Assembly (NCBI RefSeq): GCF_009734445.1
Contig: NZ_CP046457.1
Span: 930,001-994,000 of the forward strand
DNA: 64,000 nucleotides
Reading direction: 5' to 3'
Origin: Candidatus Syntrophocurvum alkaliphilum
GTDB taxonomy: Bacteria > Bacillota > Syntrophomonadia > Syntrophomonadales > Syntrophomonadaceae
Below the pieces are notes generated by a model. That model was not told where the DNA came from. It did not search any database and saw nothing but the letters and a program-made list of their open reading frames with translations. Shown piece after piece: positions 1 through 64,000 of this stretch. The first letter of the stretch is position 1; each line of letters begins with the position of its first letter. The position numbers and the translations under genes were made by a program.

Positions 1-14
1 AGAATACAAAAATA

Positions 15-50
15 GGTCTGTGCCTAGAAGTACACAGACCCTTTTATCTT
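15..50 (+). terminator. Rho-independent terminator of a gene left of the window
   Basis: An 8-bp perfect stem (GGTCTGTG at 15-22 with CACAGACC at 33-40) is followed by CTTTTATCTT. It would end a plus-strand transcript entering from outside the window. Confidence 0.7.
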
Positions 51-60
51 AAAAATGAGC

Positions 61-145
61 GCAATAAGGGAAGGTACTTCTATTGCACCGCCACAGTCAT
101 TTAGGACTGGAGCGAAACAACTTATGTATCCTTTGCCCTTATTGC
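61..145 (+). other. Unassigned structured RNA-like element
   Basis: A long-range stem closes this 85-nt segment. Bases 61-77 pair with 126-145 through 10 perfect pairs, then AAGG with CCTT, then TAC with GTA, with small bulges. Inside are two short hairpins: GGT/ACC near 73-90 and AGTC/GACT near 96-111. The order of GGGAA, CCGCCAC and GGAGCGAA recalls parts of the cobalamin riboswitch core. However, the conserved 3' box is missing, so I do not assign it. No gene obviously regulated by it lies close by; the next start is at 390. Confidence 0.35.
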
Positions 146-389
146 AAATCAGGCATTAAATATTTTTGTAGAAAGAAAGTCTACTGTCGGATTTCCATTA
201 ATTAAACTTTTATTAAGCCATATGGTGGAATTTACCACGCAGCTTTGATATGATTAATTTGACAGCTTTTATTCCACAATAAAAAACCTTAAGTAACTCT
301 CCCTCTAAGAATTAGCTTATAGTTTATTGGGTTTCCCGTAACAGTTACTAAGGTTTATTTAGTTACTATTTTGCTTTGGGGGTCTATTC

Positions 390-1946
390 ATGGATAATAT
401 TAATCACCCATACCTTTCCGGTGGGATCTTTTTTACATTACTCTTACAGGCAAGAAAACAGCGTGGTAATGCACGAGGTAGATTGCAAGGTGGGAACGAC
501 AGTTTTTCTGATACCGAGGTCTTAAAAGGTCTTATTTATGTAACAAATCGTAAAAAAGAGATTTCTTATCTTACTACTTTTAAGAAAAACACTTCCGAAT
601 ATAAATCTTGTCAGTTTTCAGGTGGTACTTATATTCCCTTTAATGAAAAACATGTTATTGATAGTTTCGATGATGCTATAAAAAACAACTATTCTGACAC
701 CCTTGGGAGAATGTCAGATTTTGTGGATAGCTATTTAGATATAGAAAACACCTCTAAAGTTGAATGGCTTATAAAGGCACTACTTGAGGTTGTAGAGTTG
801 GATGCTGCTATTAAAGATTCAGATCTATTTTACATTCAAAGTACTGGACAGGCTTTAAGCAAAAAGGCACTAACATCATTAGTCAATATTGATTTTCAGC
901 CCTTTCTTTTGGGAGTTTTACACTATATTATTTTAAATCGGCAGGACAACACTCTCGGCCGTGCTACCTATGAAGCTTGGCATGAAAGGTCTACTAAGCA
1001 TTCAGGATGGAAATTTACTAGCGATATTGGTAGCGGCATTAATCGACATGTAAATGTTGCTGTATTGCGCACGAAAGAGAAATCTACATCTGAATTCACT
1101 TCTAGTCAAAATTTTTCAGTACAGACGAAAATGACAAACATCCAGCCCGACAACCATCTACAATTTGATTTTTGCATCTCTTTTGCCGAGCAAAACATCA
1201 AACTAGATGTAACTTCGGAAGACGGTGCGCAAAAGGTTTTCTCCACAAACTATACAGATTGCAAAGCCGATGATTTTTCAATCGAAGTTAAGAACCGCAT
1301 AATGAGGTGGTATGTGGGTGGCGGGAACCAACCTTTTACTGTGACCATAACAGATAAGCGGATCGACCTTGCCAAGTCCCAATTTGCTGATATTGAGGTC
1401 AAACTTTTTGCAGGAGATGAACTCAGCTTAGAAGAAGAATTACGATATAACCACTTAGGACTGCTTATTAAAAGGTTTGAACATGAACGTTGTGTTAAAG
1501 AGAAAGCTGTAACAGCTTATCTCAAGGATAAAATGTTCCAAACCTATAGTCATGTGGGTTTTTATACACATTTGCTTGAATTTATAAAGGAAATCCTTGA
1601 CTTTCCATATCGCCGGGGTGCATTTCAAGATGCCGAATACAGAGAAAAGTTTGTACAATTTGACGTGTATACAACCACTGTTTCGAAGCATTGCGGAGGG
1701 TATTTTGTTGTCGATTTGCCAAGGCAAGATGTTGAGGAAGCATTTAAAAAAGATGGGCTACTACAATTTCAAGGTAATTCAGTTTGCGACTGGGGTGTTG
1801 AGATGGCCAAGAAAATAGCCGTTCAATACTATGTACGATATATTGGAAGGCAAATTATTGATCATGAACATATTGTATTAGATAGTGATGAATATTGGAA
1901 TACTCAAAAAACTAGCGTTCATATATGGAACATTGGCCCTCATTGA
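390..1946 (+). CDS. Uncharacterised 518-aa protein beside the CRISPR array
   Basis: I do not recognise a characterised family. The ATG follows GGGGG at good spacing. The protein is soluble, with no signal peptide or membrane helix. The N-terminus contains a GGIFFTLLLQARKQR stretch followed by a Gly-rich turn and SDTEVLKGLI, reminiscent of N-termini in uncharacterised proteins of accessory regions; this is only an impression. The C-terminal part is mixed alpha/beta. The gene stands alone on the plus strand, separated by about 570 bp from the far end of the CRISPR array and convergent with the array transcript. Its base composition looks closer to the cas genes than to the AT-rich housekeeping genes, so a shared accessory island is plausible. 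A defence role is inference from position only. An inverted repeat (288-300 with 340-351) lies in the upstream region. Confidence 0.7.
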   Translation: MDNINHPYLSGGIFFTLLLQARKQRGNARGRLQGGNDSFSDTEVLKGLIYVTNRKKEISYLTTFKKNTSEYKSCQFSGGTYIPFNEKHVIDSFDDAIKNNYSDTLGRMSDFVDSYLDIENTSKVEWLIKALLEVVELDAAIKDSDLFYIQSTGQALSKKALTSLVNIDFQPFLLGVLHYIILNRQDNTLGRATYEAWHERSTKHSGWKFTSDIGSGINRHVNVAVLRTKEKSTSEFTSSQNFSVQTKMTNIQPDNHLQFDFCISFAEQNIKLDVTSEDGAQKVFSTNYTDCKADDFSIEVKNRIMRWYVGGGNQPFTVTITDKRIDLAKSQFADIEVKLFAGDELSLEEELRYNHLGLLIKRFEHERCVKEKAVTAYLKDKMFQTYSHVGFYTHLLEFIKEILDFPYRRGAFQDAEYREKFVQFDVYTTTVSKHCGGYFVVDLPRQDVEEAFKKDGLLQFQGNSVCDWGVEMAKKIAVQYYVRYIGRQIIDHEHIVLDSDEYWNTQKTSVHIWNIGPH

Positions 1947-2513
1947 ATACACCAGAAACCACCCACTCCTCAAGGCAGTTAGCCTCGAAAGGTGCAAAAG
2001 TGAAAACCTTCTTGACGATAGATTGTTTTTTGTTTATTCGATCAATATATTCTATTAGCTTAGTTATATTAAAAACAAATATAACTTTTTTGAAGTATTC
2101 ATGCAATAACCTTGCTACTGCTAGTCTTATGTATGCATGTTCTAAAAAAATACATGAAATTGATGAAGAAATTACATACCAAGGTCAAAAGGATTTTGAG
2201 GTATAGTGAATAAGTAAAAGTGGTTTGAAAATTGTTGTAAAAATTCAATATTATTATATTAAATAAAGCTGTTAGCTAAAGAATTTTTTACTTTTAATTA
2301 TATATTGCTAGTTAAATAGATTTACTTAAAAATCATAAGAATAACTTTTTTTTGAAATGGGCAGCTAAACTTGCTCTTTTCAAATTTTTATATGGCTTAT
2401 TTAATTTATCTTTGTAATTAAGGTCACATATAATGCTGCTGTAGTTTGAAAAATACCTACTATTGCACCTAGTTTAATTTGAAAATCTACAGTGTATGGT
2501 TTTGGAGGTTTTA
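1947..2513. other. AT-rich intergenic region at the trailer end of the CRISPR array
   Basis: No convincing gene is present. A 93-codon open frame (1925-2206) overlaps the end of the preceding gene in another frame, has no ribosome binding site and no family resemblance. A weak hairpin with a T-run (about 2353-2396, plus strand) may be a terminator. This is the side with degenerate repeats, so it is probably the trailer end of the array, not the leader. Confidence 0.5.
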
Positions 2514-4885
2514 GGAATCACCCCCGCATGTGCGGGGAATATCATAAAGTCTGTTTCGTCTTTCTTCCTCCTGTTTAATCACCCCCGCATGTGCGGGGAA
2601 TATCCTTTTTCTTTCATATAATCCCTGCCTATGATGGGATCACCCCCGCATGTGCGGGGAATATTTTAAAAAACATCTCAAATCTCTTAGCTTGTTAGGA
2701 TCACCCCCGCATGTGCGGGGAATATATAGCTATTTTATAAGCCATAATAGCATCAATAGGATCACCCCCGCATGTGCGGGGAATATCTATATATCTTTCC
2801 TCTAATCATCATATATTCAGGATCACCCCCGCATGTGCGGGGAATATTCACCGTGTATAATTTTATTTATAAATTCGTTAGGATCACCCCCGCATGTGCG
2901 GGGAATATGGGCATTCATCTCCGGTATATGGTTTGAGTTCAGGATCACCCCCGCATGTGCGGGGAATATTTAGTGGTGCAAAGAAAATACTTGATAAAAG
3001 AGGGATCACCCCCGCATGTGCGGGGAATATATCTAGTATTTTTGATATTATCTAATAATATCAGGATCACCCCCGCATGTGCGGGGAATATGCTATTTGC
3101 AACAATAAATCAGCTGTTATTACAGGATCACCCCCGCATGTGCGGGGAATATATTTTAGAATTTTTGATGATTCTGTTATATAGATAGGATCACCCCCGC
3201 ATGTGCGGGGAATATTTTCCTTGAAACCTTAATTCACTTACTCCGTCAGGATCACCCCCGCATGTGCGGGGAATATAATTGATAAACTTCAATAAATTCA
3301 TCTAAATAAGGATCACCCCCGCATGTGCGGGGAATATATATAAGTATCAGTAGTTGGATTTACCCAATTAGGATCACCCCCGCATGTGCGGGGAATATTC
3401 CTCCGTTTTTACCTACCATTTTAAAGCCACAGGATCACCCCCGCATGTGCGGGGAATATATTATGAAGAATATCAAGTTAGAACAATTGTTAGGATCACC
3501 CCCGCATGTGCGGGGAATATGGTTTACTTTCACCACAATAAGCACATTTATTGGGATCACCCCCGCATGTGCGGGGAATATTATTTCCGTATAGCTCCCA
3601 ACCTCTTGAACATAGGATCACCCCCGCATGTGCGGGGAATATCGCTTTTTTCTTCCTTGCAACTGTCGGTAAATAGGATCACCCCCGCATGTGCGGGGAA
3701 TATTATTTCTCTAAATTTATTTGACTATCCTTCGCGGGGATCACCCCCGCATGTGCGGGGAATATATCTTTACTCCTTCACCTAAAACTGGCGTTCTAGG
3801 ATCACCCCCGCATGTGCGGGGAATATTAATCCGGGTGCTTCTACCATAGCACCATTAAAGGATCACCCCCGCATGTGCGGGGAATATGGTAGTATATCAT
3901 ATCTTTCTATAGTTAAATCAGGATCACCCCCGCATGTGCGGGGAATATCATCTTCGTCAACTTCCCATTTCGGGTTAATTGGGATCACCCCCGCATGTGC
4001 GGGGAATATAATCCTGTAGCCTATCCCATCAATCTCAATCCAGGATCACCCCCGCATGTGCGGGGAATATCTTTAATCTTCTTTGCATTGGTCATTTTGT
4101 TAAGGATCACCCCCGCATGTGCGGGGAATATATTAGCACTTCTACACTACTGTTTTTACTTTTAGGATCACCCCCGCATGTGCGGGGAATATTCTATATC
4201 ACATCCTTATCAATTAGCTCCTTCAGGATCACCCCCGCATGTGCGGGGAATATTTAAAAGAAATGGGTTGGAGTAGCGTTGAGGAAGGATCACCCCCGCA
4301 TGTGCGGGGAATATTTCTTAGGGTAATTCGCGTTAATAACCCTAATAGGATCACCCCCGCATGTGCGGGGAATATTCACGGTTGATGTTTTCACAGAAGA
4401 TGGGGAAAGGATCACCCCCGCATGTGCGGGGAATATCTGTTCACCCATCTCAGGCTTATCAAACAACATGGATCACCCCCGCATGTGCGGGGAATATTGA
4501 GGTGGGAAAGATTCCCCACGCGCTTTGAAAGGATCACCCCCGCATGTGCGGGGGATCACCCCCGCATGTGCGGGGAATATTGGTAGGCTTTTTGTCTTTT
4601 TTCATACATACCAGGATCACCCCCGCATGTGCGGGGAATATAGTGACTTCTTGCTATATCGGTAGCCTTACATGGGATCACCCCCGCATGTGCGGGGAAT
4701 ATTTTACAGTAAAATTTTTCGCCTTTCCACTCCCAGGATCACCCCCGCATGTGCGGGGAATATTGCCTGTTTAGCTAACTCAAAATTCACTTGTTGGGAT
4801 CACCCCCGCATGTGCGGGGAATATTTATATTTTCTGAGGTGAAAGATGAAATATATAGGATCACCCCCGCATGTGCGGGGAATAT
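2514..4885 (-). CRISPR. Type I-E CRISPR array, 40 repeats
   Basis: The array has 40 copies of a 28-nt repeat with the palindromic core CCCCGCATGTGCGGGG, mostly at an exact 61-nt period, giving 33-nt spacers. Read on the minus strand the repeat starts ATATTCCCCGC and ends GGTGATCC, which is the usual type I-E orientation. Transcription should therefore run from high to low coordinates, away from cas2. The two lowest-coordinate repeats are degenerate: the one at 2514 has an extra A, and the one at about 2576 has lost its GG. That marks the trailer. Repeats at 4531-4553 and 4553-4580 are fused without a spacer, leaving 38 true spacers. Spacers differ from one another by eye; I could not search their origins. 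Confidence 0.98.
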
Positions 4886-4914
4886 ACTAAAATAACGTTG
4901 ATAATAAGGCATTT
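4886..4914 (-). promoter_or_regulatory. Only available space for the CRISPR leader
   Basis: Just 29 bp separate the cas2-dnaQ stop codon from the first repeat at the intact, leader-proximal end. Type I-E leaders usually need more than this for a promoter and an integrase docking site. The leader may extend into the 3' end of the cas2-dnaQ coding sequence, or the array may be co-transcribed with the cas operon. The segment is AT-rich, but I see no convincing -10/-35 pair in it. Confidence 0.45.
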
Positions 4915-5811
4915 CTACTTTTGTTCTTTCTCTAATTCAATGAGTTTTTCATAGAGTTGAAATGTAATTTTACAGTCTTCAATGCTACGATGCATAGTTT
5001 GTACCTCAATCCCAAAGTATTTTAACAGTGTTGATAGCTTATAGTTTTTCACATCATCTACCAAACGTCTTGCAATCTTTAAAGTGTCCAAACATCTGTT
5101 GGAAAATAACGGTATATCAAGCTGTTGACAGGCAGCTCTCAAGAAACTGTAATCAAAATCTCCATTATGGGAAACAACTGGCATATTCCCTGCAAATTCT
5201 AAAAATTCTGGTAAAACTTCTTCCAATTCTTTGCCTTTCTCTTCAAGCATTATATCAGAAATACCTGTTAATACCTCAATAGATTTTGGCACGCTACCTT
5301 TTGACTTTACCAAGGCTTGAAATGTCGCTTCTACTTGTCCATCTTTTATTTTGAGAGCTCCTATTTCAATAATTTCATGTTCTGCCACTGACAAGCCTGT
5401 TGTCTCCACGTCCAAAACTAAATATGTTTTGAGAAATTTTTCTCCTTTATTATTTTTCTTCGTCATTTGCTTAGCTTTTCTTATTTTAGCTGCATTGCTG
5501 TAACCCATCCGCTGCTCCCCCAGTTTTTGGATACGTGCAGGGCTTGGTCGTAGCATTAATTTTAATCCATCAAAATTAATAGGTTCCCATGTGGTATTAT
5601 GAACACGAAAATCAAGTCTTTGTTCATTTTTAGCGCTGTAGACCATTGTTGCCCTGCCATTTTTCGTATTTTCTGTTATCCGTGTCCAAAGCTGATCTCT
5701 GACTCTGGCACTTACTTTGCCTACATATACGCCTGTGTCTATTTCCTGTAACCACTTGGTTAAATCTCCACGCAGACTAATAGGGCAGTCTGTTAACGTA
5801 ATAACAATCAT
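4915..5811 (-). CDS. cas2: CRISPR-associated endonuclease Cas2 fused to a DnaQ-like 3'-5' exonuclease
   Basis: This is a 298-aa fusion. Residues 1 to about 95 are type I-E Cas2, the partner that holds the Cas1 dimers together during spacer integration. After a basic linker, residues 128-292 form a DEDDh exonuclease: D134 and E136 (in DVETTG), D218 (in HNGDFD), H274 and D279 (in HRSIED). All the metal-binding acids are present, so the nuclease should be active. In characterised Cas2-DnaQ fusions the exonuclease trims prespacer 3' ends. The ATG overlaps the cas1 stop (ATGA), so the two are translationally coupled. It is the last gene of the cas operon, and the stop codon lies 29 bp from the array. 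Confidence 0.96.
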   Translation of the reverse strand: MIVITLTDCPISLRGDLTKWLQEIDTGVYVGKVSARVRDQLWTRITENTKNGRATMVYSAKNEQRLDFRVHNTTWEPINFDGLKLMLRPSPARIQKLGEQRMGYSNAAKIRKAKQMTKKNNKGEKFLKTYLVLDVETTGLSVAEHEIIEIGALKIKDGQVEATFQALVKSKGSVPKSIEVLTGISDIMLEEKGKELEEVLPEFLEFAGNMPVVSHNGDFDYSFLRAACQQLDIPLFSNRCLDTLKIARRLVDDVKNYKLSTLLKYFGIEVQTMHRSIEDCKITFQLYEKLIELEKEQK

Positions 5812-6818
5812 GTTTCTTCCTCCAAAATGTTGCCATAACCTTCTTCCAGCAAGTCTTCCTCCAACTCTGATAACTCTTTACCATAGGAGACTGCATTGGG
5901 CACTAGACCTTTTTTATCGTCCCACAGATGCAACGTTTTTATTTCCGGCTCGTCTTCAGACGCTAATTCGCCCAAAAGTAGCTCCCTAATATCCTTCACG
6001 ACTTGTTTTAGAAGATACCCATCAGCAATGGCGTCACGCACCCTGTGTCTTGTGGCAGAGCCAATGTCATCCGGCTGCTCTGCTGCAATTATAAAGGCAA
6101 TTGGAATTGTAATAGTGCCTTTATAAAGATCTGCTATGTCATAAACGAATGACCGGTCATGACCTGTGTGAACAAATCCCAGACCAGGAGAACAGCCCAA
6201 TGCCACAATGACACTATGCACAACACCGTAAAGACAAGCATGAGCTGCGGATAATGCCATATTGACCGGATCGCTGGCATTGAAATTATTTGGATCGTAC
6301 TCTCTGCCATTCCAAGACACGCCTGTCTCTTGGGAAGCTTTACGGTAAATGGCTCTTACCCTAGCTCCTTCTCTTCCTCTCAGCTGCTGCATGGTTAAGG
6401 ATGAAACATCTTCTCCATGAAAGCGCATCTTATACATGTGTCGAGCAACGGCTACCCTTGTTTGAACATTTGAAACCAGCTTTGCCTGTCGAATCAGCAA
6501 GTGGGCAGAATGGGAAAGTGGGTTGCCGTGAGCGTAATACCTCACTCCCTGTTCTCCCACCCATATAATACTAATTCCGGTATTACCCGCCAATTCCATG
6601 GCTCTATGAGAAATATTTGTACCCGGACCCAGCAGTAATACACTAAGTGATGCTGCTGGCACATGCACTGTTCCCCTTATATCTGTGACAGTGAGAGCAC
6701 CATCCTGTCGATTGATCATGCAACGCTCAAGGTATAAGAAAGAGATTCTGTCCTTTGTTTGGGGCAATGTCTGTAAATCTGGCTTTTCGATGCCAAAATG
6801 TTCAGCCACCTCACTCAC
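5808..6818 (-). CDS. cas1: CRISPR-associated integrase Cas1 (type I-E)
   Basis: Cas1 catalyses insertion of new spacers at the leader-proximal repeat, as a complex with Cas2. The catalytic metal ligands are visible at E150, H217 and D230 (with D227), the same spacing as in the E. coli type I-E protein with an offset of nine. The N-terminal beta domain precedes an all-helical catalytic domain, and the last 25 or so residues are acidic. The annotated GTG at 6818 sits directly against AAGGG. A second GTG at codon 4 (6807-6809) has about 8 nt spacing to the same site and may be the real start. It lies 4 bp after cas6e and overlaps cas2 by 4 bp. Confidence 0.96.
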   Translation of the reverse strand: MSEVAEHFGIEKPDLQTLPQTKDRISFLYLERCMINRQDGALTVTDIRGTVHVPAASLSVLLLGPGTNISHRAMELAGNTGISIIWVGEQGVRYYAHGNPLSHSAHLLIRQAKLVSNVQTRVAVARHMYKMRFHGEDVSSLTMQQLRGREGARVRAIYRKASQETGVSWNGREYDPNNFNASDPVNMALSAAHACLYGVVHSVIVALGCSPGLGFVHTGHDRSFVYDIADLYKGTITIPIAFIIAAEQPDDIGSATRHRVRDAIADGYLLKQVVKDIRELLLGELASEDEPEIKTLHLWDDKKGLVPNAVSYGKELSELEEDLLEEGYGNILEEET

Positions 6819-6822
6819 CCCT

Positions 6823-7464
6823 TCATCGTGCTATGGTAAGCAGTCCACAGCCATAGGCCTTTGCTCTTCCAATTCCTGTGGTCAATGACGCTGTAAAATG
6901 TTCAATGTCAGTGATTGTTAATAACCCTTCAAAGGTTGCGGTTCTTATAATCACTTCCCTAGCCCCTTTCCGACTCTTGGGAAATTTTTCCCACTGGGTG
7001 TGCGTTACACCAAAATTATCTTCATTCAATTTAAACCCACATTTTTCTGATCGTTTTATTAACCATTGCCGTTGTTGTTCCTGAGTAACATGGGCATGTA
7101 CTTTTCCTCGCCCTGTTCCTTCGTCCTTCTCTTTAAAACTGCTTTGGGTGGGATTAGCCCGCAGTCGAAATTTCCAAGAGTCCCCTTCTTGCAATTTTGC
7201 TAAAAAGGTTCTGTAATCCTTTGTTTCCCATCCTTGTTCATTATCTGTGTACCCAAATTGTCTCACGAGATGGGTGAAATCAGGCTGTTCACCACTGAGC
7301 ACTAATAAATAACATTTATCGCCCATCCAATCTACACGCCATAGGTTGCGTTGGCGCTCTCCATTAATACTCTGTTCCACAGCTCCATGCATTAATGGAG
7401 GTATGACTAAAGCTTGCATGGTTTCTCTACGTTTTGCATTTAATGCAATTCGAGATATATACAT
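6823..7464 (-). CDS. cas6e: crRNA-processing endoribonuclease Cas6e (CasE)
   Basis: This 213-aa protein cleaves the pre-crRNA at the base of the repeat hairpin and stays bound in Cascade. It has the two-ferredoxin-fold layout, with the Gly-rich signature near the C-terminus (GIGRAKAYGCGLL). A histidine at about residue 26, in PLMHGAVEQ, is at the position expected for the catalytic His of the family. The start follows a GGGGGGAA ribosome binding site. The gene begins 4 bp after cas5 and ends 4 bp before cas1. The 16-nt palindromic repeat core is the expected substrate hairpin. Confidence 0.95.
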   Translation of the reverse strand: MYISRIALNAKRRETMQALVIPPLMHGAVEQSINGERQRNLWRVDWMGDKCYLLVLSGEQPDFTHLVRQFGYTDNEQGWETKDYRTFLAKLQEGDSWKFRLRANPTQSSFKEKDEGTGRGKVHAHVTQEQQRQWLIKRSEKCGFKLNEDNFGVTHTQWEKFPKSRKGAREVIIRTATFEGLLTITDIEHFTASLTTGIGRAKAYGCGLLTIAR

Positions 7465-7467
7465 GAG

Positions 7468-8178
7468 CTATTCCCCCCTTAGTTCCTGCATCGGGTCATG
7501 GGCTGTTGTATCTCCCTGTACAGTATGACGACTCTCATTATTAATAACCACTTTTGCTTCAATTTCCGTAACAAGACGGAATCCAAATTTCCGATGGTTT
7601 TGATCAAAAGAGATAGGGTTGTCGCGAATATAATAAGCTCCCCCTGTTTCTTTTTCTACTTCTACCACAATGGGCAGTTGAACGTATTTGGCCTCCTTAC
7701 GTCGCAGCCAGTCACTAATAAGCCATTCTTCTTCCTGCAGTGCTTCTACCAAATTTTTATTAGTACGGATTCCTAAAGAAATTTTTCCTTCCGGCGGACA
7801 AGAGCGTCTGCCTAAAAACAATGGAAACGTAGGGATGCGTAATGCCGTATCTATTTCTTTAAGAAGGGTTTCTACACCTTGCAGCCCAACTAAAAAGACA
7901 GCATCAGAAAGATAATAACGGTTGGTGACATAGGTAGATTTAACACTTTTAGCAGTGTGATAATCCCTTAGTAAGTCACCTGCTTGATCAACTCGAACAC
8001 CAAAACGCAAAGACTGTAAATCATCAATTCCTTCATCCCGACGACGGCCTAATGCTGCAGCAACAAGTCCAATAACACCACTTTTGGTTGGAATAGACTG
8101 GGTACCCCTCCGATCAAATTTTGCGTCAACACCCCATGATTGTAGAGGTGCGGCTAATCGCAATAAAAGTGTGCTCAT
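7468..8178 (-). CDS. cas5: Cascade subunit Cas5 (CasD, type I-E)
   Basis: This 236-aa RAMP-fold protein caps the 5' handle of the crRNA and contacts Cse1. The N-terminus MSTLLLRLAAPLQSWG is the classic Cas5 start, and PTKSGVIGLVAAALGRRR follows. Its ATG overlaps the cas7 stop codon (ATGA), and it is followed closely by cas6e, as in standard I-E operons. Length is normal for the family. Confidence 0.95.
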   Translation of the reverse strand: MSTLLLRLAAPLQSWGVDAKFDRRGTQSIPTKSGVIGLVAAALGRRRDEGIDDLQSLRFGVRVDQAGDLLRDYHTAKSVKSTYVTNRYYLSDAVFLVGLQGVETLLKEIDTALRIPTFPLFLGRRSCPPEGKISLGIRTNKNLVEALQEEEWLISDWLRRKEAKYVQLPIVVEVEKETGGAYYIRDNPISFDQNHRKFGFRLVTEIEAKVVINNESRHTVQGDTTAHDPMQELRGE

Positions 8179-9287
8179 TGGTTATCCCCACCAGTTCTTA
8201 ACCGTTCCTGAAGTTCTTCTTTTAATGTATCAAGCACATCCTTCAATGGCTTTGTTTCACCAGCCAGCTCTTTCAGCGACTCTCCTATTACTAATGATAA
8301 CACAGGTGACCCTAACCAGTTTTTGTGTACATCATTGGCATGTTTTACTAACGCTTTTGCTGATGCTTCCACATATCCTTCATCGTTATTTTTACCTGAT
8401 TGCACCGGTCGTTCGAAAGCTCCCACCAGATTAATGGGCTGGTCGTTCCGCAGTGTTACAAATACGGCATCTGGCAAGGTGCGGTTGGCAAAGGTGTTTT
8501 GCTTACCTGTTGGCATCGAGCACACAAATGCATTAAGAAAGGCTTTCACTGCTTCTGCAGTTTCTTCTTCCAAGTAGCGATGTAGTTCGTGTACTGCAAT
8601 TGTGGCGTAGCGGTAAAGAGTTGCAGAATTAAACTCAACAGTGCCAATGTGACCTGCACCAGCGTTATCTTCTGGAGACAAGTCGTCTACAGCTGTGAAA
8701 TAATCGTATTCTCTGTTAACTTTATGGGTGGATATACTGTGAGCTACTTGGGCACAAGCATCGGTGTTCAGCGATGGGTCATCTGCTACCATGCGACCAA
8801 ATAATGCAATTTCAATGCCTGGTGATTCTTTTAATGCTTGCTTTGCTTTTTTCTTAGCTTCTGTTGACGGCGTGCTTTTTATAGCATCAGGATCCTCTGT
8901 CGCTAATTCTGCCAATGCTTTTGCCTGGGCAACGCTCATAAAAAACAATGCATCCGCACCTTTTTCTGCTGACTTGATTTTTAAACCTGCAGCAGTCAGT
9001 ATATTAATAGCTGCTTCTTCTGTTTTTTCAATACCACCCAACTTTTTAATCTCTTTTTCCACCATACTTACAATCCGTTTAGTTCTTTTTCCAAGGCTAT
9101 CTTGAGGTATAATCTCTTCAAATATGACTCGCATAGCTCTCTTCCAGCTTTGGGAAGAAACCCTAGCCCGATTGGCACCTCCGTACACGGCTGACTTAGG
9201 ACTGCCGGTATCATCTCTATTGACGCAGCTAGGAGGTACTGTTTGTAAAACATGCACATCTAAATATAGTCTTTCATTGGTTTTCAT
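8175..9287 (-). CDS. cas7: Cascade backbone subunit Cas7 (CasC/Cse4, type I-E)
   Basis: This 370-aa protein forms the helical backbone (normally six copies) that holds the crRNA spacer. The N-terminal DVHVLQTVPPSCVNRDD and NRARVSSQSWKRAMR stretches are diagnostic of type I-E Cas7. The ATG has a good GGGTGG-type binding site. The gene sits 16 bp after cse2 and overlaps cas5 by 4 bp. Confidence 0.96.
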   Translation of the reverse strand: MKTNERLYLDVHVLQTVPPSCVNRDDTGSPKSAVYGGANRARVSSQSWKRAMRVIFEEIIPQDSLGKRTKRIVSMVEKEIKKLGGIEKTEEAAINILTAAGLKIKSAEKGADALFFMSVAQAKALAELATEDPDAIKSTPSTEAKKKAKQALKESPGIEIALFGRMVADDPSLNTDACAQVAHSISTHKVNREYDYFTAVDDLSPEDNAGAGHIGTVEFNSATLYRYATIAVHELHRYLEEETAEAVKAFLNAFVCSMPTGKQNTFANRTLPDAVFVTLRNDQPINLVGAFERPVQSGKNNDEGYVEASAKALVKHANDVHKNWLGSPVLSLVIGESLKELAGETKPLKDVLDTLKEELQERLRTGGDNQ

Positions 9288-9303
9288 TTGTTTACCACCC
9301 TTT

Positions 9304-9900
9304 CTAACTTCTTAGATTACCATCACCTTCAACATTGCTTTTAATGCGATAAAATTCTCGTCCCCAGCGTAATCTCACTGAATCTCTAGCCTCAGGAAAC
9401 TGAAATAAATATAAATCTTTTGCCAGTTCGGGATAATCCAATGGTATGTCCTGAGATTTTAACAGCTGAATCAAACCTCTTAGATGATGTGAAAACTCTG
9501 CCAAGCTGTCTGATGTAGCAGCTGCATCAAACCTTCGTTTGACCCTTATTTCATCTTCTTCATTTTTAATTAATTTACGTAGAGATGTGCCTAGGGTATT
9601 TTTATCTTTACTCATGGCGTTCTGTTGCATATCTGCCCCCTGTTGATGTAATGCATAAAGAGTTAAGGCGGTGTGCACCGCCCATTCTCCTCTTGTAGGT
9701 GCGCCATCTTTACTGGTTAACGACTCATCCAGCCCATTTAAGGTTATATCCCATAATTCCGGCATACTGCCTGGTTCATTACCAATGCCCCGCCGCAATT
9801 TTGCCAATGTTGCGCGAGCTGCTGCTTCGTTGCTACTGCCAGACAACCGGCTGATTTGATATTTTACAAAATTACTTACCTTCTTGACTTCATCAGCCAT
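9304..9900 (-). CDS. cse2: Cascade small subunit Cse2 (CasB)
   Basis: This 198-aa helical protein is the small subunit, present as a dimer in Cascade, that stabilises the R-loop. The segment AARATLAKLRRGIGNEPGSMPELW is the conserved Cse2 signature (residues about 27-51). The start has a strong GGAGG site located at the end of cse1. Length is typical. It is only 2 bp downstream of the cse1 stop codon. Confidence 0.94.
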   Translation of the reverse strand: MADEVKKVSNFVKYQISRLSGSSNEAAARATLAKLRRGIGNEPGSMPELWDITLNGLDESLTSKDGAPTRGEWAVHTALTLYALHQQGADMQQNAMSKDKNTLGTSLRKLIKNEEDEIRVKRRFDAAATSDSLAEFSHHLRGLIQLLKSQDIPLDYPELAKDLYLFQFPEARDSVRLRWGREFYRIKSNVEGDGNLRS

Positions 9901-9902
9901 AT

Positions 9903-11528
9903 TCAGTCCTCCTTCTTGTACAGTCTGTTTAGTGTTTCTCTATTGGAAGTTTGGTAGAGAAAACGGTTATAAGCTTCTGGTGCTGTGTAGCGATATTCCT
10001 TTCCGGTTCTTTCGTCTTTTTCAACACGTCCAGCAAATGCCTGGGGGCCAGACTTGTTTACCATTTCTTTGCCCAAATCTTGAATAATTCCTTTTGCCTG
10101 TTCCCACCACTGACTGCAAAGTTCATCTTTTTTATCATCGTCTTTATGCGGGTCAATACTTGCCAACCATCGGCGGAAGGGTTGGTTGATTCGGTAATAG
10201 GCCTGCTCCTTGGCGGCATTTCTTGGTCCGTTGATTTCAGCATTACCAGATGCCTTGACCAAATTTCGGGCTAACTGTCCTACTTGGTCCACCAGCCTAT
10301 CCGTTGTTTCTATCTCACCGATGATTCGGTTCACCCAGCTTTCTCCCAAGTCTGTAAGTAATTCTCCGCTAAAAGTAATGGAATCACTAAATACATCGTC
10401 AGCAAAGAAATCTTTATCTCCATATTTAACAGCTGCTGTCATAAAGTGAAAGTGTGTACGCGAAATCAATTGCTCTCCCTTTAAACGTGCAAGCCAAGAG
10501 ATAATCCCGGGTGTACGGTTGCCTTCACTTTGTCCAGTCAACACTGAAAAGTCACGCCATAGTTGCCGTGAAGGATCATGCCGTTTGGGATTATATTCGG
10601 GAGGGCCTGTTTTCTTTTTGGATGCATTTCGCCACAAAGTCATTTGCTCCATCAAAGCGTTTTCTTTTGGAAAGAAATCGCCTCCCAATAGTTCACAACC
10701 CACAACTTTATCTTCATGACGCTTGAGACACAAACGTCTGGACTGCAATGTCAGAAGAGCAGAAGGATTATCCGGTATAGTTATTTCTCTGCGTTCTTCG
10801 CTTTTAACTTTTTCACTTTCCCAAACAGGCGCTTCTTCTCCCCATAATTCATCACCACCATTCTTCAGAAAAACTAGATTTAGAGTAAGTGTTTCAAACA
10901 AGTTTTTTCCCACTGCTGTAATTAAACCCAGTTTCCCAAGCCATCCTGCTCCAGGGCTAGGCAAACCCTTTTGCGTCGGTTTTGCAGCTGTGTCATCAAA
11001 TGCGTTTATGTAAATCAACCACCGGGCTGCTTCTGAATATTGTAAAGCTAGCTTCTGACTTCCTGCTCGCTGTGGAAACAAACGACTTTTATTATTACTC
11101 TCAGATAATTCGCCATTTAGTTTTGCAGCTGTATACGAAGTGGCTTTCTCTATGCCAGCCACTTGATAAAATGGGTGTTCTGGATGAAATAGATAAAATC
11201 GGTCTTCAAAATGCAACAAATACTTCTCAATGATTTCCATAGGAAAACTACCTTTATCCCAAAGTGCTTTCCACCTTTCCAAAGCTGCATATGGAGACGC
11301 TAGAGGTGCAAAATTACCGTTTATGTCGTAGCGACCAAAAACGGCATGGAGTACCGCCAGTAACAGACGCAGTATTGCTACGTCTTGGGTTGGTAGTTCT
11401 CCTGCAAGGCTTCGATGTTCCGGTGCCTTTCTAAATAGTTCGAGTATAGATACTTCCTGAGTTTCTCCCCCCTCTTTCATGACCATAATCCATGGTTCAT
11501 TGAGTAAATTGAATTCTTTTTCAAGCAT
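9903..11528 (-). CDS. cse1: Cascade large subunit Cse1 (CasA, Cas8e)
   Basis: This 541-aa large subunit recognises the PAM and recruits Cas3. The N-terminus EFNLLNEPWI is the family signature, and the sections LPTQDVAILRLLLAVLHAVFG and the later WARQ-like helical bundle fit Cse1. I place the start at the ATG at 11526-11528, because AAGGAGGAGG lies 6 nt upstream. A start seven codons further upstream would lie inside that site. The reading frame overlaps the end of cas3 by 8 bp, so the two are coupled. Confidence 0.95.
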   Translation of the reverse strand: MLEKEFNLLNEPWIMVMKEGGETQEVSILELFRKAPEHRSLAGELPTQDVAILRLLLAVLHAVFGRYDINGNFAPLASPYAALERWKALWDKGSFPMEIIEKYLLHFEDRFYLFHPEHPFYQVAGIEKATSYTAAKLNGELSESNNKSRLFPQRAGSQKLALQYSEAARWLIYINAFDDTAAKPTQKGLPSPGAGWLGKLGLITAVGKNLFETLTLNLVFLKNGGDELWGEEAPVWESEKVKSEERREITIPDNPSALLTLQSRRLCLKRHEDKVVGCELLGGDFFPKENALMEQMTLWRNASKKKTGPPEYNPKRHDPSRQLWRDFSVLTGQSEGNRTPGIISWLARLKGEQLISRTHFHFMTAAVKYGDKDFFADDVFSDSITFSGELLTDLGESWVNRIIGEIETTDRLVDQVGQLARNLVKASGNAEINGPRNAAKEQAYYRINQPFRRWLASIDPHKDDDKKDELCSQWWEQAKGIIQDLGKEMVNKSGPQAFAGRVEKDERTGKEYRYTAPEAYNRFLYQTSNRETLNRLYKKED

Positions 11529-14316
11529 CCACAGCCTCCTCCTTTTCATAACTTAGTCCTTCCTGCTGATGATAAGTTAAACAATAATTTCCCAGTTTAG
11601 CTGTAAATGATTCATTAAGGATCAGAGCCAGTTCACCCTTTAACCAAGGAGATTGTTGCCATTGGGAAATTTTTATGCTGTTGTATTTTTCTAATTCTGA
11701 TATGGTTTTTTCAATAGACCACGGCATGCATAAAATGTTGGGCAGACGTACTCTTTGTCTGGCTAGGGCACGTGCCAGTTCGTGGCCGGGCACTTCATAT
11801 AAGGGTATCTCTCGCCCCTCCTCTGTCTCGGACAAAAAATACAAACGACCGCCGTTTTTTTCCTGAATCAGAATTACCTCTATTGACTCATCTGTATCTC
11901 TGACAGTTGCCTCACCTTGTTGTTCGGATATATCGGTGTCCATCCAGCCCACCAGGTTTTGCGGAGAATCTTGCCATGCAGGACCTATTCTAAAGTCTTT
12001 GGCTCGTTTTTCTTTGTCTGCTATCACTTCTTTCCATTTCTTTTCGGCCTCGTCATAACCATTTGCTTTTTGAGAAAGAGCGACGTTTTCGTCATACACA
12101 TCCTGCACTAGTTCAGGGATGTCATTGGGAAGCGTTAACTCCTGTGGCAACAGTGCTTTCGTACGCATCAACAAATATTTGCCATAGATTATCTCAGTGG
12201 TTGATTCAAAATTTTCACCATCAACTCCCATGATAAAACATTGGGCTTTTTTAAGTTTTGATGGTCGTGCCCTTATGTGTCGATGAAGACGTCCGATGCG
12301 CTGTAACAGTAAATCTATTGGACAAAGGTCTGTGATCATCAAATCGAAATCAATATCCAAGGATTGTTCCAATATCTGAGTGCCTACTACAATCCGGAGT
12401 GCCGGGCGCTTATTCCCCGTCCCGGGTTTCCCCAGTTCCTGCATTAACACTCGCTCCTTTTCAGCTCTGTCCGGTGCAAGGAACCGGGAATGAAGCAACT
12501 TCACGTTTTCTTCTCCAAACCTAATTCTAAGTTCCTCTGCCAAGACTTGCGCTCGTTTAACGGTATTGACCAAAATCCCTACACATCCACCATCAGACAG
12601 AAGTTCCTCCAGCTTTTCCAACAATGTTTCTTCTGCGAGAAAACCCAGCTTAACATTTCGTGTTGAGCCATCAGTCGGTAATATTTCCTGCCTCACTTGA
12701 ACCCCATCGGTATAGGACATTAGGGGATATCCCCTGCTTTGCGCCCATGATGGCGGTTCCTTAAAGAAGGATTTATTACCTGCCAAAGGGTCATTGGACT
12801 GTTTGGGAAGGTTATCTTCGTTAAGATAGGCATCAATCACCGACTGTCGTTTTTCTGCAGGCAAGGTGGCTGAAAGAACTATAACCGGAACGCCATAGGC
12901 TCCTAGCCAGTTTAGAGCTCTATTCAGATATTGACCCATGTAGGCATCATAAGCGTGACATTCATCAATAACAACCACCTTGTTAGCCAATCCCAAATGT
13001 CTAAGCATCAGGTGTTTTTGTTTGAGGGAAGCCAGTAAAAGTTGGTCGATGGTTCCAACAACAAAATCGGCCAACATGGATTTTTTTTGTCCTTCAAACC
13101 ATTCATGCACAAGTACGCCGCCTTCTTCATCGTAATTTATATTGGTGCTGCCTTCGAATATTTTCAAAGACTGGTATTCTTCATTAAACTGTGCTTTGCC
13201 ATGAGCCAGACTGATGGTGTAGCCTGCTTCCCGGTCTAGGTAGCTGATCCAACTCTTTAAGCGAGGGAAAATGCCATCAGAGGTTGCTTGGGTAGGAAGG
13301 GCAAAAAAAACACCTTGTCTATTTGTTTTTTCAGCAAATACTTCAGCACAAGCCAGAGCCGCTTCTGTTTTTCCGACTCCCATAGGAGCTTCCAATACCA
13401 ATATGCCTGGAGTATTAATATCACCTGTTGCTTTTATCACAGTTTTTTGCAATCCGGTAGACACAAATCCAAAACGTTCCTGATAGAGATCGCTGTTCAT
13501 CCATGTGTTATCCGCTTCCCATGGATTGGATAAAGATAGCTGTTTCCACGCCCTCTTAATGCGTTTATCCGTCTGTAAAGAGGCAATAGAATCCTCTAAG
13601 CGAATATAGGGGAAATAATCTTCATTGCTGGCAATCCAGTCTGTCATCACTAGCAGACCGCTCAACAATACCTGAGAGATCATGTTAGGATGGGGGATAT
13701 CTTTCATACTTGGAAACTCAGCCAATTTTAAAGCATATTCCGTCAATTCATTCTGAACACTGGTCCAGGCTTCCTTACCTTCTTTTCCAAGATGATAATT
13801 GAACCCATAAGATTCCACACCACACGTATTTAATGTACTATGATTGGTTGGTTTTCCATGATGGGCGCCCAACACAGATGCTACATTCTTATTGCATCCG
13901 GCATTTTGTAGCAAGATTTGCGTTGCTAAAGCATGTGGCGTTTTAGCCGCGTAGGAAAACTCATGATAAGGCCTCAAAGGTACACCAGCAATCTTGAGTT
14001 TTTCTTCTATCTGTTCATCTAATTCTCGACATAGCGGGTGAGTTAATTTTACTTGAAAAACAGGCGTTGCTTTACCCAAATCATGAATCGCTGCCAAAAA
14101 CACAAAAAGTTTTTCCGCCTGTTCTTCTCCTCCTGTTCCAGCACTAATTATATTTTTGACTCCTTTGGATAGCCAGCAATTCCATAGTCGTTCTGCTACC
14201 ACAGCACTGTCTTTCATATGTATCATTAATGGCAACCACAACATCATCCCATCATTGTAGGATTTTTTTGCCCAAAGATTTTGAGCTGCTAAAGAAAGTT
14301 TGTTCAAATCAAACAT
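11521..14316 (-). CDS. cas3: CRISPR-associated nuclease-helicase Cas3
   Basis: Cas3 is recruited to Cascade-bound targets, where it unwinds and degrades DNA. The 931-aa protein has an N-terminal HD nuclease (H33, H78-D79 in AAIHDLGK, and HH at 152-153). It then has a superfamily 2 helicase with Walker A at about 309-318 (APMGVGKT), DECH at 451-454, SATLP, and motif VI (QRIGRLHRH). All key residues are present. The ATG at 14314-14316 directly abuts AAGGGG. A TTG at codon 4 (14305-14307) has ideal 8-nt spacing and may be the real start. It is the first gene of the cas operon; the promoter should lie between here and the WYL remnant or inside that remnant. Confidence 0.96.
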   Translation of the reverse strand: MFDLNKLSLAAQNLWAKKSYNDGMMLWLPLMIHMKDSAVVAERLWNCWLSKGVKNIISAGTGGEEQAEKLFVFLAAIHDLGKATPVFQVKLTHPLCRELDEQIEEKLKIAGVPLRPYHEFSYAAKTPHALATQILLQNAGCNKNVASVLGAHHGKPTNHSTLNTCGVESYGFNYHLGKEGKEAWTSVQNELTEYALKLAEFPSMKDIPHPNMISQVLLSGLLVMTDWIASNEDYFPYIRLEDSIASLQTDKRIKRAWKQLSLSNPWEADNTWMNSDLYQERFGFVSTGLQKTVIKATGDINTPGILVLEAPMGVGKTEAALACAEVFAEKTNRQGVFFALPTQATSDGIFPRLKSWISYLDREAGYTISLAHGKAQFNEEYQSLKIFEGSTNINYDEEGGVLVHEWFEGQKKSMLADFVVGTIDQLLLASLKQKHLMLRHLGLANKVVVIDECHAYDAYMGQYLNRALNWLGAYGVPVIVLSATLPAEKRQSVIDAYLNEDNLPKQSNDPLAGNKSFFKEPPSWAQSRGYPLMSYTDGVQVRQEILPTDGSTRNVKLGFLAEETLLEKLEELLSDGGCVGILVNTVKRAQVLAEELRIRFGEENVKLLHSRFLAPDRAEKERVLMQELGKPGTGNKRPALRIVVGTQILEQSLDIDFDLMITDLCPIDLLLQRIGRLHRHIRARPSKLKKAQCFIMGVDGENFESTTEIIYGKYLLMRTKALLPQELTLPNDIPELVQDVYDENVALSQKANGYDEAEKKWKEVIADKEKRAKDFRIGPAWQDSPQNLVGWMDTDISEQQGEATVRDTDESIEVILIQEKNGGRLYFLSETEEGREIPLYEVPGHELARALARQRVRLPNILCMPWSIEKTISELEKYNSIKISQWQQSPWLKGELALILNESFTAKLGNYCLTYHQQEGLSYEKEEAVDA

Positions 14317-14338
14317 CCCCTTGTATATAGATTTATGT

Positions 14339-14812
14339 CTATGGAATCAAATAGTAATTTTTAAAGATACAATCATAAATATTGTTTGTACCTTCAACCG
14401 TTTCTTTTATCTCCTGTCTAAACTCCTTATATTCTAATACCTCTAAACAATCACTTTGGTTTAAAAACCACATTTTTATTCCTTATCCAAAGAATTCGGA
14501 CTCTAATATATATTTGTTGTTTTCGTCTTGTCCTATAACTTTCGCTGTTGAAAGTCGATCAAGTATTATTTCTAGTGATTTACCTCAGTATTTAAACTTT
14601 ATTTTTATTAACTCACCGGTTTGCATAAACTCAACTCTTTTTCTAAATTCACTTTCTTCAAAACATTTCGTATAGGGTAAATGAAAATGCTCATTGTTTA
14701 CTTTATAATTCTGAACTCTATCTAATCGAAAAATATTTGGAAATTCATAATCACTATTACATATATAAGCTATAAGGTAAAAATAGACAGTTTATTTACA
14801 GTATAATCAATG
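14339..14812 (-). pseudogene. Decayed WYL-domain transcriptional regulator
   Basis: Reading the minus strand gives the C-terminal half of a WYL-domain protein: FYLIAY, FRLDR, an acidic and aromatic middle, then a typical WCX-like tail ending at a TAG at 14339-14341. The frame is broken by a TGA at about 14584-14586 and a TAA at about 14484-14486. Both fall where family members would carry Trp (before GK and before GIK). A further stop or frameshift lies at about 14790-14812. WYL proteins commonly regulate CRISPR-Cas and other defence loci. Its position 22 bp upstream of cas3, in the same orientation, suggests it was the locus regulator. It appears to be dead, and the N-terminal helix-turn-helix is not recognisable. 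Confidence 0.8.
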
Positions 14813-14894
14813 CTTTTAATCATAATCTATATAACCTCATTTATTTAATACATTGTTCTTGATAATTAGACTTCCTTGAAATATTTCCCTCATT

Positions 14895-14926
14895 ATTATA
14901 CTCTATTTACTTGGACAACAATTGTC
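14895..14926 (-). promoter_or_regulatory. Possible old promoter and operator of the WYL gene
   Basis: On the minus strand a TATAAT lies at 14895-14900. Next to it is a near-palindrome, GACAA-TTG-TTGTC (14914-14926), where a -35 box and operator would sit. It points toward the decayed regulator and the cas operon. No exact 17-nt spaced -35 is clear, so this is tentative. Confidence 0.3.
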
Positions 14927-15278
14927 TAAGCTTTAATTTAAATTATTTTTTACTGCCAATACTAGCATTTTAAAACTTTAAAAATACAAACCAATTTTCA
15001 GTACAGAATGGTAATTAAAAGGGTAATAAAAAAAAATTATATAATCGCAAGATGTAAATTATCAAATTAACCATATAAAAACAGCCCATATTTTATGATT
15101 AATTAGATGATAGACACTCCTTAACTGGCAAATCTCTACCTGTTTTCCATTATCCTTCTACACAAATACGCAAAACCCTCCATATATTTCCACATAAATT
15201 CCATTTTCGCGTAATTATGTACCCCCGGGGTCTAAAATATGTTCTCTCAAACAAGACTAACTACATAAATTCAGAAAA
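14927..15278. other. AT-rich intergenic region, nothing recognised
   Basis: I see no gene, RNA or repeat in this stretch. It separates the GC-richer cas island from the AT-rich housekeeping region, so it may hold the junction of the island. Confidence 0.4.
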
Positions 15279-15301
15279 CAAAAAAAGGGGCAAATTGCCC
15301 C
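15279..15301 (-). terminator. Terminator of the rRNA methyltransferase gene
   Basis: A GGGGCAA/TTGCCCC hairpin (15287-15301) is followed on the minus strand by a T-run. It lies 17 bp past the stop codon. Confidence 0.85.
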
Positions 15302-15317
15302 AAAGCCTAGATATAGC

Positions 15318-16568
15318 CTACTCCCTCTCTATCAACACGACACACTCAACGTGGTGCGTTTGCGGAAACATATCAATTGGTTGAATAATTTTTGGGTTAT
15401 AACCATTATTATTAATTACAGCTAAATCCCTAGCAAGTGTTGACGGGTTACAAGATACGTATATGATTTTATTTGGTTGCAACTCACATAATGTGTTAAG
15501 CATTTCTTTATCACATCCCGCCCTAGGTGGATCAACGATAACTGTATCATATTTTTCATTTAATTTAGGCAATACCTTTTCTACATCTCCAGCTATGAAT
15601 GTGCAGTTTTTTATATTGTTTAGCTTAGCATTGTGCCTAGCATCTATTACTGCTTTTTCATATGATTCAATTCCTATTACTTTTTCAACTGAATCGGCTA
15701 TATATAAAGATATAGCACCTATACCACAGTAAGCATCTAAGACGGTTTCTTCTTTTTTAAACTCACCTAATTCTTTTACTAAAGTAAATAACCTCTCTGT
15801 TTGTATATGATTTACTTGGAAGAAAGATAATGGCGATATATCGTAATTAATATTGCTAACCTTTTCTCTAATTGTTTTTTTACCTTCTAATAATTGTTCA
15901 GTTTGTTTATTAACCAAATATATTGAATCAGTATAATCTTTAAGGTAAGCAATTAGATCTTTAGGTAAAGTCACTAGTTCTTCTCCATAGAAAATAAGCA
16001 TTTTGTCACCTAGACTAGTACACCTAACAATTATTTCAGTACAACCTTCTACTATAAATTTATTTAATATCATTTTAGTTTTATTACTTATTGTCTCTAT
16101 TATTTCTGGTATAAGTTTACAGGTTTGTACAGGAAATAAATGATTATCATCATAACGATAGTATCCAAGCTCATAGTGAGTATTTTTAAATAGATGCCAT
16201 GTTATTTTGTTTCTGTATCTCCAAGGATTTTCTAAACCTATTATAGGGTTAACAGGTATGTCTAGTTTACCTATTCGTTTAATATTATCTTCTACTACTT
16301 TTTGTTTTAGCTTTAGTTCTCTATCATAATTCACATGCTGATAGACACAACCACCACATGTATAAAAATGAGGACATAAAGGTTCTACTCTATCTTCACT
16401 GACCTTTTTTATGGTTTTAATTCTTCCTCGAGAAAATCTTTTATTTTCCGATGTTATATGAATATTTATTTCTTCTCCAGGAATTGTAAATGGTACAAAA
16501 ACTGCTTTTTTATTTATTCTAGCAACCCCTTCTCCTCTATGTGTTATGCCATCAATTACACTATGCAA
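15318..16568 (-). CDS. rlmD: 23S rRNA (uracil-5-)-methyltransferase, RlmD/RlmCD family
   Basis: This 416-aa S-adenosylmethionine-dependent enzyme methylates uracil C5 in 23S rRNA. An N-terminal TRAM domain (GITHRGEGVARI) precedes an iron-sulfur cysteine set (C65, C71, C74). The methyltransferase domain has DAYCGIGAISL, DPPRAGCD and the catalytic C373 in YVSCNPSTLARDL. The start is a TTG at 16566-16568, 7 nt after AGGAGG. Which uracil(s) it modifies cannot be told from sequence: Gram-positive RlmCD does two positions. It is a single-gene unit bracketed by terminators. Confidence 0.93.
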   Translation of the reverse strand: MHSVIDGITHRGEGVARINKKAVFVPFTIPGEEINIHITSENKRFSRGRIKTIKKVSEDRVEPLCPHFYTCGGCVYQHVNYDRELKLKQKVVEDNIKRIGKLDIPVNPIIGLENPWRYRNKITWHLFKNTHYELGYYRYDDNHLFPVQTCKLIPEIIETISNKTKMILNKFIVEGCTEIIVRCTSLGDKMLIFYGEELVTLPKDLIAYLKDYTDSIYLVNKQTEQLLEGKKTIREKVSNINYDISPLSFFQVNHIQTERLFTLVKELGEFKKEETVLDAYCGIGAISLYIADSVEKVIGIESYEKAVIDARHNAKLNNIKNCTFIAGDVEKVLPKLNEKYDTVIVDPPRAGCDKEMLNTLCELQPNKIIYVSCNPSTLARDLAVINNNGYNPKIIQPIDMFPQTHHVECVVLIERE

Positions 16569-16593
16569 ACAGATTCCTCCTAGAAATAAAATA

Positions 16594-16615
16594 GGAGCGA
16601 AATTTATTTCGCTCC
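16594..16615 (-). terminator. Terminator after iorB
   Basis: A GGAGCGAAA/TTTCGCTCC hairpin is followed on the minus strand by TATTTTATTT, between the iorB stop and the next gene. Confidence 0.85.
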
Positions 16616-16653
16616 CACAATTATATTATAATTTCCCTTTTTATACCACTTGC

Positions 16654-17247
16654 CTAGCTGGCATTAGATAATAGTTTACGTCCTTCTTCAAAAGCCTTTA
16701 AGTTTACATCTAAAGCTTTTTCAGGTACCATTTTTTTAATAGCTTTTTCAACCTCTTCAGGTGGTAAGCCTATTGCATCACTCAGCATACCTACTAAAAC
16801 AACATTAGCAGATTTAATATTTCCACATTCTATTGCTAATGATGTAGCATCTACTATTTGGGTATCTGGAACTAATTGACTTATTTTATCGGTTATATTT
16901 ATAGGATATTTTGCTTTACCACTCATTACTGGCAATGGATCTACTCTATCGTCATTTATTATTACTTTTCCATCTGGTTTTAAAAACCCTAGCCAACGAG
17001 CTGCTTCAATTTTTTCAAATGCAAGGATAATATCTGCATCACCTTTTTTTATAATAGGTGAATATACTTTTTCACCATAACGCACTTGAGTAACCACACT
17101 TCCGCCTCTTTGGGCCATCCCATGTACTTCTGATACTTTAACATCCTGCCCCATCTGAACAGCAACTTGAGCTAAAATTCTACTTGTTAAAAGAGTACCT
17201 TGTCCTCCAACTCCCACAATAAGAATATCTTTTATTTGTTTTTGCAT
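16654..17247 (-). CDS. iorB: Indolepyruvate:ferredoxin oxidoreductase beta subunit
   Basis: This is the 197-aa gamma-type (pyruvate ferredoxin oxidoreductase catalytic) domain subunit. The N-terminus VGVGGQGTLLTSRILA and the HGMAQRGGSVVTQVRYG motif are diagnostic. With IorA it oxidatively decarboxylates aryl-pyruvates (indolepyruvate, phenylpyruvate, hydroxyphenylpyruvate) to aryl-acetyl-CoA, reducing ferredoxin. The start follows GGAGGG at the end of iorA, with a 3-bp gap, so the subunits are translationally linked. Confidence 0.96.
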   Translation of the reverse strand: MQKQIKDILIVGVGGQGTLLTSRILAQVAVQMGQDVKVSEVHGMAQRGGSVVTQVRYGEKVYSPIIKKGDADIILAFEKIEAARWLGFLKPDGKVIINDDRVDPLPVMSGKAKYPINITDKISQLVPDTQIVDATSLAIECGNIKSANVVLVGMLSDAIGLPPEEVEKAIKKMVPEKALDVNLKAFEEGRKLLSNAS

Positions 17248-17250
17248 CTA

Positions 17251-18990
17251 TTATCCCTCCACTTTCTTAATGGCATCAAATTTACATACTTGTGGACATA
17301 ATCCGCAACCTACACAAGTATTGCTTATTGCAGCTTTTTTATCATCTTCTATATAGTAAATTCCTGTACAACCAATTCTAGTACAAACCTTACAACCATT
17401 ACATTCTTCTATATCTACATAATATTTTTCTTTACTTAGTGTATTATCTATTAATGCACACGGCCTTTTAGTAATAATTACGGAAGGTTCGTCTCGATTT
17501 AATTCGTCTTCTAAGGCTTTTTTAAGGTCATCTAGATTAAGTGGATCTACCACTTGAACATTTTCTATTCCGACCGCTTTTACTAGTAGCTCTAAATCAA
17601 GCTTTTTAGTCGGCTTGTTTTGGAGTGTTATACCTGTTGCAGGGTGATCCTGGTGTCCAGTCATTGCTGTTGTATCATTATCTAAGATTAGTACTGTAGA
17701 ACTTCCTTGATTATATACAACATCTACTAATGAAGTAATACCTGAGTGAACAAAGGTTGAATCTCCAATTACAGATACAAGTTTTTTAGTAAAATCTTTT
17801 CCTCTCGCTTTTTCCATACCTAATGCAGTACCAATACTTGCACCCATACAAATACAAGCATCCATTCCATCAAGTGGACTTAATGCTCCTAGAGTGTAAC
17901 AACCAATATCACCCATAACCGTAACTTTCATTCTTTTTAGTGTATAGAATACTCCTCTATGAGGACATCCAGGACACATTAATGGAGGTCTAGGTGGTAT
18001 TTCATTTTGTAAATTCAAGGTATTATCTAATTCTTTGTTTTTTAATCTTTCTTCAATAAGTTCTGGACTATATTCTCCTAATACTGAAAAGTATTCTTTG
18101 CCTTTAACATCAATTCCCCATGATTTAATTTGTTCTTCAAATACAGGTTCTAGTTCTTCAACAACAATTAGAGTTTCAACCTGCTCTGCAAATGTACGAA
18201 TTAGATCTTTAGGTAATGGATGAACTATACCTAGTTTTAATACTGATGCTTCTGGCATAGCTTCTTTAACATACTGATAAGCTATTCCACTAGTTATTAT
18301 TCCTATTTCTTTGCTTGCCCACTCAATTTTATTTAATTCAGAGGTTTCAGCATATTCTTTTAACAGCTGCATTCTTTTTTCAACTTCTACGTGTCTTGCA
18401 CGAGCATAAGCAGGTAGCATTACATATTTAGCTGCATTTTTTTGGTAATCTTTAATTTCAGGTTCAATGCATTCTCCATCTTCTACTAATGTTTGAGAAT
18501 GAGATAATCTAGTAGTAACCCTAACCATAACAGGAGTATCATATTTTTCACTTATATCAAACGCTAATTTAGTATAATCCTTTGCTTCTTGTCCATCTGA
18601 AGGCTCTATTACAGGAAGTTTTGCAAATCTGCCATATCCACGATTGTCCTGCTCGTTTTGAGAGGAATGCATACCCGGATCATCAGCAGATATTAAAACT
18701 AGTCCACCAGTTACTCCAGTATATGCAAAAGTATATAAGGGATCTGCAGCCACATTTACTCCAACATGTTTCATTGTGACTAATGTTCTAGCTCCACCGA
18801 TAGATGCACCACAGCCAACTTCTAAAGCAACTTTTTCATTCGGTGACCATTCAGCATAAACATCTTTATATTTGCCAAATTCTTTTAGTATTTCACTACT
18901 AGGTGTCCCAGGATATGCTGCGGCTACACTTACACCTGCTTCATAAGCACCACGAGCTATTGCTTCATTGCCTAACATTAACTTTTTCAT
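17251..18990 (-). CDS. iorA: Indolepyruvate:ferredoxin oxidoreductase alpha subunit
   Basis: This is a 579-aa thiamine-diphosphate enzyme. The N-terminal pyrimidine-binding half starts LGNEAIARGAYEAGV and is followed by the AAYPGTPSSE substrate region. The C-terminal half has CPGCPHRG, the TPP-binding GDSTF with downstream LDNDTTAMTGHQ, and an 8-Fe ferredoxin domain with two Cys clusters (ECNGCKVCTRIGC and CVGCGLCPQVC). The first cluster is of the atypical spacing usual for IorA. It forms an operon with iorB. Three functionally related genes (aminotransferase, CoA ligase, symporter) lie just upstream. Confidence 0.97.
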   Translation of the reverse strand: MKKLMLGNEAIARGAYEAGVSVAAAYPGTPSSEILKEFGKYKDVYAEWSPNEKVALEVGCGASIGGARTLVTMKHVGVNVAADPLYTFAYTGVTGGLVLISADDPGMHSSQNEQDNRGYGRFAKLPVIEPSDGQEAKDYTKLAFDISEKYDTPVMVRVTTRLSHSQTLVEDGECIEPEIKDYQKNAAKYVMLPAYARARHVEVEKRMQLLKEYAETSELNKIEWASKEIGIITSGIAYQYVKEAMPEASVLKLGIVHPLPKDLIRTFAEQVETLIVVEELEPVFEEQIKSWGIDVKGKEYFSVLGEYSPELIEERLKNKELDNTLNLQNEIPPRPPLMCPGCPHRGVFYTLKRMKVTVMGDIGCYTLGALSPLDGMDACICMGASIGTALGMEKARGKDFTKKLVSVIGDSTFVHSGITSLVDVVYNQGSSTVLILDNDTTAMTGHQDHPATGITLQNKPTKKLDLELLVKAVGIENVQVVDPLNLDDLKKALEDELNRDEPSVIITKRPCALIDNTLSKEKYYVDIEECNGCKVCTRIGCTGIYYIEDDKKAAISNTCVGCGLCPQVCKFDAIKKVEG

Positions 18991-19031
18991 TAATTCTCCA
19001 AACCCCTTTCGTTTCTGTTACCTGAACTTGA

Positions 19032-19068
19032 TTATAAAAAGTCTCTTATCCGCCTAAGGACAAGAGAC
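19032..19068 (-). terminator. Terminator between the yyaC-like gene and iorA
   Basis: A hairpin of about 11 bp (19041-19068, GTCTCTTGTCC pairing with GGATAAGAGAC) is followed on the minus strand by TTTTTATAAT. It separates iorAB from the upstream operon. I looked for T-box features here and found none. Confidence 0.8.
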
Positions 19069-19134
19069 CAGCGGTTTTTAAAATAACTTATCTTTGTTTA
19101 ATTAAAACACTACAATCTCAATTTATTTTTATTA

Positions 19135-19671
19135 TCACACATTTACTATATCACATTGCTCAACTACATGATATATAACATTGGCCATATGATATACATT
19201 AGTTAAACTCCCATTACTATAAGGTTTTTTTTGTGTTTTAGATATAACACGTTCAGCTACAGTTCCTGTTATAGCTATATCTCCAACAGTAGGTAATCTT
19301 TTAGCTAAAGCTCTACCCGGAAAAAGACTACCTTCTCTAATTTGTATTACACCTATTTCTTCAGATCCACCAACACTAGCGTCAATTGCTATTTCTAAAT
19401 TATTTTTATGTAGACTTCGTATTTTTTCTAATTCTTCACGAATATTGCCAGCATGAATAGGATGATCTAAGGTTCCATAAACATGTAATTGTGAAAAATC
19501 ATAGCTTATCATTGTCCCAACCAAGGGTCCAAAGCAATCTAACAAATGTCGGTCTGTACCTATACATATAAAAACAGGTTCCATTTCAGTTTTATTTATT
19601 AATGAATTAAATGCAACTGTTAATTCATCTATCGCATTATTATCTTTATAATGTGCTTTAGCTATATACAT
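19135..19671 (-). CDS. yyaC: YyaC-like putative spore protease (DUF1256)
   Basis: This 178-aa protein matches the YyaC/GPR-like family: CIGTDR near residue 37, GPLVGT, YGTLDHPIHAGN, and DASVG in the middle. The family is found in spore formers and resembles the germination protease fold; its substrate is not firmly known. It lies 10 bp after the hisC-type gene. Its presence supports a spore-forming ancestry, though the family also occurs in some non-sporulating relatives. Confidence 0.85.
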   Translation of the reverse strand: MYIAKAHYKDNNAIDELTVAFNSLINKTEMEPVFICIGTDRHLLDCFGPLVGTMISYDFSQLHVYGTLDHPIHAGNIREELEKIRSLHKNNLEIAIDASVGGSEEIGVIQIREGSLFPGRALAKRLPTVGDIAITGTVAERVISKTQKKPYSNGSLTNVYHMANVIYHVVEQCDIVNV

Positions 19672-19681
19672 TTAATCTTAA

Positions 19682-20785
19682 TTATTCCTCCAATATAGCT
19701 TTTAGCGCATTTATAAGTCTTTCATTTTCTTGTTTGGTGCCAATAGTTAATCGCATATAAGTTGGGTAACCGAATATATCTCCTGTTCTAATTATAACGC
19801 CTAATTGAAGGAGTTTATTAAAAATAAATTGTATATCTTTATGCGTATCAACAAAAATAAAATTGGCTTCGGTTGGAACATAATCAAAGCCTAAATTTTT
19901 AAATTCTTTATATAGATATTGTTTGCCCTCTGAGTTTAAATTTTGGCTCTTTTTTACATGTTCATGATCATCAATAGCAGCTAAGGCTGCTACTTGTGCT
20001 AACATATTTACATTAAACGGTTCTATAACTCTTTCTATTGCCTGAGCTATTTCTTTAGTAGTAATTGCGTATCCTATCCTAAGTGCTGCAAGTCCATATA
20101 TTTTAGAAAAAGTTCTTAAAACAAGTGCATTTTTGCCTTGATCTACATATTTTAAACCACTAGCGAAATTTTCTGCTTCAACATATTCTACATATGCTTC
20201 ATCAAATACTACTAATACATCTTCGGGTACATTATTCATAAAATAATCCATTTCCTGTTCTGTTACTATAGTACCAGTTGGATTGTTTGGATTACATATA
20301 TATACGATTTTGGTTTTATCCGTAATAGCTTGTAACATTGCTTCTAAGTCATGAGTAAAGTCTTTTAAATTAACTTTAATACACGCTGCTCCCATGATTT
20401 TAGCTGTAAATTCATATTCTACGAAAGATGGGTCAGCAAATACAACTTCATCACCTTGATTTATAAATGTTTCTGCTATAAGCTTTAATACTTCATCAGA
20501 ACCATTTCCTATTATTAAGTTTTCATTCTCATAACCTAATATTTCACTAAGCCTATTTTTTAGATAAAAGCAATTACTATCTGGGTAAAAATGAAGTTGT
20601 GCAAGTGCTTTTTCAACTGCTTCAACTCCTTTTGGAGATGGACCAATTGGGTTTTCATTAGAGGCTAATTTAATTATGTCATCAATACCTAGTTCACGTT
20701 TTACTTCCTCTATTGGCTTGCCTGGCACATAAGGTTTTAAGTCAAAAATTTCTTTTCTGCCCTTTTTTTTGATAAATTCGTTCAC
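19682..20785 (-). CDS. hisC: HisC-type PLP aminotransferase (histidinol-phosphate or aromatic aminotransferase)
   Basis: This is a 367-aa fold-type I aminotransferase. NPNNPTGT, FDEAYVEY and the Schiff-base lysine in RTFSKIYGLAALRIGYA are present. The GTG start follows AGGAGG. HisC-family enzymes act on histidinol phosphate, but many also transaminate aromatic amino acids. No other his gene is nearby, while a phenylacetate-CoA ligase and IorAB flank it. An aromatic aminotransferase role in this operon is therefore at least as likely. Confidence 0.88.
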   Translation of the reverse strand: MNEFIKKKGRKEIFDLKPYVPGKPIEEVKRELGIDDIIKLASNENPIGPSPKGVEAVEKALAQLHFYPDSNCFYLKNRLSEILGYENENLIIGNGSDEVLKLIAETFINQGDEVVFADPSFVEYEFTAKIMGAACIKVNLKDFTHDLEAMLQAITDKTKIVYICNPNNPTGTIVTEQEMDYFMNNVPEDVLVVFDEAYVEYVEAENFASGLKYVDQGKNALVLRTFSKIYGLAALRIGYAITTKEIAQAIERVIEPFNVNMLAQVAALAAIDDHEHVKKSQNLNSEGKQYLYKEFKNLGFDYVPTEANFIFVDTHKDIQFIFNKLLQLGVIIRTGDIFGYPTYMRLTIGTKQENERLINALKAILEE

Positions 20786-20798
20786 AATTTTTACCTCC

Positions 20799-22100
20799 TT
20801 ATTTTCTTAAATCTATTACTCTTTTCGCTTTTCCTGAAGATCTTTCTATACTATTAGGCTCTACTAATTTTATCTTTGGTGTAATTGATAATGTATTATT
20901 TAGTTGCTGTTTTAAACTTTCTTCAACTGCTTCAAGCTGTCTATAATTATCACTAAAAATATTTTCAGAAACTTCAACTCTAATCTCTATATCATCTAAA
21001 AATCCTTTTTTATAAATTATTATTTGATAATGGGGGGCTAGCCCTTCAATATTTACTAATACACTCTCTATTTGTGATGGAAATACATTTACTCCTCTAA
21101 TAACTAACATGTCATCAGTTCTCCCTGTAATCTTACTCAATCTAGCTGTTGTCCTTCCACAAGCACACTGTTCATACTTTAAGGAGCTAATATCTTTTGT
21201 TCGATATCTAATAACAGGAAGAGCTTCCTTGGTTAATGTCGTAATAACCACCTCACCTTGTTCACCTGGTTTAACCGGTTGTAATGTTTCAGGGTCAATT
21301 ATTTCAACTATATAATGATCCTCAGCTACATGTTGTCCACATATATGTTCACACTCACCCGAGAAACCAGGACCACCGATTTCACTTAGTCCATAGTTAT
21401 CTGTAGCTAATATTCCCCAACGATTTTCTATTTCCTTTCTATATTCTTCGGAAAATGCCTCTCCACCAAAAAGACCAACTTTTAAATCTAATTCTGCTTT
21501 AGGGTCTATTCCCATTTGTTCAGCTACTTCGGAAAGATGAAGTGCATATGTTGGAGTGCTAACTAAAACTGTAGTTTTAAAGTCCTTCATTAGCATTAAT
21601 TGTTTTTCAGAATTCCCTCCTGAAATAGGAATAACTGTAGCCCCAACTTTTTCTAGTCCATAATGTAAACCATGAGCACCTGTAAATAATCCGTACCCAA
21701 ATGCAACTTGTGCAATATCTGATGATTTAACCCCGGCCATTGTAACCATTCTTGCAACAAGTTCAGACCATATTTGTAAATCATTTTTTGTACATCCAAT
21801 AACAGTAAGTTTACCAGTAGTACCAGATGATGCATGTAGTCTAACAACTTCATTCATTGGTACACAAAACATATTAAATGGATAATTGTCTCTAAAGTCA
21901 TCTTTTACTGTAAAAGGAAGTTTATTCAAGTCTTCCAAATTACTAATATCTTGTGGTGTGAAACCTACTTGATTAAATTTATCTTTATAAAGTTTAGAAT
22001 TATTATATGCACGTTGTAATATATTTTTTAATTTTTCTAGCTGGAGCAACTCTAATTCTTCACGTGGCATACATTCAAATTCTCTGTTCCAAATATCCAT
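20799..22100 (-). CDS. paaK: Phenylacetate-CoA ligase (AMP-forming)
   Basis: This 433-aa adenylate-forming enzyme activates phenylacetate or another aryl-acid with ATP and CoA. The start MDIWNREFECMPREEL is family-typical. The P-loop-like ASSGTTGKLT, the DNYGLSEIGGPG motif, and the C-terminal DMLVIRGVNVFPSQIE are all present. In IorAB organisms this kind of enzyme interconverts aryl-acetyl-CoA and free acid, and may run in the ATP-forming direction. It lies 32 bp after the symporter gene. Confidence 0.93.
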   Translation of the reverse strand: MDIWNREFECMPREELELLQLEKLKNILQRAYNNSKLYKDKFNQVGFTPQDISNLEDLNKLPFTVKDDFRDNYPFNMFCVPMNEVVRLHASSGTTGKLTVIGCTKNDLQIWSELVARMVTMAGVKSSDIAQVAFGYGLFTGAHGLHYGLEKVGATVIPISGGNSEKQLMLMKDFKTTVLVSTPTYALHLSEVAEQMGIDPKAELDLKVGLFGGEAFSEEYRKEIENRWGILATDNYGLSEIGGPGFSGECEHICGQHVAEDHYIVEIIDPETLQPVKPGEQGEVVITTLTKEALPVIRYRTKDISSLKYEQCACGRTTARLSKITGRTDDMLVIRGVNVFPSQIESVLVNIEGLAPHYQIIIYKKGFLDDIEIRVEVSENIFSDNYRQLEAVEESLKQQLNNTLSITPKIKLVEPNSIERSSGKAKRVIDLRK

Positions 22101-22132
22101 AAATTAACTCCCCTATCTATTTTACATTATAT

Positions 22133-23677
22133 TTAAAATCCCGAAACATTTTCATAGGCAATTTCTCCATTTTTTCTATTATATACTTCATCTAAGTGTT
22201 CCTCTGTATAATCAGGTGTAAAGTAACTTACTAATGGTACTATAGCTAATGGTATAAGCATAGCTAAAGAACCAAAGAATGGGGTTCCCCATTGAGTTAA
22301 TAAAGTTAGTACTTCACCATTAATAAAAGCAGGTTGATTACTTATTATTAAATATCCCCCAACCGAAATCGCAAGCCCACTAAGCATACCTGCCCATGCT
22401 CCAGCTTTGGTTGTTTTTTCCCAAAATAGCCCATATATATATGCTGCCAAAAATGTACCTGCTACTGTCCCCCATGATAAAGCCATTAATGTAAGTATTA
22501 ATGCAGGTGGATTTAAGGCAATCCAAAGTGAAAGCATTACAAAAACAACACATAACAATCTCATTATAATCATTGTACTCTTTTCGCTCATATCTTTAAA
22601 TAATGAACCTTTAAGTAAATCAATTGAAACTGATGAACTTGAGGCCAATACTAATGATGATAATGTTGACATTGATGCAGATAAAACTAATATCAAAATT
22701 AGCACAGCAACTAGTTCAGGTAAGGTAGTACTTAATATATTAGGTACTAATAAGTCTGTATTTGGTACTCCATTTAATAAAGGAACACTATCAAAAAACA
22801 AACGACCTACCGAACCTACAAAATAAGCACCTCCAGTAATAATTAAAGCAAATATTGTTGATACTACTGTTGCTTTTGGTATTACTGCTTCACTTTTAAT
22901 ACCATAAAATTTTTGCACCATTTGTGGTAAACCCCAAGTACCTAGACTCGTTAATATTAATAATGACAATAAACCAATTATTCCTGGGGGTCCTACAGGT
23001 GCTGCTAGTTGTGGGTCAATAGCTCCTAATGACTGTAGACCAGTTGCAAAACCTCCGACTGCCTCAAAACCCACAACAAAATAGACCATTAGTGCAACAC
23101 CAACGATCATTATTAATCCCTGTATAAAATCTATTAAAGTAACAGCAATATATCCACCTATAGTAAGGTAAAGTGCTGTTAATAAAGTCATTAATACTAA
23201 TGCCATAACATAAGGAATTGAAAAGATTTGTTCAAAGAGATAACTTAATCCCATAAACACAGATGCCGAATATGGTACAAAAAATACAAATATGACTAGA
23301 CTTGCAAATATCCTCATATTTCTTGAACCATATCTAGCCTCAAGAAATGAAGGCATTGTAAGAACATTAAGTCTGCTAGTCATCTCTCTAGTTCGAGGCG
23401 CCAATATTTTCCAAGCTAAGTATGTACCAAGTATAGAATTACCTAAAGCAATCCATAATGCAGATACACCATAATTCCAACCAACACTTCCAGCAAAACC
23501 AATTAATAATACAGCTGAAAAATACGCAGTACCAAAAGAAAATGCAGAAATCCATGGTCCTACTGATCTATTACCCACTACAAAATCATCAATTGTTTTC
23601 GTCTTGCTCCGAGTATATAAACTCAATCCTACAATTAGAGCAATATAAAACGATATCATAACAACTTTTAAAAACAT
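22133..23677 (-). CDS. Sodium:solute symporter (SSS family)
   Basis: This 514-aa protein has about 13 hydrophobic segments and belongs to the SSS/PutP-type sodium-coupled transporters. SAFSFGTAYFSAVLLIGFAG and the later SASMSTLSSLVLASSSSVSIDLL segments are characteristic. I choose the ATG at about 23675-23677, 6 nt after GGGAGG; the frame runs seven codons further upstream through that site. The substrate cannot be read from sequence. Its place upstream of paaK and the aminotransferase suggests an amino acid or aryl-acid. Confidence 0.88.
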   Translation of the reverse strand: MFLKVVMISFYIALIVGLSLYTRSKTKTIDDFVVGNRSVGPWISAFSFGTAYFSAVLLIGFAGSVGWNYGVSALWIALGNSILGTYLAWKILAPRTREMTSRLNVLTMPSFLEARYGSRNMRIFASLVIFVFFVPYSASVFMGLSYLFEQIFSIPYVMALVLMTLLTALYLTIGGYIAVTLIDFIQGLIMIVGVALMVYFVVGFEAVGGFATGLQSLGAIDPQLAAPVGPPGIIGLLSLLILTSLGTWGLPQMVQKFYGIKSEAVIPKATVVSTIFALIITGGAYFVGSVGRLFFDSVPLLNGVPNTDLLVPNILSTTLPELVAVLILILVLSASMSTLSSLVLASSSSVSIDLLKGSLFKDMSEKSTMIIMRLLCVVFVMLSLWIALNPPALILTLMALSWGTVAGTFLAAYIYGLFWEKTTKAGAWAGMLSGLAISVGGYLIISNQPAFINGEVLTLLTQWGTPFFGSLAMLIPLAIVPLVSYFTPDYTEEHLDEVYNRKNGEIAYENVSGF

Positions 23678-23745
23678 TCCCATCCTCCCATACAACAATT
23701 ATTTAGTTTTAGCACGCCGCTTGCGAGAAAAACATTCCTACCATA

Positions 23746-24576
23746 CTACCTAATCATTTGATTTATAAATGGTGGTAGTGCAAAAGCTGCCTTATGCACA
23801 CTCTCACTATAGTATTTTAACCCAGATATATAGTTCTTGTCATTAGGTAAATTTTCTGGATTATACTTTTTTGAACCAATAGTAAATGACCATGGGCCAC
23901 TAACATAAGTAGGAATAGTAGCTAAATAAACATATACATTTGAAAAAATTGCTGACATGTTTTTATGAACTGATTTAAAAATATCTTCATAAAAAATAGG
24001 TGATTCTGATTGTACTACTACTAAACCATCATCATTTAAACAATTGCTTATGTCTTTGTAAAATTCTTTGCTAAACAATCCAACTGCTGGCCCAATAGGA
24101 TCTGATGAATCAACAATTGCTACATCATATTTGTTTAGAGTATTCTTGACAAATTGCATTCCATCTTTTGTGTGTAAATTCGATCTAAAATCATCAAATC
24201 CACTAGCAATTTGAGGAAAAAACACTTTGCTATTTTCAACTACCCTATCATCAATCTCTACCATATCTACATGAATTACTGAATCATATTTTAAGACTTC
24301 TCTTAATACCCCGCCATCTCCACCACCAATTATCAATACTTTTTGTGGATTAGGATGGGTTTTCATAACTACATGAGTAATTATTTCATGATAAATAAAT
24401 TCATCTTTTTCTGTAGTTTGGAACATACCATCTAGCACAAGAGCTTTTCCCCACTCAACCGTATCAACTATTGCTAGATCTTGAAATTTTGTAGTTTCTT
24501 CATGTACTATTTTCTTTATTTTCCAATTAACACCATAGCCATCAGTATGATTTTCATAAAACCAATAATTGCCCAT
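23746..24576 (-). CDS. speE: Spermidine synthase (polyamine aminopropyltransferase)
   Basis: This 276-aa enzyme transfers an aminopropyl group from decarboxylated S-adenosylmethionine to putrescine. The Rossmann nucleotide motif LIIGGGDGGVLREVLKY (around residue 80) and the catalytic DSSDPIGPA are present, and length is normal. The starting MGNYWFYENHTDGYG resembles Firmicute SpeE proteins. No speD or speA is in the window. Confidence 0.95.
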   Translation of the reverse strand: MGNYWFYENHTDGYGVNWKIKKIVHEETTKFQDLAIVDTVEWGKALVLDGMFQTTEKDEFIYHEIITHVVMKTHPNPQKVLIIGGGDGGVLREVLKYDSVIHVDMVEIDDRVVENSKVFFPQIASGFDDFRSNLHTKDGMQFVKNTLNKYDVAIVDSSDPIGPAVGLFSKEFYKDISNCLNDDGLVVVQSESPIFYEDIFKSVHKNMSAIFSNVYVYLATIPTYVSGPWSFTIGSKKYNPENLPNDKNYISGLKYYSESVHKAAFALPPFINQMIR

Positions 24577-24598
24577 TTGTTTCTTACACCTTCCTGTT

Positions 24599-24898
24599 TT
24601 ATTTTTCTATTAATTCTTTAATGATTTGTATATTTATACTGTATGACTCCTTATCTCTAAAATCAGTACTTAATAATGTTGATTTAATTATTTCATTAGT
24701 TTCATCATCTAGATCTGTATGCCACCACTTTTTTAAAACATCTATTATTTCTACATTATCTTTTTGTATTATTATTTCTAAGATATTTAATAAAAAAATC
24801 ATCTCTTCTTCCTGTATTGCACCTTTATAATAAATGCGAGCTATCATGCTTGCAGTCTCATCATATAATTTCATTAGTTTTTGCTCGTTTTGTATCAT
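24599..24898 (-). CDS. Small helical protein of unknown function
   Basis: A 99-aa acidic, helix-rich protein with no recognised domain. Its ATG overlaps the stop of the DnaB-like gene (TAATG), so it is translationally coupled to it, and speE follows 22 bp later. Coupling suggests a real gene. A role with the helicase is inference only. Confidence 0.6.
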   Translation of the reverse strand: MIQNEQKLMKLYDETASMIARIYYKGAIQEEEMIFLLNILEIIIQKDNVEIIDVLKKWWHTDLDDETNEIIKSTLLSTDFRDKESYSINIQIIKELIEK

Positions 24899-26259
24899 TA
24901 CAAAGCTATCCTCTCTGCATCTCTCATAATTTGCTTTTGTAATTCAAAAGTAATTGGTATCATTACTCCACTTCTTCCATCTCTATTTTTATCTATTGTT
25001 ATAAAATAGTTCGGATTTACATATTTTTGTAGTTCTTCATCTTCTTCTATAACCTCTTTCGGAATAGGACCTAGTTTTAACATAAGGTCACATTCGTTTT
25101 TCATTCTTTTGGCTCCTTGTAGTGATCCATCAGGATTTAATTGTACTAAGCACATAACTGTTATATTAAGGTTTTGTGCTAACATCTTCTGAGTTTTAAC
25201 TATTTGCTCTAATATTTGCCATTCTTGTAATTTTGGATCTTGTTTATCCATCCTACCTATGTAATCTATTATCATCATTGATATATCTTTTTGAGCTTTA
25301 AATTTGCGTGCTACTGATATCGTTTTTTCCGGAGTAAGATTAGGACAAGGATATGAGTAGAAACCACTTTCTCTAAGACGAGAATAGGCATTAATAATCC
25401 TAGAAAGTTCGGTTTCATTAATTTCTCCTTTACGAATACGATCATGTTCAATATTTGATAAAATAGAACCCCAGCGTAACGCAATCTGTTCTCTACTCAT
25501 TTCGGTATTAAGATAAAGAACATTCTGTTGTGACTCAACTGCTATAGCTTTAGCTGTATGTAAAGCAAAGGCTGTTTTTCCATGCCCTGTTTGTGCACCT
25601 AATATTATTAAGTCACCTTGTTTATAACCTAGTGTAATATTATTCAAACTATCAAACCCTGTTGGTAGGCCTTCTAAAGGCAAAACACCTTTATTTAACT
25701 CTTTTATTTCTTTATATTTAATAAACCTTTTTTCTACCTCATCATAACCTAATTTTGCTAATTCACTCGGTGTATCAATATGATCATCAATTTCTAAAGC
25801 TGTTAAATTTGTCAACTCTTCTTCTGCAGACATTAATAATTGTTCAACATCTTGTTCTTGCTCTTCACTTAAAATTTGGTAACTTTTACGTAAAAACCTC
25901 TCAAACCTTCTTAATTTAGATTTATCCTTAACTTTTTTAATCCAGTATTTTATATTTTCATCATCAATATAATGCTCAGATATATATTTTAATTCTTCAA
26001 TATCCCTTGGATTAGTAAATATTCCTAAGCTATGACCTTCTTTAAGTAATTCTACATATGTTGGTTTTGTTTCTCTTTCAAATAAACTGCTTATTAATTC
26101 AAAAATAGTTGTATGTTTAGGTGAGTAAAAATCAAATGATTGCAAATTGTTATATGCTTCTATACATGCTTCTTCAGAGTGAATCATTGAAGATAAAACC
26201 CTACGTTCACTCTCAAGATCATATAAAAAGTCTTGAATTAAACTCTCTTCAACTGCCAT
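24898..26259 (-). CDS. DnaB-like replicative helicase paralogue
   Basis: A 453-aa hexameric-helicase protein. The N-terminal helical domain (about 1-130) starts DLESERRVLSSMIHSE, and the C-terminal RecA-like domain (about 190-453) carries GAQTGHGKTAFALHTA (Walker A) and a Walker B region MMIIDYIGRM. It is a divergent DnaB; the usual motif SNLRESG is replaced by variants. I take the ATG at 26257-26259, 6 nt after GGGGATGGTG. A DnaD-domain gene lies just upstream but a terminator separates them. It could be the main helicase or an accessory one; no other dnaB is visible here. Confidence 0.85.
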   Translation of the reverse strand: MAVEESLIQDFLYDLESERRVLSSMIHSEEACIEAYNNLQSFDFYSPKHTTIFELISSLFERETKPTYVELLKEGHSLGIFTNPRDIEELKYISEHYIDDENIKYWIKKVKDKSKLRRFERFLRKSYQILSEEQEQDVEQLLMSAEEELTNLTALEIDDHIDTPSELAKLGYDEVEKRFIKYKEIKELNKGVLPLEGLPTGFDSLNNITLGYKQGDLIILGAQTGHGKTAFALHTAKAIAVESQQNVLYLNTEMSREQIALRWGSILSNIEHDRIRKGEINETELSRIINAYSRLRESGFYSYPCPNLTPEKTISVARKFKAQKDISMMIIDYIGRMDKQDPKLQEWQILEQIVKTQKMLAQNLNITVMCLVQLNPDGSLQGAKRMKNECDLMLKLGPIPKEVIEEDEELQKYVNPNYFITIDKNRDGRSGVMIPITFELQKQIMRDAERIAL

Positions 26260-26281
26260 AAAAAACACCATCCCCAAAAAT

Positions 26282-26309
26282 AAAACCGAGGTTATTTACC
26301 TCGGTTTTA
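26282..26309 (-). terminator. Terminator between the dnaD-domain and dnaB-like genes
   Basis: A perfect AAAACCGAGG/CCTCGGTTTT hairpin with a T-rich tail on the minus strand. It begins right at the stop of the DnaD-domain gene. Confidence 0.88.
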
Positions 26310-27479
26310 TTATACATTACTTTTTATATCATCTAAAGGTACAGGTTTAACATAGATTTCATATTCATCCTTATTACTTCTCTGGTTTTCTTTTTTTATG
26401 TTTGCAGTAGATGATTTTTCACGTTTGTTTTTATTTTTAAAATCTTGAAACTCCTTTTCAGCTTCTTCAATAGATCTTATTTCTTTTTTCAACCAGTTGT
26501 TTAACACACTATCTATATATTCTAGACCTCCATTTTTGGTGCGCTGACACATTATTTCCCCAGCTTTCATTATCATGGAATGTGTAAAGCCCCAATCATA
26601 TCGCCATTTATAGTAAATTCTTTTTCTAGCTTCAGCTATCATATCGATACCAGTAAAGCTTCCAAACTCTTGTATATCAGGATCAAATTTGTTATTACGT
26701 ATAATTGTATTTTTCTCATTATCAACATATTTATTAAAATAAAGCTCTAATCCTTCTACACTTTGTATTGAATATTCTACTAAATCCTTTGCTATATTAG
26801 TAATTTCTTTGGGATTATAAATTTCTCTTTCAAAACATAGTTCTAACATACATAAAAGGTATTCAGGGGTAAGTGACATTTCTTGTAACCATTTTTTTAA
26901 TTCATTGCTCATTTTAACACTCATTAGATTGCCAGTCTTTTTAGATATGAAATCAGCAACTTTTTTATAATTATTATCTGAATTACCTAATGTTTCTGTA
27001 TAAGCAATTTTTTTGTTTCTTTCTTCTTCAAGCTCGTTTTCTAATTGCTTAATTTTTTCTAAATATTCTATTTTTTCATCATCTTTAGTCTTTTCATTTT
27101 GAACAAAAGATAATTGGGGGTGATCCCTAGTTATTATTTCTTCTAATTTTTCTAATAAAGGCTCTAATTGTACTTTTTTATCTGTAAAGTTTTTCGAACC
27201 TTCTTCTATAATATCTATTATATTCTGATTACTAAATTTTAATAATCTTCTAGATAGTTTGTTTTTTGTTAAAGTAGGACAACATTGAAGAATTTGACCT
27301 GTTGTAATACCTCTTTCAAATAATGGTTTAGACTTCACTTCATGTGCATATAAAATCGCAGCTAAAACTCCTATATCTTCCATATCTAAGTCTAATTCTT
27401 TCGAATAAGTAAATAATACCCCAGGTACATGAGCATAGCCCCAACGGAATATTTCTAGTAAAGCTGAAGTAGAGTGCAT
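26310..27479 (-). CDS. DnaD-domain primosome/replication initiation protein
   Basis: This 389-aa protein has an N-terminal winged-helix-like segment (about 1-110, with LTKNKLSRRLLKFSNQNII). A coiled-coil (about 135-155) follows, then a DnaD/DnaB_2-type helical repeat. The C-terminal part shows YKWRYDWGFTHSMIMKAGE, LEYIDSVLNNW, which is the YxxxIxxxW-type DNA-binding motif of the family. Such proteins remodel DNA and help load the replicative helicase. The ATG has GGAGG 9 nt upstream. The DnaB-like helicase downstream fits as a partner. Confidence 0.85.
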   Translation of the reverse strand: MHSTSALLEIFRWGYAHVPGVLFTYSKELDLDMEDIGVLAAILYAHEVKSKPLFERGITTGQILQCCPTLTKNKLSRRLLKFSNQNIIDIIEEGSKNFTDKKVQLEPLLEKLEEIITRDHPQLSFVQNEKTKDDEKIEYLEKIKQLENELEEERNKKIAYTETLGNSDNNYKKVADFISKKTGNLMSVKMSNELKKWLQEMSLTPEYLLCMLELCFEREIYNPKEITNIAKDLVEYSIQSVEGLELYFNKYVDNEKNTIIRNNKFDPDIQEFGSFTGIDMIAEARKRIYYKWRYDWGFTHSMIMKAGEIMCQRTKNGGLEYIDSVLNNWLKKEIRSIEEAEKEFQDFKNKNKREKSSTANIKKENQRSNKDEYEIYVKPVPLDDIKSNV

Positions 27480-27697
27480 ATATTATCTAGCCTCCAAAAA
27501 CAAAGTAAAGAAATTATAGCATTTAGTTATTTATAACAACAAACATATAAATTAAAGTATTATTTAAAAAAGATTATTAATAATACAATATTCTTCTTAT
27601 TTTTAAACGTAGTGGTCTAATAATTCAAAACAGGTAAAATTTAAGACTTGACTGGTTTGAATTGCCATATAATAAGGAATCATTATTTTAGAAAAAT

Positions 27698-29266
27698 TTA
27701 TTTTATAGTTGAATCTATTTTTTTAAGTGTTTCTATTAATTCGTTATAAGATGAATTTTCCCAACCTGATTTATATAAATTGTGTAGTTTCAACTTAATA
27801 TCTAAATAAAGCTTTTCAGCTTCAATAGCTCTATCAATGTTTTGATCATATGGTCTAATTTTATCTTTAGTATTTAATTCATATTCATCAAGCCAATCTG
27901 GGATATATACACATGTGTTTATTTCACTTTTAATTAGATCTGCAAGTGCTATTTGACTATTTTCCTCTCCATGAACTAGGAAAACAGCATGTGGTGGGAC
28001 TCTAAAGTTTTTAAGCCAAGCTAAAATTCCAGCCTTATCAGCATGTGCTGAATACGCTTCTAAACTAAAAATATCAGCCTTTACCGCTACATTTTCACCA
28101 TGAATTCTGACTAATTTTTCTCCATCAACAATTTTTCTACCTAATGTACCCTGTGCTTGAAAACCTACAAATAAAATAGTTGATTCTGGACGCCAAAGAT
28201 TATGCTTTAAATGATGTTTTATACGTCCTGCTTCACACATTCCACTTGCCGAAATAATAATTGCATTTTTTTCTATATTATTAAGCTGCATCGATTCTTC
28301 TGTTGTTTTAGTAAATTTAAGATTAGGTGTTTTTAATGGATGATTTCCGCTTTCTAATAACTGTCGAGTACTATCATCATAATACTCAATACTTTTTTGA
28401 AAAATTTGTGTAGCTGCAATTGCTAATGGGCTATCTACACATATGTCAATATTTGGGTTTAGTTGACCTTTTTTATATAAATGATTTAAATCATATAACA
28501 GGTCTTGTGTTCTCTCAACTGCAAATGCAGGAATTATTAAATTCCCACCTTTTTGCATAGTATAATCTATAACCTCTATTAAATTATCAACCCTTGAGTA
28601 ATTGCCTTTGTGTAACCGGTTGCCATAAGTTGATTCTACTACAACATAATCAGCGTTTTCTATAATAGTTGGATCCTTAACAATGGGTTGGTTGTTATTT
28701 CCTAAATCACCAGTAAATACGATTTTTGTTTTCTTTTCTTCTTCTTCTATCCATAACTCAATAATGCTAGAACCTAATATATGCCCCGCATCTCTCAAGC
28801 GCATCTCTATGTTATCAGATACTTGTATTGATTCATCTAAACTCAATGATCTAAACTGAGCAAGGCATTTTCTTGCATCATCAGCAGTATATATTGGCTC
28901 TAAAAGTAATTTACCTGCTCTTTTTAATTTGCGGTTTTTTCTTTGAACTTCCATTTCTTGAATATATCCTGAATCAGGAAGCATAACCGATACTAAATCC
29001 TCAGTAGCATGACTACAATATATTGGTCCTGTAAAGCCTTGTTTGCATAATTTAGGGATTAAACCTGAGTGATCAATATGAGCATGGCTTAAGATTAAAA
29101 AATCTAAAGTTTTTGGATTAATTATAAAATCTTGATAATTACGTTCTTTTATTTCTTTTGAACCTTGAAATAGGCCACAATCAACACCAAATTTTATATC
29201 CTTTGTTTCAATAACAAAAAAAGAACCAGTAACTGTTTTAGCTGCTCCATAAAATTTTATTTTCAT
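27698..29266 (-). CDS. Metallo-beta-lactamase/beta-CASP nuclease
   Basis: This 522-aa protein has a metallo-beta-lactamase core with the HAHIDH metal motif (about residues 60-65), GDLG and a later HILGSS. The beta-CASP domain and the C-terminal zinc-binding segment (EAYSAHADKAG, LVHGEE) match RNA-processing enzymes of the CPSF73/YSH1 group, distinct from RNase J. It probably cleaves RNA in the cytoplasm; the substrate is unknown. The start is preceded by GGAGG. Confidence 0.9.
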   Translation of the reverse strand: MKIKFYGAAKTVTGSFFVIETKDIKFGVDCGLFQGSKEIKERNYQDFIINPKTLDFLILSHAHIDHSGLIPKLCKQGFTGPIYCSHATEDLVSVMLPDSGYIQEMEVQRKNRKLKRAGKLLLEPIYTADDARKCLAQFRSLSLDESIQVSDNIEMRLRDAGHILGSSIIELWIEEEEKKTKIVFTGDLGNNNQPIVKDPTIIENADYVVVESTYGNRLHKGNYSRVDNLIEVIDYTMQKGGNLIIPAFAVERTQDLLYDLNHLYKKGQLNPNIDICVDSPLAIAATQIFQKSIEYYDDSTRQLLESGNHPLKTPNLKFTKTTEESMQLNNIEKNAIIISASGMCEAGRIKHHLKHNLWRPESTILFVGFQAQGTLGRKIVDGEKLVRIHGENVAVKADIFSLEAYSAHADKAGILAWLKNFRVPPHAVFLVHGEENSQIALADLIKSEINTCVYIPDWLDEYELNTKDKIRPYDQNIDRAIEAEKLYLDIKLKLHNLYKSGWENSSYNELIETLKKIDSTIK

Positions 29267-29300
29267 AAATGTAGGCCTCCATTTAATTTGTTACCTACAA

Positions 29301-29777
29301 TTATACAGCAACTATTTTTCTAGCGTCCTTATTTTTTGCAAATTTATTAAAGCCTTCTGAAAAATCAACTACTTCTAACCTAATTAGGTGGCAATTTTTA
29401 ATATCTATTGCTCGTTTAATATTAAAAAAACTATTTCTACCAAACTCTTTTACTAACTCATGACTATCTAAATCCTCTATTAATTCAGAATACTTATTAT
29501 GAACCTGTTCAAAAACACCATAATAGATTTCTTTAATTTGACCTACTCTTTTCTCTACTTGACTAATATCAAATTCTTCTCTTTCTACTATATAAAGTAA
29601 ATGACGTATTAAATTATGTATTATTTGGTTTTGAAAAACAGCATGCATTACCTCTCTTTTATATTGTTTGCACAAAAGATACCTTGTGTAATCTTTTAGT
29701 TCCTTTTGTCCAGTTGGACTAAGTGTGTGATAACTATTTAATAATTGAATGTCTTCTGCTGTAATATCCCCCATCAT
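29301..29777 (-). CDS. Small protein of unknown function
   Basis: A 158-aa, largely helical, soluble protein with no domain I recognise. The first ATG lies 7 nt after GGGGG, which itself is the 3' arm of the terminator hairpin at 29785-29816; a second in-frame ATG follows directly. It is 34 bp upstream of the beta-CASP gene, so the two may be co-transcribed. Confidence 0.65.
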   Translation of the reverse strand: MMGDITAEDIQLLNSYHTLSPTGQKELKDYTRYLLCKQYKREVMHAVFQNQIIHNLIRHLLYIVEREEFDISQVEKRVGQIKEIYYGVFEQVHNKYSELIEDLDSHELVKEFGRNSFFNIKRAIDIKNCHLIRLEVVDFSEGFNKFAKNKDARKIVAV

Positions 29778-29784
29778 AAAAAAA

Positions 29785-29816
29785 CCCCCTTAAGTTTTTT
29801 CTTCTTCTTAAGGAGG
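29785..29816 (-). terminator. Terminator whose 3' arm carries the next gene's Shine-Dalgarno
   Basis: CCTCCTTAAG pairs with CTTAAGGGGG and is followed by seven T before an ATG. It can terminate the aminotransferase transcript. Because AAGGGGG is the ribosome site for the gene at 29301-29777, folding would also hide that site. Confidence 0.75.
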
Positions 29817-29923
29817 TTCAATTATTAATATTAAATTCCTTTAATTAATTATCGTATAATTACCGTTTAATTCATGAGTATTCGAGATTATTTTTTCATG
29901 CTCGATTAGTTTTTTGTGATTTT

Positions 29924-31096
29924 TTACTTTATATGTCGAATGCAAAAATTGGACATTCTTTCTAGAGCTTGTTCTATGTTTGACACACTAGCGGCATAAC
30001 AGCATCTTATAAAACCTTCGCCACTCTCTCCAAATGCATTACCCGGTACAACAGCAACTTGTTCCTCTATTAACAATTTTTCGCAAAATTCTTCACTGGT
30101 CATTCCAGTTTTTTGTATTGAAGGAAAACAATAGAATGCACCCTTAGGTTCAAAACATGTTAACCCCATTTCATTAAATTCGGACACAATGATTTTTCTA
30201 CGATAGTTGTAATCTTCAACCATTTTCCTCATTTCCCCTTCACCATGACGCAAAGCTTCTAATGCAGCTTTTTGAGCCATTATTGGGGCACACATAATTG
30301 TATATTGATGTATTTTGGTCATTGCTCCAATTATGTCTGGATGTCCACAAGCATAACCAATTCGCCATCCCGTCATAGCATATGCTTTTGAAAAACCATT
30401 TAAGACAACAGTTCTCTCTTGCATTCCAGGTAATGATGCTATGGACACATGTTTGCCATTATATGTTAATTCTGAGTATATCTCATCTGATATTACTATT
30501 AAATCATTTTTCACAATAATATCTACTAAAGCTTCAAGGTCTTCTTTATGCATAATTCCACCAGTCGGATTGTTAGGATAACCTAAAATTAAAACTTTAC
30601 TTTTGTCTGTAATTTTACTTTCCAATACATCTGGCCTTAATCTATATTCATCTTCATCATAAGTAGGTAAGCTAACCGGTTCGCCATAAGATAATGAAGC
30701 ACCAGGGCCATAACACACATAAGATGGGTCAGGTATTAAAACCTCATCACCAGGCTCAATTAAACTGCGAAGAGCAATATCAACACCTTCGCTTACACCT
30801 ACTGTAACTAAAATTTCATCTTCTGGATTATATTCTATTCCTATGCCCTTTTTCATATATTTTGCTATTTCTTCTCTTAGCTCAAGTAATCCACTATTAG
30901 AAGTATACATTGTATAACCTTGCTCTAAAGAGTGAAAACAAGCTTCTCTAATATGCCAAGGTGTAGCATAATCTGGTTCACCAACACCTAATGAAATAAC
31001 TCCTTCTGTTTGAGAGACTAAGTCAAAAAACTTGCGTATTCCTGATGGAGGTATTGATTTAACGGTATTAGAAATATATTTTTGCATACTGCTCAT
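29924..31096 (-). CDS. Class I PLP aminotransferase (possible alanine or aspartate aminotransferase)
   Basis: A 390-aa fold-type I aminotransferase: SLGVGEPDYATP, NPNNPTGG, the Schiff-base lysine in NGFSKAYAMTGWRIGY, and RCCYA near the C-terminus, where the conserved carboxylate-binding Arg sits. Its ATG overlaps the Lrp gene stop (ATGA), so the pair is one unit. The upstream T-box, which I read as alanine-specific, argues for alanine-pyruvate chemistry. The family itself does not fix the substrate. Confidence 0.9.
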   Translation of the reverse strand: MSSMQKYISNTVKSIPPSGIRKFFDLVSQTEGVISLGVGEPDYATPWHIREACFHSLEQGYTMYTSNSGLLELREEIAKYMKKGIGIEYNPEDEILVTVGVSEGVDIALRSLIEPGDEVLIPDPSYVCYGPGASLSYGEPVSLPTYDEDEYRLRPDVLESKITDKSKVLILGYPNNPTGGIMHKEDLEALVDIIVKNDLIVISDEIYSELTYNGKHVSIASLPGMQERTVVLNGFSKAYAMTGWRIGYACGHPDIIGAMTKIHQYTIMCAPIMAQKAALEALRHGEGEMRKMVEDYNYRRKIIVSEFNEMGLTCFEPKGAFYCFPSIQKTGMTSEEFCEKLLIEEQVAVVPGNAFGESGEGFIRCCYAASVSNIEQALERMSNFCIRHIK

Positions 31097-31581
31097 GGGC
31101 TAACCACCAACCTTTTATCTTCTTCTGGTTCATCAAAAAGATAACCATCTTTTTTATAAGTTTTTAAAATAAAATGAGTTACTGTACTTTGAACATGTTC
31201 AAGTGTTGATAATTTTTGAGAAACAAAATTTGCTACATCTTTCATATTTTCTCCGAAAACAACTACAGAAAGATCGTAAGTTCCACTCATCAAATTTACA
31301 CTTCTCACTTCGGGAAAGCGATAAATTCTTTCTGCTATGCTGTTAAATCCAACTTCTCTTTGTGGAATAACTTTAACATCAATCATAGCAGTGACCCCTT
31401 CGCCATCAACTTTTTCCCAATTAATTATAGTATTATAACCAAGTATCACTTTATCTTGCTCAAGTTGCTTAATAATAAAATTAATTTTTTCTTCACTCTC
31501 ATCAAGCATTATCGCAAGATTCTTCGCTGTTAGTTGACTATTGTTTTCAATTAATTTTAGTATTTCTTTTTCTAATTCCAT
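31093..31581 (-). CDS. Lrp/AsnC-family transcriptional regulator
   Basis: This 162-aa protein has an N-terminal winged helix (NSQLTAKNLAIMLDESEEKINFIIKQLEQ) and a C-terminal RAM ligand-binding domain (VEGVT to YDLSVVV). It likely responds to an amino acid and controls the adjacent aminotransferase. The start follows AGGAGG. The gene lies directly downstream of the T-box terminator. Confidence 0.92.
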   Translation of the reverse strand: MELEKEILKLIENNSQLTAKNLAIMLDESEEKINFIIKQLEQDKVILGYNTIINWEKVDGEGVTAMIDVKVIPQREVGFNSIAERIYRFPEVRSVNLMSGTYDLSVVVFGENMKDVANFVSQKLSTLEHVQSTVTHFILKTYKKDGYLFDEPEEDKRLVVSP

Positions 31582-31612
31582 TAGGCTACCTCCTTTATGC
31601 TATTAAATATAA

Positions 31613-31820
31613 AAAAACTCTCTATCCCTAAAGGGACGAGAGTTATTCCCGCGGTACCACCCTAATTGAACAATGCCCAACTTAAACCAATAACGGCTGG
31701 TTACCGTCCGGCTTATTCACCGGCACTCACAGGTGGCATTCATCAAAGTACTGTTGCCGGTTTTCAGCTACCCCAGCTCTCTGGAAACAGTTCCTATGAT
31801 TACTAGTCTGTTCATCGTTT
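31613..31820 (-). promoter_or_regulatory. T-box leader, probable alanine specifier
   Basis: On the minus strand this has all T-box parts. AGTA at 31801-31804 begins the specifier-loop 5' side. The conserved AGAGAG and apical loop follow. The T-box sequence AGGGTGGTACCGCGG lies at about 31649-31663. The terminator is ACTCTC-TCCC/GGGA-AGAGAGT plus seven T (31611-31643). The specifier loop 3' side reads GAA-T-GCC-A, which by the common layout makes GCC (31735-31737, alanine) the codon matched to uncharged tRNA. ATCA/TGAT pairing just above supports this register. It controls the Lrp gene and the aminotransferase. Confidence 0.93.
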
Positions 31821-31967
31821 TACATTTAAGATTTGTATTATCCTATCACTATCAGAAGAAACAGTCAAGTTATTAAAAATATTATCTACAAAAGTAAAGT
31901 TTTTCAAGAACTATTTTTCAAATTAATGCATATTATTACTCTAGAATTTTATTTGGAGGTGCTTTAT

Positions 31968-32192
31968 ATGTTTACAGCAGGTAAATTATCGTTTGAGGAA
32001 GAAAAAGTTGCAAAGAGAGTAGAAACTTATTTTAAATCAAAAGAAATGACCCTCCATGAAAAACTATTTAATGCTATGTTAATTGCTCAACACGATTTGG
32101 AAGCACATAACTTCGCTAATGAAGATGAGCGAATGAAAATAATTCACTTTAAGAAAGTTGTAGACAGCTTGTTAAAAAAAATTCATGTCTAA
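31968..32192 (+). CDS. Small conserved-looking hypothetical protein
   Basis: A 74-aa charged helical protein. I choose the ATG at 31968, 8 nt after GGAGG; the frame is open for 45 codons further upstream but without another binding site. It reads away from the T-box operon, and a strong terminator follows. No domain is recognised. Confidence 0.65.
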   Translation: MFTAGKLSFEEEKVAKRVETYFKSKEMTLHEKLFNAMLIAQHDLEAHNFANEDERMKIIHFKKVVDSLLKKIHV

Positions 32193-32198
32193 AAACAA

Positions 32199-32234
32199 CA
32201 AGGCAGACTAGAAACATCATGTTTCCCTGCCTTG
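32199..32234. terminator. Bidirectional terminator
   Basis: CAAGGCAG/CTGCCTTG flank an inner GAAACAT/ATGTTTC stem. It lies between two convergent genes and can serve both. Confidence 0.75.
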
Positions 32235-32243
32235 ACATATCTG

Positions 32244-33395
32244 TTATTTAAATAATAAAAACTTTCTTTTTAACCATTTATATTCAATTAGATATCCAAT
32301 ACCCATCACCAAAATAACAAAAGCAAAAATGCCTCTTTCAGTCCATATTTGGGCTTTTAATTTTGCAATAGTCTGTTCCTTTTCACCAAAAAAATCAAAT
32401 ATGCTTTCTTTTTCTTCTTTTATTGAATTTAATTGTCTAATTGTTCTGTCTAGTTCATCTGCAATTTTATAATATTGTACCCAGTTATTTATCCTATCTT
32501 GTTGCAACTGTTCTATCCATTTTGAATTAACTTCTTTTTGAGTATCTTCTGATACAACATAGGTATTATATAAAGCAATACCTCGTGAATTATAAGGTTT
32601 TTCTAAACCAATATAACTGGCTATAGTTGGTGCAACATCAATTATTAATGATCCTTCAATTTTGGTATTACTTTTAGTATTTGGTCCCACTATAATTAAT
32701 GGCACGTAATCACTTGGAGATGAGCTCCTAGAAGAAGTTAATATTATTAGTGATTTTGAATAATAACCACCATCTTTTAAGCGTTTTAAAAAAACGGCTA
32801 ATTGATTATCTAAATCTTTCCATTCTTCATAATACTCATCTTGATCAACTTTTAATAAAGCCTCTTTGCACCCACTAAGATATGCATAGTTAAAAAATGT
32901 TTTCTCTTTCACAAAATTATCATAGAGAGTGTCTAGTACTTCTTTATTAGACGCAGATTCATCAAGTTCAATGTATTTTTTGTGACCATGATCAAAAGAT
33001 TTTAGTTTTCCACCAGAACCATCTACAATCATAATTGACTTTTGGTTCTTTTTTAAAACATCTAGTAATGATTCTACCTCAACCTTATCATTTGCTGTTA
33101 AATGCTTGTGGTGATTTGGAAATACTCCTGTTAATAGGGATGCCTCTCCAGCTTCTAAAGTATCTGCACGAACAGCCATTGCTTTTTCATCAAATGCTCC
33201 TGTTTGAGCAAAATAATCAATATTAGGTGTTGACATACTAACATATCCTTCATAATTCAAGCCATCAACACTTATTAAAAATACATTATTTATTGGTTTA
33301 TCAGTATTTGCAGAAACTTCATTTGGTATAAAAATAATAAATATAAATATAATACAACATATAAGGACTTTAATTTTATTTTTAATAGAAAGCAT
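32244..33395 (-). CDS. Membrane-anchored alkaline-phosphatase-superfamily protein
   Basis: A 383-aa exported protein. An N-terminal signal segment (about 7-28) is followed by an alkaline phosphatase/sulfatase-like core: LISVDGLNYEGY (metal Asp), STPNIDYFAQTGAF, TLEAGEASLLTGVFPNHH (the nucleophile position would be Thr/Ser in this stretch), and APTIASYIGL. A coiled segment and a C-terminal membrane helix (about 357-375) follow, with a basic cytoplasmic tail. Some metal-binding His and Asp pairs near the end of the usual domain are not obvious, so activity is uncertain. Confidence 0.75.
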   Translation of the reverse strand: MLSIKNKIKVLICCIIFIFIIFIPNEVSANTDKPINNVFLISVDGLNYEGYVSMSTPNIDYFAQTGAFDEKAMAVRADTLEAGEASLLTGVFPNHHKHLTANDKVEVESLLDVLKKNQKSIMIVDGSGGKLKSFDHGHKKYIELDESASNKEVLDTLYDNFVKEKTFFNYAYLSGCKEALLKVDQDEYYEEWKDLDNQLAVFLKRLKDGGYYSKSLIILTSSRSSSPSDYVPLIIVGPNTKSNTKIEGSLIIDVAPTIASYIGLEKPYNSRGIALYNTYVVSEDTQKEVNSKWIEQLQQDRINNWVQYYKIADELDRTIRQLNSIKEEKESIFDFFGEKEQTIAKLKAQIWTERGIFAFVILVMGIGYLIEYKWLKRKFLLFK

Positions 33396-33460
33396 AATTA
33401 ATCCCTCCTAAACTCTTTACCAAATTTATATTTTAGGAGGGATACGTTTATGTCAATATG

Positions 33461-35116
33461 TTAATATCTACCACTTCTTAAAATAGAATAAGCAAGAAAT
33501 AATCCTAATATCATAGCAGTAGCAAAACCTACTTCTACTAAAGGAATTCTAGCAAATATATTTGTAACACTTTGATCAGCCATTAAAGATGTGCCTACTA
33601 TTATACTAGCAACAATTATTGCAAGTGATAAACGATTAGACATTATATCCAATTTTGATGTGAGCTTTTGCAAATTAGCATGTTCCATTTTAATTTTTAG
33701 CTCACCTTCACTAATTACATCTAAAATGTTTTCTAATTCACGAGGTAATACTTTTATCATAGTTGTATAATCAAGAAGTATTTCCTGTATATCAGTTTTT
33801 AAATTTTCAGGTGAATAACGTTTAATTATAATTCTTCTTCCATATGGTTCTGCTATGTCTACCATGCTTATTAAAGGATCAAGTTGTGAAACAATGCTCT
33901 CAATGGTCATAAGCATTTTAACCATAAGTGATAATTCAGATGGTACTCTTACCTTATACTTTACTGAAAGCTCTATAAGCTCACCTAAAGCTTCACCAAT
34001 TTTTATTTCAGATAATGGAAGTCCATAGTATTTTTGCTGTAATCGCGAAACATCCCTTTTTAGTTCCTCTCTATTTATATAATGATCTGATATTCCTAAT
34101 GCTAATAGTGCCCTAACCACAGCATTTACATCATATCGTATCATTCCCATAACTAAATCCATACACTTTTCTTTTAAAACTTCATCTATAGTTCCAACTT
34201 GTCCAAAATCATAAAATATTATTTTTTCTCCGTTTGCTACAGCCATATTACCTGGATGTGGGTCCGCATGAAAAAACCCTTGTTCATATATTTGTTTAAA
34301 TAAAGCTTCTACTAAGTTTTTCACTATGTTATTAGTATCATAATTTGCTTTTTTTAATTCAATAAAATTTGATATTTTTATACCTTCAACATATTCTAAT
34401 GTCAGTATTTTCTTGCCCGAAAACTCCCAATAGACTTTTGGTATAATAACATCTTCATCATTTTTAAAATTGTTATAGAAAATGTCAGCATTTCTAGCTT
34501 CTTTGTAAAAATCAAGTTCGTTCCTTAAAGCTTCAGATAACTCTTTTATAATATCAGAAATTTTATATATACTTCCCCAGCTCGTTCTTCTTTCTATTAA
34601 GTCAGCAATATGTTCAAGAATTGTTAAATCAGTTTCTACGACTTTGTCAATATCTGGTCGTTGAACTTTTATAACAACTTTACTTCCATCCTTTAACTCC
34701 GCTTCATGTACTTGAGCTATTGAAGCTGCTGCCATTGGTTCTGGATTAATGTAACTAAAACATTCTGCAATATTAATATCCTCATGAATAAAAGTATTAA
34801 TAACTTTTTCAAAAGAAAATGGTGGAACATTATTTTGCAGGTTTTCAAGTTCTTTTATAAATTCTTGATTGAGTATATCTGGCCGAACACTTAATAATTG
34901 TCCTAATTTAATAAATGTAGGTCCTAATTCTTCAATAGCTAGTCTAAGCCTTTTAGGCATCGTACTATCATATTCATTTAATTCTTGCTTTTTCTTAGTA
35001 AAAGGTATTCTAATATTATATTTTTCAAACAAAAATCCAAAGCCATGTTTTGCAAAAATACTTACAACTTCTTTATACCGAGGAAAATTATTAAAATGCG
35101 AGAAACGCTTTTTCAT
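33461..35116 (-). CDS. UbiB/AarF/ABC1-family atypical kinase
   Basis: A 551-aa protein. The KxGQ motif (FIKLGQLLSVRPD), an Ala-rich loop (AAASIAQVHEAEL), the catalytic HADPHPGN and YDFGQVG show an ABC1 atypical kinase. Two membrane helices lie at the C-terminus (about 495-545). In quinone makers this family supports ubiquinone synthesis; in anaerobes its role is unclear. The start ATG at 35114-35116 is 6 nt after GGGGGAG. It is downstream of a phasin-like gene in the same orientation, though a terminator stands between. Confidence 0.92.
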   Translation of the reverse strand: MKKRFSHFNNFPRYKEVVSIFAKHGFGFLFEKYNIRIPFTKKKQELNEYDSTMPKRLRLAIEELGPTFIKLGQLLSVRPDILNQEFIKELENLQNNVPPFSFEKVINTFIHEDINIAECFSYINPEPMAAASIAQVHEAELKDGSKVVIKVQRPDIDKVVETDLTILEHIADLIERRTSWGSIYKISDIIKELSEALRNELDFYKEARNADIFYNNFKNDEDVIIPKVYWEFSGKKILTLEYVEGIKISNFIELKKANYDTNNIVKNLVEALFKQIYEQGFFHADPHPGNMAVANGEKIIFYDFGQVGTIDEVLKEKCMDLVMGMIRYDVNAVVRALLALGISDHYINREELKRDVSRLQQKYYGLPLSEIKIGEALGELIELSVKYKVRVPSELSLMVKMLMTIESIVSQLDPLISMVDIAEPYGRRIIIKRYSPENLKTDIQEILLDYTTMIKVLPRELENILDVISEGELKIKMEHANLQKLTSKLDIMSNRLSLAIIVASIIVGTSLMADQSVTNIFARIPLVEVGFATAMILGLFLAYSILRSGRY

Positions 35117-35150
35117 GTACTTCTCCCCCACCAAACATTTTGTGTATAAA

Positions 35151-35176
35151 ATACTGCCGGATAAATCCGGCAGTAT
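35151..35176 (-). terminator. Terminator after the phasin-like gene
   Basis: A perfect 12-bp hairpin (ATACTGCCGGAT/ATCCGGCAGTAT) has a T-run on the minus strand. It sits between the phasin-like gene and the UbiB gene, so read-through would be partial. Confidence 0.85.
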
Positions 35177-35183
35177 ATGATTT

Positions 35184-35474
35184 TTAATTTAATTTACTTT
35201 CAATTTCAGCAATACGCTTTTCTAATTTTTCTAAATCTGTACGAGTAATTATACCAGTTTCATTTTTAACATTATTTATTTCGTTATTTATAATCGTACG
35301 TAATTCTTTTTTTTCTTCTTCACCTTTTTTCAACATTTCATCAACAAACTGTTTAGCTTCATCTCTATTCATTTCACCTTTTTCTACCAAATCATTTATA
35401 AGTTTCTCAGCTTTTTCCTTGGTAAGTGTTATTGCTCCTATACCTAGATACAGTGCTTTTTTCATAAAATCCAT
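35184..35474 (-). CDS. Phasin/PhaF-like small coiled-coil protein
   Basis: A 96-aa protein: a short hydrophobic start (ALYLGIGAITL), then a heptad-rich charged helix (KAEKLINDLVEKGEMNRDEA) and a C-terminal coiled coil. This matches the short phasin-like proteins often found beside ABC1 kinases in Firmicutes. I start at the ATG at 35472-35474, 8 nt after AGGAGG; the open frame continues upstream without a binding site. Function is not established. Confidence 0.8.
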   Translation of the reverse strand: MDFMKKALYLGIGAITLTKEKAEKLINDLVEKGEMNRDEAKQFVDEMLKKGEEEKKELRTIINNEINNVKNETGIITRTDLEKLEKRIAEIESKLN

Positions 35475-35678
35475 AGCAGATACCTCCTTATTTAAAATAA
35501 TTTTTCCTCTTAAATATTTCCCTACACTTAGAATATCATTTCTTAAATAATGTTTATATATTATGCTATTTTGTTTTTTCCAATTCAAATTACAATTCTT
35601 TAATCTAATATTATCCTTAAAAATTAAATTTTTCTAGCATAATTAATAACAATTTACACAAACTTATATTGTAAACGA

Positions 35679-35753
35679 TGGGATGTAGCCAAGTGGTAAG
35701 GCAACGGACTTTGACTCCGTCATGCGTTGGTTCGAATCCAGCCATCCCAGCCA
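35679..35753 (+). tRNA. tRNA-Gln (anticodon UUG)
   Basis: The acceptor stem TGGGATG/CATCCCA, anticodon stem ACGGA/TCCGT with loop CTTTGAC (anticodon TTG), the GTTCGAATC T-loop and an encoded CCA are visible. Confidence 0.97.
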
Positions 35754-35768
35754 AAAATAAATTTTCAT

Positions 35769-35790
35769 GAGGCTAATTAGCCTCTTTTTT
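35769..35790 (+). terminator. Terminator after tRNA-Gln
   Basis: GAGGCTAATTAGCCTC is followed by six T. Confidence 0.85.
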
Positions 35791-35858
35791 ATATTTTTCT
35801 CTTGATTTTTATCAATATAAAAAGTTATAATAACATTCGTTCACAAAAATTTTTAATT

Positions 35859-35934
35859 GGGCCATTAGCTCAGTTGGCAGAGCACCTGACTTTTAATCAG
35901 GGTGTCCCAGGTTCGAATCCTGGATGGCTCACCA
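35859..35934 (+). tRNA. tRNA-Lys (anticodon UUU)
   Basis: The acceptor stem GGGCCAT/ATGGCTC (one G-U pair), anticodon arm CCTGA-CTTTTAA-TCAGG (anticodon TTT), GTTCGAATC T-loop and an encoded CCA are visible. Confidence 0.97.
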
Positions 35935-35947
35935 TCTTAGAATTATC

Positions 35948-35971
35948 ACCTGTCAAGCTTGACAGGTTTTT
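35948..35971 (+). terminator. Terminator after tRNA-Lys
   Basis: The perfect palindrome ACCTGTCAAGCTTGACAGGT is followed by TTTTCT. Confidence 0.88.
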
Positions 35972-36175
35972 CTATTTTCTGAAATATATCAAAAAAAACG
36001 GTTCCTTTGATATATTCACTTCTAACTACTCTGTAACCTTAAATGCAAATTTTATAATCATAGAGCTTTGCCTTTCGCATCTGCTTCACGAAAAAGATTA
36101 AATAATAAATAACACTTAATGTATAAACTGCATATCATGGCATTAAATCCCTGTTAGTGGAAAGGAGGGGCATAA

Positions 36176-36634
36176 TTGGAAAAACTATATGTAATTTTCT
36201 ACTTGTTAGATAATGATCTAAAGTATGAATTAGGTATTCCAATTGAAGATGTTAGTGAAATTATTAGACTGAATAATATTACTCCACTACCAGATGCTAC
36301 AGATTCAATAGAAGGCATAATTAACTTGCGTAATAAAATAATACCTGTAATTAATGTAAGACATTTATTTAATATACCTAGTAATAATTTTTCAGAACAA
36401 TCTAGAATTGTAGTTTTTCAATATGATGACTTAATTACTGGAGTAATAGTCGATGAAGTAACTGAGGTCTTACGTTTACATGAAGCTAACATCGAACACA
36501 TTCCTGATATCTTTGATGATGAAACATCTAATTATTTACATGGTATTGGCAAAATAAATGACCGGTTAATTCTACTATTAAATGTAGGAAGTTTAGTTAT
36601 TAATAGAGAGGTTTGTGAAGAATCTTTTGTGTGA
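36176..36634 (+). CDS. cheW: CheW-like chemotaxis adaptor
   Basis: This 152-aa SH3-like adaptor couples chemoreceptors to the CheA kinase. ELGIPIEDVSEIIRL, EGIINLRNKIIPVINV and GVIVDEVTEVLRL are the CheW signature strands. Start is TTG at 36176 with AAGGAGG upstream. It is followed 14 bp later by the broken sensor gene, suggesting it originally served that receptor. Two other CheW copies lie at 41472 and 44254. Confidence 0.92.
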   Translation: MEKLYVIFYLLDNDLKYELGIPIEDVSEIIRLNNITPLPDATDSIEGIINLRNKIIPVINVRHLFNIPSNNFSEQSRIVVFQYDDLITGVIVDEVTEVLRLHEANIEHIPDIFDDETSNYLHGIGKINDRLILLLNVGSLVINREVCEESFV

Positions 36635-36648
36635 CAGGAGGTTAGAAA

Positions 36649-37658
36649 TTGAAACGCCTATCTTATAAGTTAATGCTTTATTTTGGTTCACTTTTGGCTG
36701 TAATGTGCCTTAGTTTAATATTAATAGTTTATATTAATGTTTCTGATACTTTAGTTTCTGATGCTGAAGAGGATGTTATGGTTAAGTCTCAGCTTGTGTC
36801 TCAAATCATATCTACTGGCATGGAGAAGCATGTAGTAACAGTAGAACAAACTGCTTCTTTGGTTAGAATAAGAAGCATGGATTGGGATGTTCAACAGCCG
36901 TTATTGCAAGAGGAAGTAGAGCGTCACCAATTAGCACAACTCGGAGTAGTAACAGCTGATGGTATAGCAAGATTTAACGATGATACAACTGCAGATATAG
37001 CAGATAGGGATTATTTTCAAATTGCACTTAGAGGTGAATCTAATTATGCAGACCCAATTGTAAGCAGAATTGATGAATTCAATAGTTATACCAGTTGCTA
37101 GTCCAATAAGAGATGAAAGTAATAATGTTATTGCGGTTCTTTTAGCTATTTTGCCAATAGAATTTTTAGGTGATATTACTAATAGTATTCATGCAGAAGG
37201 TGACTCTTATGCATAATCATATTATAGAAAATTTGAAAGTATTATCTTTAATGCACGATATCGGGAAAATAGCCATTTCTGATTCTATATTAAATAAACC
37301 TGGAAGATTAAATAAAAAAGAATGCTTTGAAATGAAAAAGCATACTGAAATAGGACACCGGATAGCTGAAGTTACACCAGAATTTTCTCATATTGCACAC
37401 GAAAGATTTGATGGTAAAGGTTACCCACAAGGTTTAAAGGGATTATCAATCCCTCTAGAATCGAGAATTTTGGCAATAGTGGATGCTTATGATGCCATGA
37501 CTAATGACCGTGCTTATCGAAAAGCAATGAGTTGTAAAAAAGCTATTCAAGAAATAACAAAAAATTCTGGAACACAATTTGATCCTTTATTAGTAAAAGT
37601 TTTTACTGAAACAATTATAGATGAAAAAAAAACACCTAAAACAAGGGAGTATCCATAA
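36649..37658 (+). pseudogene. Broken Cache-domain / HD-GYP sensor gene
   Basis: The 5' part (36649-37101) encodes a membrane helix and a dCache-like sensor domain similar to the receptor at 42209 (shared VRSMDW and ADRDYFQ-type motifs). At about 37080 the frame shifts; the other frame continues IPVASPIRDESNNVIAVLLA to a stop at 37214-37216. A third piece in a new frame (from about 37200 to 37658) is the C-terminal part of an HD-GYP phosphodiesterase: LMHDIGKIAI, HTEIGHRIAE and HERFDGKGYP. The section between sensor and HD-GYP is missing. The gene has therefore suffered one frameshift plus an internal deletion. HD-GYP enzymes hydrolyse cyclic di-GMP; this copy cannot make a normal protein. Confidence 0.85.
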
Positions 37659-37794
37659 TTCCGTAAATGAAATTTAAGTTACTATGTTTTTATTAGATGT
37701 TTAGCATAATTTTACTAATAATTGGTTATGATATTTATGCTTACTTGCTAAAAAGGATAAAGCCGCTGAATGCAAGGGGGTTTCCCAAAAGAAT

Positions 37795-37847
37795 AAAGGA
37801 AGACTAGTTTTTTTAGGATTGGATAATTACTTAACTAGTCTTCCTTT
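37795..37847. terminator. Terminator between convergent genes
   Basis: A 15-bp stem AAAGGAAGACTAGTT/AACTAGTCTTCCTTT has a 23-nt loop and T-rich sequence on both sides. The rest of the 37659-37975 gap shows no gene. Confidence 0.75.
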
Positions 37848-37975
37848 TAATTTTTCTTTTACTTCAATTGCATTTTGCAGATATCTTGGCTGCTTCATCT
37901 TAGGTTAATGTTTGTTATACTTTTTAGATATGATATCTAGTACATTCTCTTATACTCTTTCATTCCATATAAATA

Positions 37976-39664
37976 TTAATATTTAAACTTTTTAATTTGT
38001 TCTTGCATATCTTCTGCTAATTTAGCAAGGCCCTGTGCTGCATTTGCAATTTCTTGAATTGAGGCTGTTTGCTCCTCTATAGATGCTGCAGCTTCTTCTG
38101 TACCTGCTGCATTCTCTTGTGCTATAGCTGATAAGCTTTGGATTACTTCTATAATTTCGTTTTTCTTTTGCTCCATTTCTACTCCTGATGCATTTAGTCT
38201 TTCTATAGCTTCTTGAGTGTTTTCTATAGCCCCAGCAATACCTTCAAATTTGCCTTTGGTATCAGTTACACTAGCAGTTTGCTCATCAACTATAGTTTTA
38301 ACTCCTTCTACAGTTTTTACTGCTTTGTTTGTTTTACTAGAAAGATCATTTATTATTGATTCTATCTCTTGTATAGAGTCATTAGATTGTTCGGCTAGTT
38401 TTCTTACTTCTTCAGCAACTACCGCAAAACCCTTACCATGTTCACCTGCTCGTGCTGCCTCAATTGCTGCATTTAGAGCTAGAAGATTTGTTTGATCAGC
38501 TATACTTTTTATAACTTCACTAGCTGTTTTAATTCCTTCTGCACTAGTATTAGTTTCTTGTATTACATCATATATTTCATCTGCTGCTTCATTGTTTTGG
38601 TTTGCTTTAAGTACTAGAGTTTCAAGTGTTTCAAATCCTTCGTCTTTTAGTTTATTTACTTCATCAACCGTTTGGTTTACTACTTGAACATATTCTTGTT
38701 CTTTATCCATTATATTACCTAGTTCATCAATTTTAACAGCCCCTTGCTCAGTACTTTTAGCTTGATCACCAGCTCCTTTTGCCATTTCTTCTATGCTTCT
38801 AGCCACTTCATTTGCTGTTGTAGATGTTTGATCACTAGTTGCAGTCATTTCCTCTGAGCTTGTTGCTACTTGCTCAGAAGCTTTTGATACATTCTTTATA
38901 GTTCTTCCTATATTTGAAGTAATTTTTTCAATCGCATTTGCAATTTTTCCTATTTCATCTTTTCTTTCTAAATATTCAGGAGGTATTTCTGCTTTGAGGT
39001 TTAAATTAGATACTTCTTCAGTATATCCCACAATGTTATCAATTATCTTGCCAAGTTTTATTGTAACTATATAGACACCTACAACAACTATAACAAATAT
39101 AATTGCTAAAAATATACCTATATCTCTTTGGGCTGAAAATGCTACTGAACGTATTTCATCATTGCTAATTCCCACAAACCACATTCCAATAATATTTCCA
39201 TATGTATCTTCAATGGGAGTGTAGATTGTAAAATGAGATTCACCAAGTATATCGGCTTCACCAACAAAAGTTTCTCCATCAACTAATACACTTTGTGCTA
39301 CTTCTGATGAAACTTGGGTGCCAACAGCTCTGTTTCCATTTTCCATAACATTTGTAGATATTCTAGTATCATCTAAAAAAACAGTTGCCAAAGAGCCCGT
39401 CGCATCTCTTAGGCTATCTACTAATTCAGTATCATTGTTAATCAGATGTTCTCCTTTATAAAGCTGTCCATCTCGTACTTCCCACTCACCCGGATACATA
39501 ACATCTGCTAAAGTAAGTCCTATGTTGCTATCGGAATTTAATTTATCCTCAACTAATATTGATTGAATTGCATTACTGCTCATAATAAACATTCCTATAG
39601 CAATTGTAAGCACTACTGCTATACTAAAAAATAGCAGACGTTCCTTTAGTCCTAAATTTTTCAT
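37976..39664 (-). CDS. Methyl-accepting chemotaxis protein with single Cache domain
   Basis: A 562-aa receptor. A membrane helix (about 10-30), an extracellular sCache-type domain (about 35-180, with [18 protein letters not shown]), a second helix (about 183-205), HAMP (about 205-260) and a long coiled-coil signalling domain with the hairpin tip [16 protein letters not shown] are seen. The signalling part from about residue 265 is almost identical to that of the receptor at 42209, while sensor domains differ. The start follows GAGGAGG. It ends FKY without a CheR-binding pentapeptide. Confidence 0.95.
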
Positions 39665-39682
39665 AACATACCTCCTCGTATA

Positions 39683-39727
39683 ATATGTTTAGTTCCACTT
39701 TTGAAATGGCCTAAACATATTTTTTTA
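39683..39727 (+). terminator. Hairpin with T-run upstream of the IS110 region
   Basis: ATATGTTTAG/CTAAACATAT (39683-39692 with 39711-39720) is followed by seven T. It could stop plus-strand transcription into the IS, or fold in the 5' leader of the receptor gene on the other strand. Confidence 0.5.
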
Positions 39728-39737
39728 TTTTATTTAA

Positions 39738-39962
39738 GATATCCCAGTGCTAATCTATTCATAAGAACGATTGGCGAAGGAAAATTCTTCCTCTCCTTGC
39801 AAAACCTAAACGGTTATTGCCAATAAAGCGTGCTTCCTGACTTAGTTGCCATATTCTGCTTACTCAGATGCTGCATCCCTTTGACTAGCCAGCAGCAAGG
39901 TATTTTTCAAAGGTGAATGCTAATAATGCGAGGTTGCAGTCAGCTTCTAAGATTGGGATATC
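39738..39962 (+). ncRNA. Candidate IS110 bridge RNA region
   Basis: GATATCCCA at 39738-39746 pairs perfectly with TGGGATATC at 39954-39962, enclosing several hairpins: ATTGGC/GCCAAT, GGAA/TTCC and CCTTTGA/TCAAAGG. IS110-group elements encode a bridge RNA in the left non-coding end whose loops pair with donor and target DNA. Position and structure fit. I could not identify the binding loops, because the insertion boundaries are unknown. Confidence 0.5.
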
Positions 39963-40012
39963 TCCTTTAATAATTGTTCCACCATTATCTTCCTATGAAA
40001 GGTGGTGATTTG

Positions 40013-41287
40013 ATGAAGAACAATGTTCTATCAACTTTATTCGTTGGTATTGATGTTAGTTCAAAAACCAATGTTTTGTGTGCTCTTGATTTTCAAGGTA
40101 ATAAACTCCTAAGTTTAAAGACTCAAAATAATCAACCAGGTGCTGAAGCTATTTTAGATAGTATTGTTACTTGTTTAAATTCCAATGGCTTAAAATATGT
40201 GGTTATAGCTTTAGAATCAACCTCATTTTATAGTACTCATATTGCTAATTTTCTTTCCTCTAACCAAGACTTATTGTTTTTTAAGCCTCTAGTCTACTGT
40301 CTTAACCCTAAGTCTGTTGCTAATTACAGAAAATCTTTTGTTGATATGAATAAGACCGATCCGTTAGATGCTTTTGTAATTGCCGACTTCGCTAGAGTTG
40401 GTCGAATTACTTGCAAACCTTGGCGCGGCGCTCAGTTTCTTGCTTTGCAAAGACTTTCTAGGCATAGACTTCATTTGGTTGAATGTATTACCAGAGAAAA
40501 AGCGTATATGGTTTCTAATATTTATTTAAAGTTTAGTGAGTTGGCTGTTTTGGATAAAGATAACAAGCCTTTTTCTAATACCTATGGCACTACTTCTGCT
40601 GCTGTTTTAACTGAATTTTTATCTCTAGACGATATTACTTATTCTTCTATTGATGATCTTGTAGCTTTTGTGTCTGCTAAGGGTAAGAATCGTTTTGCTA
40701 ATCCTTATGAGACCGCTAAGCTACTGCAAAAAGCAGCTAGAGATTCTTATCGTTTAGATAAAATGTTATATGAGCCTTTAAACACCTCAATTGCTTCTTC
40801 CTTTAATATAATTAAGGCCTTCGAAGATGAAATAAAAACTATTGATAAAGCTATTACAAAAACTATTAAAGGTCTTAATACTACAGAGTATCAATCTCTT
40901 ATTTCAGTTCCAGGCATCGGACCAGTGCTTGCTAGCGGTATTCTTGCCGAAATAGGTACTATTTCTTCCTTTGACTCTCACGATGCTTTTGCTAAATATG
41001 CTGGTCTTACCTGGAGAGTAAACCAATCTGGAAACTATTCTGCTGATGATACTCGTATGACTAAAACTGGTAATAAATATCTAAGGTATTACTTAATCGA
41101 GGCTGCAAATAGCGTTAAGAACCATGTGCCTGAATACAAAGATTTTTACCTTAAAAAATATAGTGAAGTAACTACTCACCAACACAAAAGAGCACTCGCA
41201 CTTACATCGCGTAAATTAGTACGTCTGATTTTTGGCTTGCTGACTAAAAATCAAATTTACTCCAGCAATAAAGTTGGAGAAGTTTAA
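40013..41287 (+). CDS. IS110-family transposase (DEDD recombinase)
   Basis: A 424-aa protein. The N-terminal RuvC-like DEDD domain shows FVGIDVSSKTN, ALESTSFYS, and NKTDPLDAFVIADFAR. The C-terminal Tnp domain shows SVPGIGPVLASGILAEIG, FAKYAGL and the Ser region NQSGNYSADDTRMTKTGN. I start at the ATG at 40013, just after GGTGGTG; the frame continues 13 codons upstream from a TTG. The gene appears intact. Confidence 0.95.
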   Translation: MKNNVLSTLFVGIDVSSKTNVLCALDFQGNKLLSLKTQNNQPGAEAILDSIVTCLNSNGLKYVVIALESTSFYSTHIANFLSSNQDLLFFKPLVYCLNPKSVANYRKSFVDMNKTDPLDAFVIADFARVGRITCKPWRGAQFLALQRLSRHRLHLVECITREKAYMVSNIYLKFSELAVLDKDNKPFSNTYGTTSAAVLTEFLSLDDITYSSIDDLVAFVSAKGKNRFANPYETAKLLQKAARDSYRLDKMLYEPLNTSIASSFNIIKAFEDEIKTIDKAITKTIKGLNTTEYQSLISVPGIGPVLASGILAEIGTISSFDSHDAFAKYAGLTWRVNQSGNYSADDTRMTKTGNKYLRYYLIEAANSVKNHVPEYKDFYLKKYSEVTTHQHKRALALTSRKLVRLIFGLLTKNQIYSSNKVGEV

Positions 41288-41304
41288 TTAAAATCTTCCT
41301 TCCT

Positions 41305-41337
41305 AACCTATTTTTTTTGTTGCAAAACGATAGGTTT
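41305..41337 (+). terminator. Possible terminator after the IS110 transposase
   Basis: AACCTA/TAGGTT arms enclose a T-rich loop; a weak hairpin 18 bp after the stop codon. Confidence 0.5.
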
Positions 41338-41471
41338 AATTTGTGTTGCCCTTTTTTAAATAAACGATTAGTTTTCTTTAAAATTTGTGTCTTGACATAT
41401 TACCAGATTGCTTAATATATTTATTAATTTCTTTTCACTTTTGTGTTGAATCTTTTAATTGCAAAAATCAT

Positions 41472-41942
41472 CTAATTTATTTTTGCTAACTCTTCATTTT
41501 CTATTTTGTTAAAAACATTTTCTAGTTCTAGTAGAACAATTAATCTTTTATCTACTTTAGCTATACCATTTATATAATCACTACTGACACCACCTATAAC
41601 ATCAGTAGTTTCTTCTATGTTTTCTGCCGACAATCTTAAAACTTCTGAAACTTCATCAACAATAACTCCTATAAAGTTCTCATTTAAGTTACAAACAATA
41701 ATACGGGACTGATCAGTTAGTTTGCTTTTTATATTAAAAAAACGTTTTTTAAGATCAATAATTGGAATTACATTTCCACGTAAATTAATTATACCTTCAA
41801 CAAAATCAGGCATCTGCGGCATTTTAGTTATCTCTAATAATCTATTAATTTCTTGAACTTTTTCTATAGATACTCCATATTCAATTTGATCTTTATCGAC
41901 AAATAACGAGAAAACAACAACTTGTAATTCTTTTTGACTCAT
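41472..41942 (-). CDS. cheW: CheW-like chemotaxis adaptor
   Basis: This 156-aa CheW protein has EYGVSIEKVQEINRL, VEGIINLRGNVIPIIDL and GVIVDEVSEVLRL. It is about three-quarters identical by eye to the CheW at 44254, which lies on the other side of the receptor gene, so the pair looks duplicated. The ATG has GGGGTGGAGGG upstream. It lies downstream of the receptor with a terminator between. Confidence 0.93.
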   Translation of the reverse strand: MSQKELQVVVFSLFVDKDQIEYGVSIEKVQEINRLLEITKMPQMPDFVEGIINLRGNVIPIIDLKKRFFNIKSKLTDQSRIIVCNLNENFIGVIVDEVSEVLRLSAENIEETTDVIGGVSSDYINGIAKVDKRLIVLLELENVFNKIENEELAKIN

Positions 41943-42148
41943 AGACCCTCCACCCCCTATGCTACCTTGGTATATTTGTTTTTAACAAATTATTGATATA
42001 TCAAATTTTCAAATCTTCTATTCTTTTAGAAATAATTTCTACAAAAATTTTAATATTCCTTTTTATATAGGTATTTTTTCACAGTTAATGTTATTTCTTG
42101 GTCCTATAAAAATATATAATAATTTTATAAAGATAAAAATAAAAACAC

Positions 42149-42176
42149 CCCCTATTTAGTAAAATTTAAATAGGGG
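42149..42176 (-). terminator. Terminator after the dCache receptor gene
   Basis: CCCCTATTT/AAATAGGGG is followed on the minus strand by GTGTTTTTATTTTT, 33 bp past the stop codon. Confidence 0.8.
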
Positions 42177-42208
42177 ATGTGGGGGAATAATTATTAAAAG
42201 CTTATTTA

Positions 42209-44200
42209 TTAATACTTAAACTGTTTAATTTGTTCTTGCATCTCCTCTGCTAATTTAGCAAGTCCTTGTGCGGCACCTGCAATCTCCTGGATTGAGGCTG
42301 TTTGTTCTTCTATAGATGCAGCGGCTTCTTCTGTACCTGCTGCATTTTCTTCTGCTATAGCTGATAGACTTTGGACTACTTCGATTATCTCGTTTTTCTT
42401 GTTCTCCATTTCTACACCTGATGCATTTAGTCTTTCTATAGCTTCTTGAGTGTTTTCTATAGCCCCAGCAATACCTTCAAATTTGCCTTTGGTATCGGTT
42501 ACACTAGCAGTTTGTTCATCAACTATGGTCTTAACTCCTTCTACTGTTTTTACTGCTTGGTTAGTTTTAGTTGAAAGATCATTTATTATTGTTTCTATTT
42601 CTTGTATTGAATTATTTGATTGTTCAGCTAGTTTTCTTACTTCCTCAGCAACTACAGCAAAGCCTTTACCATGTTCACCTGCTCGTGCTGCCTCAATAGC
42701 TGCATTAAGTGCAAGTAGGTTTGTCTGTTCGGCAATACTCTTTATAACTTCACTAGCTGTTTTAATTCCTTCTGCACTAGTATTAGTTTCTTGTATTACA
42801 CCATATATTTCATCTGCTGCTTCATTATTTTGGTTTGCTTTAGTTACTAGAGTTTCTAGGGTTTCAAACCCTTCGTCCTTTAGTTTGTTTACTTCATCAA
42901 CTGTTTGATTTACTACTTGAACATATTCTTGTTCTTCGTTAATTATATTACCTAGTTCATCAATCTTAGCCGCTCCTTGCTCGGTTCCTCTAGCTTGATC
43001 ACCAGCACCTTTGGCCATTTCTTCTATACTTCTAGCTACTTCATCTGCTGTAGTAGATGTTTGGTCACTAGTTGCAGTCATCTCCTCTGAGCTTGCTGCT
43101 ACTTGATCAGAAGCTTGTGAAATACTATTAATTGTATCTCGTAATGCTTCAATCAAAGTTTGGAATGCTTGAGCTAATTCACCTATTTCATCTTTTCTGT
43201 TTAGGTCTTGCTCAGGTACATCTATACTTAAATCTAAGTTAGCCATTGCTTTTGCTCGTTCTACAGTTGCACTAATTGGAACTGTTATCTGACGACCTAT
43301 AAAATACGCAACTGCTAAGCCTAAAGCTACGAAAACCAAGGCTGCTAATCCTATACCGGTTTGTAAAGCACCTAAGCCTGACATTACATCACTGCGTAGA
43401 GCAGCTACACCAACACTCCATTCAGTACCTTCAACTGGTGAAAAGCCCATGTAAACTTCTCTATCATCTAAGTTAACATAACTACCAAAATCTCTTTCAC
43501 CTTGTATCATTCTATTCTGTACTTCAGCTATTGGTGCTAATGCACTATCCTGTCTTGCTTCTTCTATAAAGTTTCTTTGGTCAAATATAAATTCTTCATC
43601 TGGATGAGCAATAATAGTACCATTTTCATCAATTACGTAAGCATATCCACCTTCACCAAAATCAACTTCATTAGTTATTGCACTTAAAGCCATTCCATCC
43701 ATTGCTGCCATTAATACTCCAGCAATACTTTCATTTTCATCATAAATAGGGGCGGCAATAACTAATACTATCGTATTATCTACTCTACTTACTACAGGTT
43801 CTAGAACTGAATTACCCTGCATAGCTTCTTGGAAATAGCTACGGTCTTCTATTTGATCTACCTGCCCATTAGTCATTCTTATATGACCATCAGTAGTAGC
43901 TACACCCATAAAATCATAATCATTTCGCTCTGCTTCCTCGTTAAGTGCTGGATATTGTTCTTCCCAGTCCATACTTCTAACAGCATTACGATTTGCTACC
44001 CCCTCTACAATATTAGTTTGAGCTTCATGTGCTCTTGCTACTACTGCTGCTACTTGGTCAGCCAACTCGGGCAAATTTTGCCTTTGGTTATCTTCTAAGG
44101 CATTAGATGCACTATTATAAGCAATTAAGCCTAAACCACCTGCAACAACTAAAAGAGTTGCTGTGATATAGACCATAATTTTTTTTCCGATACTTTTCAT
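42209..44200 (-). CDS. Methyl-accepting chemotaxis protein with dCache_1 domain
   Basis: A 663-aa receptor: membrane helix (about 8-28), a double Cache sensor (about 35-275, with [26 protein letters not shown], and [21 protein letters not shown]), second helix (about 280-302), HAMP, and a signalling coiled coil ending FKY. dCache_1 domains typically bind amino acids or other small ligands in the outer lobe. The signalling region is nearly identical to the receptor at 37976. It sits between two CheW genes, and 53 bp separate it from the upstream one. Confidence 0.96.
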
Positions 44201-44253
44201 TGTCCATTTACCTCCAAAATTGTTCTAAAATAAGTTTAAAAATATTTTAAATT

Positions 44254-44724
44254 CTAACTAACTTCAATTAATTCGCTTTTTTCTAGTTTAGAAAATACGT
44301 TTTCTAATTCTAAAAGAACAATTAACCTATCCCCAATTTTTGATATGCCAGCTATGTAATCACTGCTAATACTACTTATTACATCATTAGTGTTTTCAAT
44401 ACTATCAGCAGGCAATTTCAAAACCTCGGAAACCGCATCAACTATTATTCCTATGTAAGTACCTTCTAAATCACAAACAATGATTCTTGATTGTTCAGTT
44501 TGTGCACTCTCTGTAATAAAGAAACGCTTCTTTAGGTCAATTATTGGTATAATATTTCCTCTTAAGTTAACTATTCCTTCAACAAATTCGGGGGCTTCGG
44601 GGATTTTTGTTATTGCTAATAACCGGTTAATTTCTTGTACTGACTCAATTGGCACACCGAACTCAATTTGGTCTTCCTCTATAAATAGAGTAAAAACTAC
44701 TACTTGTAATTCTTGCTGACTCAT
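44254..44724 (-). CDS. cheW: CheW-like chemotaxis adaptor
   Basis: A 156-aa CheW with EFGVPIESVQEINRL, VEGIVNLRGNIIPIIDL and GIIVDAVSEVLKL. The start follows GGAGGGAGGG. It leads the cheW-receptor-cheW run on the minus strand, so the promoter should be in the 44725-45252 gap. No CheA, CheR or CheB gene is in the window. Confidence 0.94.
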   Translation of the reverse strand: MSQQELQVVVFTLFIEEDQIEFGVPIESVQEINRLLAITKIPEAPEFVEGIVNLRGNIIPIIDLKKRFFITESAQTEQSRIIVCDLEGTYIGIIVDAVSEVLKLPADSIENTNDVISSISSDYIAGISKIGDRLIVLLELENVFSKLEKSELIEVS

Positions 44725-45252
44725 TTACTAACCCTCCCTCCTTGTTTAAAATCTTTAATAATTAAAACTTGTTATTGGTAAACCTTTTGTATTGAATTGA
44801 GATATTTTTAGTTAATTCTTCCTGTATTGTTACACACTTTTTATCTTTTCAACATTTTACCCAAATTTCCTTTAAAAAAGATAACCGAAATTGCGACATT
44901 TGTCGTTTATTTCTTGGGTCAATCGTAAGCATTGTTTTTGCTGTAAATATTATGTTATTGAAATAAAACTAGAAAAAGTTAGTAAGTTAATACAAAAATC
45001 AATAGTGTTTTTGGGCATTGTCGTCTATTCAAGCTCATTTATTACTTAATAATATCTGTTTAATTGTAAATGGAATAATTAAGATAGATAAGTATATTTA
45101 TACAGGTAAGTATTAATTTTCGTGGTAGGATGATTATGTTTTTTTCAAAAATATTCATAGGACTGGTGTGAATGGTTTTAGTTTTTGCAGTAAAATCAAC
45201 CTTTATTTAGGGATTATTTATATACAGGGGGGGGATTCTTCGGACTAAATGG
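44725..45252. other. AT-rich intergenic region
   Basis: No gene is recognisable. It should hold the promoter of the chemosensory genes. A short stretch at about 45187-45202 (TTTTTGCAGTAAAATC) resembles the right end of the miniature element at 59938-60163 and may be a relic; this is weak. Confidence 0.4.
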
Positions 45253-45657
45253 TTAGTAATATAGATTAATGTTATATTTATCTTTCATTGTTTTTAAATA
45301 GTCTTCATAATGATTACAACTTACTCCACATAAACATAATTTAGATTCTAATCTTTTTTGTATTATATGCTTATAATTATTAAATTCCGTATTAACTTTA
45401 GCTATTTTTTTATTTAAATAAACATATATCATTACTGTTATAATACAAATATTTAATAATAGATAATTAATGGTACCTTCAAACCAATTTCTTATATCAA
45501 TACCGTTAATAACAAAAAACAAAATACTTAAAGATATCAAAAATATTGTAATAAACTTATTTATATAAACTAAGGTTTCTTTTTGTTTGCTACATTCAAT
45601 AAGTTTTGCTGTAACTACTTTTGAAGACTCAGATAGATAAGTTAAATCTGTCATCAT
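45253..45657 (-). CDS. Small membrane protein with a C-terminal cysteine motif
   Basis: A 134-aa protein not recognised. Two membrane helices (about 34-51 and 61-80) are followed by a charged helix and a cytoplasmic tail with CLCGVSCNHYEDYL, three clustered Cys plus His, possibly binding a metal. The start has AAAGGAG upstream. It is a lone gene. Confidence 0.6.
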   Translation of the reverse strand: MMTDLTYLSESSKVVTAKLIECSKQKETLVYINKFITIFLISLSILFFVINGIDIRNWFEGTINYLLLNICIITVMIYVYLNKKIAKVNTEFNNYKHIIQKRLESKLCLCGVSCNHYEDYLKTMKDKYNINLYY

Positions 45658-45744
45658 ATGTACTCCTTTAGTTATTATTTATTTAAATATATTTATGTAT
45701 AAATAATAAAAAAAAGAAGTATTTACCTTTTTTTATATTAACAC

Positions 45745-45779
45745 AAAAAGACCTTTATCATTTTGATAAAGGTCTTTTT
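45745..45779. terminator. Bidirectional terminator
   Basis: A perfect 16-bp hairpin, AAAAAGACCTTTATCA with TGATAAAGGTCTTTTT, 3-nt loop. It lies beside the inverted-repeat element at 45789-46040. Confidence 0.85.
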
Positions 45780-45788
45780 TATTTTAGA

Positions 45789-46040
45789 TTAGGGTGGCGG
45801 AGAATAAACCTACTGTGATAATCAAAAAACTAAATAACCTCTCTTTTTAGGATACCGCCTTGTATAATAACCGATAAACTTATTTTTTAAAAATTCGAAG
45901 AGTTTTTTATTATTTAATAACCGTGGTTAAGAATCTAATAACTTTCTTAGGGGTTCAAGTAACTTTAATCTTCTAAAAACTATGAATCTTGGATACTTTT
46001 TAATTGACCTTTGAAAAACTATTATTTCTCCGCCACCTAA
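45789..46040. repeat. Single-copy 252-bp element with terminal inverted repeats
   Basis: TTAGGGTGGCGGAGAATAA at the left matches the reverse complement of the right end (TTATTTCTCCGCCACCTAA) with one insertion-deletion difference. The inside is AT-rich and non-coding, with three AATAACC motifs. I see no clear target duplication. It could be a miniature transposable element or the closing stem of a structured RNA. No second copy is in the window. Confidence 0.55.
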
Positions 46041-46097
46041 CTTTATTATAAGTATATTAATTCAAAATATCAAGTAGTAAAAATAAAATTTTTAGTG

Positions 46098-47027
46098 TTA
46101 TTTACAATTAACTTTTGTCTTAATATCTAATAAATTTGTTGCATTTTTATAAAAGATCATCTCTTCTAATATTTTATCTCCTTCACATGCATATTTTACT
46201 GTTTTAATGGAAGGTATTCTATTAGTAAAAGGCCAATCTGAAGCAAACATAATTTTTTCTGCTCCAAATATTTTAATGAGTTTATTTATATTAGCAGGAG
46301 GTTGAAAACTTGTATCAAGCCAAATATTCTTACAGTCTTTTAATTGTTTACATACTTCATCAATTTGAGATAGTCCTGCATGTCCAATAATAAAATTTAT
46401 ATGAGGAAAGGTTCTGACTAAAACATTTAAGTAATTAATCTTCCCATAATCTGGTATGTTTTTATGTTGTTCATTTTTTAGATAATAATAAGCAATACCA
46501 GCATGTACTAATATTGGTTTTTTCCAATATGAAAACAATTCAATAACATCAAAAACACGTTCATTATTTAGAGCTATTTTTTGTATTATTGGATGCAGTT
46601 TTAATCCTAAAGCTCCTATATTTATATCGTGTTGAAATTTTTTCTTTAAATCATTAATATTATCAAAATCAACACTAGTAAAAAATAATATCCTATCGTC
46701 AAACTTAGATGCATTGTATAAATCCTCAATAGTAACATTGGGCTCAATAGGCATACAAACTGTATATATGATATCTGTATTTTTTAATGAAAGTCTATAG
46801 TTTTCCAAAGTAGCTGTAAAATTTCTAGCCCTTTGAGCTTTTGTAGACCAATAACCAAAAACAGTATAAGGTATAGAATTCATTCCTATTTCCTGCATGT
46901 GATTTTTTTCATTTATATTTTGTGGATCAAACTCTACTGGTAATTTAACTCCTGTTTCATAAATTAATTTCCCTCCATCATTGTATAATATGTCTCCTAA
47001 ATGACAATGTACATCTATTATATTCAC
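46098..47027 (-). CDS. Amidohydrolase-family metal-dependent hydrolase
   Basis: A 309-aa TIM-barrel hydrolase of the amidohydrolase-2 type. DVHCHLGD (metal site), GALGLKLHP, PILVHAG, FIIGHAGLSQ and MFASDWPF are visible, in the normal order. The likely reactions are hydrolysis or decarboxylation of a small carboxylic substrate, not assignable further. Start is GTG at 47025-47027. No neighbour gives a pathway. Confidence 0.85.
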   Translation of the reverse strand: MNIIDVHCHLGDILYNDGGKLIYETGVKLPVEFDPQNINEKNHMQEIGMNSIPYTVFGYWSTKAQRARNFTATLENYRLSLKNTDIIYTVCMPIEPNVTIEDLYNASKFDDRILFFTSVDFDNINDLKKKFQHDINIGALGLKLHPIIQKIALNNERVFDVIELFSYWKKPILVHAGIAYYYLKNEQHKNIPDYGKINYLNVLVRTFPHINFIIGHAGLSQIDEVCKQLKDCKNIWLDTSFQPPANINKLIKIFGAEKIMFASDWPFTNRIPSIKTVKYACEGDKILEEMIFYKNATNLLDIKTKVNCK

Positions 47028-47057
47028 TAAATCATCACCTATATTTTTTTAATATTT

Positions 47058-47285
47058 GGTTTAACTGCGAAAAGCTAAACTTAGATTATGGAATCGGCTG
47101 AGCAAACATGTTTATCACGCCACTCATCGGTCTTTATCTCTATTATGGAATAGCACTTATTTTCTAAGATGAATTTTTATTTATTTCTTTGCCGTGATCT
47201 ATGCACCACGCCTTGCCATTCGGGACTTAGATAAACATGTTTGCTCAGCCTTATGTTTTTTGTAGTTACTTTTTGCAGCAGAATC
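47058..47285 (+). mobile_element. Miniature element, copy A of four
   Basis: A 228-bp non-coding element flanked by a perfect 6-bp direct repeat, ATATTT (47052-47057 and 47286-47291). Ends resemble GATTC...GAATC with TGCAAAAAG just inside. An internal inverted repeat of about 20 bp (GCTGAGCAAACATGTTTA near 47098 and its complement near 47230) makes a long hairpin. It is about 80-90% identical by eye to copies at 49758, 54574 and 59938. Confidence 0.85.
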
Positions 47286-47394
47286 ATATTTGAATAAATA
47301 ATATTTTTCCCTTAAATAAAAATATTTATTACATGTAAATAAATTAGCGTTTTACAGGTAAAAATAAATATATGATTAGAAAGGAGTCAACTAG

Positions 47395-47757
47395 ATGCAT
47401 GGTTTGTATATAAAAATAATAGTGTGTCCTTTAGTGGTTTATTTAGCTCATCTGCTTATTCCACAAGTAGTATATCTACAAATTTGGCAACCATTAGTTG
47501 TTGGATTAATTTTAGCATTTTTAGGTCATGTAATGGAGTTGTTATTACTCAATGAAGCGACAGTTATTTATACTGCCCTTATTGATTTTGTTGCAGCTTC
47601 ATTAATTATTTATATTAGTGGAATATTTTTTGTTGGTGCTATTATCACAATTATGGGAGCAATTATTACTGGTGCTATATTAGCTGCTACTGAATTGGCT
47701 CAGCATATATATCTTGTCAAGGGTACATTAACTGGTAGTATGAATAAAATTAGATAA
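47395..47757 (+). CDS. DUF2512 (YndM-like) membrane protein
   Basis: A 120-aa protein of four membrane helices. The pattern (IVCPLVVYLAHLLIP, MELLLLNEATVIYTALIDFVAA, ATELAQHIYLV) matches the DUF2512/YndM family of Bacilli and Clostridia. Function unknown. AAAGGAG precedes the start. Confidence 0.8.
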   Translation: MHGLYIKIIVCPLVVYLAHLLIPQVVYLQIWQPLVVGLILAFLGHVMELLLLNEATVIYTALIDFVAASLIIYISGIFFVGAIITIMGAIITGAILAATELAQHIYLVKGTLTGSMNKIR

Positions 47758-47760
47758 AAA

Positions 47761-47795
47761 AATAACCGATTGTAAAATGCATCGGTTATTTTTTT
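47761..47795. terminator. Bidirectional terminator between convergent genes
   Basis: AATAACCGAT/ATCGGTTATT followed by seven T, with A-run on the other side. Confidence 0.88.
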
Positions 47796-47803
47796 AATTA
47801 AAA

Positions 47804-48595
47804 TTATATCATATCTAACTGTTCTAATAATGAGTTTACTGAAGTCATTTGATAATTTACTCTCGTAGATAAATTATCCCTCATAGTTGATTCAAATATA
47901 AATGCATTTATTTCATGAAGTTCTGCAGCACTACGCGCTAAACTACCTCTTACAGGGTTACGTATAACTGTGAATTGTTCTCTTTCTCTAGATATATCTT
48001 TATTTAGCTCATCTGCTATATTAAGAACGTAGGTTCTTGCACCTCTTGCTGGATAATATATTATAGTTTGTCCTACAGAATTCGTATCTGGATTTTTATG
48101 ATAGTCAAAACCTTCATGTAAATCCATTAACCAATCTATTTCATATTCTTCTATAACTTCATCCCATATAGCTGTTGCTAAAGTACCACTTGGGTTTCCA
48201 TTACTTGTCCTTGGAAATTCTCTGTTTAAATCTTCTTCTCCCGGAACAAAACGCCTTTCAATTTCAACTGACCTTTTGTTTGCTTCTGGTAGGACAAGTA
48301 ATTTTCCTTTATTAATTTCTATTTCTTTAGATTTATAAGCTGCTTCAACACCAGCTATTTCATTTCCATGTACCCCTCCTACAATTAAAACAACTGGACC
48401 TGGTTTGCCACTATCTATTATATAGAGATTTGTAGCATATTTTGTACCAGAGGCAATAACCTCTTTGTCCATTGTAATTTGCTTATTACTCGCAGCGTCA
48501 GCACCAATCGGATTTGCTAATAAGACACCTAGCATGAATAATGGAAGAATTATTAATGCTATAAGTCTGGTGTGAATGTGTCTCTTTTTTGTCAT
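47804..48595 (-). CDS. Secreted M14-like metallo-carboxypeptidase / AstE-AspA family hydrolase
   Basis: A 263-aa exported protein. The signal peptide (about 8-36, ending ADAAS) precedes a zinc hydrolase domain. The HxxE zinc pair is in GGVHGNEIAGVEAA, RRFVPGEEDLNREFP gives the substrate Arg/Asn, DLHEGFDYH carries the third ligand, and FESTM near the end has the catalytic Glu. This resembles succinylglutamate desuccinylase/aspartoacylase-like and M14/M99 peptidases. Start at the ATG at 48593-48595, after AAAGGATGA. A cell-wall peptide substrate is possible but unproved. Confidence 0.8.
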   Translation of the reverse strand: MTKKRHIHTRLIALIILPLFMLGVLLANPIGADAASNKQITMDKEVIASGTKYATNLYIIDSGKPGPVVLIVGGVHGNEIAGVEAAYKSKEIEINKGKLLVLPEANKRSVEIERRFVPGEEDLNREFPRTSNGNPSGTLATAIWDEVIEEYEIDWLMDLHEGFDYHKNPDTNSVGQTIIYYPARGARTYVLNIADELNKDISREREQFTVIRNPVRGSLARSAAELHEINAFIFESTMRDNLSTRVNYQMTSVNSLLEQLDMI

Positions 48596-48709
48596 TTTAT
48601 CATCCTTTCTTTTCAATAAAGTAACATTTAAAACTATACAACAAGTTAGGGATATAAACCTGCAGGTAATATAAAGTATTTATAGCTAATTTAGGTTGAA
48701 AAATATAAA

Positions 48710-48743
48710 TAAAAAAAGTACCTTTTTCCGTAGAATTAGGTAC
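48710..48743 (-). terminator. Terminator after degV
   Basis: A short GTACCT/AGGTAC hairpin with seven T on the minus strand, about 85 bp past the DegV stop. Confidence 0.55.
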
Positions 48744-48826
48744 CTAAATAATTATTTATTAATTTTTATAACTACTTTATTTTGTATAATATTGAATTAA
48801 TTACTTATAATTTATCTATCAATATT

Positions 48827-49678
48827 TTATTTTTCGGTACAGTATACTATACCAATAGCACCTGGTCCTACATGGAGCCCTATAACAGGACCAATAGGAA
48901 CTACAGGTACAGTAAAATCATATTTATCACATATTTTATCTGCAATTTCTTTAGCTTTTTCATGACAATTAATATGATGGACAAGAATATGTTTTAAACC
49001 ATTAGTTTTATAATCATTATCTAGTCGCTCAAGCATTGCTTCAATAGCAGCCTTAGATCCTCTTGCTTTTTTTAGTACTGCTGTTTTCCCATTTTCCACA
49101 AATAATACCGGCTTTATATTTAGAATTGATCCTAATAACGCTGAAGCTCCACCAATACGCCCACCTTTTTTCAAAAATTCTAATGTTTCTGGTGCAAAAT
49201 AAAAGTGAACTCGCTTAATCATGTATTTAGCCAAATCAACGATTTCATCAAATTTTTGACCTGATAAAGCAGCACGTGCTGCTTCTATAACAGGTAAGCC
49301 TAATGCCATACTGTTGGTTCTACCATCTAATACCTCAATTTTAGCATGGGGATAATCTTCTAATACTATATCACGTGCACTTATAGCGGTTTCATAAGTA
49401 CCACTCATATCAGATGATAAAAAGATAGCAACTATTTCATTTCCATTAGATACTATATTTTCGAAAATACTAATTATACTACCTTGAGACGGTTGCGAAG
49501 AAGTAGGTATAATTCCTGTGGTCTTTATTTTTCTATAAAAGTATTCATGATCAACTTCATTTTCCTTAAAAGATTCGTCGGGAAAATTAACACTTAACGG
49601 CACTATAGTTATATCTAATTCTTTAATAAGTGAATTTTCAATATATGATGTACTATCTGTTACTACCTTAATAGCCAT
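48827..49678 (-). CDS. DegV-family fatty-acid-binding protein
   Basis: A 283-aa DegV protein: VVTDSTSYI at the start, TSQPSQG, LSSDMSGTYETA, and VHVGPGAIGIVY at the end. DegV (FakB) proteins bind a fatty acid and present it to the FakA kinase for phospholipid synthesis. No fakA is nearby, and several DegV copies per genome are common. GGGAGG precedes the start. Confidence 0.95.
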   Translation of the reverse strand: MAIKVVTDSTSYIENSLIKELDITIVPLSVNFPDESFKENEVDHEYFYRKIKTTGIIPTSSQPSQGSIISIFENIVSNGNEIVAIFLSSDMSGTYETAISARDIVLEDYPHAKIEVLDGRTNSMALGLPVIEAARAALSGQKFDEIVDLAKYMIKRVHFYFAPETLEFLKKGGRIGGASALLGSILNIKPVLFVENGKTAVLKKARGSKAAIEAMLERLDNDYKTNGLKHILVHHINCHEKAKEIADKICDKYDFTVPVVPIGPVIGLHVGPGAIGIVYCTEK

Positions 49679-49757
49679 ATCCTAACCTCCCAATAATTAT
49701 ATAAATCTTTTCTTCAATTAATTAAATTTTTCCTGCAAAATTTTATAAATCAATATT

Positions 49758-49984
49758 GATTCTGCTACAAAAAGTAACCACATAGAACTTAAGGCTGAGC
49801 AAACATGTTTATCTAAGTCCTTAAGTAGCAAGGCGTGGTGCACAGATCACGGCTAAGTATAAGTGAATTTTACTTTAGATAATAAGTGCTAAGCAAAAAT
49901 GAGGATAAAGACCGATGAGCGGCGTGATAAACATGTTTGCTCAGCCGATTCCATACTCTAAGTTTAGCTTTTTGCAGTGGAATC
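49758..49984 (-). mobile_element. Miniature element, copy B of four (inverted)
   Basis: A 227-bp element in the opposite orientation to the other three, flanked by AATATT (49752-49757 and 49985-49990). It has the same internal hairpin arms around CTGAGCAAACATGTTTA. Confidence 0.85.
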
Positions 49985-50128
49985 AATATTAGTTCTTATT
50001 ATTTTAACCATAATAGTGTAATAAATAAATAATTCCGACACATGCTGTTAACAGAATTCGCTATTTATATTAAAAAATGACCTGCATTTAAGTTAATAAA
50101 GACCATTTTATTAATTTATTTTGTTTAG

Positions 50129-51683
50129 GTTAGCGTAAAATTACTGTAGGAAAAAAACAAAAGAGAATAACTCCCTTGTGATAGAATTTAAGTTAATCAA
50201 AAAAACCAAAAACACACAAGAAAGGAGCTATTCTCATGGATAAAATTATACATGAAATATTGGGAAAAATCATTCGAGATAACACTAAAAATTTAGAAAA
50301 TCTATTTACTAATCATAAGAGTATTTCAGACTTCATATTACAAACAAAGAAAATGTTAGATGAAGTAGGTGTCTTACTTGTAGAACAAGCATTTGAATTA
50401 GCTGATGAAATGATTAAAGAATCAGTATGGCGTAAAGAAAATTGGTATATACAGCGTAATAATGATAATAAATCACTAACAACAATATTTGGTGTAGTTA
50501 ACTACAATAGAACTTACTATAAAAATAAACACGATAACTCTTACAGTTATCTATCAGATGAAGCTTTAGGCATTGACCCACACCAGCGAATGGATTTATC
50601 TATGAAATCACAATTGATTGAAAGAACACTAGATTTATCCTATAAAAAAAGTGGTGAGAGTGTAGCTGAAAGTGTAATCATAAGTGATCAAAGCGTAATG
50701 AATAGTATCAGAGAGTTAGGAAGTGTTGAAAATACTTCAGCTAAGATTACAAAAGAAAAAAAGCAGCTAAAAACACTTTACATAGAAGCTGATGAAGATC
50801 ATGTGCCAATGCAAGATGGAAGTAATAGAGAAATGAGATTAGTATATGTTCATGAAGGTAAAGAAAAAGTTAATAAAGATAGATATAAACTTATAAACTG
50901 TCGGTATTTTTCAGGAGAATACAATGATAGTGAAGAACTATGGTTAGAAGTTGCAGAATACTTAGATAAAGCCTATGACATAGATAAAGTTGAAAAAATA
51001 TACTTGTCAGGTGATGGGGCACAGTGGATTAAAGAAGGTTTGAATTGGATAAAAGGCAGTCTTTTTGTTTTAGATAAATTTCATCTTGCTAAATATATAA
51101 AAACAGCAACTGGACATATGCCACATTTAGAATCTATGCTATGGAATTATATAAACGAACAAAATAAAATATATGTTGAGGATTTATTAGACGCGATTAT
51201 AAAAGAAACTGAAAGTGAGACTAAGAAAAAAAGTATTAAACAATCTAAAAAATATATACTAAATAACTGGGAAGGAATAAAAAGGCAATATGATGCAGAC
51301 TACATAGGTTGTAGTGCTGAAAGCCATGTAAGTCACATATTATCCTCAAGATTAAGTTCTAGACCAAAGGGTTGGAGTAGAGTAGGTGCAGATCAAATGG
51401 CAAGATTAAGAGCTTTTAATGCAAACAAAGGCGACATTTATGAATTAATGAAAAATAAGAAAAAAGAAAATCAAAAGGAAAGAAACAAAGCTAAAATAAG
51501 TAAAAAAATAATAAGAAATAAACTAAATACTAGTACTTATGGACAAATAGATAATATTACAATCTTAAATACTGGTAAACGTACTTGGGCAAGAGAATTC
51601 CTTAAATCCATACGTGGTGCTTAATTATCTTTTTAGTAGGGAGATTTCTTTTTTAAATTTTCCTACAGTATATTGACACTATC
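50129..51683 (+). mobile_element. Complete ISLre2-family insertion sequence
   Basis: A 1,555-bp element. The imperfect terminal inverted repeats of about 22 bp share ACTGTAGGAAAA (left end GTTAGCGT..., right end complement GATAGTGT...). A perfect 9-bp target duplication TTTGTTTAG flanks it (50120-50128 and 51684-51692), the size typical of ISLre2. It carries one intact transposase gene, so it is a recent, possibly active insertion. It separates the mscS gene from whatever lay upstream. Confidence 0.92.
50236..51624 (+). CDS. ISLre2-family transposase (UPF0236)
   Basis: A 462-aa transposase. The family signature CSAESHVSHILSSRLSSRP (about residues 360-380) and the acidic catalytic region (TLYIEADEDHVPMQ, YLSGDGAQWI) are present. 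Start follows AAAGGAG. It occupies nearly the whole element, and no disruption is seen. Confidence 0.95.
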   Translation: MDKIIHEILGKIIRDNTKNLENLFTNHKSISDFILQTKKMLDEVGVLLVEQAFELADEMIKESVWRKENWYIQRNNDNKSLTTIFGVVNYNRTYYKNKHDNSYSYLSDEALGIDPHQRMDLSMKSQLIERTLDLSYKKSGESVAESVIISDQSVMNSIRELGSVENTSAKITKEKKQLKTLYIEADEDHVPMQDGSNREMRLVYVHEGKEKVNKDRYKLINCRYFSGEYNDSEELWLEVAEYLDKAYDIDKVEKIYLSGDGAQWIKEGLNWIKGSLFVLDKFHLAKYIKTATGHMPHLESMLWNYINEQNKIYVEDLLDAIIKETESETKKKSIKQSKKYILNNWEGIKRQYDADYIGCSAESHVSHILSSRLSSRPKGWSRVGADQMARLRAFNANKGDIYELMKNKKKENQKERNKAKISKKIIRNKLNTSTYGQIDNITILNTGKRTWAREFLKSIRGA

Positions 51684-51767
51684 TTTGTTTAGGTTTTGAT
51701 TGGCATACTATGCATAATTTTGGTAGACTAACATAAATAACTTTTGAAAAATGAATTAGGTGAAATT

Positions 51768-52889
51768 ATGGAAATTTTGAATAATCTAAATCTAGAGTAT
51801 TTTATTAATACAATTATCAATAAATACGTTATTAATGAAACGATACAACTAATAATAGTAGCAATTTTAATATTTCTATTTTTCCTTATACTTAGAAAAG
51901 CATTTACAGGGTATATTATCAAATTTCTTTTAAGAGTAACTTCTAATAACGAAACTGATTATGTTTATCGAGTTATAAAAGCTTATGAAATGCCTTTAAG
52001 ATACTTTTTTATTTTCTTAGGTATTTATTTAGCATTATCTTATCTACCATTAACTGTTGGACAAGATGAATTTATAACTGCATTATTTAGGTCAAGTATA
52101 GTTGTGCTTTTAGCTTGGGGAATATATGAATTATTTCAAGGTGGATCATTATTAGCTAATGATTTTAAATATCGTTTTAATCTTGATGCTATACTCATAC
52201 CACTTATTACCAAAGTTGTCCGCTTTATCATTATCGCATTAGTTGTAGTAATTATTGCACAAGAGTGGGGTTATAATGTAAATGGATTTATTGCCGGACT
52301 TGGTTTAGGAGGTCTTGCTTTTGCACTAGCAGCTCAAAATACTATTTCTAACATATTTGGAGGAATAGTAATAGTTGTTGAAAAACCTTTTTCTATAGGT
52401 GATTGGATTAAATCACCTAGTGTTGAAGGTACAGTTGAAGATATTACTTTCCGCAGTACAAGAGTAAGAACTTTTGCTCAAGCATTAGTAACTGTCCCAA
52501 ATTCTACATTAGCTGATGAACCTGTTACCAATTGGACTAAAATGGGTAAAAGGCAAATTACTTTCCACTTAGGAGTTACATATACTACACCAATAGAAAA
52601 ACTACAAAAATGTGTAGATCGTATAGAAGAAATGTTAAAAGAACATGAAGATATTCATAAAGAAACTATATTTGTTACTTTTGAAACTTTTAATGACAGT
52701 AGTTTAGATATCTTCCTATATTTCTTTACTCAAACAGTCAATTGGGGTGAATATTTGAAGGTTAGAGAAGATGTTAACTTTAGAATTATGCAGATTCTAG
52801 AGGAAGAAGGAGTTTCCATAGCCTTTCCAACACGAAGTATTTACATGGAAAATGTTCAAGAAGACGATAAACAACAAAGCATGGATTAA
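51768..52889 (+). CDS. mscS: Small-conductance mechanosensitive channel (MscS family)
   Basis: A 373-aa membrane protein. Helices at the N-terminus are followed by the pore-lining helix GLGLGGLAFALAAQNTISN and the MscS beta domain (GDWIKSPSVEGTVEDITFRSTRVRTF, then VPNSTL). The C-terminal cytoplasmic vestibule follows. It protects cells during osmotic downshift. I start at the ATG at 51768; the frame extends eight codons further from a TTG. The ISLre2 element ends only 84 bp upstream, so its promoter may lie in or have been changed by the IS. Confidence 0.93.
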   Translation: MEILNNLNLEYFINTIINKYVINETIQLIIVAILIFLFFLILRKAFTGYIIKFLLRVTSNNETDYVYRVIKAYEMPLRYFFIFLGIYLALSYLPLTVGQDEFITALFRSSIVVLLAWGIYELFQGGSLLANDFKYRFNLDAILIPLITKVVRFIIIALVVVIIAQEWGYNVNGFIAGLGLGGLAFALAAQNTISNIFGGIVIVVEKPFSIGDWIKSPSVEGTVEDITFRSTRVRTFAQALVTVPNSTLADEPVTNWTKMGKRQITFHLGVTYTTPIEKLQKCVDRIEEMLKEHEDIHKETIFVTFETFNDSSLDIFLYFFTQTVNWGEYLKVREDVNFRIMQILEEEGVSIAFPTRSIYMENVQEDDKQQSMD

Positions 52890-52904
52890 TCATGCTTTGT
52901 TGTT
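52870..52904 (+). terminator. Terminator overlapping the end of mscS
   Basis: AACAACAAAGCATG/CATGCTTTGTTGTT is a perfect 14-bp stem that includes the last codons and the stop of mscS. Confidence 0.85.
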
Positions 52905-52931
52905 TAACTATATTAACCTTCAATAATACTC

Positions 52932-53819
52932 TTAGTGATAAACTGAAACTTTTTCATTAAATGTTTCTAAACCAATTCGATCAATCATCTTTCCTAAACG
53001 TTCATTCCTTTTTGCTTCATTTTTATAATACTCAACTATTTTATCAATAACCTCTAATGCTTGATCAGGTTCAAGTGAATTAGCAATTTTGTCTCCTAAT
53101 CTAGGCTGAATACCTGCATTTCCACCTACCATTAGTGTATATCCTTTAGGAGTGCCCATTAATCCAATATCACGCACTGCAGGTTCAGAACATGAATTAG
53201 CACATCCACTAACAGACATTTTCATTTTACTAGGAAGATCTATTCCATGATAACGCTTATCGAGTTCCATGCCCAAGCCTACTGCATCTTGTTGTCCACG
53301 TTTGCAAAATGTAGTACCCGGACAAAACTTGACACTTCTTAAGCATAATCCTGCTGCATGACCTGGATTTAAATCTAATGTTTCTAAATCACCCCATGCT
53401 TCATCTACAACTTCCTTTTCTAAGCCTACTATGGCAATTCTTTGCGCAGATGTGCATTTTAGCGCTTGTGCATTATATTTTTCTGCTACATCAGCTATTT
53501 TTCTTAATTGCTCAACACTCACTAACCCACCAGCTAAGTGAGGAACTATAGCAAAGGATTTCTTGTCGCGTTGTAGAACTGCTCCTTTAGGCATTTTAAG
53601 TGAGGCAGTTTCTGACGACATTTCACCATGTTCAACGTTATTTAATTTTTCCAGTAATTCTTGTTCAGCTACACCATGCACCTTGGCGGCTGCTGAAATT
53701 GATTCTCCTGTAGCTGAAGGACACCCTAAACATTGCATACCAAAAGATTTAAAAACATCTGCTGTTTTAGGGTTCATATCTAATACTTCTTTTACTGTCA
53801 TGTTTTTATCTATAGCCAT
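52932..53819 (-). CDS. DUF1858 domain fused to a nitrite/sulfite-reductase-like siroheme protein
   Basis: A 295-aa protein. Residues 1 to about 65 are a DUF1858 domain (MTVKEVLDMNPKTADVFKSFGMQCLGCP). Then comes a ferredoxin-like half and a single siroheme/4Fe-4S module: FCPGTTFCKRG and VSGCANSCSEP give the four Cys of the CX5C...CX3C siroheme set. It is shorter than full sulfite reductases, resembling the small NirB-like or assimilatory type proteins of anaerobes. Electrons may go to sulfite, nitrite or another small oxyanion; the electron donor is not apparent. AAGGAG precedes the start. Confidence 0.85.
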   Translation of the reverse strand: MAIDKNMTVKEVLDMNPKTADVFKSFGMQCLGCPSATGESISAAAKVHGVAEQELLEKLNNVEHGEMSSETASLKMPKGAVLQRDKKSFAIVPHLAGGLVSVEQLRKIADVAEKYNAQALKCTSAQRIAIVGLEKEVVDEAWGDLETLDLNPGHAAGLCLRSVKFCPGTTFCKRGQQDAVGLGMELDKRYHGIDLPSKMKMSVSGCANSCSEPAVRDIGLMGTPKGYTLMVGGNAGIQPRLGDKIANSLEPDQALEVIDKIVEYYKNEAKRNERLGKMIDRIGLETFNEKVSVYH

Positions 53820-53919
53820 TTTGAAGCACTCCTTTAAATTATTTCTACTTTTGTTAGTGTAACCAATACGAATATAGTTTATTTTTAGAAAAACTTAAAT
53901 AACAACAGGTTTAAAGCAC

Positions 53920-53957
53920 AAAACAAAGTTTAATTAATTTCATAATTAAACTTTGTT
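53920..53957 (-). terminator. Terminator of the 53958 gene
   Basis: AAACAAAGTTTAATTA/TAATTAAACTTTGTTT is a perfect 16-bp stem directly after the stop codon. Confidence 0.8.
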
Positions 53958-54494
53958 TCAATCTGCATAAGGGACTCCTATTTGAATAAATTGAATTTTA
54001 TTTTCACCTATAAAAAACCATAACATTTGATCTTTATCTAAATTGTAATGTATTGTAAAATAACTTCTATCACCATGAGGTGACGGTATTATTTCTCCTT
54101 CACCGTAATAATCTATAATTTTTAGATAGTTATCTCCTTTTTTTAATCCATGATCTATTTCTTCTGTATGAATAGTTTTGACTGTATCATTAATGTTATC
54201 TATTATAATAAAATAATCTTTATATATCCAAACTGTTGCATCCCATAAAATTGGACCCCAATTACCTTCTAGAATAGAAATAACTTCTAATGGTTCTCCT
54301 AACTTTTCAACTACCTTATTAGAAGACATACCATAATTTACACCTCTATAGATAAAAGCCTCTTCTAATGTTATGGTCAATTCCTCCTCTAATTCTTCTT
54401 GTTCAGCAATAACAGCTTGAACAGTAATAATAATAATTAAGATAATAGCAATAGAAAATAATGAATAAATAAATATTCGCTTTACTTGTGTCAT
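53958..54494 (-). CDS. Membrane-anchored hypothetical protein, SmpA/BamE-like fold possible
   Basis: A 178-aa protein: one N-terminal membrane helix (about 8-28), an acidic stalk, then a soluble domain. RGVNYGMSSNKVVEKLGEPLEV resembles the start of SmpA/OmlA-like modules, which is suggestive only. Start at the ATG at 54492-54494, 8 nt after AGGAG. No neighbour gives a function. Confidence 0.65.
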   Translation of the reverse strand: MTQVKRIFIYSLFSIAIILIIIITVQAVIAEQEELEEELTITLEEAFIYRGVNYGMSSNKVVEKLGEPLEVISILEGNWGPILWDATVWIYKDYFIIIDNINDTVKTIHTEEIDHGLKKGDNYLKIIDYYGEGEIIPSPHGDRSYFTIHYNLDKDQMLWFFIGENKIQFIQIGVPYAD

Positions 54495-54573
54495 AAATGT
54501 CACTCCTAAATCCTAACTTGTCTACTAATCAAACCTGATATTTAAATATATGCTAAATATATAATGAAATACT

Positions 54574-54800
54574 AATTCCACTGCAAAAAGCTAAACTTAG
54601 AGTATGGAATCGGCTGAGCAAACATGTTTATCACGCCACTCATCGGTCTTTACCTTCATTTTAGCTTAGCACTTATTATCTAAAATGATTTTTTATTTAT
54701 ACTTAGCCGTGATCTATGCACCACGCCTTGCTATTCGGGACTTAGATAAACAAGTTTGCTCAGCCTTAAGTTTGTTGTAGTTACTTTTTGCAGCAGAATC
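54574..54800 (+). mobile_element. Miniature element, copy C of four
   Basis: A 227-bp element flanked by AATACT (54568-54573 and 54801-54806). The right end reads GCAGCAGAATC, the left (A)ATTCCACTGC. One arm differs by a point change (AAACAAGTTT). Confidence 0.85.
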
Positions 54801-54923
54801 AATACTATATTTATAATATCTAATTTTTAAGGAGAGACATTATATTCTATTCATGTTGGGATGCTAGTTATTTATATTAACTATTTAACAAATAAAATTA
54901 ATTATATTTGTACAGAAATAAAA

Positions 54924-54952
54924 AATACCGACCTAATGAATAGGTCGGTATT
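54924..54952 (-). terminator. Terminator after the SDR gene
   Basis: AATACCGACCTA/TAGGTCGGTATT, a perfect 12-bp stem, 15 bp past the stop codon. Confidence 0.88.
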
Positions 54953-54967
54953 AATTCTTAAGTTAAT

Positions 54968-55735
54968 TTACTTAGCAGCCATGCGGATAGCACCATCTAG
55001 GCGGATAGTTTCTCCGTTTAGATAGCTATTTTCAACGATATGTTGAACAAATGCTGCAAATTCACTGTCTGGATCTCCTAATCTTGATGGCATTGGAACT
55101 TGTTGTCCTAATGATTCGCGAACATTTTCTGGCATTTGTTGCATCATTGGTGTATTAAAGATTCCAGGAGCTACTGTAACACATCTAATTTTATTTCTTC
55201 CAAGATCTCTTGCTATTGGAAGTGTCATTCCTACAACAGCTGCTTTTGAAGCTGAATATGCAGCTTGACCAATTTGTCCATCAAATGCTGCTACAGATGC
55301 TACATTAATGATAACACCTTTTTCGCCATTTTCTTCTTCATTTTTATCCATTTCCCATGCAGCTTTTGCTAGCATATCAAATGCACCAATAAGGTTTACA
55401 TTCACAGTAAATTGGAAGTTTTCAAGTTTTGCTGGTCCACTCTTTCCTATTACACGTCCACCAGTTGCTACACCAGCATTGTTCACTAAGATGTGAACTG
55501 CACCAAATTTGTCCATTGCAGCTTGAGTTACAGCACTTACATCATCTGGGTTAGTTACATCACATTTTACAAAAATTGCATTATCGCCATATTTTGCTGC
55601 TAACTGATTACCTGCTTCTTCGTTTAAATCACTGATAACAACTTTTGCACCAGCATTAGCTAGTCTTACTACTGCAGCTTCACCAAGACCTGAAGCTCCA
55701 CCTGTTACAATTGCCACTTTTCCATTAACATTCAT
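54968..55735 (-). CDS. Short-chain dehydrogenase, 3-hydroxyacyl-CoA dehydrogenase type II-like
   Basis: A 255-aa NAD(P) enzyme. The Rossmann TGGASGLGEA, DVTNPDDV, NNAGVA, the catalytic Ser in INVASVAAF, and YSASKAAVVGM (Tyr and Lys) are all present. TVAPGIFNTPMMQQMPENVRESL resembles type II 3-hydroxyacyl-CoA dehydrogenases (HSD10-like), which oxidise short branched acyl-CoAs or alcohols. The substrate is not certain. Upstream site is AAAGGAGGATC. Confidence 0.9.
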   Translation of the reverse strand: MNVNGKVAIVTGGASGLGEAAVVRLANAGAKVVISDLNEEAGNQLAAKYGDNAIFVKCDVTNPDDVSAVTQAAMDKFGAVHILVNNAGVATGGRVIGKSGPAKLENFQFTVNVNLIGAFDMLAKAAWEMDKNEEENGEKGVIINVASVAAFDGQIGQAAYSASKAAVVGMTLPIARDLGRNKIRCVTVAPGIFNTPMMQQMPENVRESLGQQVPMPSRLGDPDSEFAAFVQHIVENSYLNGETIRLDGAIRMAAK

Positions 55736-56001
55736 TATAGGATCCTCCTTTTTGTTGGTAAAATTTATTTAGTCTAGTAATTATTACTTTACCATATTTT
55801 TAAGAAAAATACATGGTTTTTTATTATTTTTGTGAAAAAAATATTAATCAATTAAATAATGCTGAATATACAGAGAAGTTGTAAATTTTTTGTAAAGTTT
55901 TTATTTAAACTCACAAATTTATTATTGTATATATAAGTTTTTTTTATTCATAGAAGAAAATATTTTTAAGATATTTTCATAATATAGCTATTTTAAACAA
56001 A
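55736..56001. other. AT-rich intergenic region
   Basis: The stretch holds the SDR ribosome binding site and presumably its promoter. Nothing else is recognisable. Confidence 0.4.
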
Positions 56002-56034
56002 AATAAAAGGACAGCCCATTGTCTGTCCTTTTAT
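56002..56034 (-). terminator. Terminator after the 52-aa gene
   Basis: AATAAAAGGACAG/CTGTCCTTTTATT, a perfect 13-bp stem about 23 bp past the stop. Confidence 0.85.
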
Positions 56035-56056
56035 TCAAAAATTAAACAGTTTTTTG

Positions 56057-56215
56057 TTACTTACTATTATTTACTTGTAATTCTTGTGCTAATGCTTTAC
56101 TTTTTTCCGATAAACTCATTGCTAATGAAGCAGCATCTTTATGTTTACCTAAAATTAAAGTAGATGCTAAATCTGCAACTAGTTTTCTTATTTCCATAAA
56201 TAACGGGTTCACCAT
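56057..56215 (-). CDS. 52-aa small protein
   Basis: A short gene with ATG at 56213-56215 preceded by GGAGG at 7-nt spacing, a full helical frame (residues 8-45 heptad-like, rich in Ala, Leu, Ser and Lys), a TAA stop and its own terminator. These together support a real gene. No family recognised. Confidence 0.65.
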   Translation of the reverse strand: MVNPLFMEIRKLVADLASTLILGKHKDAASLAMSLSEKSKALAQELQVNNSK

Positions 56216-56354
56216 ATGCATACCTCCGAATATACCTTATATTAGAAGCAATAATTTTATATATTATTTACTATTTTAATTATACACTAATTATTCACTT
56301 TTTTTGCATTTGGTTGATTTGTTATTTTATTTAATTTTAAATAACTTTTTGATT

Positions 56355-57194
56355 TTAAGAGATTTTACTTAAAATATTATCAACAATGCTTTTTACATCT
56401 GAAGATTGATAGTCTTCTATTTTTCCTTCATCAACTAGTTTATTTAGATTAACATCCCATGGTATGCCACCTAAGAAATTAATACCTGTTTCTGTTTGAA
56501 TTTTTTCCCCTTGACTCTTGCCAAATATTTCTAATTTTTCATCACAATGTGTACATATAGCATAACGCATATTTTCAACTAATCCTAAGATAGGAATGTT
56601 CATTTTTTGGGCCATTTTTATAGTTTTCTTAACTACCATTAACACTAGTTCTTGAGGTGATGAAACTATAATAATACCCGATACTGGTAAAGATTGCATT
56701 ACAGTTAATGGTACATCCCCTGTTCCAGGTGGTAGGTCAACTATCATATAATCTAATTCTCTCCAATCCACCTCATTCCAAAACTGATTTACTGCACCTG
56801 CTAACATTGGTCCTCTCCATATAACAGGATCATCTTCTTGAGGTAAAAAGAAGTTTATTGAAATAATCTTTATTTCAGATTTTGTAACTGGTGGAATAAT
56901 GCCATACTCAGATGCCTTTAATTTGTGAGTATTTAAACCAAATGCCTTTGGTTGACTTGGTCCCGTAATATCAGCATCTAATACCCCTACTTTTTTCCCT
57001 TCTCTAGCTAAACTCGATGCCAATAGTCCGGTAACTGAGGATTTTCCAACTCCACCCTTTCCACTCATAACTACAATAACATTATTAATATTATTAAGTG
57101 AACCAAACAAACTTTTTTCGGTATCAACACCACATTCTGATGCTTCAGTTTTGCAAGAATTACTTATACTACAGCTATTACATTTTTCTGACAT
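56355..57194 (-). CDS. Mrp/NBP35-family iron-sulfur carrier ATPase (ApbC)
   Basis: A 279-aa P-loop ATPase. The N-terminal Cys motifs (CNSCSISNSC, about residues 4-13) resemble the NBP35 ferredoxin-like extension. VVMSGKGGVGKSS is the deviant Walker A. A CxxC (ICTHCDE) near residue 224 would bind a bridging 4Fe-4S cluster. It loads iron-sulfur clusters onto apoproteins. Start is the ATG at 57192-57194, 8 nt after GGGAG. Confidence 0.93.
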   Translation of the reverse strand: MSEKCNSCSISNSCKTEASECGVDTEKSLFGSLNNINNVIVVMSGKGGVGKSSVTGLLASSLAREGKKVGVLDADITGPSQPKAFGLNTHKLKASEYGIIPPVTKSEIKIISINFFLPQEDDPVIWRGPMLAGAVNQFWNEVDWRELDYMIVDLPPGTGDVPLTVMQSLPVSGIIIVSSPQELVLMVVKKTIKMAQKMNIPILGLVENMRYAICTHCDEKLEIFGKSQGEKIQTETGINFLGGIPWDVNLNKLVDEGKIEDYQSSDVKSIVDNILSKIS

Positions 57195-57286
57195 ATTACT
57201 ATCTCCCTTCAACTGCAAATGATTTACTGCTTTATTCTAAGCACTATAATATTAATTAACTATTTTACGCCTGACTACCACAATTA

Positions 57287-57733
57287 TCAAGTAATATTAA
57301 CATTTTCCTCAATCAACTTTATTAATTTAGACTTAAATTTTATATTATTTTTATCGCTTCTTTTTTTAGGACCACTTACTTTTTGACCTGACTGTCTTGC
57401 CTTCTGTTTAACATATCTTTGCATTAATAAATAATCTATGGTTTTTAAATCATATTGGACTCCGGAAAAATTAATTGTAAATGCACCTTTACCTAAAGCA
57501 ACAGCCGCAAGACCATAATCATTAGTTATAACAATATCCCCTTTATTGGTATTATTTAGTATAGCTATATCTGCTGATTGTGATTTGTCATCAACTATCA
57601 TTACTTTTGAGTAATTGCTGTTTATAATGTGATGTGAATTACATACTAATACAACCAATAACTGATAATTTTCGGCTATTTCTTCTATTAAATTTTTTAC
57701 AGGACAAGCATCAGCATCAACTAAAATCTTCAT
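57287..57733 (-). CDS. YaiI/YqxD family protein (DUF188)
   Basis: A 148-aa PIN-like protein: ILVDADACPVKNLIEEIA at the start, IVTNDYGLAA and the family tail KVSGPKKRSDKN. All members share this layout; function is uncharacterised, probably nucleic-acid related. Confidence 0.92.
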   Translation of the reverse strand: MKILVDADACPVKNLIEEIAENYQLLVVLVCNSHHIINSNYSKVMIVDDKSQSADIAILNNTNKGDIVITNDYGLAAVALGKGAFTINFSGVQYDLKTIDYLLMQRYVKQKARQSGQKVSGPKKRSDKNNIKFKSKLIKLIEENVNIT

Positions 57734-57752
57734 TAGTTTTCCTTCTTTTCAT

Positions 57753-58196
57753 TTAATTATCTATTTTCAACATATTTAAATCATATTTTTCCTCAAAAAC
57801 TTTTTTTGCATCGATATTTAGAAATTCAATAATTACTGCCTCTACAATTAAGTACACTTCTGTATCGTCTCTTAAGCACCCTACTATACTATCGTTTTGT
57901 CGTCCTACTGAAGAATGAATATGAAAAACTGGGTTTCCATTTTCATCAGGAAAGATTGTACCAATAGCAGCTATTTCTCTTCCATCTTCAAAGATATATG
58001 GAATAACAACAGGAGGAACAACGCATTCTTCCGGCCCAACTACCATTTTACTCTTTTTTAAAGCTCCAATCATTAAAAGTGTTCCTGTAGTTATTTGTTC
58101 TTTATTTAATATTAATTGTAATTGTTCTATTAAGTTATCACCGTGTTCAAATTTGATCACAAAGACTCTTCCCATACTACCCTGAGTATATTGCAT
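57753..58196 (-). CDS. PPC/DUF296 domain protein
   Basis: A 147-aa single-domain PPC protein. FEHGDNLIEQL, ITTGTLLMIGALKKS and FHIHSSVGRQND are the conserved strands with the HxH metal site. Prokaryotic PPC proteins are trimeric; their role is unclear. Confidence 0.88.
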   Translation of the reverse strand: MQYTQGSMGRVFVIKFEHGDNLIEQLQLILNKEQITTGTLLMIGALKKSKMVVGPEECVVPPVVIPYIFEDGREIAAIGTIFPDENGNPVFHIHSSVGRQNDSIVGCLRDDTEVYLIVEAVIIEFLNIDAKKVFEEKYDLNMLKIDN

Positions 58197-58408
58197 TATA
58201 TCACCCCTATTAATTGCACAATAATATTATATTAACATATTTTACATATTTCATACTTCTTATTAGAAAAATCTTAATTGCCCATTTTTAATATAATTTA
58301 GATGGTTTTAGAATATACAAGCTTATAGTATGATAATGTAAAGTTAAGGTGTAAGTGTACGTTAAAAATTACGTATTATAAATAAGAGGACTTGGGGAGC
58401 TGAATAAC

Positions 58409-58984
58409 TTGAATACAGATGAGATGCTTGTAGCAAGTACCCTAAAAGGTGATTTAACCGCATTTGAAGAACTAATAGATCGCTATAAAAATTCCGTATT
58501 TAGTATAGTTTATCGCATAATAGGTCACTATCAAGAATCCGAAGATATTGCTCAAGAAATATTTATAACAGTATACCAAAAATTATATCAATTTGATCAA
58601 ACTAAAAAGTTTAGTCCTTGGTTACATAGAATTGCTGTTAATACATGTATAAACTCCTTACGCAAAAAAAAGAAAATTGTTACTTTGAATTTTGATGAAA
58701 CATATACTCAACAATATGATACACATACTACTAACACTTTTGGAGATCCTCAACAATTTTTAGAAAGAAAAGAACTAAGTAAAGAAATTAATAATGCCAT
58801 TATGAATCTTAATGAAAACTACAGATTGGTACTAATTCTAAGGTATCAACTTGAGATGACTAATCAAGAAATTGCTGAAGCATTAGAAATTAGTAAAGAA
58901 AATGTAGAGGTTAAAATTCACCGTGCTAGGAAAGCATTACGTAAAGAGTTAACAAAAAGATGGGAAGAAAGGGGGGTATGTTAA
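58409..58984 (+). CDS. ECF-type RNA polymerase sigma factor
   Basis: A 191-aa sigma-70 family factor. Region 2 (about 20-85) has SVFSIVYRIIGHYQESEDIAQEIF and region 4 (about 130-180) is a helix-turn-helix with LEMTNQEIAEALEISKENVEVKIHRARKAL. The start is TTG at 58409-58411 after GGGGAG. It overlaps the anti-sigma gene by one base. It should activate its own promoter and stress or envelope genes. Confidence 0.95.
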   Translation: MNTDEMLVASTLKGDLTAFEELIDRYKNSVFSIVYRIIGHYQESEDIAQEIFITVYQKLYQFDQTKKFSPWLHRIAVNTCINSLRKKKKIVTLNFDETYTQQYDTHTTNTFGDPQQFLERKELSKEINNAIMNLNENYRLVLILRYQLEMTNQEIAEALEISKENVEVKIHRARKALRKELTKRWEERGVC

Positions 58985-59928
58985 TGAACTGCAAATTAGT
59001 TGAAAAGCACTTATATGATTATTGTGATGGAATTTTACCACCTGAAATTGCAAATGATATAGAAAATCATTTAAAAGAGTGTAATTTATGCAATAATTTG
59101 GTTTTATTAACATTAGCTGAAAACGATGAGTTAGCTAATCCCCATGAAATTCCTAAACTAAATGATGATTTCAATAATAAGGTGATTAATAATTTACCAG
59201 AACAACAATTAGAATTTAGTCATAACAATACTTTATTAGATAAATTAAAAAACAATTTTAAAATACCATACGTTATTCCTGTTGCTGCTACAGTTTTACT
59301 AATCATATATTTAGCCTTTCCACAATACTTTTTATTAAATGATGACATTAGAACTTTAACTGATGTAGAAAGCAAATCAGAAACTAAAAATGGTTCTGAA
59401 ATGATTGATAAAGAAGATTCTAGAAGTGTTTCGCCAGATAAAGATTCTCTATCAGATGTAAATATATTTGATCAACATCAATCTAGTGAAAAAATAGAAT
59501 CAGTAGATGAAAAATCACCTCCTGCTCCAAAAAAAGATGAAAAACCAGAAGAATCATCTGTAAGTATAATGCAAAATGATTTAGATTCAGCCCCTAAAGG
59601 ACTAGGGATAATGACGACAGATGATAAAGAAAGCAGTGAACACTTAATAAATTTTCCTGTTCCTGCAGAACAAATTAATGATTATAAACTTGTAAAAAAT
59701 GTACCCAACAACGGACAAATACTTTACAAGTATAAAAGTAAAGAAGAAAGCTTTATACTTTTAATAAAGTCACATACAAGTAATTTTTGTGATAAATTTT
59801 ATTCAGATTCACATAATATTTATAGTTGGACAATTAAAGTAAAGGATAATGAATATCAGGCTATACTTAAAGCTGATAAATCTGTTGATGAATTAAAAAA
59901 TATAGTTAATGATTTGTATTTTGAATAA
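58984..59928 (+). CDS. Zinc-finger (ZAS) anti-sigma factor with large external domain
   Basis: A 314-aa membrane protein. The N-terminal zinc motif HLKECNLCNNL is the HxxxCxxC ZAS core that binds the sigma factor. A membrane helix lies at about 89-106. A long Lys/Glu/Ser-rich and Pro-containing linker follows, then a C-terminal domain of about 90 residues that is not recognised. The ATG overlaps the sigma stop (TAATG). The outer domain is probably the sensor, releasing sigma when its stimulus arrives. Confidence 0.88.
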   Translation: MNCKLVEKHLYDYCDGILPPEIANDIENHLKECNLCNNLVLLTLAENDELANPHEIPKLNDDFNNKVINNLPEQQLEFSHNNTLLDKLKNNFKIPYVIPVAATVLLIIYLAFPQYFLLNDDIRTLTDVESKSETKNGSEMIDKEDSRSVSPDKDSLSDVNIFDQHQSSEKIESVDEKSPPAPKKDEKPEESSVSIMQNDLDSAPKGLGIMTTDDKESSEHLINFPVPAEQINDYKLVKNVPNNGQILYKYKSKEESFILLIKSHTSNFCDKFYSDSHNIYSWTIKVKDNEYQAILKADKSVDELKNIVNDLYFE

Positions 59929-59937
59929 TCTAAAACT

Positions 59938-60163
59938 GATTCTGCTGCAAAAAGTAACTACAAACAAGTAAAAGCTAAACTTAGACTATGGAATCGGCTG
60001 AGCAAACATGTTTATCACGCCACTCATCGGTCTTTACCCTCATTTTAGCTTAGCACTTTTTATCTTAAATGATTTTTATTTATACTTAGCTGTGATCTAT
60101 ACACCACGCCTTGCTATTCGGGACTTAGATAAACATGTTTGCTCAGCCTTAAGCAGTAAAATC
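59938..60163 (+). mobile_element. Miniature element, copy D of four
   Basis: A 226-bp element flanked by AAAACT (59932-59937 and 60164-60169), starting 10 bp after the anti-sigma stop. Compared with copy C it has an extra TAACTACAAACAAGTA-like stretch near the left end and a shortened right end. The internal hairpin arms are intact. Confidence 0.85.
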
Positions 60164-60293
60164 AAAACTGAGTTTTTTAAATAGTATTTTTTGCAAAAAA
60201 GTACTATTTTTTTTATGTGAAAAAGGAAACAGAGCAATTTCGACGAAATAATACATAGATGTATAAAGGTATTTCGGAGGGAGTAGCATACTA

Positions 60294-62912
60294 ATGGAAA
60301 AAAACAACTTTTTAATAGAGCAAAATAATCATGAAAATGAACAAATATATCGTCATTTAATTGAAAGCGCGATGTTTGGTATTTTAATTCATGACTTAAA
60401 TAATATTTATTATTCAAATCAATACTTAAAAGATATACTCGGCTACAACGAAATTGATTTTAAAAAAGGATTAAGAATCTACGATATTTTAACCCCTTCT
60501 TCCAAAGACCAATATTATGAAATAACAAAAAAAAGTTTGGAAGTAAAAAGCAATTTTTGTGACACAATTACATTAGAACTCCAATCAATAAATGGTGAAA
60601 TTTTTATCTTTGATACTACCATTACCTCCTTTCTATATAATGGAGAATATGCTTTACAAATTACTTGTGTAGATGTTACCCAAAGAGTACAAAATGAAAA
60701 ATCATTACAAAATAATATGAAACATCTAGAATTATCAGCTAATAAATATAAACATTTAGTGAAATCAATGAACGATGGGTTTATTATTGTTGATTCTGGT
60801 CTTAAGCTACTAGATTACAATTCAGCTTTTGCTCATATCCTAGAATATGAAGTGGAAGAATTAGAAAATATAAATATTTTAGAATTGGTAGCTACGCAAA
60901 AAGATAAAGAATTATTGTTGGTAAATATCGAGAAAAGACTCCAAGGCTTGAATGATAGCTATGAATTAAGCTTTTTATCTAAGTCTGGAAAAAAAGTACC
61001 TACTTATGTTAATCCAACGCCTTATGTAGATGTTAATGGTAATATAATTGGAAGTTATACAGTTATTCAAGACTTAAGTCAAATAAAACAAGCACAAGAA
61101 AAAATAAGTTATCAGACAAATTTGTTGGAAAATGTAAATGAAGGTATTATAGTTACTGATGAATTCAATATCATTACCTATTGGAATGCTGGGGCTGAAA
61201 AGTTATTTGAATTTAGTAGGGAACAAGTACTTAATCGCAATTTATTAAATTTTATTCCATCTTATAATAAAGATTTAACCAATTTAATATATCATAATAT
61301 TGGCCAAAACCAATACTGGCAACAAGATATTGAATTCACCACTAAAAGCGGAGAAATTAAATATGCCCGCATATCAGGTGCTCCACTCCGTACTTCTGAA
61401 GATACATTGTCTGGAACCATTGCTATAGCAAGTGATCTTACTGCTTTAATTAATTCACGTAAAGATGCTGAAATTGCTAATTTATCTAAAACTGCATTTT
61501 TAGCTAAAATTAGCCATGATATTAGAACCCCTATGATAGGAATTGTAGGAGCTAATGACCTTTTAAAATTAGAAAATTTAACTTTTTATCAAAAAGAATT
61601 AGTTTCAACTATTCAACAATGTAGTGAGCAATTACTTGATTTAATTAATGATGTTTTAGATCTTTCTAAAATTGAAACTGGTAATATTAATTTAAATAAT
61701 AATACATTTAATTTATCTGATCTTATAAGTGAATGTATGAGTACAATTGATGATAGGGTTAAACCACAAAATGTAGAGTTGATAACAAAAATTGACTCTA
61801 GTGTCCCATCGTTTTTAATAGGTGATGATTTGCAATTAAAACGTATTATTGTTAATCTCCTTAGCAATGCCATAAAATTTACAGATAATGGCTATATAGA
61901 AATTGCTGCATCTCATTATCAAAAAACTACTAATGATAAATCCAATATATGGGTTTTAATATCTGTAGAAGATACTGGAGAAGGCATTCCCCCAACCCAA
62001 CTAGAAAAGATTTTTGATGCATATCACCAAGCTGAAAATAATATAAACATAGGTTCTGGTTTAGGATTAAGCATTTGTAAACAATTATGTGAAATGATGG
62101 GGGGTAAAATTTGGGTAGATAGTGAATTGGGCATAGGCACTAAGTTTTTTTGTTTAATTCCTTTTAAAATTGGTGCTGAACCAGAAGAAGAATTAATGAA
62201 TGCAAATACTGATAACATAATAAATACTGAAATTTATTTTAAAAATATTCTTTTAGTAGAAGATAATGAAGTCAATAAAAAAATAATTTCATATATGCTT
62301 AAAAAGGCTAACTTTAATGTCACAATTGCAAGCAATGGAAAAGAGTGTTTGGAAATATTGGAAAAATCAAATGATTATGATTTAATATTAATGGATATGC
62401 AAATGCCTGTAATGGATGGTTATGAAACAGTACAACATATCAAAAATAACAATAATTATAATAATATTCCAGTAATTGCTCTTACAGCATTTGCCTCCGA
62501 AGATGATACAAATAAATGTTTAGTAGCTGGATGTGATTATTATTTATCTAAACCTATATCTTTTAAGGAACTTTACAAAGCACTACGAATGTTTGTTAAA
62601 AGCGATAAAAGTAAGAATAATTTAAATGATAATCATGATTTATTAGCTCATTTGTTACCTGAATTTATAGAAAGTATGGAAGAATTATTAAACCAATTAT
62701 ATGATGCAATAGAACATAATGATTTAGAAAATATTAAAAGTATTTCACACGACATTAAAGGCACAGCTGGTCTGTATGGGTATAAAGAATTATCAAGCAT
62801 AGCAGATAAATTGAATACATTAACACGAAACAATAAAACTGAATTTTTAAATTCACTTAGTAACCAGTTATATAAAAATTTAGAAAAAATAAAGACCTCT
62901 AGAAAAGACTAA
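60294..62912 (+). CDS. Hybrid histidine kinase: PAS3-HisKA-HATPase-REC-HPt
   Basis: An 872-aa soluble sensor kinase with no membrane helix. Three PAS domains occupy about 15-140, 150-265 and 270-395. HisKA has its phospho-acceptor in KISHDIRTPM (about residue 405). The ATP-binding domain shows NLLSNAIKFTDNG, EDTGEGIPP and GSGLGLSICKQL. A receiver follows (LVEDNEVNKK and the phospho-Asp in LILMDMQMP). An HPt domain ends it, with SHDIKGTAGLYG. It can run an internal phosphorelay to an unlinked response regulator; none is in the window. A miniature element lies 130 bp upstream. Confidence 0.93.
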   Translation: MEKNNFLIEQNNHENEQIYRHLIESAMFGILIHDLNNIYYSNQYLKDILGYNEIDFKKGLRIYDILTPSSKDQYYEITKKSLEVKSNFCDTITLELQSINGEIFIFDTTITSFLYNGEYALQITCVDVTQRVQNEKSLQNNMKHLELSANKYKHLVKSMNDGFIIVDSGLKLLDYNSAFAHILEYEVEELENINILELVATQKDKELLLVNIEKRLQGLNDSYELSFLSKSGKKVPTYVNPTPYVDVNGNIIGSYTVIQDLSQIKQAQEKISYQTNLLENVNEGIIVTDEFNIITYWNAGAEKLFEFSREQVLNRNLLNFIPSYNKDLTNLIYHNIGQNQYWQQDIEFTTKSGEIKYARISGAPLRTSEDTLSGTIAIASDLTALINSRKDAEIANLSKTAFLAKISHDIRTPMIGIVGANDLLKLENLTFYQKELVSTIQQCSEQLLDLINDVLDLSKIETGNINLNNNTFNLSDLISECMSTIDDRVKPQNVELITKIDSSVPSFLIGDDLQLKRIIVNLLSNAIKFTDNGYIEIAASHYQKTTNDKSNIWVLISVEDTGEGIPPTQLEKIFDAYHQAENNINIGSGLGLSICKQLCEMMGGKIWVDSELGIGTKFFCLIPFKIGAEPEEELMNANTDNIINTEIYFKNILLVEDNEVNKKIISYMLKKANFNVTIASNGKECLEILEKSNDYDLILMDMQMPVMDGYETVQHIKNNNNYNNIPVIALTAFASEDDTNKCLVAGCDYYLSKPISFKELYKALRMFVKSDKSKNNLNDNHDLLAHLLPEFIESMEELLNQLYDAIEHNDLENIKSISHDIKGTAGLYGYKELSSIADKLNTLTRNNKTEFLNSLSNQLYKNLEKIKTSRKD

Positions 62913-62919
62913 AGGTCTT
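62891..62919 (+). terminator. Terminator overlapping the kinase stop codon
   Basis: AAAGACCT/AGGTCTT followed by A and seven T; the stop codon is in the loop. Confidence 0.8.
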
Positions 62920-62947
62920 ATTTTTTTATTTTTTAATTTTTTAATTT

Positions 62948-64000
62948 TTATGAAGCAACATTTTTACTCTCTTCATAATGTGAAAAGCACATTGAAAATC
63001 CGGCTCTTCCTTGACTTAATGAACGTAATACTGTTGAATAACCAAATAATTCAGCAAGTGGAACACAACCCTTAATAACTTGAGTATTATTTTCGGATTC
63101 CATAGAGTTTAATCTACCTCTTCTATTATTAATATTATTTATAATATTACCTGTAAATTCCTCTGGTGTTGAAATTTCTAATTGCATAATTGGTTCAAGT
63201 AATTTTGGCTTGGCCTTTTTTAGGCATTCCTTGGCAGCATTCAAACCAGCTGCTTTAAATGCCATTTCAGATGAATCAACTTCATGATAAGATCCATCTA
63301 ATAAGGTAGCTTTAACATTTACAACTTGATATCCTTTTACAACTCCTTCTCTTAAGGCTTGTTTTACACCAGCCTCAACTGCAGGAATATATTCTTTAGG
63401 AATAGCTCCTCCAACAATTTTATTAACAAACTCAAAGTCATCACTAGGTTCAAGTTTTAAAACTACATGTGCAAATTGTCCTTTTCCACCAGTCTGCTTT
63501 ACATAACGTATAGATTGTTCCGCTTCTTTAGTTATAGTTTCTTTATATGATACCTCAGGCTGCCCTATATTTATATCTACTTTAAACTCTTTTGCTAACC
63601 TTTCAGCTATAATTTCTAAATGCAATTCTCCCATTCCAGAAATTAATGTTTGGCCAGTCTCTTTATTATAAAGTATTTTAAGAGTAGGATCTTCAGATAC
63701 TATTTTATTTAAAGCTTCTGAAATTCTACTTTGATCAGTTTTAGTTTTTGGCTCAATAGCTATTTGAATTACTGGTTCCGGAAAATCTATTGATTCCAAT
63801 AATATGGGATTATCTTCATCACATAAAGTGTCACCAGTATTTATATCTTTAAGCCCAACTAACGCTACTATATCACCAGCTTTTAGTTCTTCTAATTCTT
63901 CTCTATGATTAGCATGCATTTTTATAATTCTACCTATTCTTTCCTTATTTTCCTTGGTTGAATTATATACATGACTTCCAGAGCTAGCTCTTCCAGAATA
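62948..64000 (-). CDS. fusA: Elongation factor G, C-terminal part (runs off the window)
   Basis: The frame continues past 64000, so only the C-terminal 350 or so residues are seen: the domain II tail ([28 protein letters not shown]), domain III with GMGELHLEI, domain IV with [15 protein letters not shown] and domain V ending [17 protein letters not shown] moves tRNAs and mRNA on the ribosome. Divergent motifs (KGQFAHV rather than RGQYGHV) hint at a second EF-G-like paralogue, rather than the str-operon copy; no ribosomal genes are next to it. Confidence 0.9.

What the first reader, a model, noticed from the sequence alone, without database searches (positions are those of the whole stretch)
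39728..41340. IS110 element with a candidate bridge RNA
The 225-nt segment left of the transposase is closed by perfect GATATCCCA/TGGGATATC pairing with internal hairpins. Known IS110-group elements use such an RNA to choose both donor and target by base pairing. The element sits between chemosensory genes without breaking them.
Basis: partly seen in the sequence, partly recalled or inferred. Interest (0 to 1): 0.6.

Follow-up and report, generated by a model that had tools for sequence, protein, structure and literature searches.

The report
Jumping gene guided to Shine-Dalgarno sites
The finding is a real IS110 mobile element with its guide ("bridge") RNA; the guide carries the same letters the ribosome uses to find gene starts, so this element and a large group of relatives insert at the ribosome-binding site just in front of genes, as had been described for the mycobacterial element IS900 but not, in the papers searched, traced to the guide RNA.

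Summary
In detail: 39738-39746 (GATATCCCA) pairs with 39954-39962 (TGGGATATC), closing 225 nt that fold better than shuffles and whose pairs covary in 18 relatives. The element is larger than reported: core CT 39675-39676 to core CT 41411-41412, transposase 40013-41287. A second identical copy lies elsewhere in the genome. Joining the ends recreates TTGACA-17-TATAAT. The bridge-RNA interpretation is supported. The target-guide loop matches each element's own flank better than swapped flanks (0 of 50,000 permutations; repeated on a held-out set), and an empty site in Enterococcus faecium fixes the CT core.

The new point is the target. In both copies here, and in most relatives down to about 40% transposase identity, the element sits inside a Shine-Dalgarno sequence about 10-12 nt before a start codon, always in one orientation: 23 of 29 insertions, and 36 of 47 held out, against 10% of CT positions. 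The left target guide is an anti-Shine-Dalgarno sequence, and insertion leaves AGGAGG attached to the gene. IS900 is a precedent (motif CATGNNNNNNTCTCCTT); no paper found links it to the bridge RNA or to a whole Bacillota clade. New variant of a known kind. Transcription and movement were not tested.

The parts
39675..41412 (+). Whole IS110 element, core CT to core CT (element proper 39677-41410)
   Evidence: Boundaries from the second copy and from 30+ relatives with constant ends CTCGTATAAT.../...TTGACATATTACCAGATTGCT and variable flanks
39675..39676 (.). Left core dinucleotide CT (last two bases of the CCTCCT complement of the Shine-Dalgarno)
   Evidence: Present once in the empty site and at both ends in the occupied site of an Enterococcus faecium relative
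41411..41412 (.). Right core dinucleotide CT
   Evidence: As for the left core
39662..39674 (-). Left target: start codon of the chemoreceptor gene (CAT 39662-39664 on +) and GAGG of its Shine-Dalgarno; AGGAGG stays intact across the junction (39676-39671 on -)
   Evidence: Sequence; gene on minus strand 37976-39664
41413..41420 (.). Right target flank (TAATATAT)
   Evidence: Sequence
41392..41397 (+). -35 box TTGACA at the right end, used when the ends are joined
   Evidence: 17-bp spacing to TATAAT/TATACT across the joined ends in 31 of 32 elements
39679..39684 (+). -10 box TATAAT at the left end
   Evidence: As above
39683..39720 (+). 5' stem-loop ATATGTTTAG...CTAAACATAT, followed by a T-rich run
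   Evidence: Fold; a compensatory change ATATG/CATAT to CTATG/CATAG is seen by eye in L015 and L018
39736..39965 (+). Predicted bridge RNA body, closed by 39738-39746 with 39954-39962
   Evidence: Fold z -3.1; covariation 0 of 500 shuffles; no Rfam match
39788..39797 (+). Left target guide UUCCUCUC-CU (anti-Shine-Dalgarno)
   Evidence: Own-target match exceeds swapped targets in relatives, 0 of 50,000 permutations
39820..39828 (+). Right target guide CCAAUAA-AG, complementary to core + right target
   Evidence: Own-target match exceeds swapped targets, 22 to 157 of 20,001 permutations depending on length
39915..39921 (+). Candidate left donor guide GAAUGCU (right end is GATTGCT)
   Evidence: Inferred by position and 1-mismatch identity; constant in the close relatives, so no covariation test
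39922..39932 (+). Candidate right donor guide AAUAAUGCGAG (complement of left end CTCGTATAAT, gapped)
   Evidence: Inferred by position and complementarity
40013..41287 (+). IS110 transposase/recombinase, 424 aa (DEDD + Transposase_20); preceded by its own Shine-Dalgarno AAAGGTGGTGAT
   Evidence: IS621 recombinase structure 8wt6 matched at E 3.3e-9 with ETS, NKTDPLDA and GLTWRVNQSG aligned to IS621 motifs

Best explanation
This is an autonomous IS110-group insertion sequence of the IS621 type. When it excises as a circle, the joined ends form a sigma-70 promoter that transcribes the left-end non-coding region as a bridge RNA and then the recombinase gene. One loop of the RNA pairs with the joined ends (donor). 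The other loop has a left target guide with the anti-Shine-Dalgarno sequence (C)CUC-CU and a short right target guide, and pairs with a Shine-Dalgarno sequence in the host DNA. Recombination at the CT core inserts the element immediately upstream of AGGAGG, with its left end facing the gene, so the gene's Shine-Dalgarno, spacer and start codon are kept while its own upstream region is pushed away by about 1.74 kb. Shown here: ends, core, RNA structure, guide-target covariation, Shine-Dalgarno placement. Inferred from studied IS110 elements: the circle, the transcript, RNA-protein binding and the recombination steps.
For: Two identical copies at two Shine-Dalgarno sites with different flanks. 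Constant ends and variable flanks in relatives. Start codon 6-14 nt from the core with an open frame in 23 of 29 insertions of the discovery set and 36 of 47 of a held-out set, against 10.4% of all CT positions and 31 of 79 CTCCT[TA] sites in this window (binomial 6e-18 and 2e-26 against 10.4%). Left guide matches own target 5.25 of 7 positions against 4.04 +/- 0.16 swapped, 0 of 50,000; alignment-free test on the held-out set 0 of 20,000. One Priestia element at several different sites, nearly all ending in TCTC-CT like its guide, most beside an annotated start codon 11-12 nt away. Empty site TTTCCTC-CT-AAACAAATGG in E. faecium with the annotated ArdC start codon. RNA covariation 16 double-changed pairs, 0 of 500. 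Junction promoter spacing of 17 in 31 of 32.
Against: No transcript or movement data. The window element's own guide fits copy A only modestly: positions -1 to -3 match, -4 is a wobble, -5 to -7 mismatch; copy B also matches at -5. The donor-guide assignment rests on constant sequence, and in Bacilli relatives the left donor guide matches the right end poorly. Some insertions are not at start codons: 6 of 29 and 11 of 47 by the rule used, including one in a repeat (L017, where the guide also fits the repeat); a further site (L056) lies inside a coding sequence.
Confidence: 0.88

Rival explanations
1. The Shine-Dalgarno bias is survivorship: the element inserts at many CTCCT-like sites with weak specificity, and only insertions outside coding sequences persist.
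For: The guide's effective information is low; about 600 sites of the form CAT-N4-8-CTCCT and many more CTCCT sites exist in this genome. The start-codon fraction (79%, 77%) exceeds that of sequence-matched sites in the window (39%).
Against: It does not explain guide-target covariation or the choice of the motif. It can add to the guide-based explanation but not replace it.
Confidence: 0.3
2. The recombinase itself reads the Shine-Dalgarno motif in DNA; the RNA does not set the target.
For: The motif core CTC-CT is common to nearly all members, so much of it could be protein-read.
Against: The variable bases -4 to -7 follow each element's own loop (CACCC, CCCC, CAACTC, CCTGCCC, CCTCTCC). In studied IS110 elements target choice is RNA-programmed (PMC11208160, PMC11187229).
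Confidence: 0.04
3. The folded region is only a regulatory leader of the transposase mRNA, like the small RNAs of ISPpu9, not a guide.
For: It lies in the 5' untranslated region of the transposase gene and ends 50 nt before its start.
Against: Loop-target covariation across more than 70 insertions, and the IS621-like layout with target loop first and donor loop second.
Confidence: 0.05

Closest known systems
IS900 of Mycobacterium avium subsp. paratuberculosis (IS110 family)
   Same: Inserts at translation-initiation signals: reported motif CATGNNNNNNTCTCCTT (PMC8141618), the same layout as here (CAT-N6-CTC-CT-T); mostly outside coding sequences. Title of Doran et al. 1997, cited there: 'IS900 targets translation initiation signals...'.
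   Different: IS900 has a long opposite-strand frame (hed) said to depend on host signals; this element has no minus-strand ORF of 80 aa or more across the transposase. The guide RNA basis was not described in the text found. Transposase relationship not tested here.
IS621 (Escherichia coli; bridge RNA prototype)
   Same: DEDD/serine recombinase, bridge RNA in the left end, left and right target guides around a CT core, promoter formed by joined ends (PMC11208160); structure 8wt6 matched.
   Different: Target is REP-type sequence for IS621 (own knowledge), Shine-Dalgarno here. Here a 12-bp outer stem closes both loops. Recombinase about 100 aa longer.
IS1111-type elements and seekRNA (ISEc11, ISEc21)
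   Same: RNA-guided target choice with DEDD transposase (PMC11187229).
   Different: IS1111 members carry the RNA at the right end and have subterminal inverted repeats; here the RNA is at the left end.
Enterococcus, Priestia and other Bacilli IS110 elements at 43-45% identity
   Same: Same Shine-Dalgarno placement, CT core, CTCGTA left end and TTGAC...ACC...CT right end.
   Different: Different right-end donor sequence (CAGGTCT, CAAGACT, TTAGACT) and longer non-coding regions.

Membership tests
IS110 family, IS110 group (bridge-RNA elements) | DEDD RuvC-like domain plus Transposase_20 domain | tested here: met
   Pfam PF01548 100 bits (cut-off 29) and PF02371 84.5 bits (cut-off 21.3); IS621 8wt6 E 3.3e-9
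IS110 family, IS110 group (bridge-RNA elements) | Structured non-coding RNA in the left end, upstream of the recombinase | tested here: met
   z -3.1; covariation 0 of 500 shuffles
IS110 family, IS110 group (bridge-RNA elements) | Target loop whose left and right guides pair with left and right target, core included | tested here: met
   Permutation tests on relatives: left guide 0 of 50,000, right guide 22-157 of 20,001, held-out 0 of 20,000. In the window's own two sites the match is partial.
IS110 family, IS110 group (bridge-RNA elements) | Donor loop pairing with right end and left end | tested here: inconclusive
   GAAUGCU against GATTGCT and AAUAAUGCGAG against CTCGTATAAT in the close relatives; constant, so no covariation; poor left donor match in Bacilli
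IS110 family, IS110 group (bridge-RNA elements) | CT core, no further target duplication | tested here: met
   Empty and occupied site compared in E. faecium
IS110 family, IS110 group (bridge-RNA elements) | sigma-70 promoter formed at the joined ends | tested here: met
   TTGACA-17-TATAAT/TATACT in 31 of 32, by sequence only
IS110 family, IS110 group (bridge-RNA elements) | RNA transcribed and bound by the recombinase | not testable with these tools
   Needs RNA sequencing and binding assays
IS1111 group | Guide RNA at the right end, subterminal inverted repeats | tested here: not met
   The structured region is at the left end; only about 120 nt lie between the transposase stop and the right end
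IS900-like elements | Target motif of start codon plus Shine-Dalgarno | tested here: met
   against the motif in PMC8141618
IS900-like elements | Opposite-strand hed frame spanning the element | tested here: not met
   No minus-strand ORF of 80 aa or more within 39974-41287
IS900-like elements | Close transposase relationship to IS900 | not tested

The most novel reading that the evidence does not exclude
A large natural clade of bridge-RNA elements has been permanently programmed with the ribosome's own anti-Shine-Dalgarno sequence, so that its target is supplied by almost every host and cannot be lost by mutation. Precise excision and re-insertion just upstream of an intact AGGAGG would let the element switch or rewire gene expression without damaging the gene, and selection against hitting the 16S rRNA 3' end could shape the guide.
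Probability: 0.15. Interest if true: 0.75.

Novelty: new variant of a known kind. Interest (0 to 1): 0.6.

Why it matters
Bridge RNAs were described in 2024 as programmable guides. This is a case where nature has fixed the programme on a functional signal present in front of most genes rather than on a repeat or one locus. It offers a mechanism for the older observation that IS900 targets translation-initiation signals, predicts where a common IS group of Bacillota (37 of 398 sampled phylum genomes at E <= 1e-80) will land, and gives many natural recombinases with short, tolerant left guides to compare. The practical consequence is that insertions leave proteins intact but separate genes from their promoters, a pattern that annotation reads as harmless.

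Tried and rejected
Rfam (gathering on the window and relatives, E-value mode around the element) does not hold this RNA. Viral-contig scans gave one full relative and loose right ends. The idea that CTC-CT belongs to the element rather than the target was rejected by variation of the flank (CAC, CCC, CTCC, GTCCC) and by empty sites. An outward promoter at the left end that could drive the target gene was looked for and not found. Whether guides avoid the 16S rRNA 3' end (T rather than A at -5) was looked at, but the samples were too small: AGGAGGT and AGGAGGA are both common. Other IS110 elements of the same genome could not serve as a control: there are none besides the two copies. First query coordinates were one base off.

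Full report
GATATCCCA (39738-39746) and TGGGATATC (39954-39962) close a 225-nt stretch left of an IS110 transposase. The stretch folds as RNA to -66.9 kcal/mol, z -3.1 against shuffles. In an alignment of 18 relatives the consensus structure keeps 97.3% of cells paired and has 16 pairs with changes on both sides, where shuffles give 6.1 +/- 1.3 and sliding the partner by one column drops pairing to about 42%. The outer stem itself shows U-A to C-G and A-U to G-C changes.

The ends. A second copy lies in the same complete genome at C1:56293-58035, minus strand. The two copies agree from window 39658 to 41414 at 99.8%. Relatives at 78-93% protein identity have constant inner ends, CTCGTATAATATG on the left and TTGACATATTACCAGATTGCT on the right, and variable flanks. 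In a relative from Enterococcus faecium the empty site reads TTTCCTC-CT-AAACAAATGG, the occupied left side TTTCCTC-CT-CGTAAAAT and the occupied right side CCATTAGA-CT-AAACAAATGG, so the core is shared and nothing else is duplicated. Joining right and left ends gives TTGACA-17-TATAAT (three with TATACT) in 31 of 32 elements.

The protein. The 424-aa product has both IS110 domains and matches the solved IS621 and ISCro4 recombinases over the motifs that carry the DEDD residues and the C-terminal serine region.

The guides. In the RNA the order is outer stem, small hairpin, left target guide, hairpin GCAAAACC...GGTTATTGC, right target guide, then the donor loop. The segment before TGCAAA (UUCCUCUC-CU here) has the same letters as the left flank plus core; the segment NNNNNAG before C(A/G)TGCTTCCTGACTTAG complements core plus right flank. 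In 19-20 clostridial insertions the left guide matches its own target better than swapped targets (0 of 50,000 permutations at 5 and 6 positions), in 12 Bacilli insertions likewise (9-22 of 50,000), and together 5.25 of 7 against 4.04 +/- 0.16. The right guide gives 22-157 of 20,001. Clear single cases: L013 guide UUUCACCC-CU with target TTTCACCC-CT; L093 CCUGCCC-CU with CCTGCCC-CT; L052 CAACUC-CU with CAACTC-CT; L074 CCUCUCC-CU with CCTCTCC-CT. The donor guides GAAUGCU and AAUAAUGCGAG are inferred by position and partial complementarity only.

The target. Read on the opposite strand, both window-genome targets are TA-AG-GAGG-N6-start: the chemoreceptor gene at 39664 (ATG) and an ABC-transporter ATPase (GTG, L002 3237). 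Of 29 discovery insertions with a readable left flank, 23 have a start codon with an open frame 6-14 nt from the core, mostly at exactly 10; among all CT positions of the window the fraction is 10.4%, and among CTCCT[TA] sites 31 of 79. After this pattern was fixed I drew a further sample from the phylum, took additional copies and applied the same start-codon rule: 36 of 47 at 39-54% identity, and an alignment-free guide-target test gave 0 of 20,000. A first pass with a shorter search range for the left end gave 26 of 35; the range was widened because copies compared with each other showed longer left ends. Where records are annotated, the left neighbour is divergent and in most of them its annotated start codon lies 11-12 nt from the core (MerR regulator, ArdC, AbrB-type protein and hypothetical proteins). 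One Priestia element (guide UCUUUCUC-CU) sits at several different sites, all but one of which end in TCTC-CT.

What the insertion does. Because the cut falls at AG|GAGG on the gene strand and the left end supplies AG again, AGGAGG, spacer and start codon survive. The gene's upstream region moves away by about 1.74 kb. In copy A the neighbours (a CheW-like gene 41472-41942 and a chemoreceptor gene 37976-39664, both minus) look like one operon split in its intergenic gap; in copy B a permease-ATPase operon is split the same way. No outward sigma-70 promoter was found at the left end, so a polar loss of expression is likely unless transcription reads through. This is inference.

How general. The trait holds in clostridial relatives down to 55% identity, in Bacilli and Enterococcus plasmid elements at 43-45%, and one 27%-identical relative (L008) has TTAAATTACTC-CT beside an ATG with a loop GAUCACUC-CU. 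Exceptions exist: L017 sits in a repeat that its guide also fits, the L056 site lies inside a sugar-transporter coding sequence, and several held-out insertions have no start codon nearby.

Known background. IS900 was reported in 1997 (title cited in PMC8141618) to target translation-initiation signals, and its genome-wide motif is CATGNNNNNNTCTCCTT (PMC8141618), the same layout as here. IS621 and the seekRNA work established RNA guidance (PMC11208160, PMC11187229). Neither text mentions IS900, or start codons as targets, and searches for bridge RNA or IS110 with Shine-Dalgarno found nothing relevant. The library holds only open papers, so prior description elsewhere cannot be excluded. I therefore file the element as an IS110-group bridge-RNA element, with the fixed anti-Shine-Dalgarno programme as a new variant.

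Noticed in passing
L045, L050, L051, L017, L024 (between the 5' stem-loop and the bridge RNA body): Five relatives carry an extra 150-200 nt insert with a long hairpin containing AGGAGGCGTAGCCGACTG...GAAGATTC; four of the five were scanned with Rfam without a match there; it may be a small hitchhiking repeat inside the element.
   Followed up: partly
L043, L055, L046, L056 (left of CTCGTATAAT): In two genomes the left end abuts the end of another IS110-like element (ATCGTAYCACAGGAAG), in all four copies read, as if a second element targets the left end of the first or the two move together.
   Followed up: partly
L018 near 2150 and L043 upstream region: In L018 the insertion target is the Shine-Dalgarno of what looks like another IS110-like transposase gene (ATGAATTATAAACAAAATG...).
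   Followed up: partly
L047 and L056 (genomes G302 and G304): The same small sugar-transporter gene is hit at its Shine-Dalgarno in one genome and, apparently, at a CTCCTC-CT inside its coding sequence in the other; the first genome holds the empty version of the second site.
   Followed up: partly
window 39683-39730: The left-end hairpin followed by TTTTTTTATTTTATTT looks like a terminator just downstream of the predicted junction promoter; whether it attenuates bridge RNA synthesis or is the RNA's 5' stem-loop is open.
   Followed up: no
window 36649-37658: A truncated chemoreceptor N-terminus followed by an HD-GYP-like fragment on the + strand, apparently remains of decayed genes.
   Followed up: no
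window 31629-31824 (-), 35679-35750 and 35859-35931 (+): A T-box leader and two tRNA genes (Rfam matches).
   Followed up: no
L024 5753-5832: A pemK RNA motif (RF02913) on the same viral contig as an element copy.
   Followed up: no
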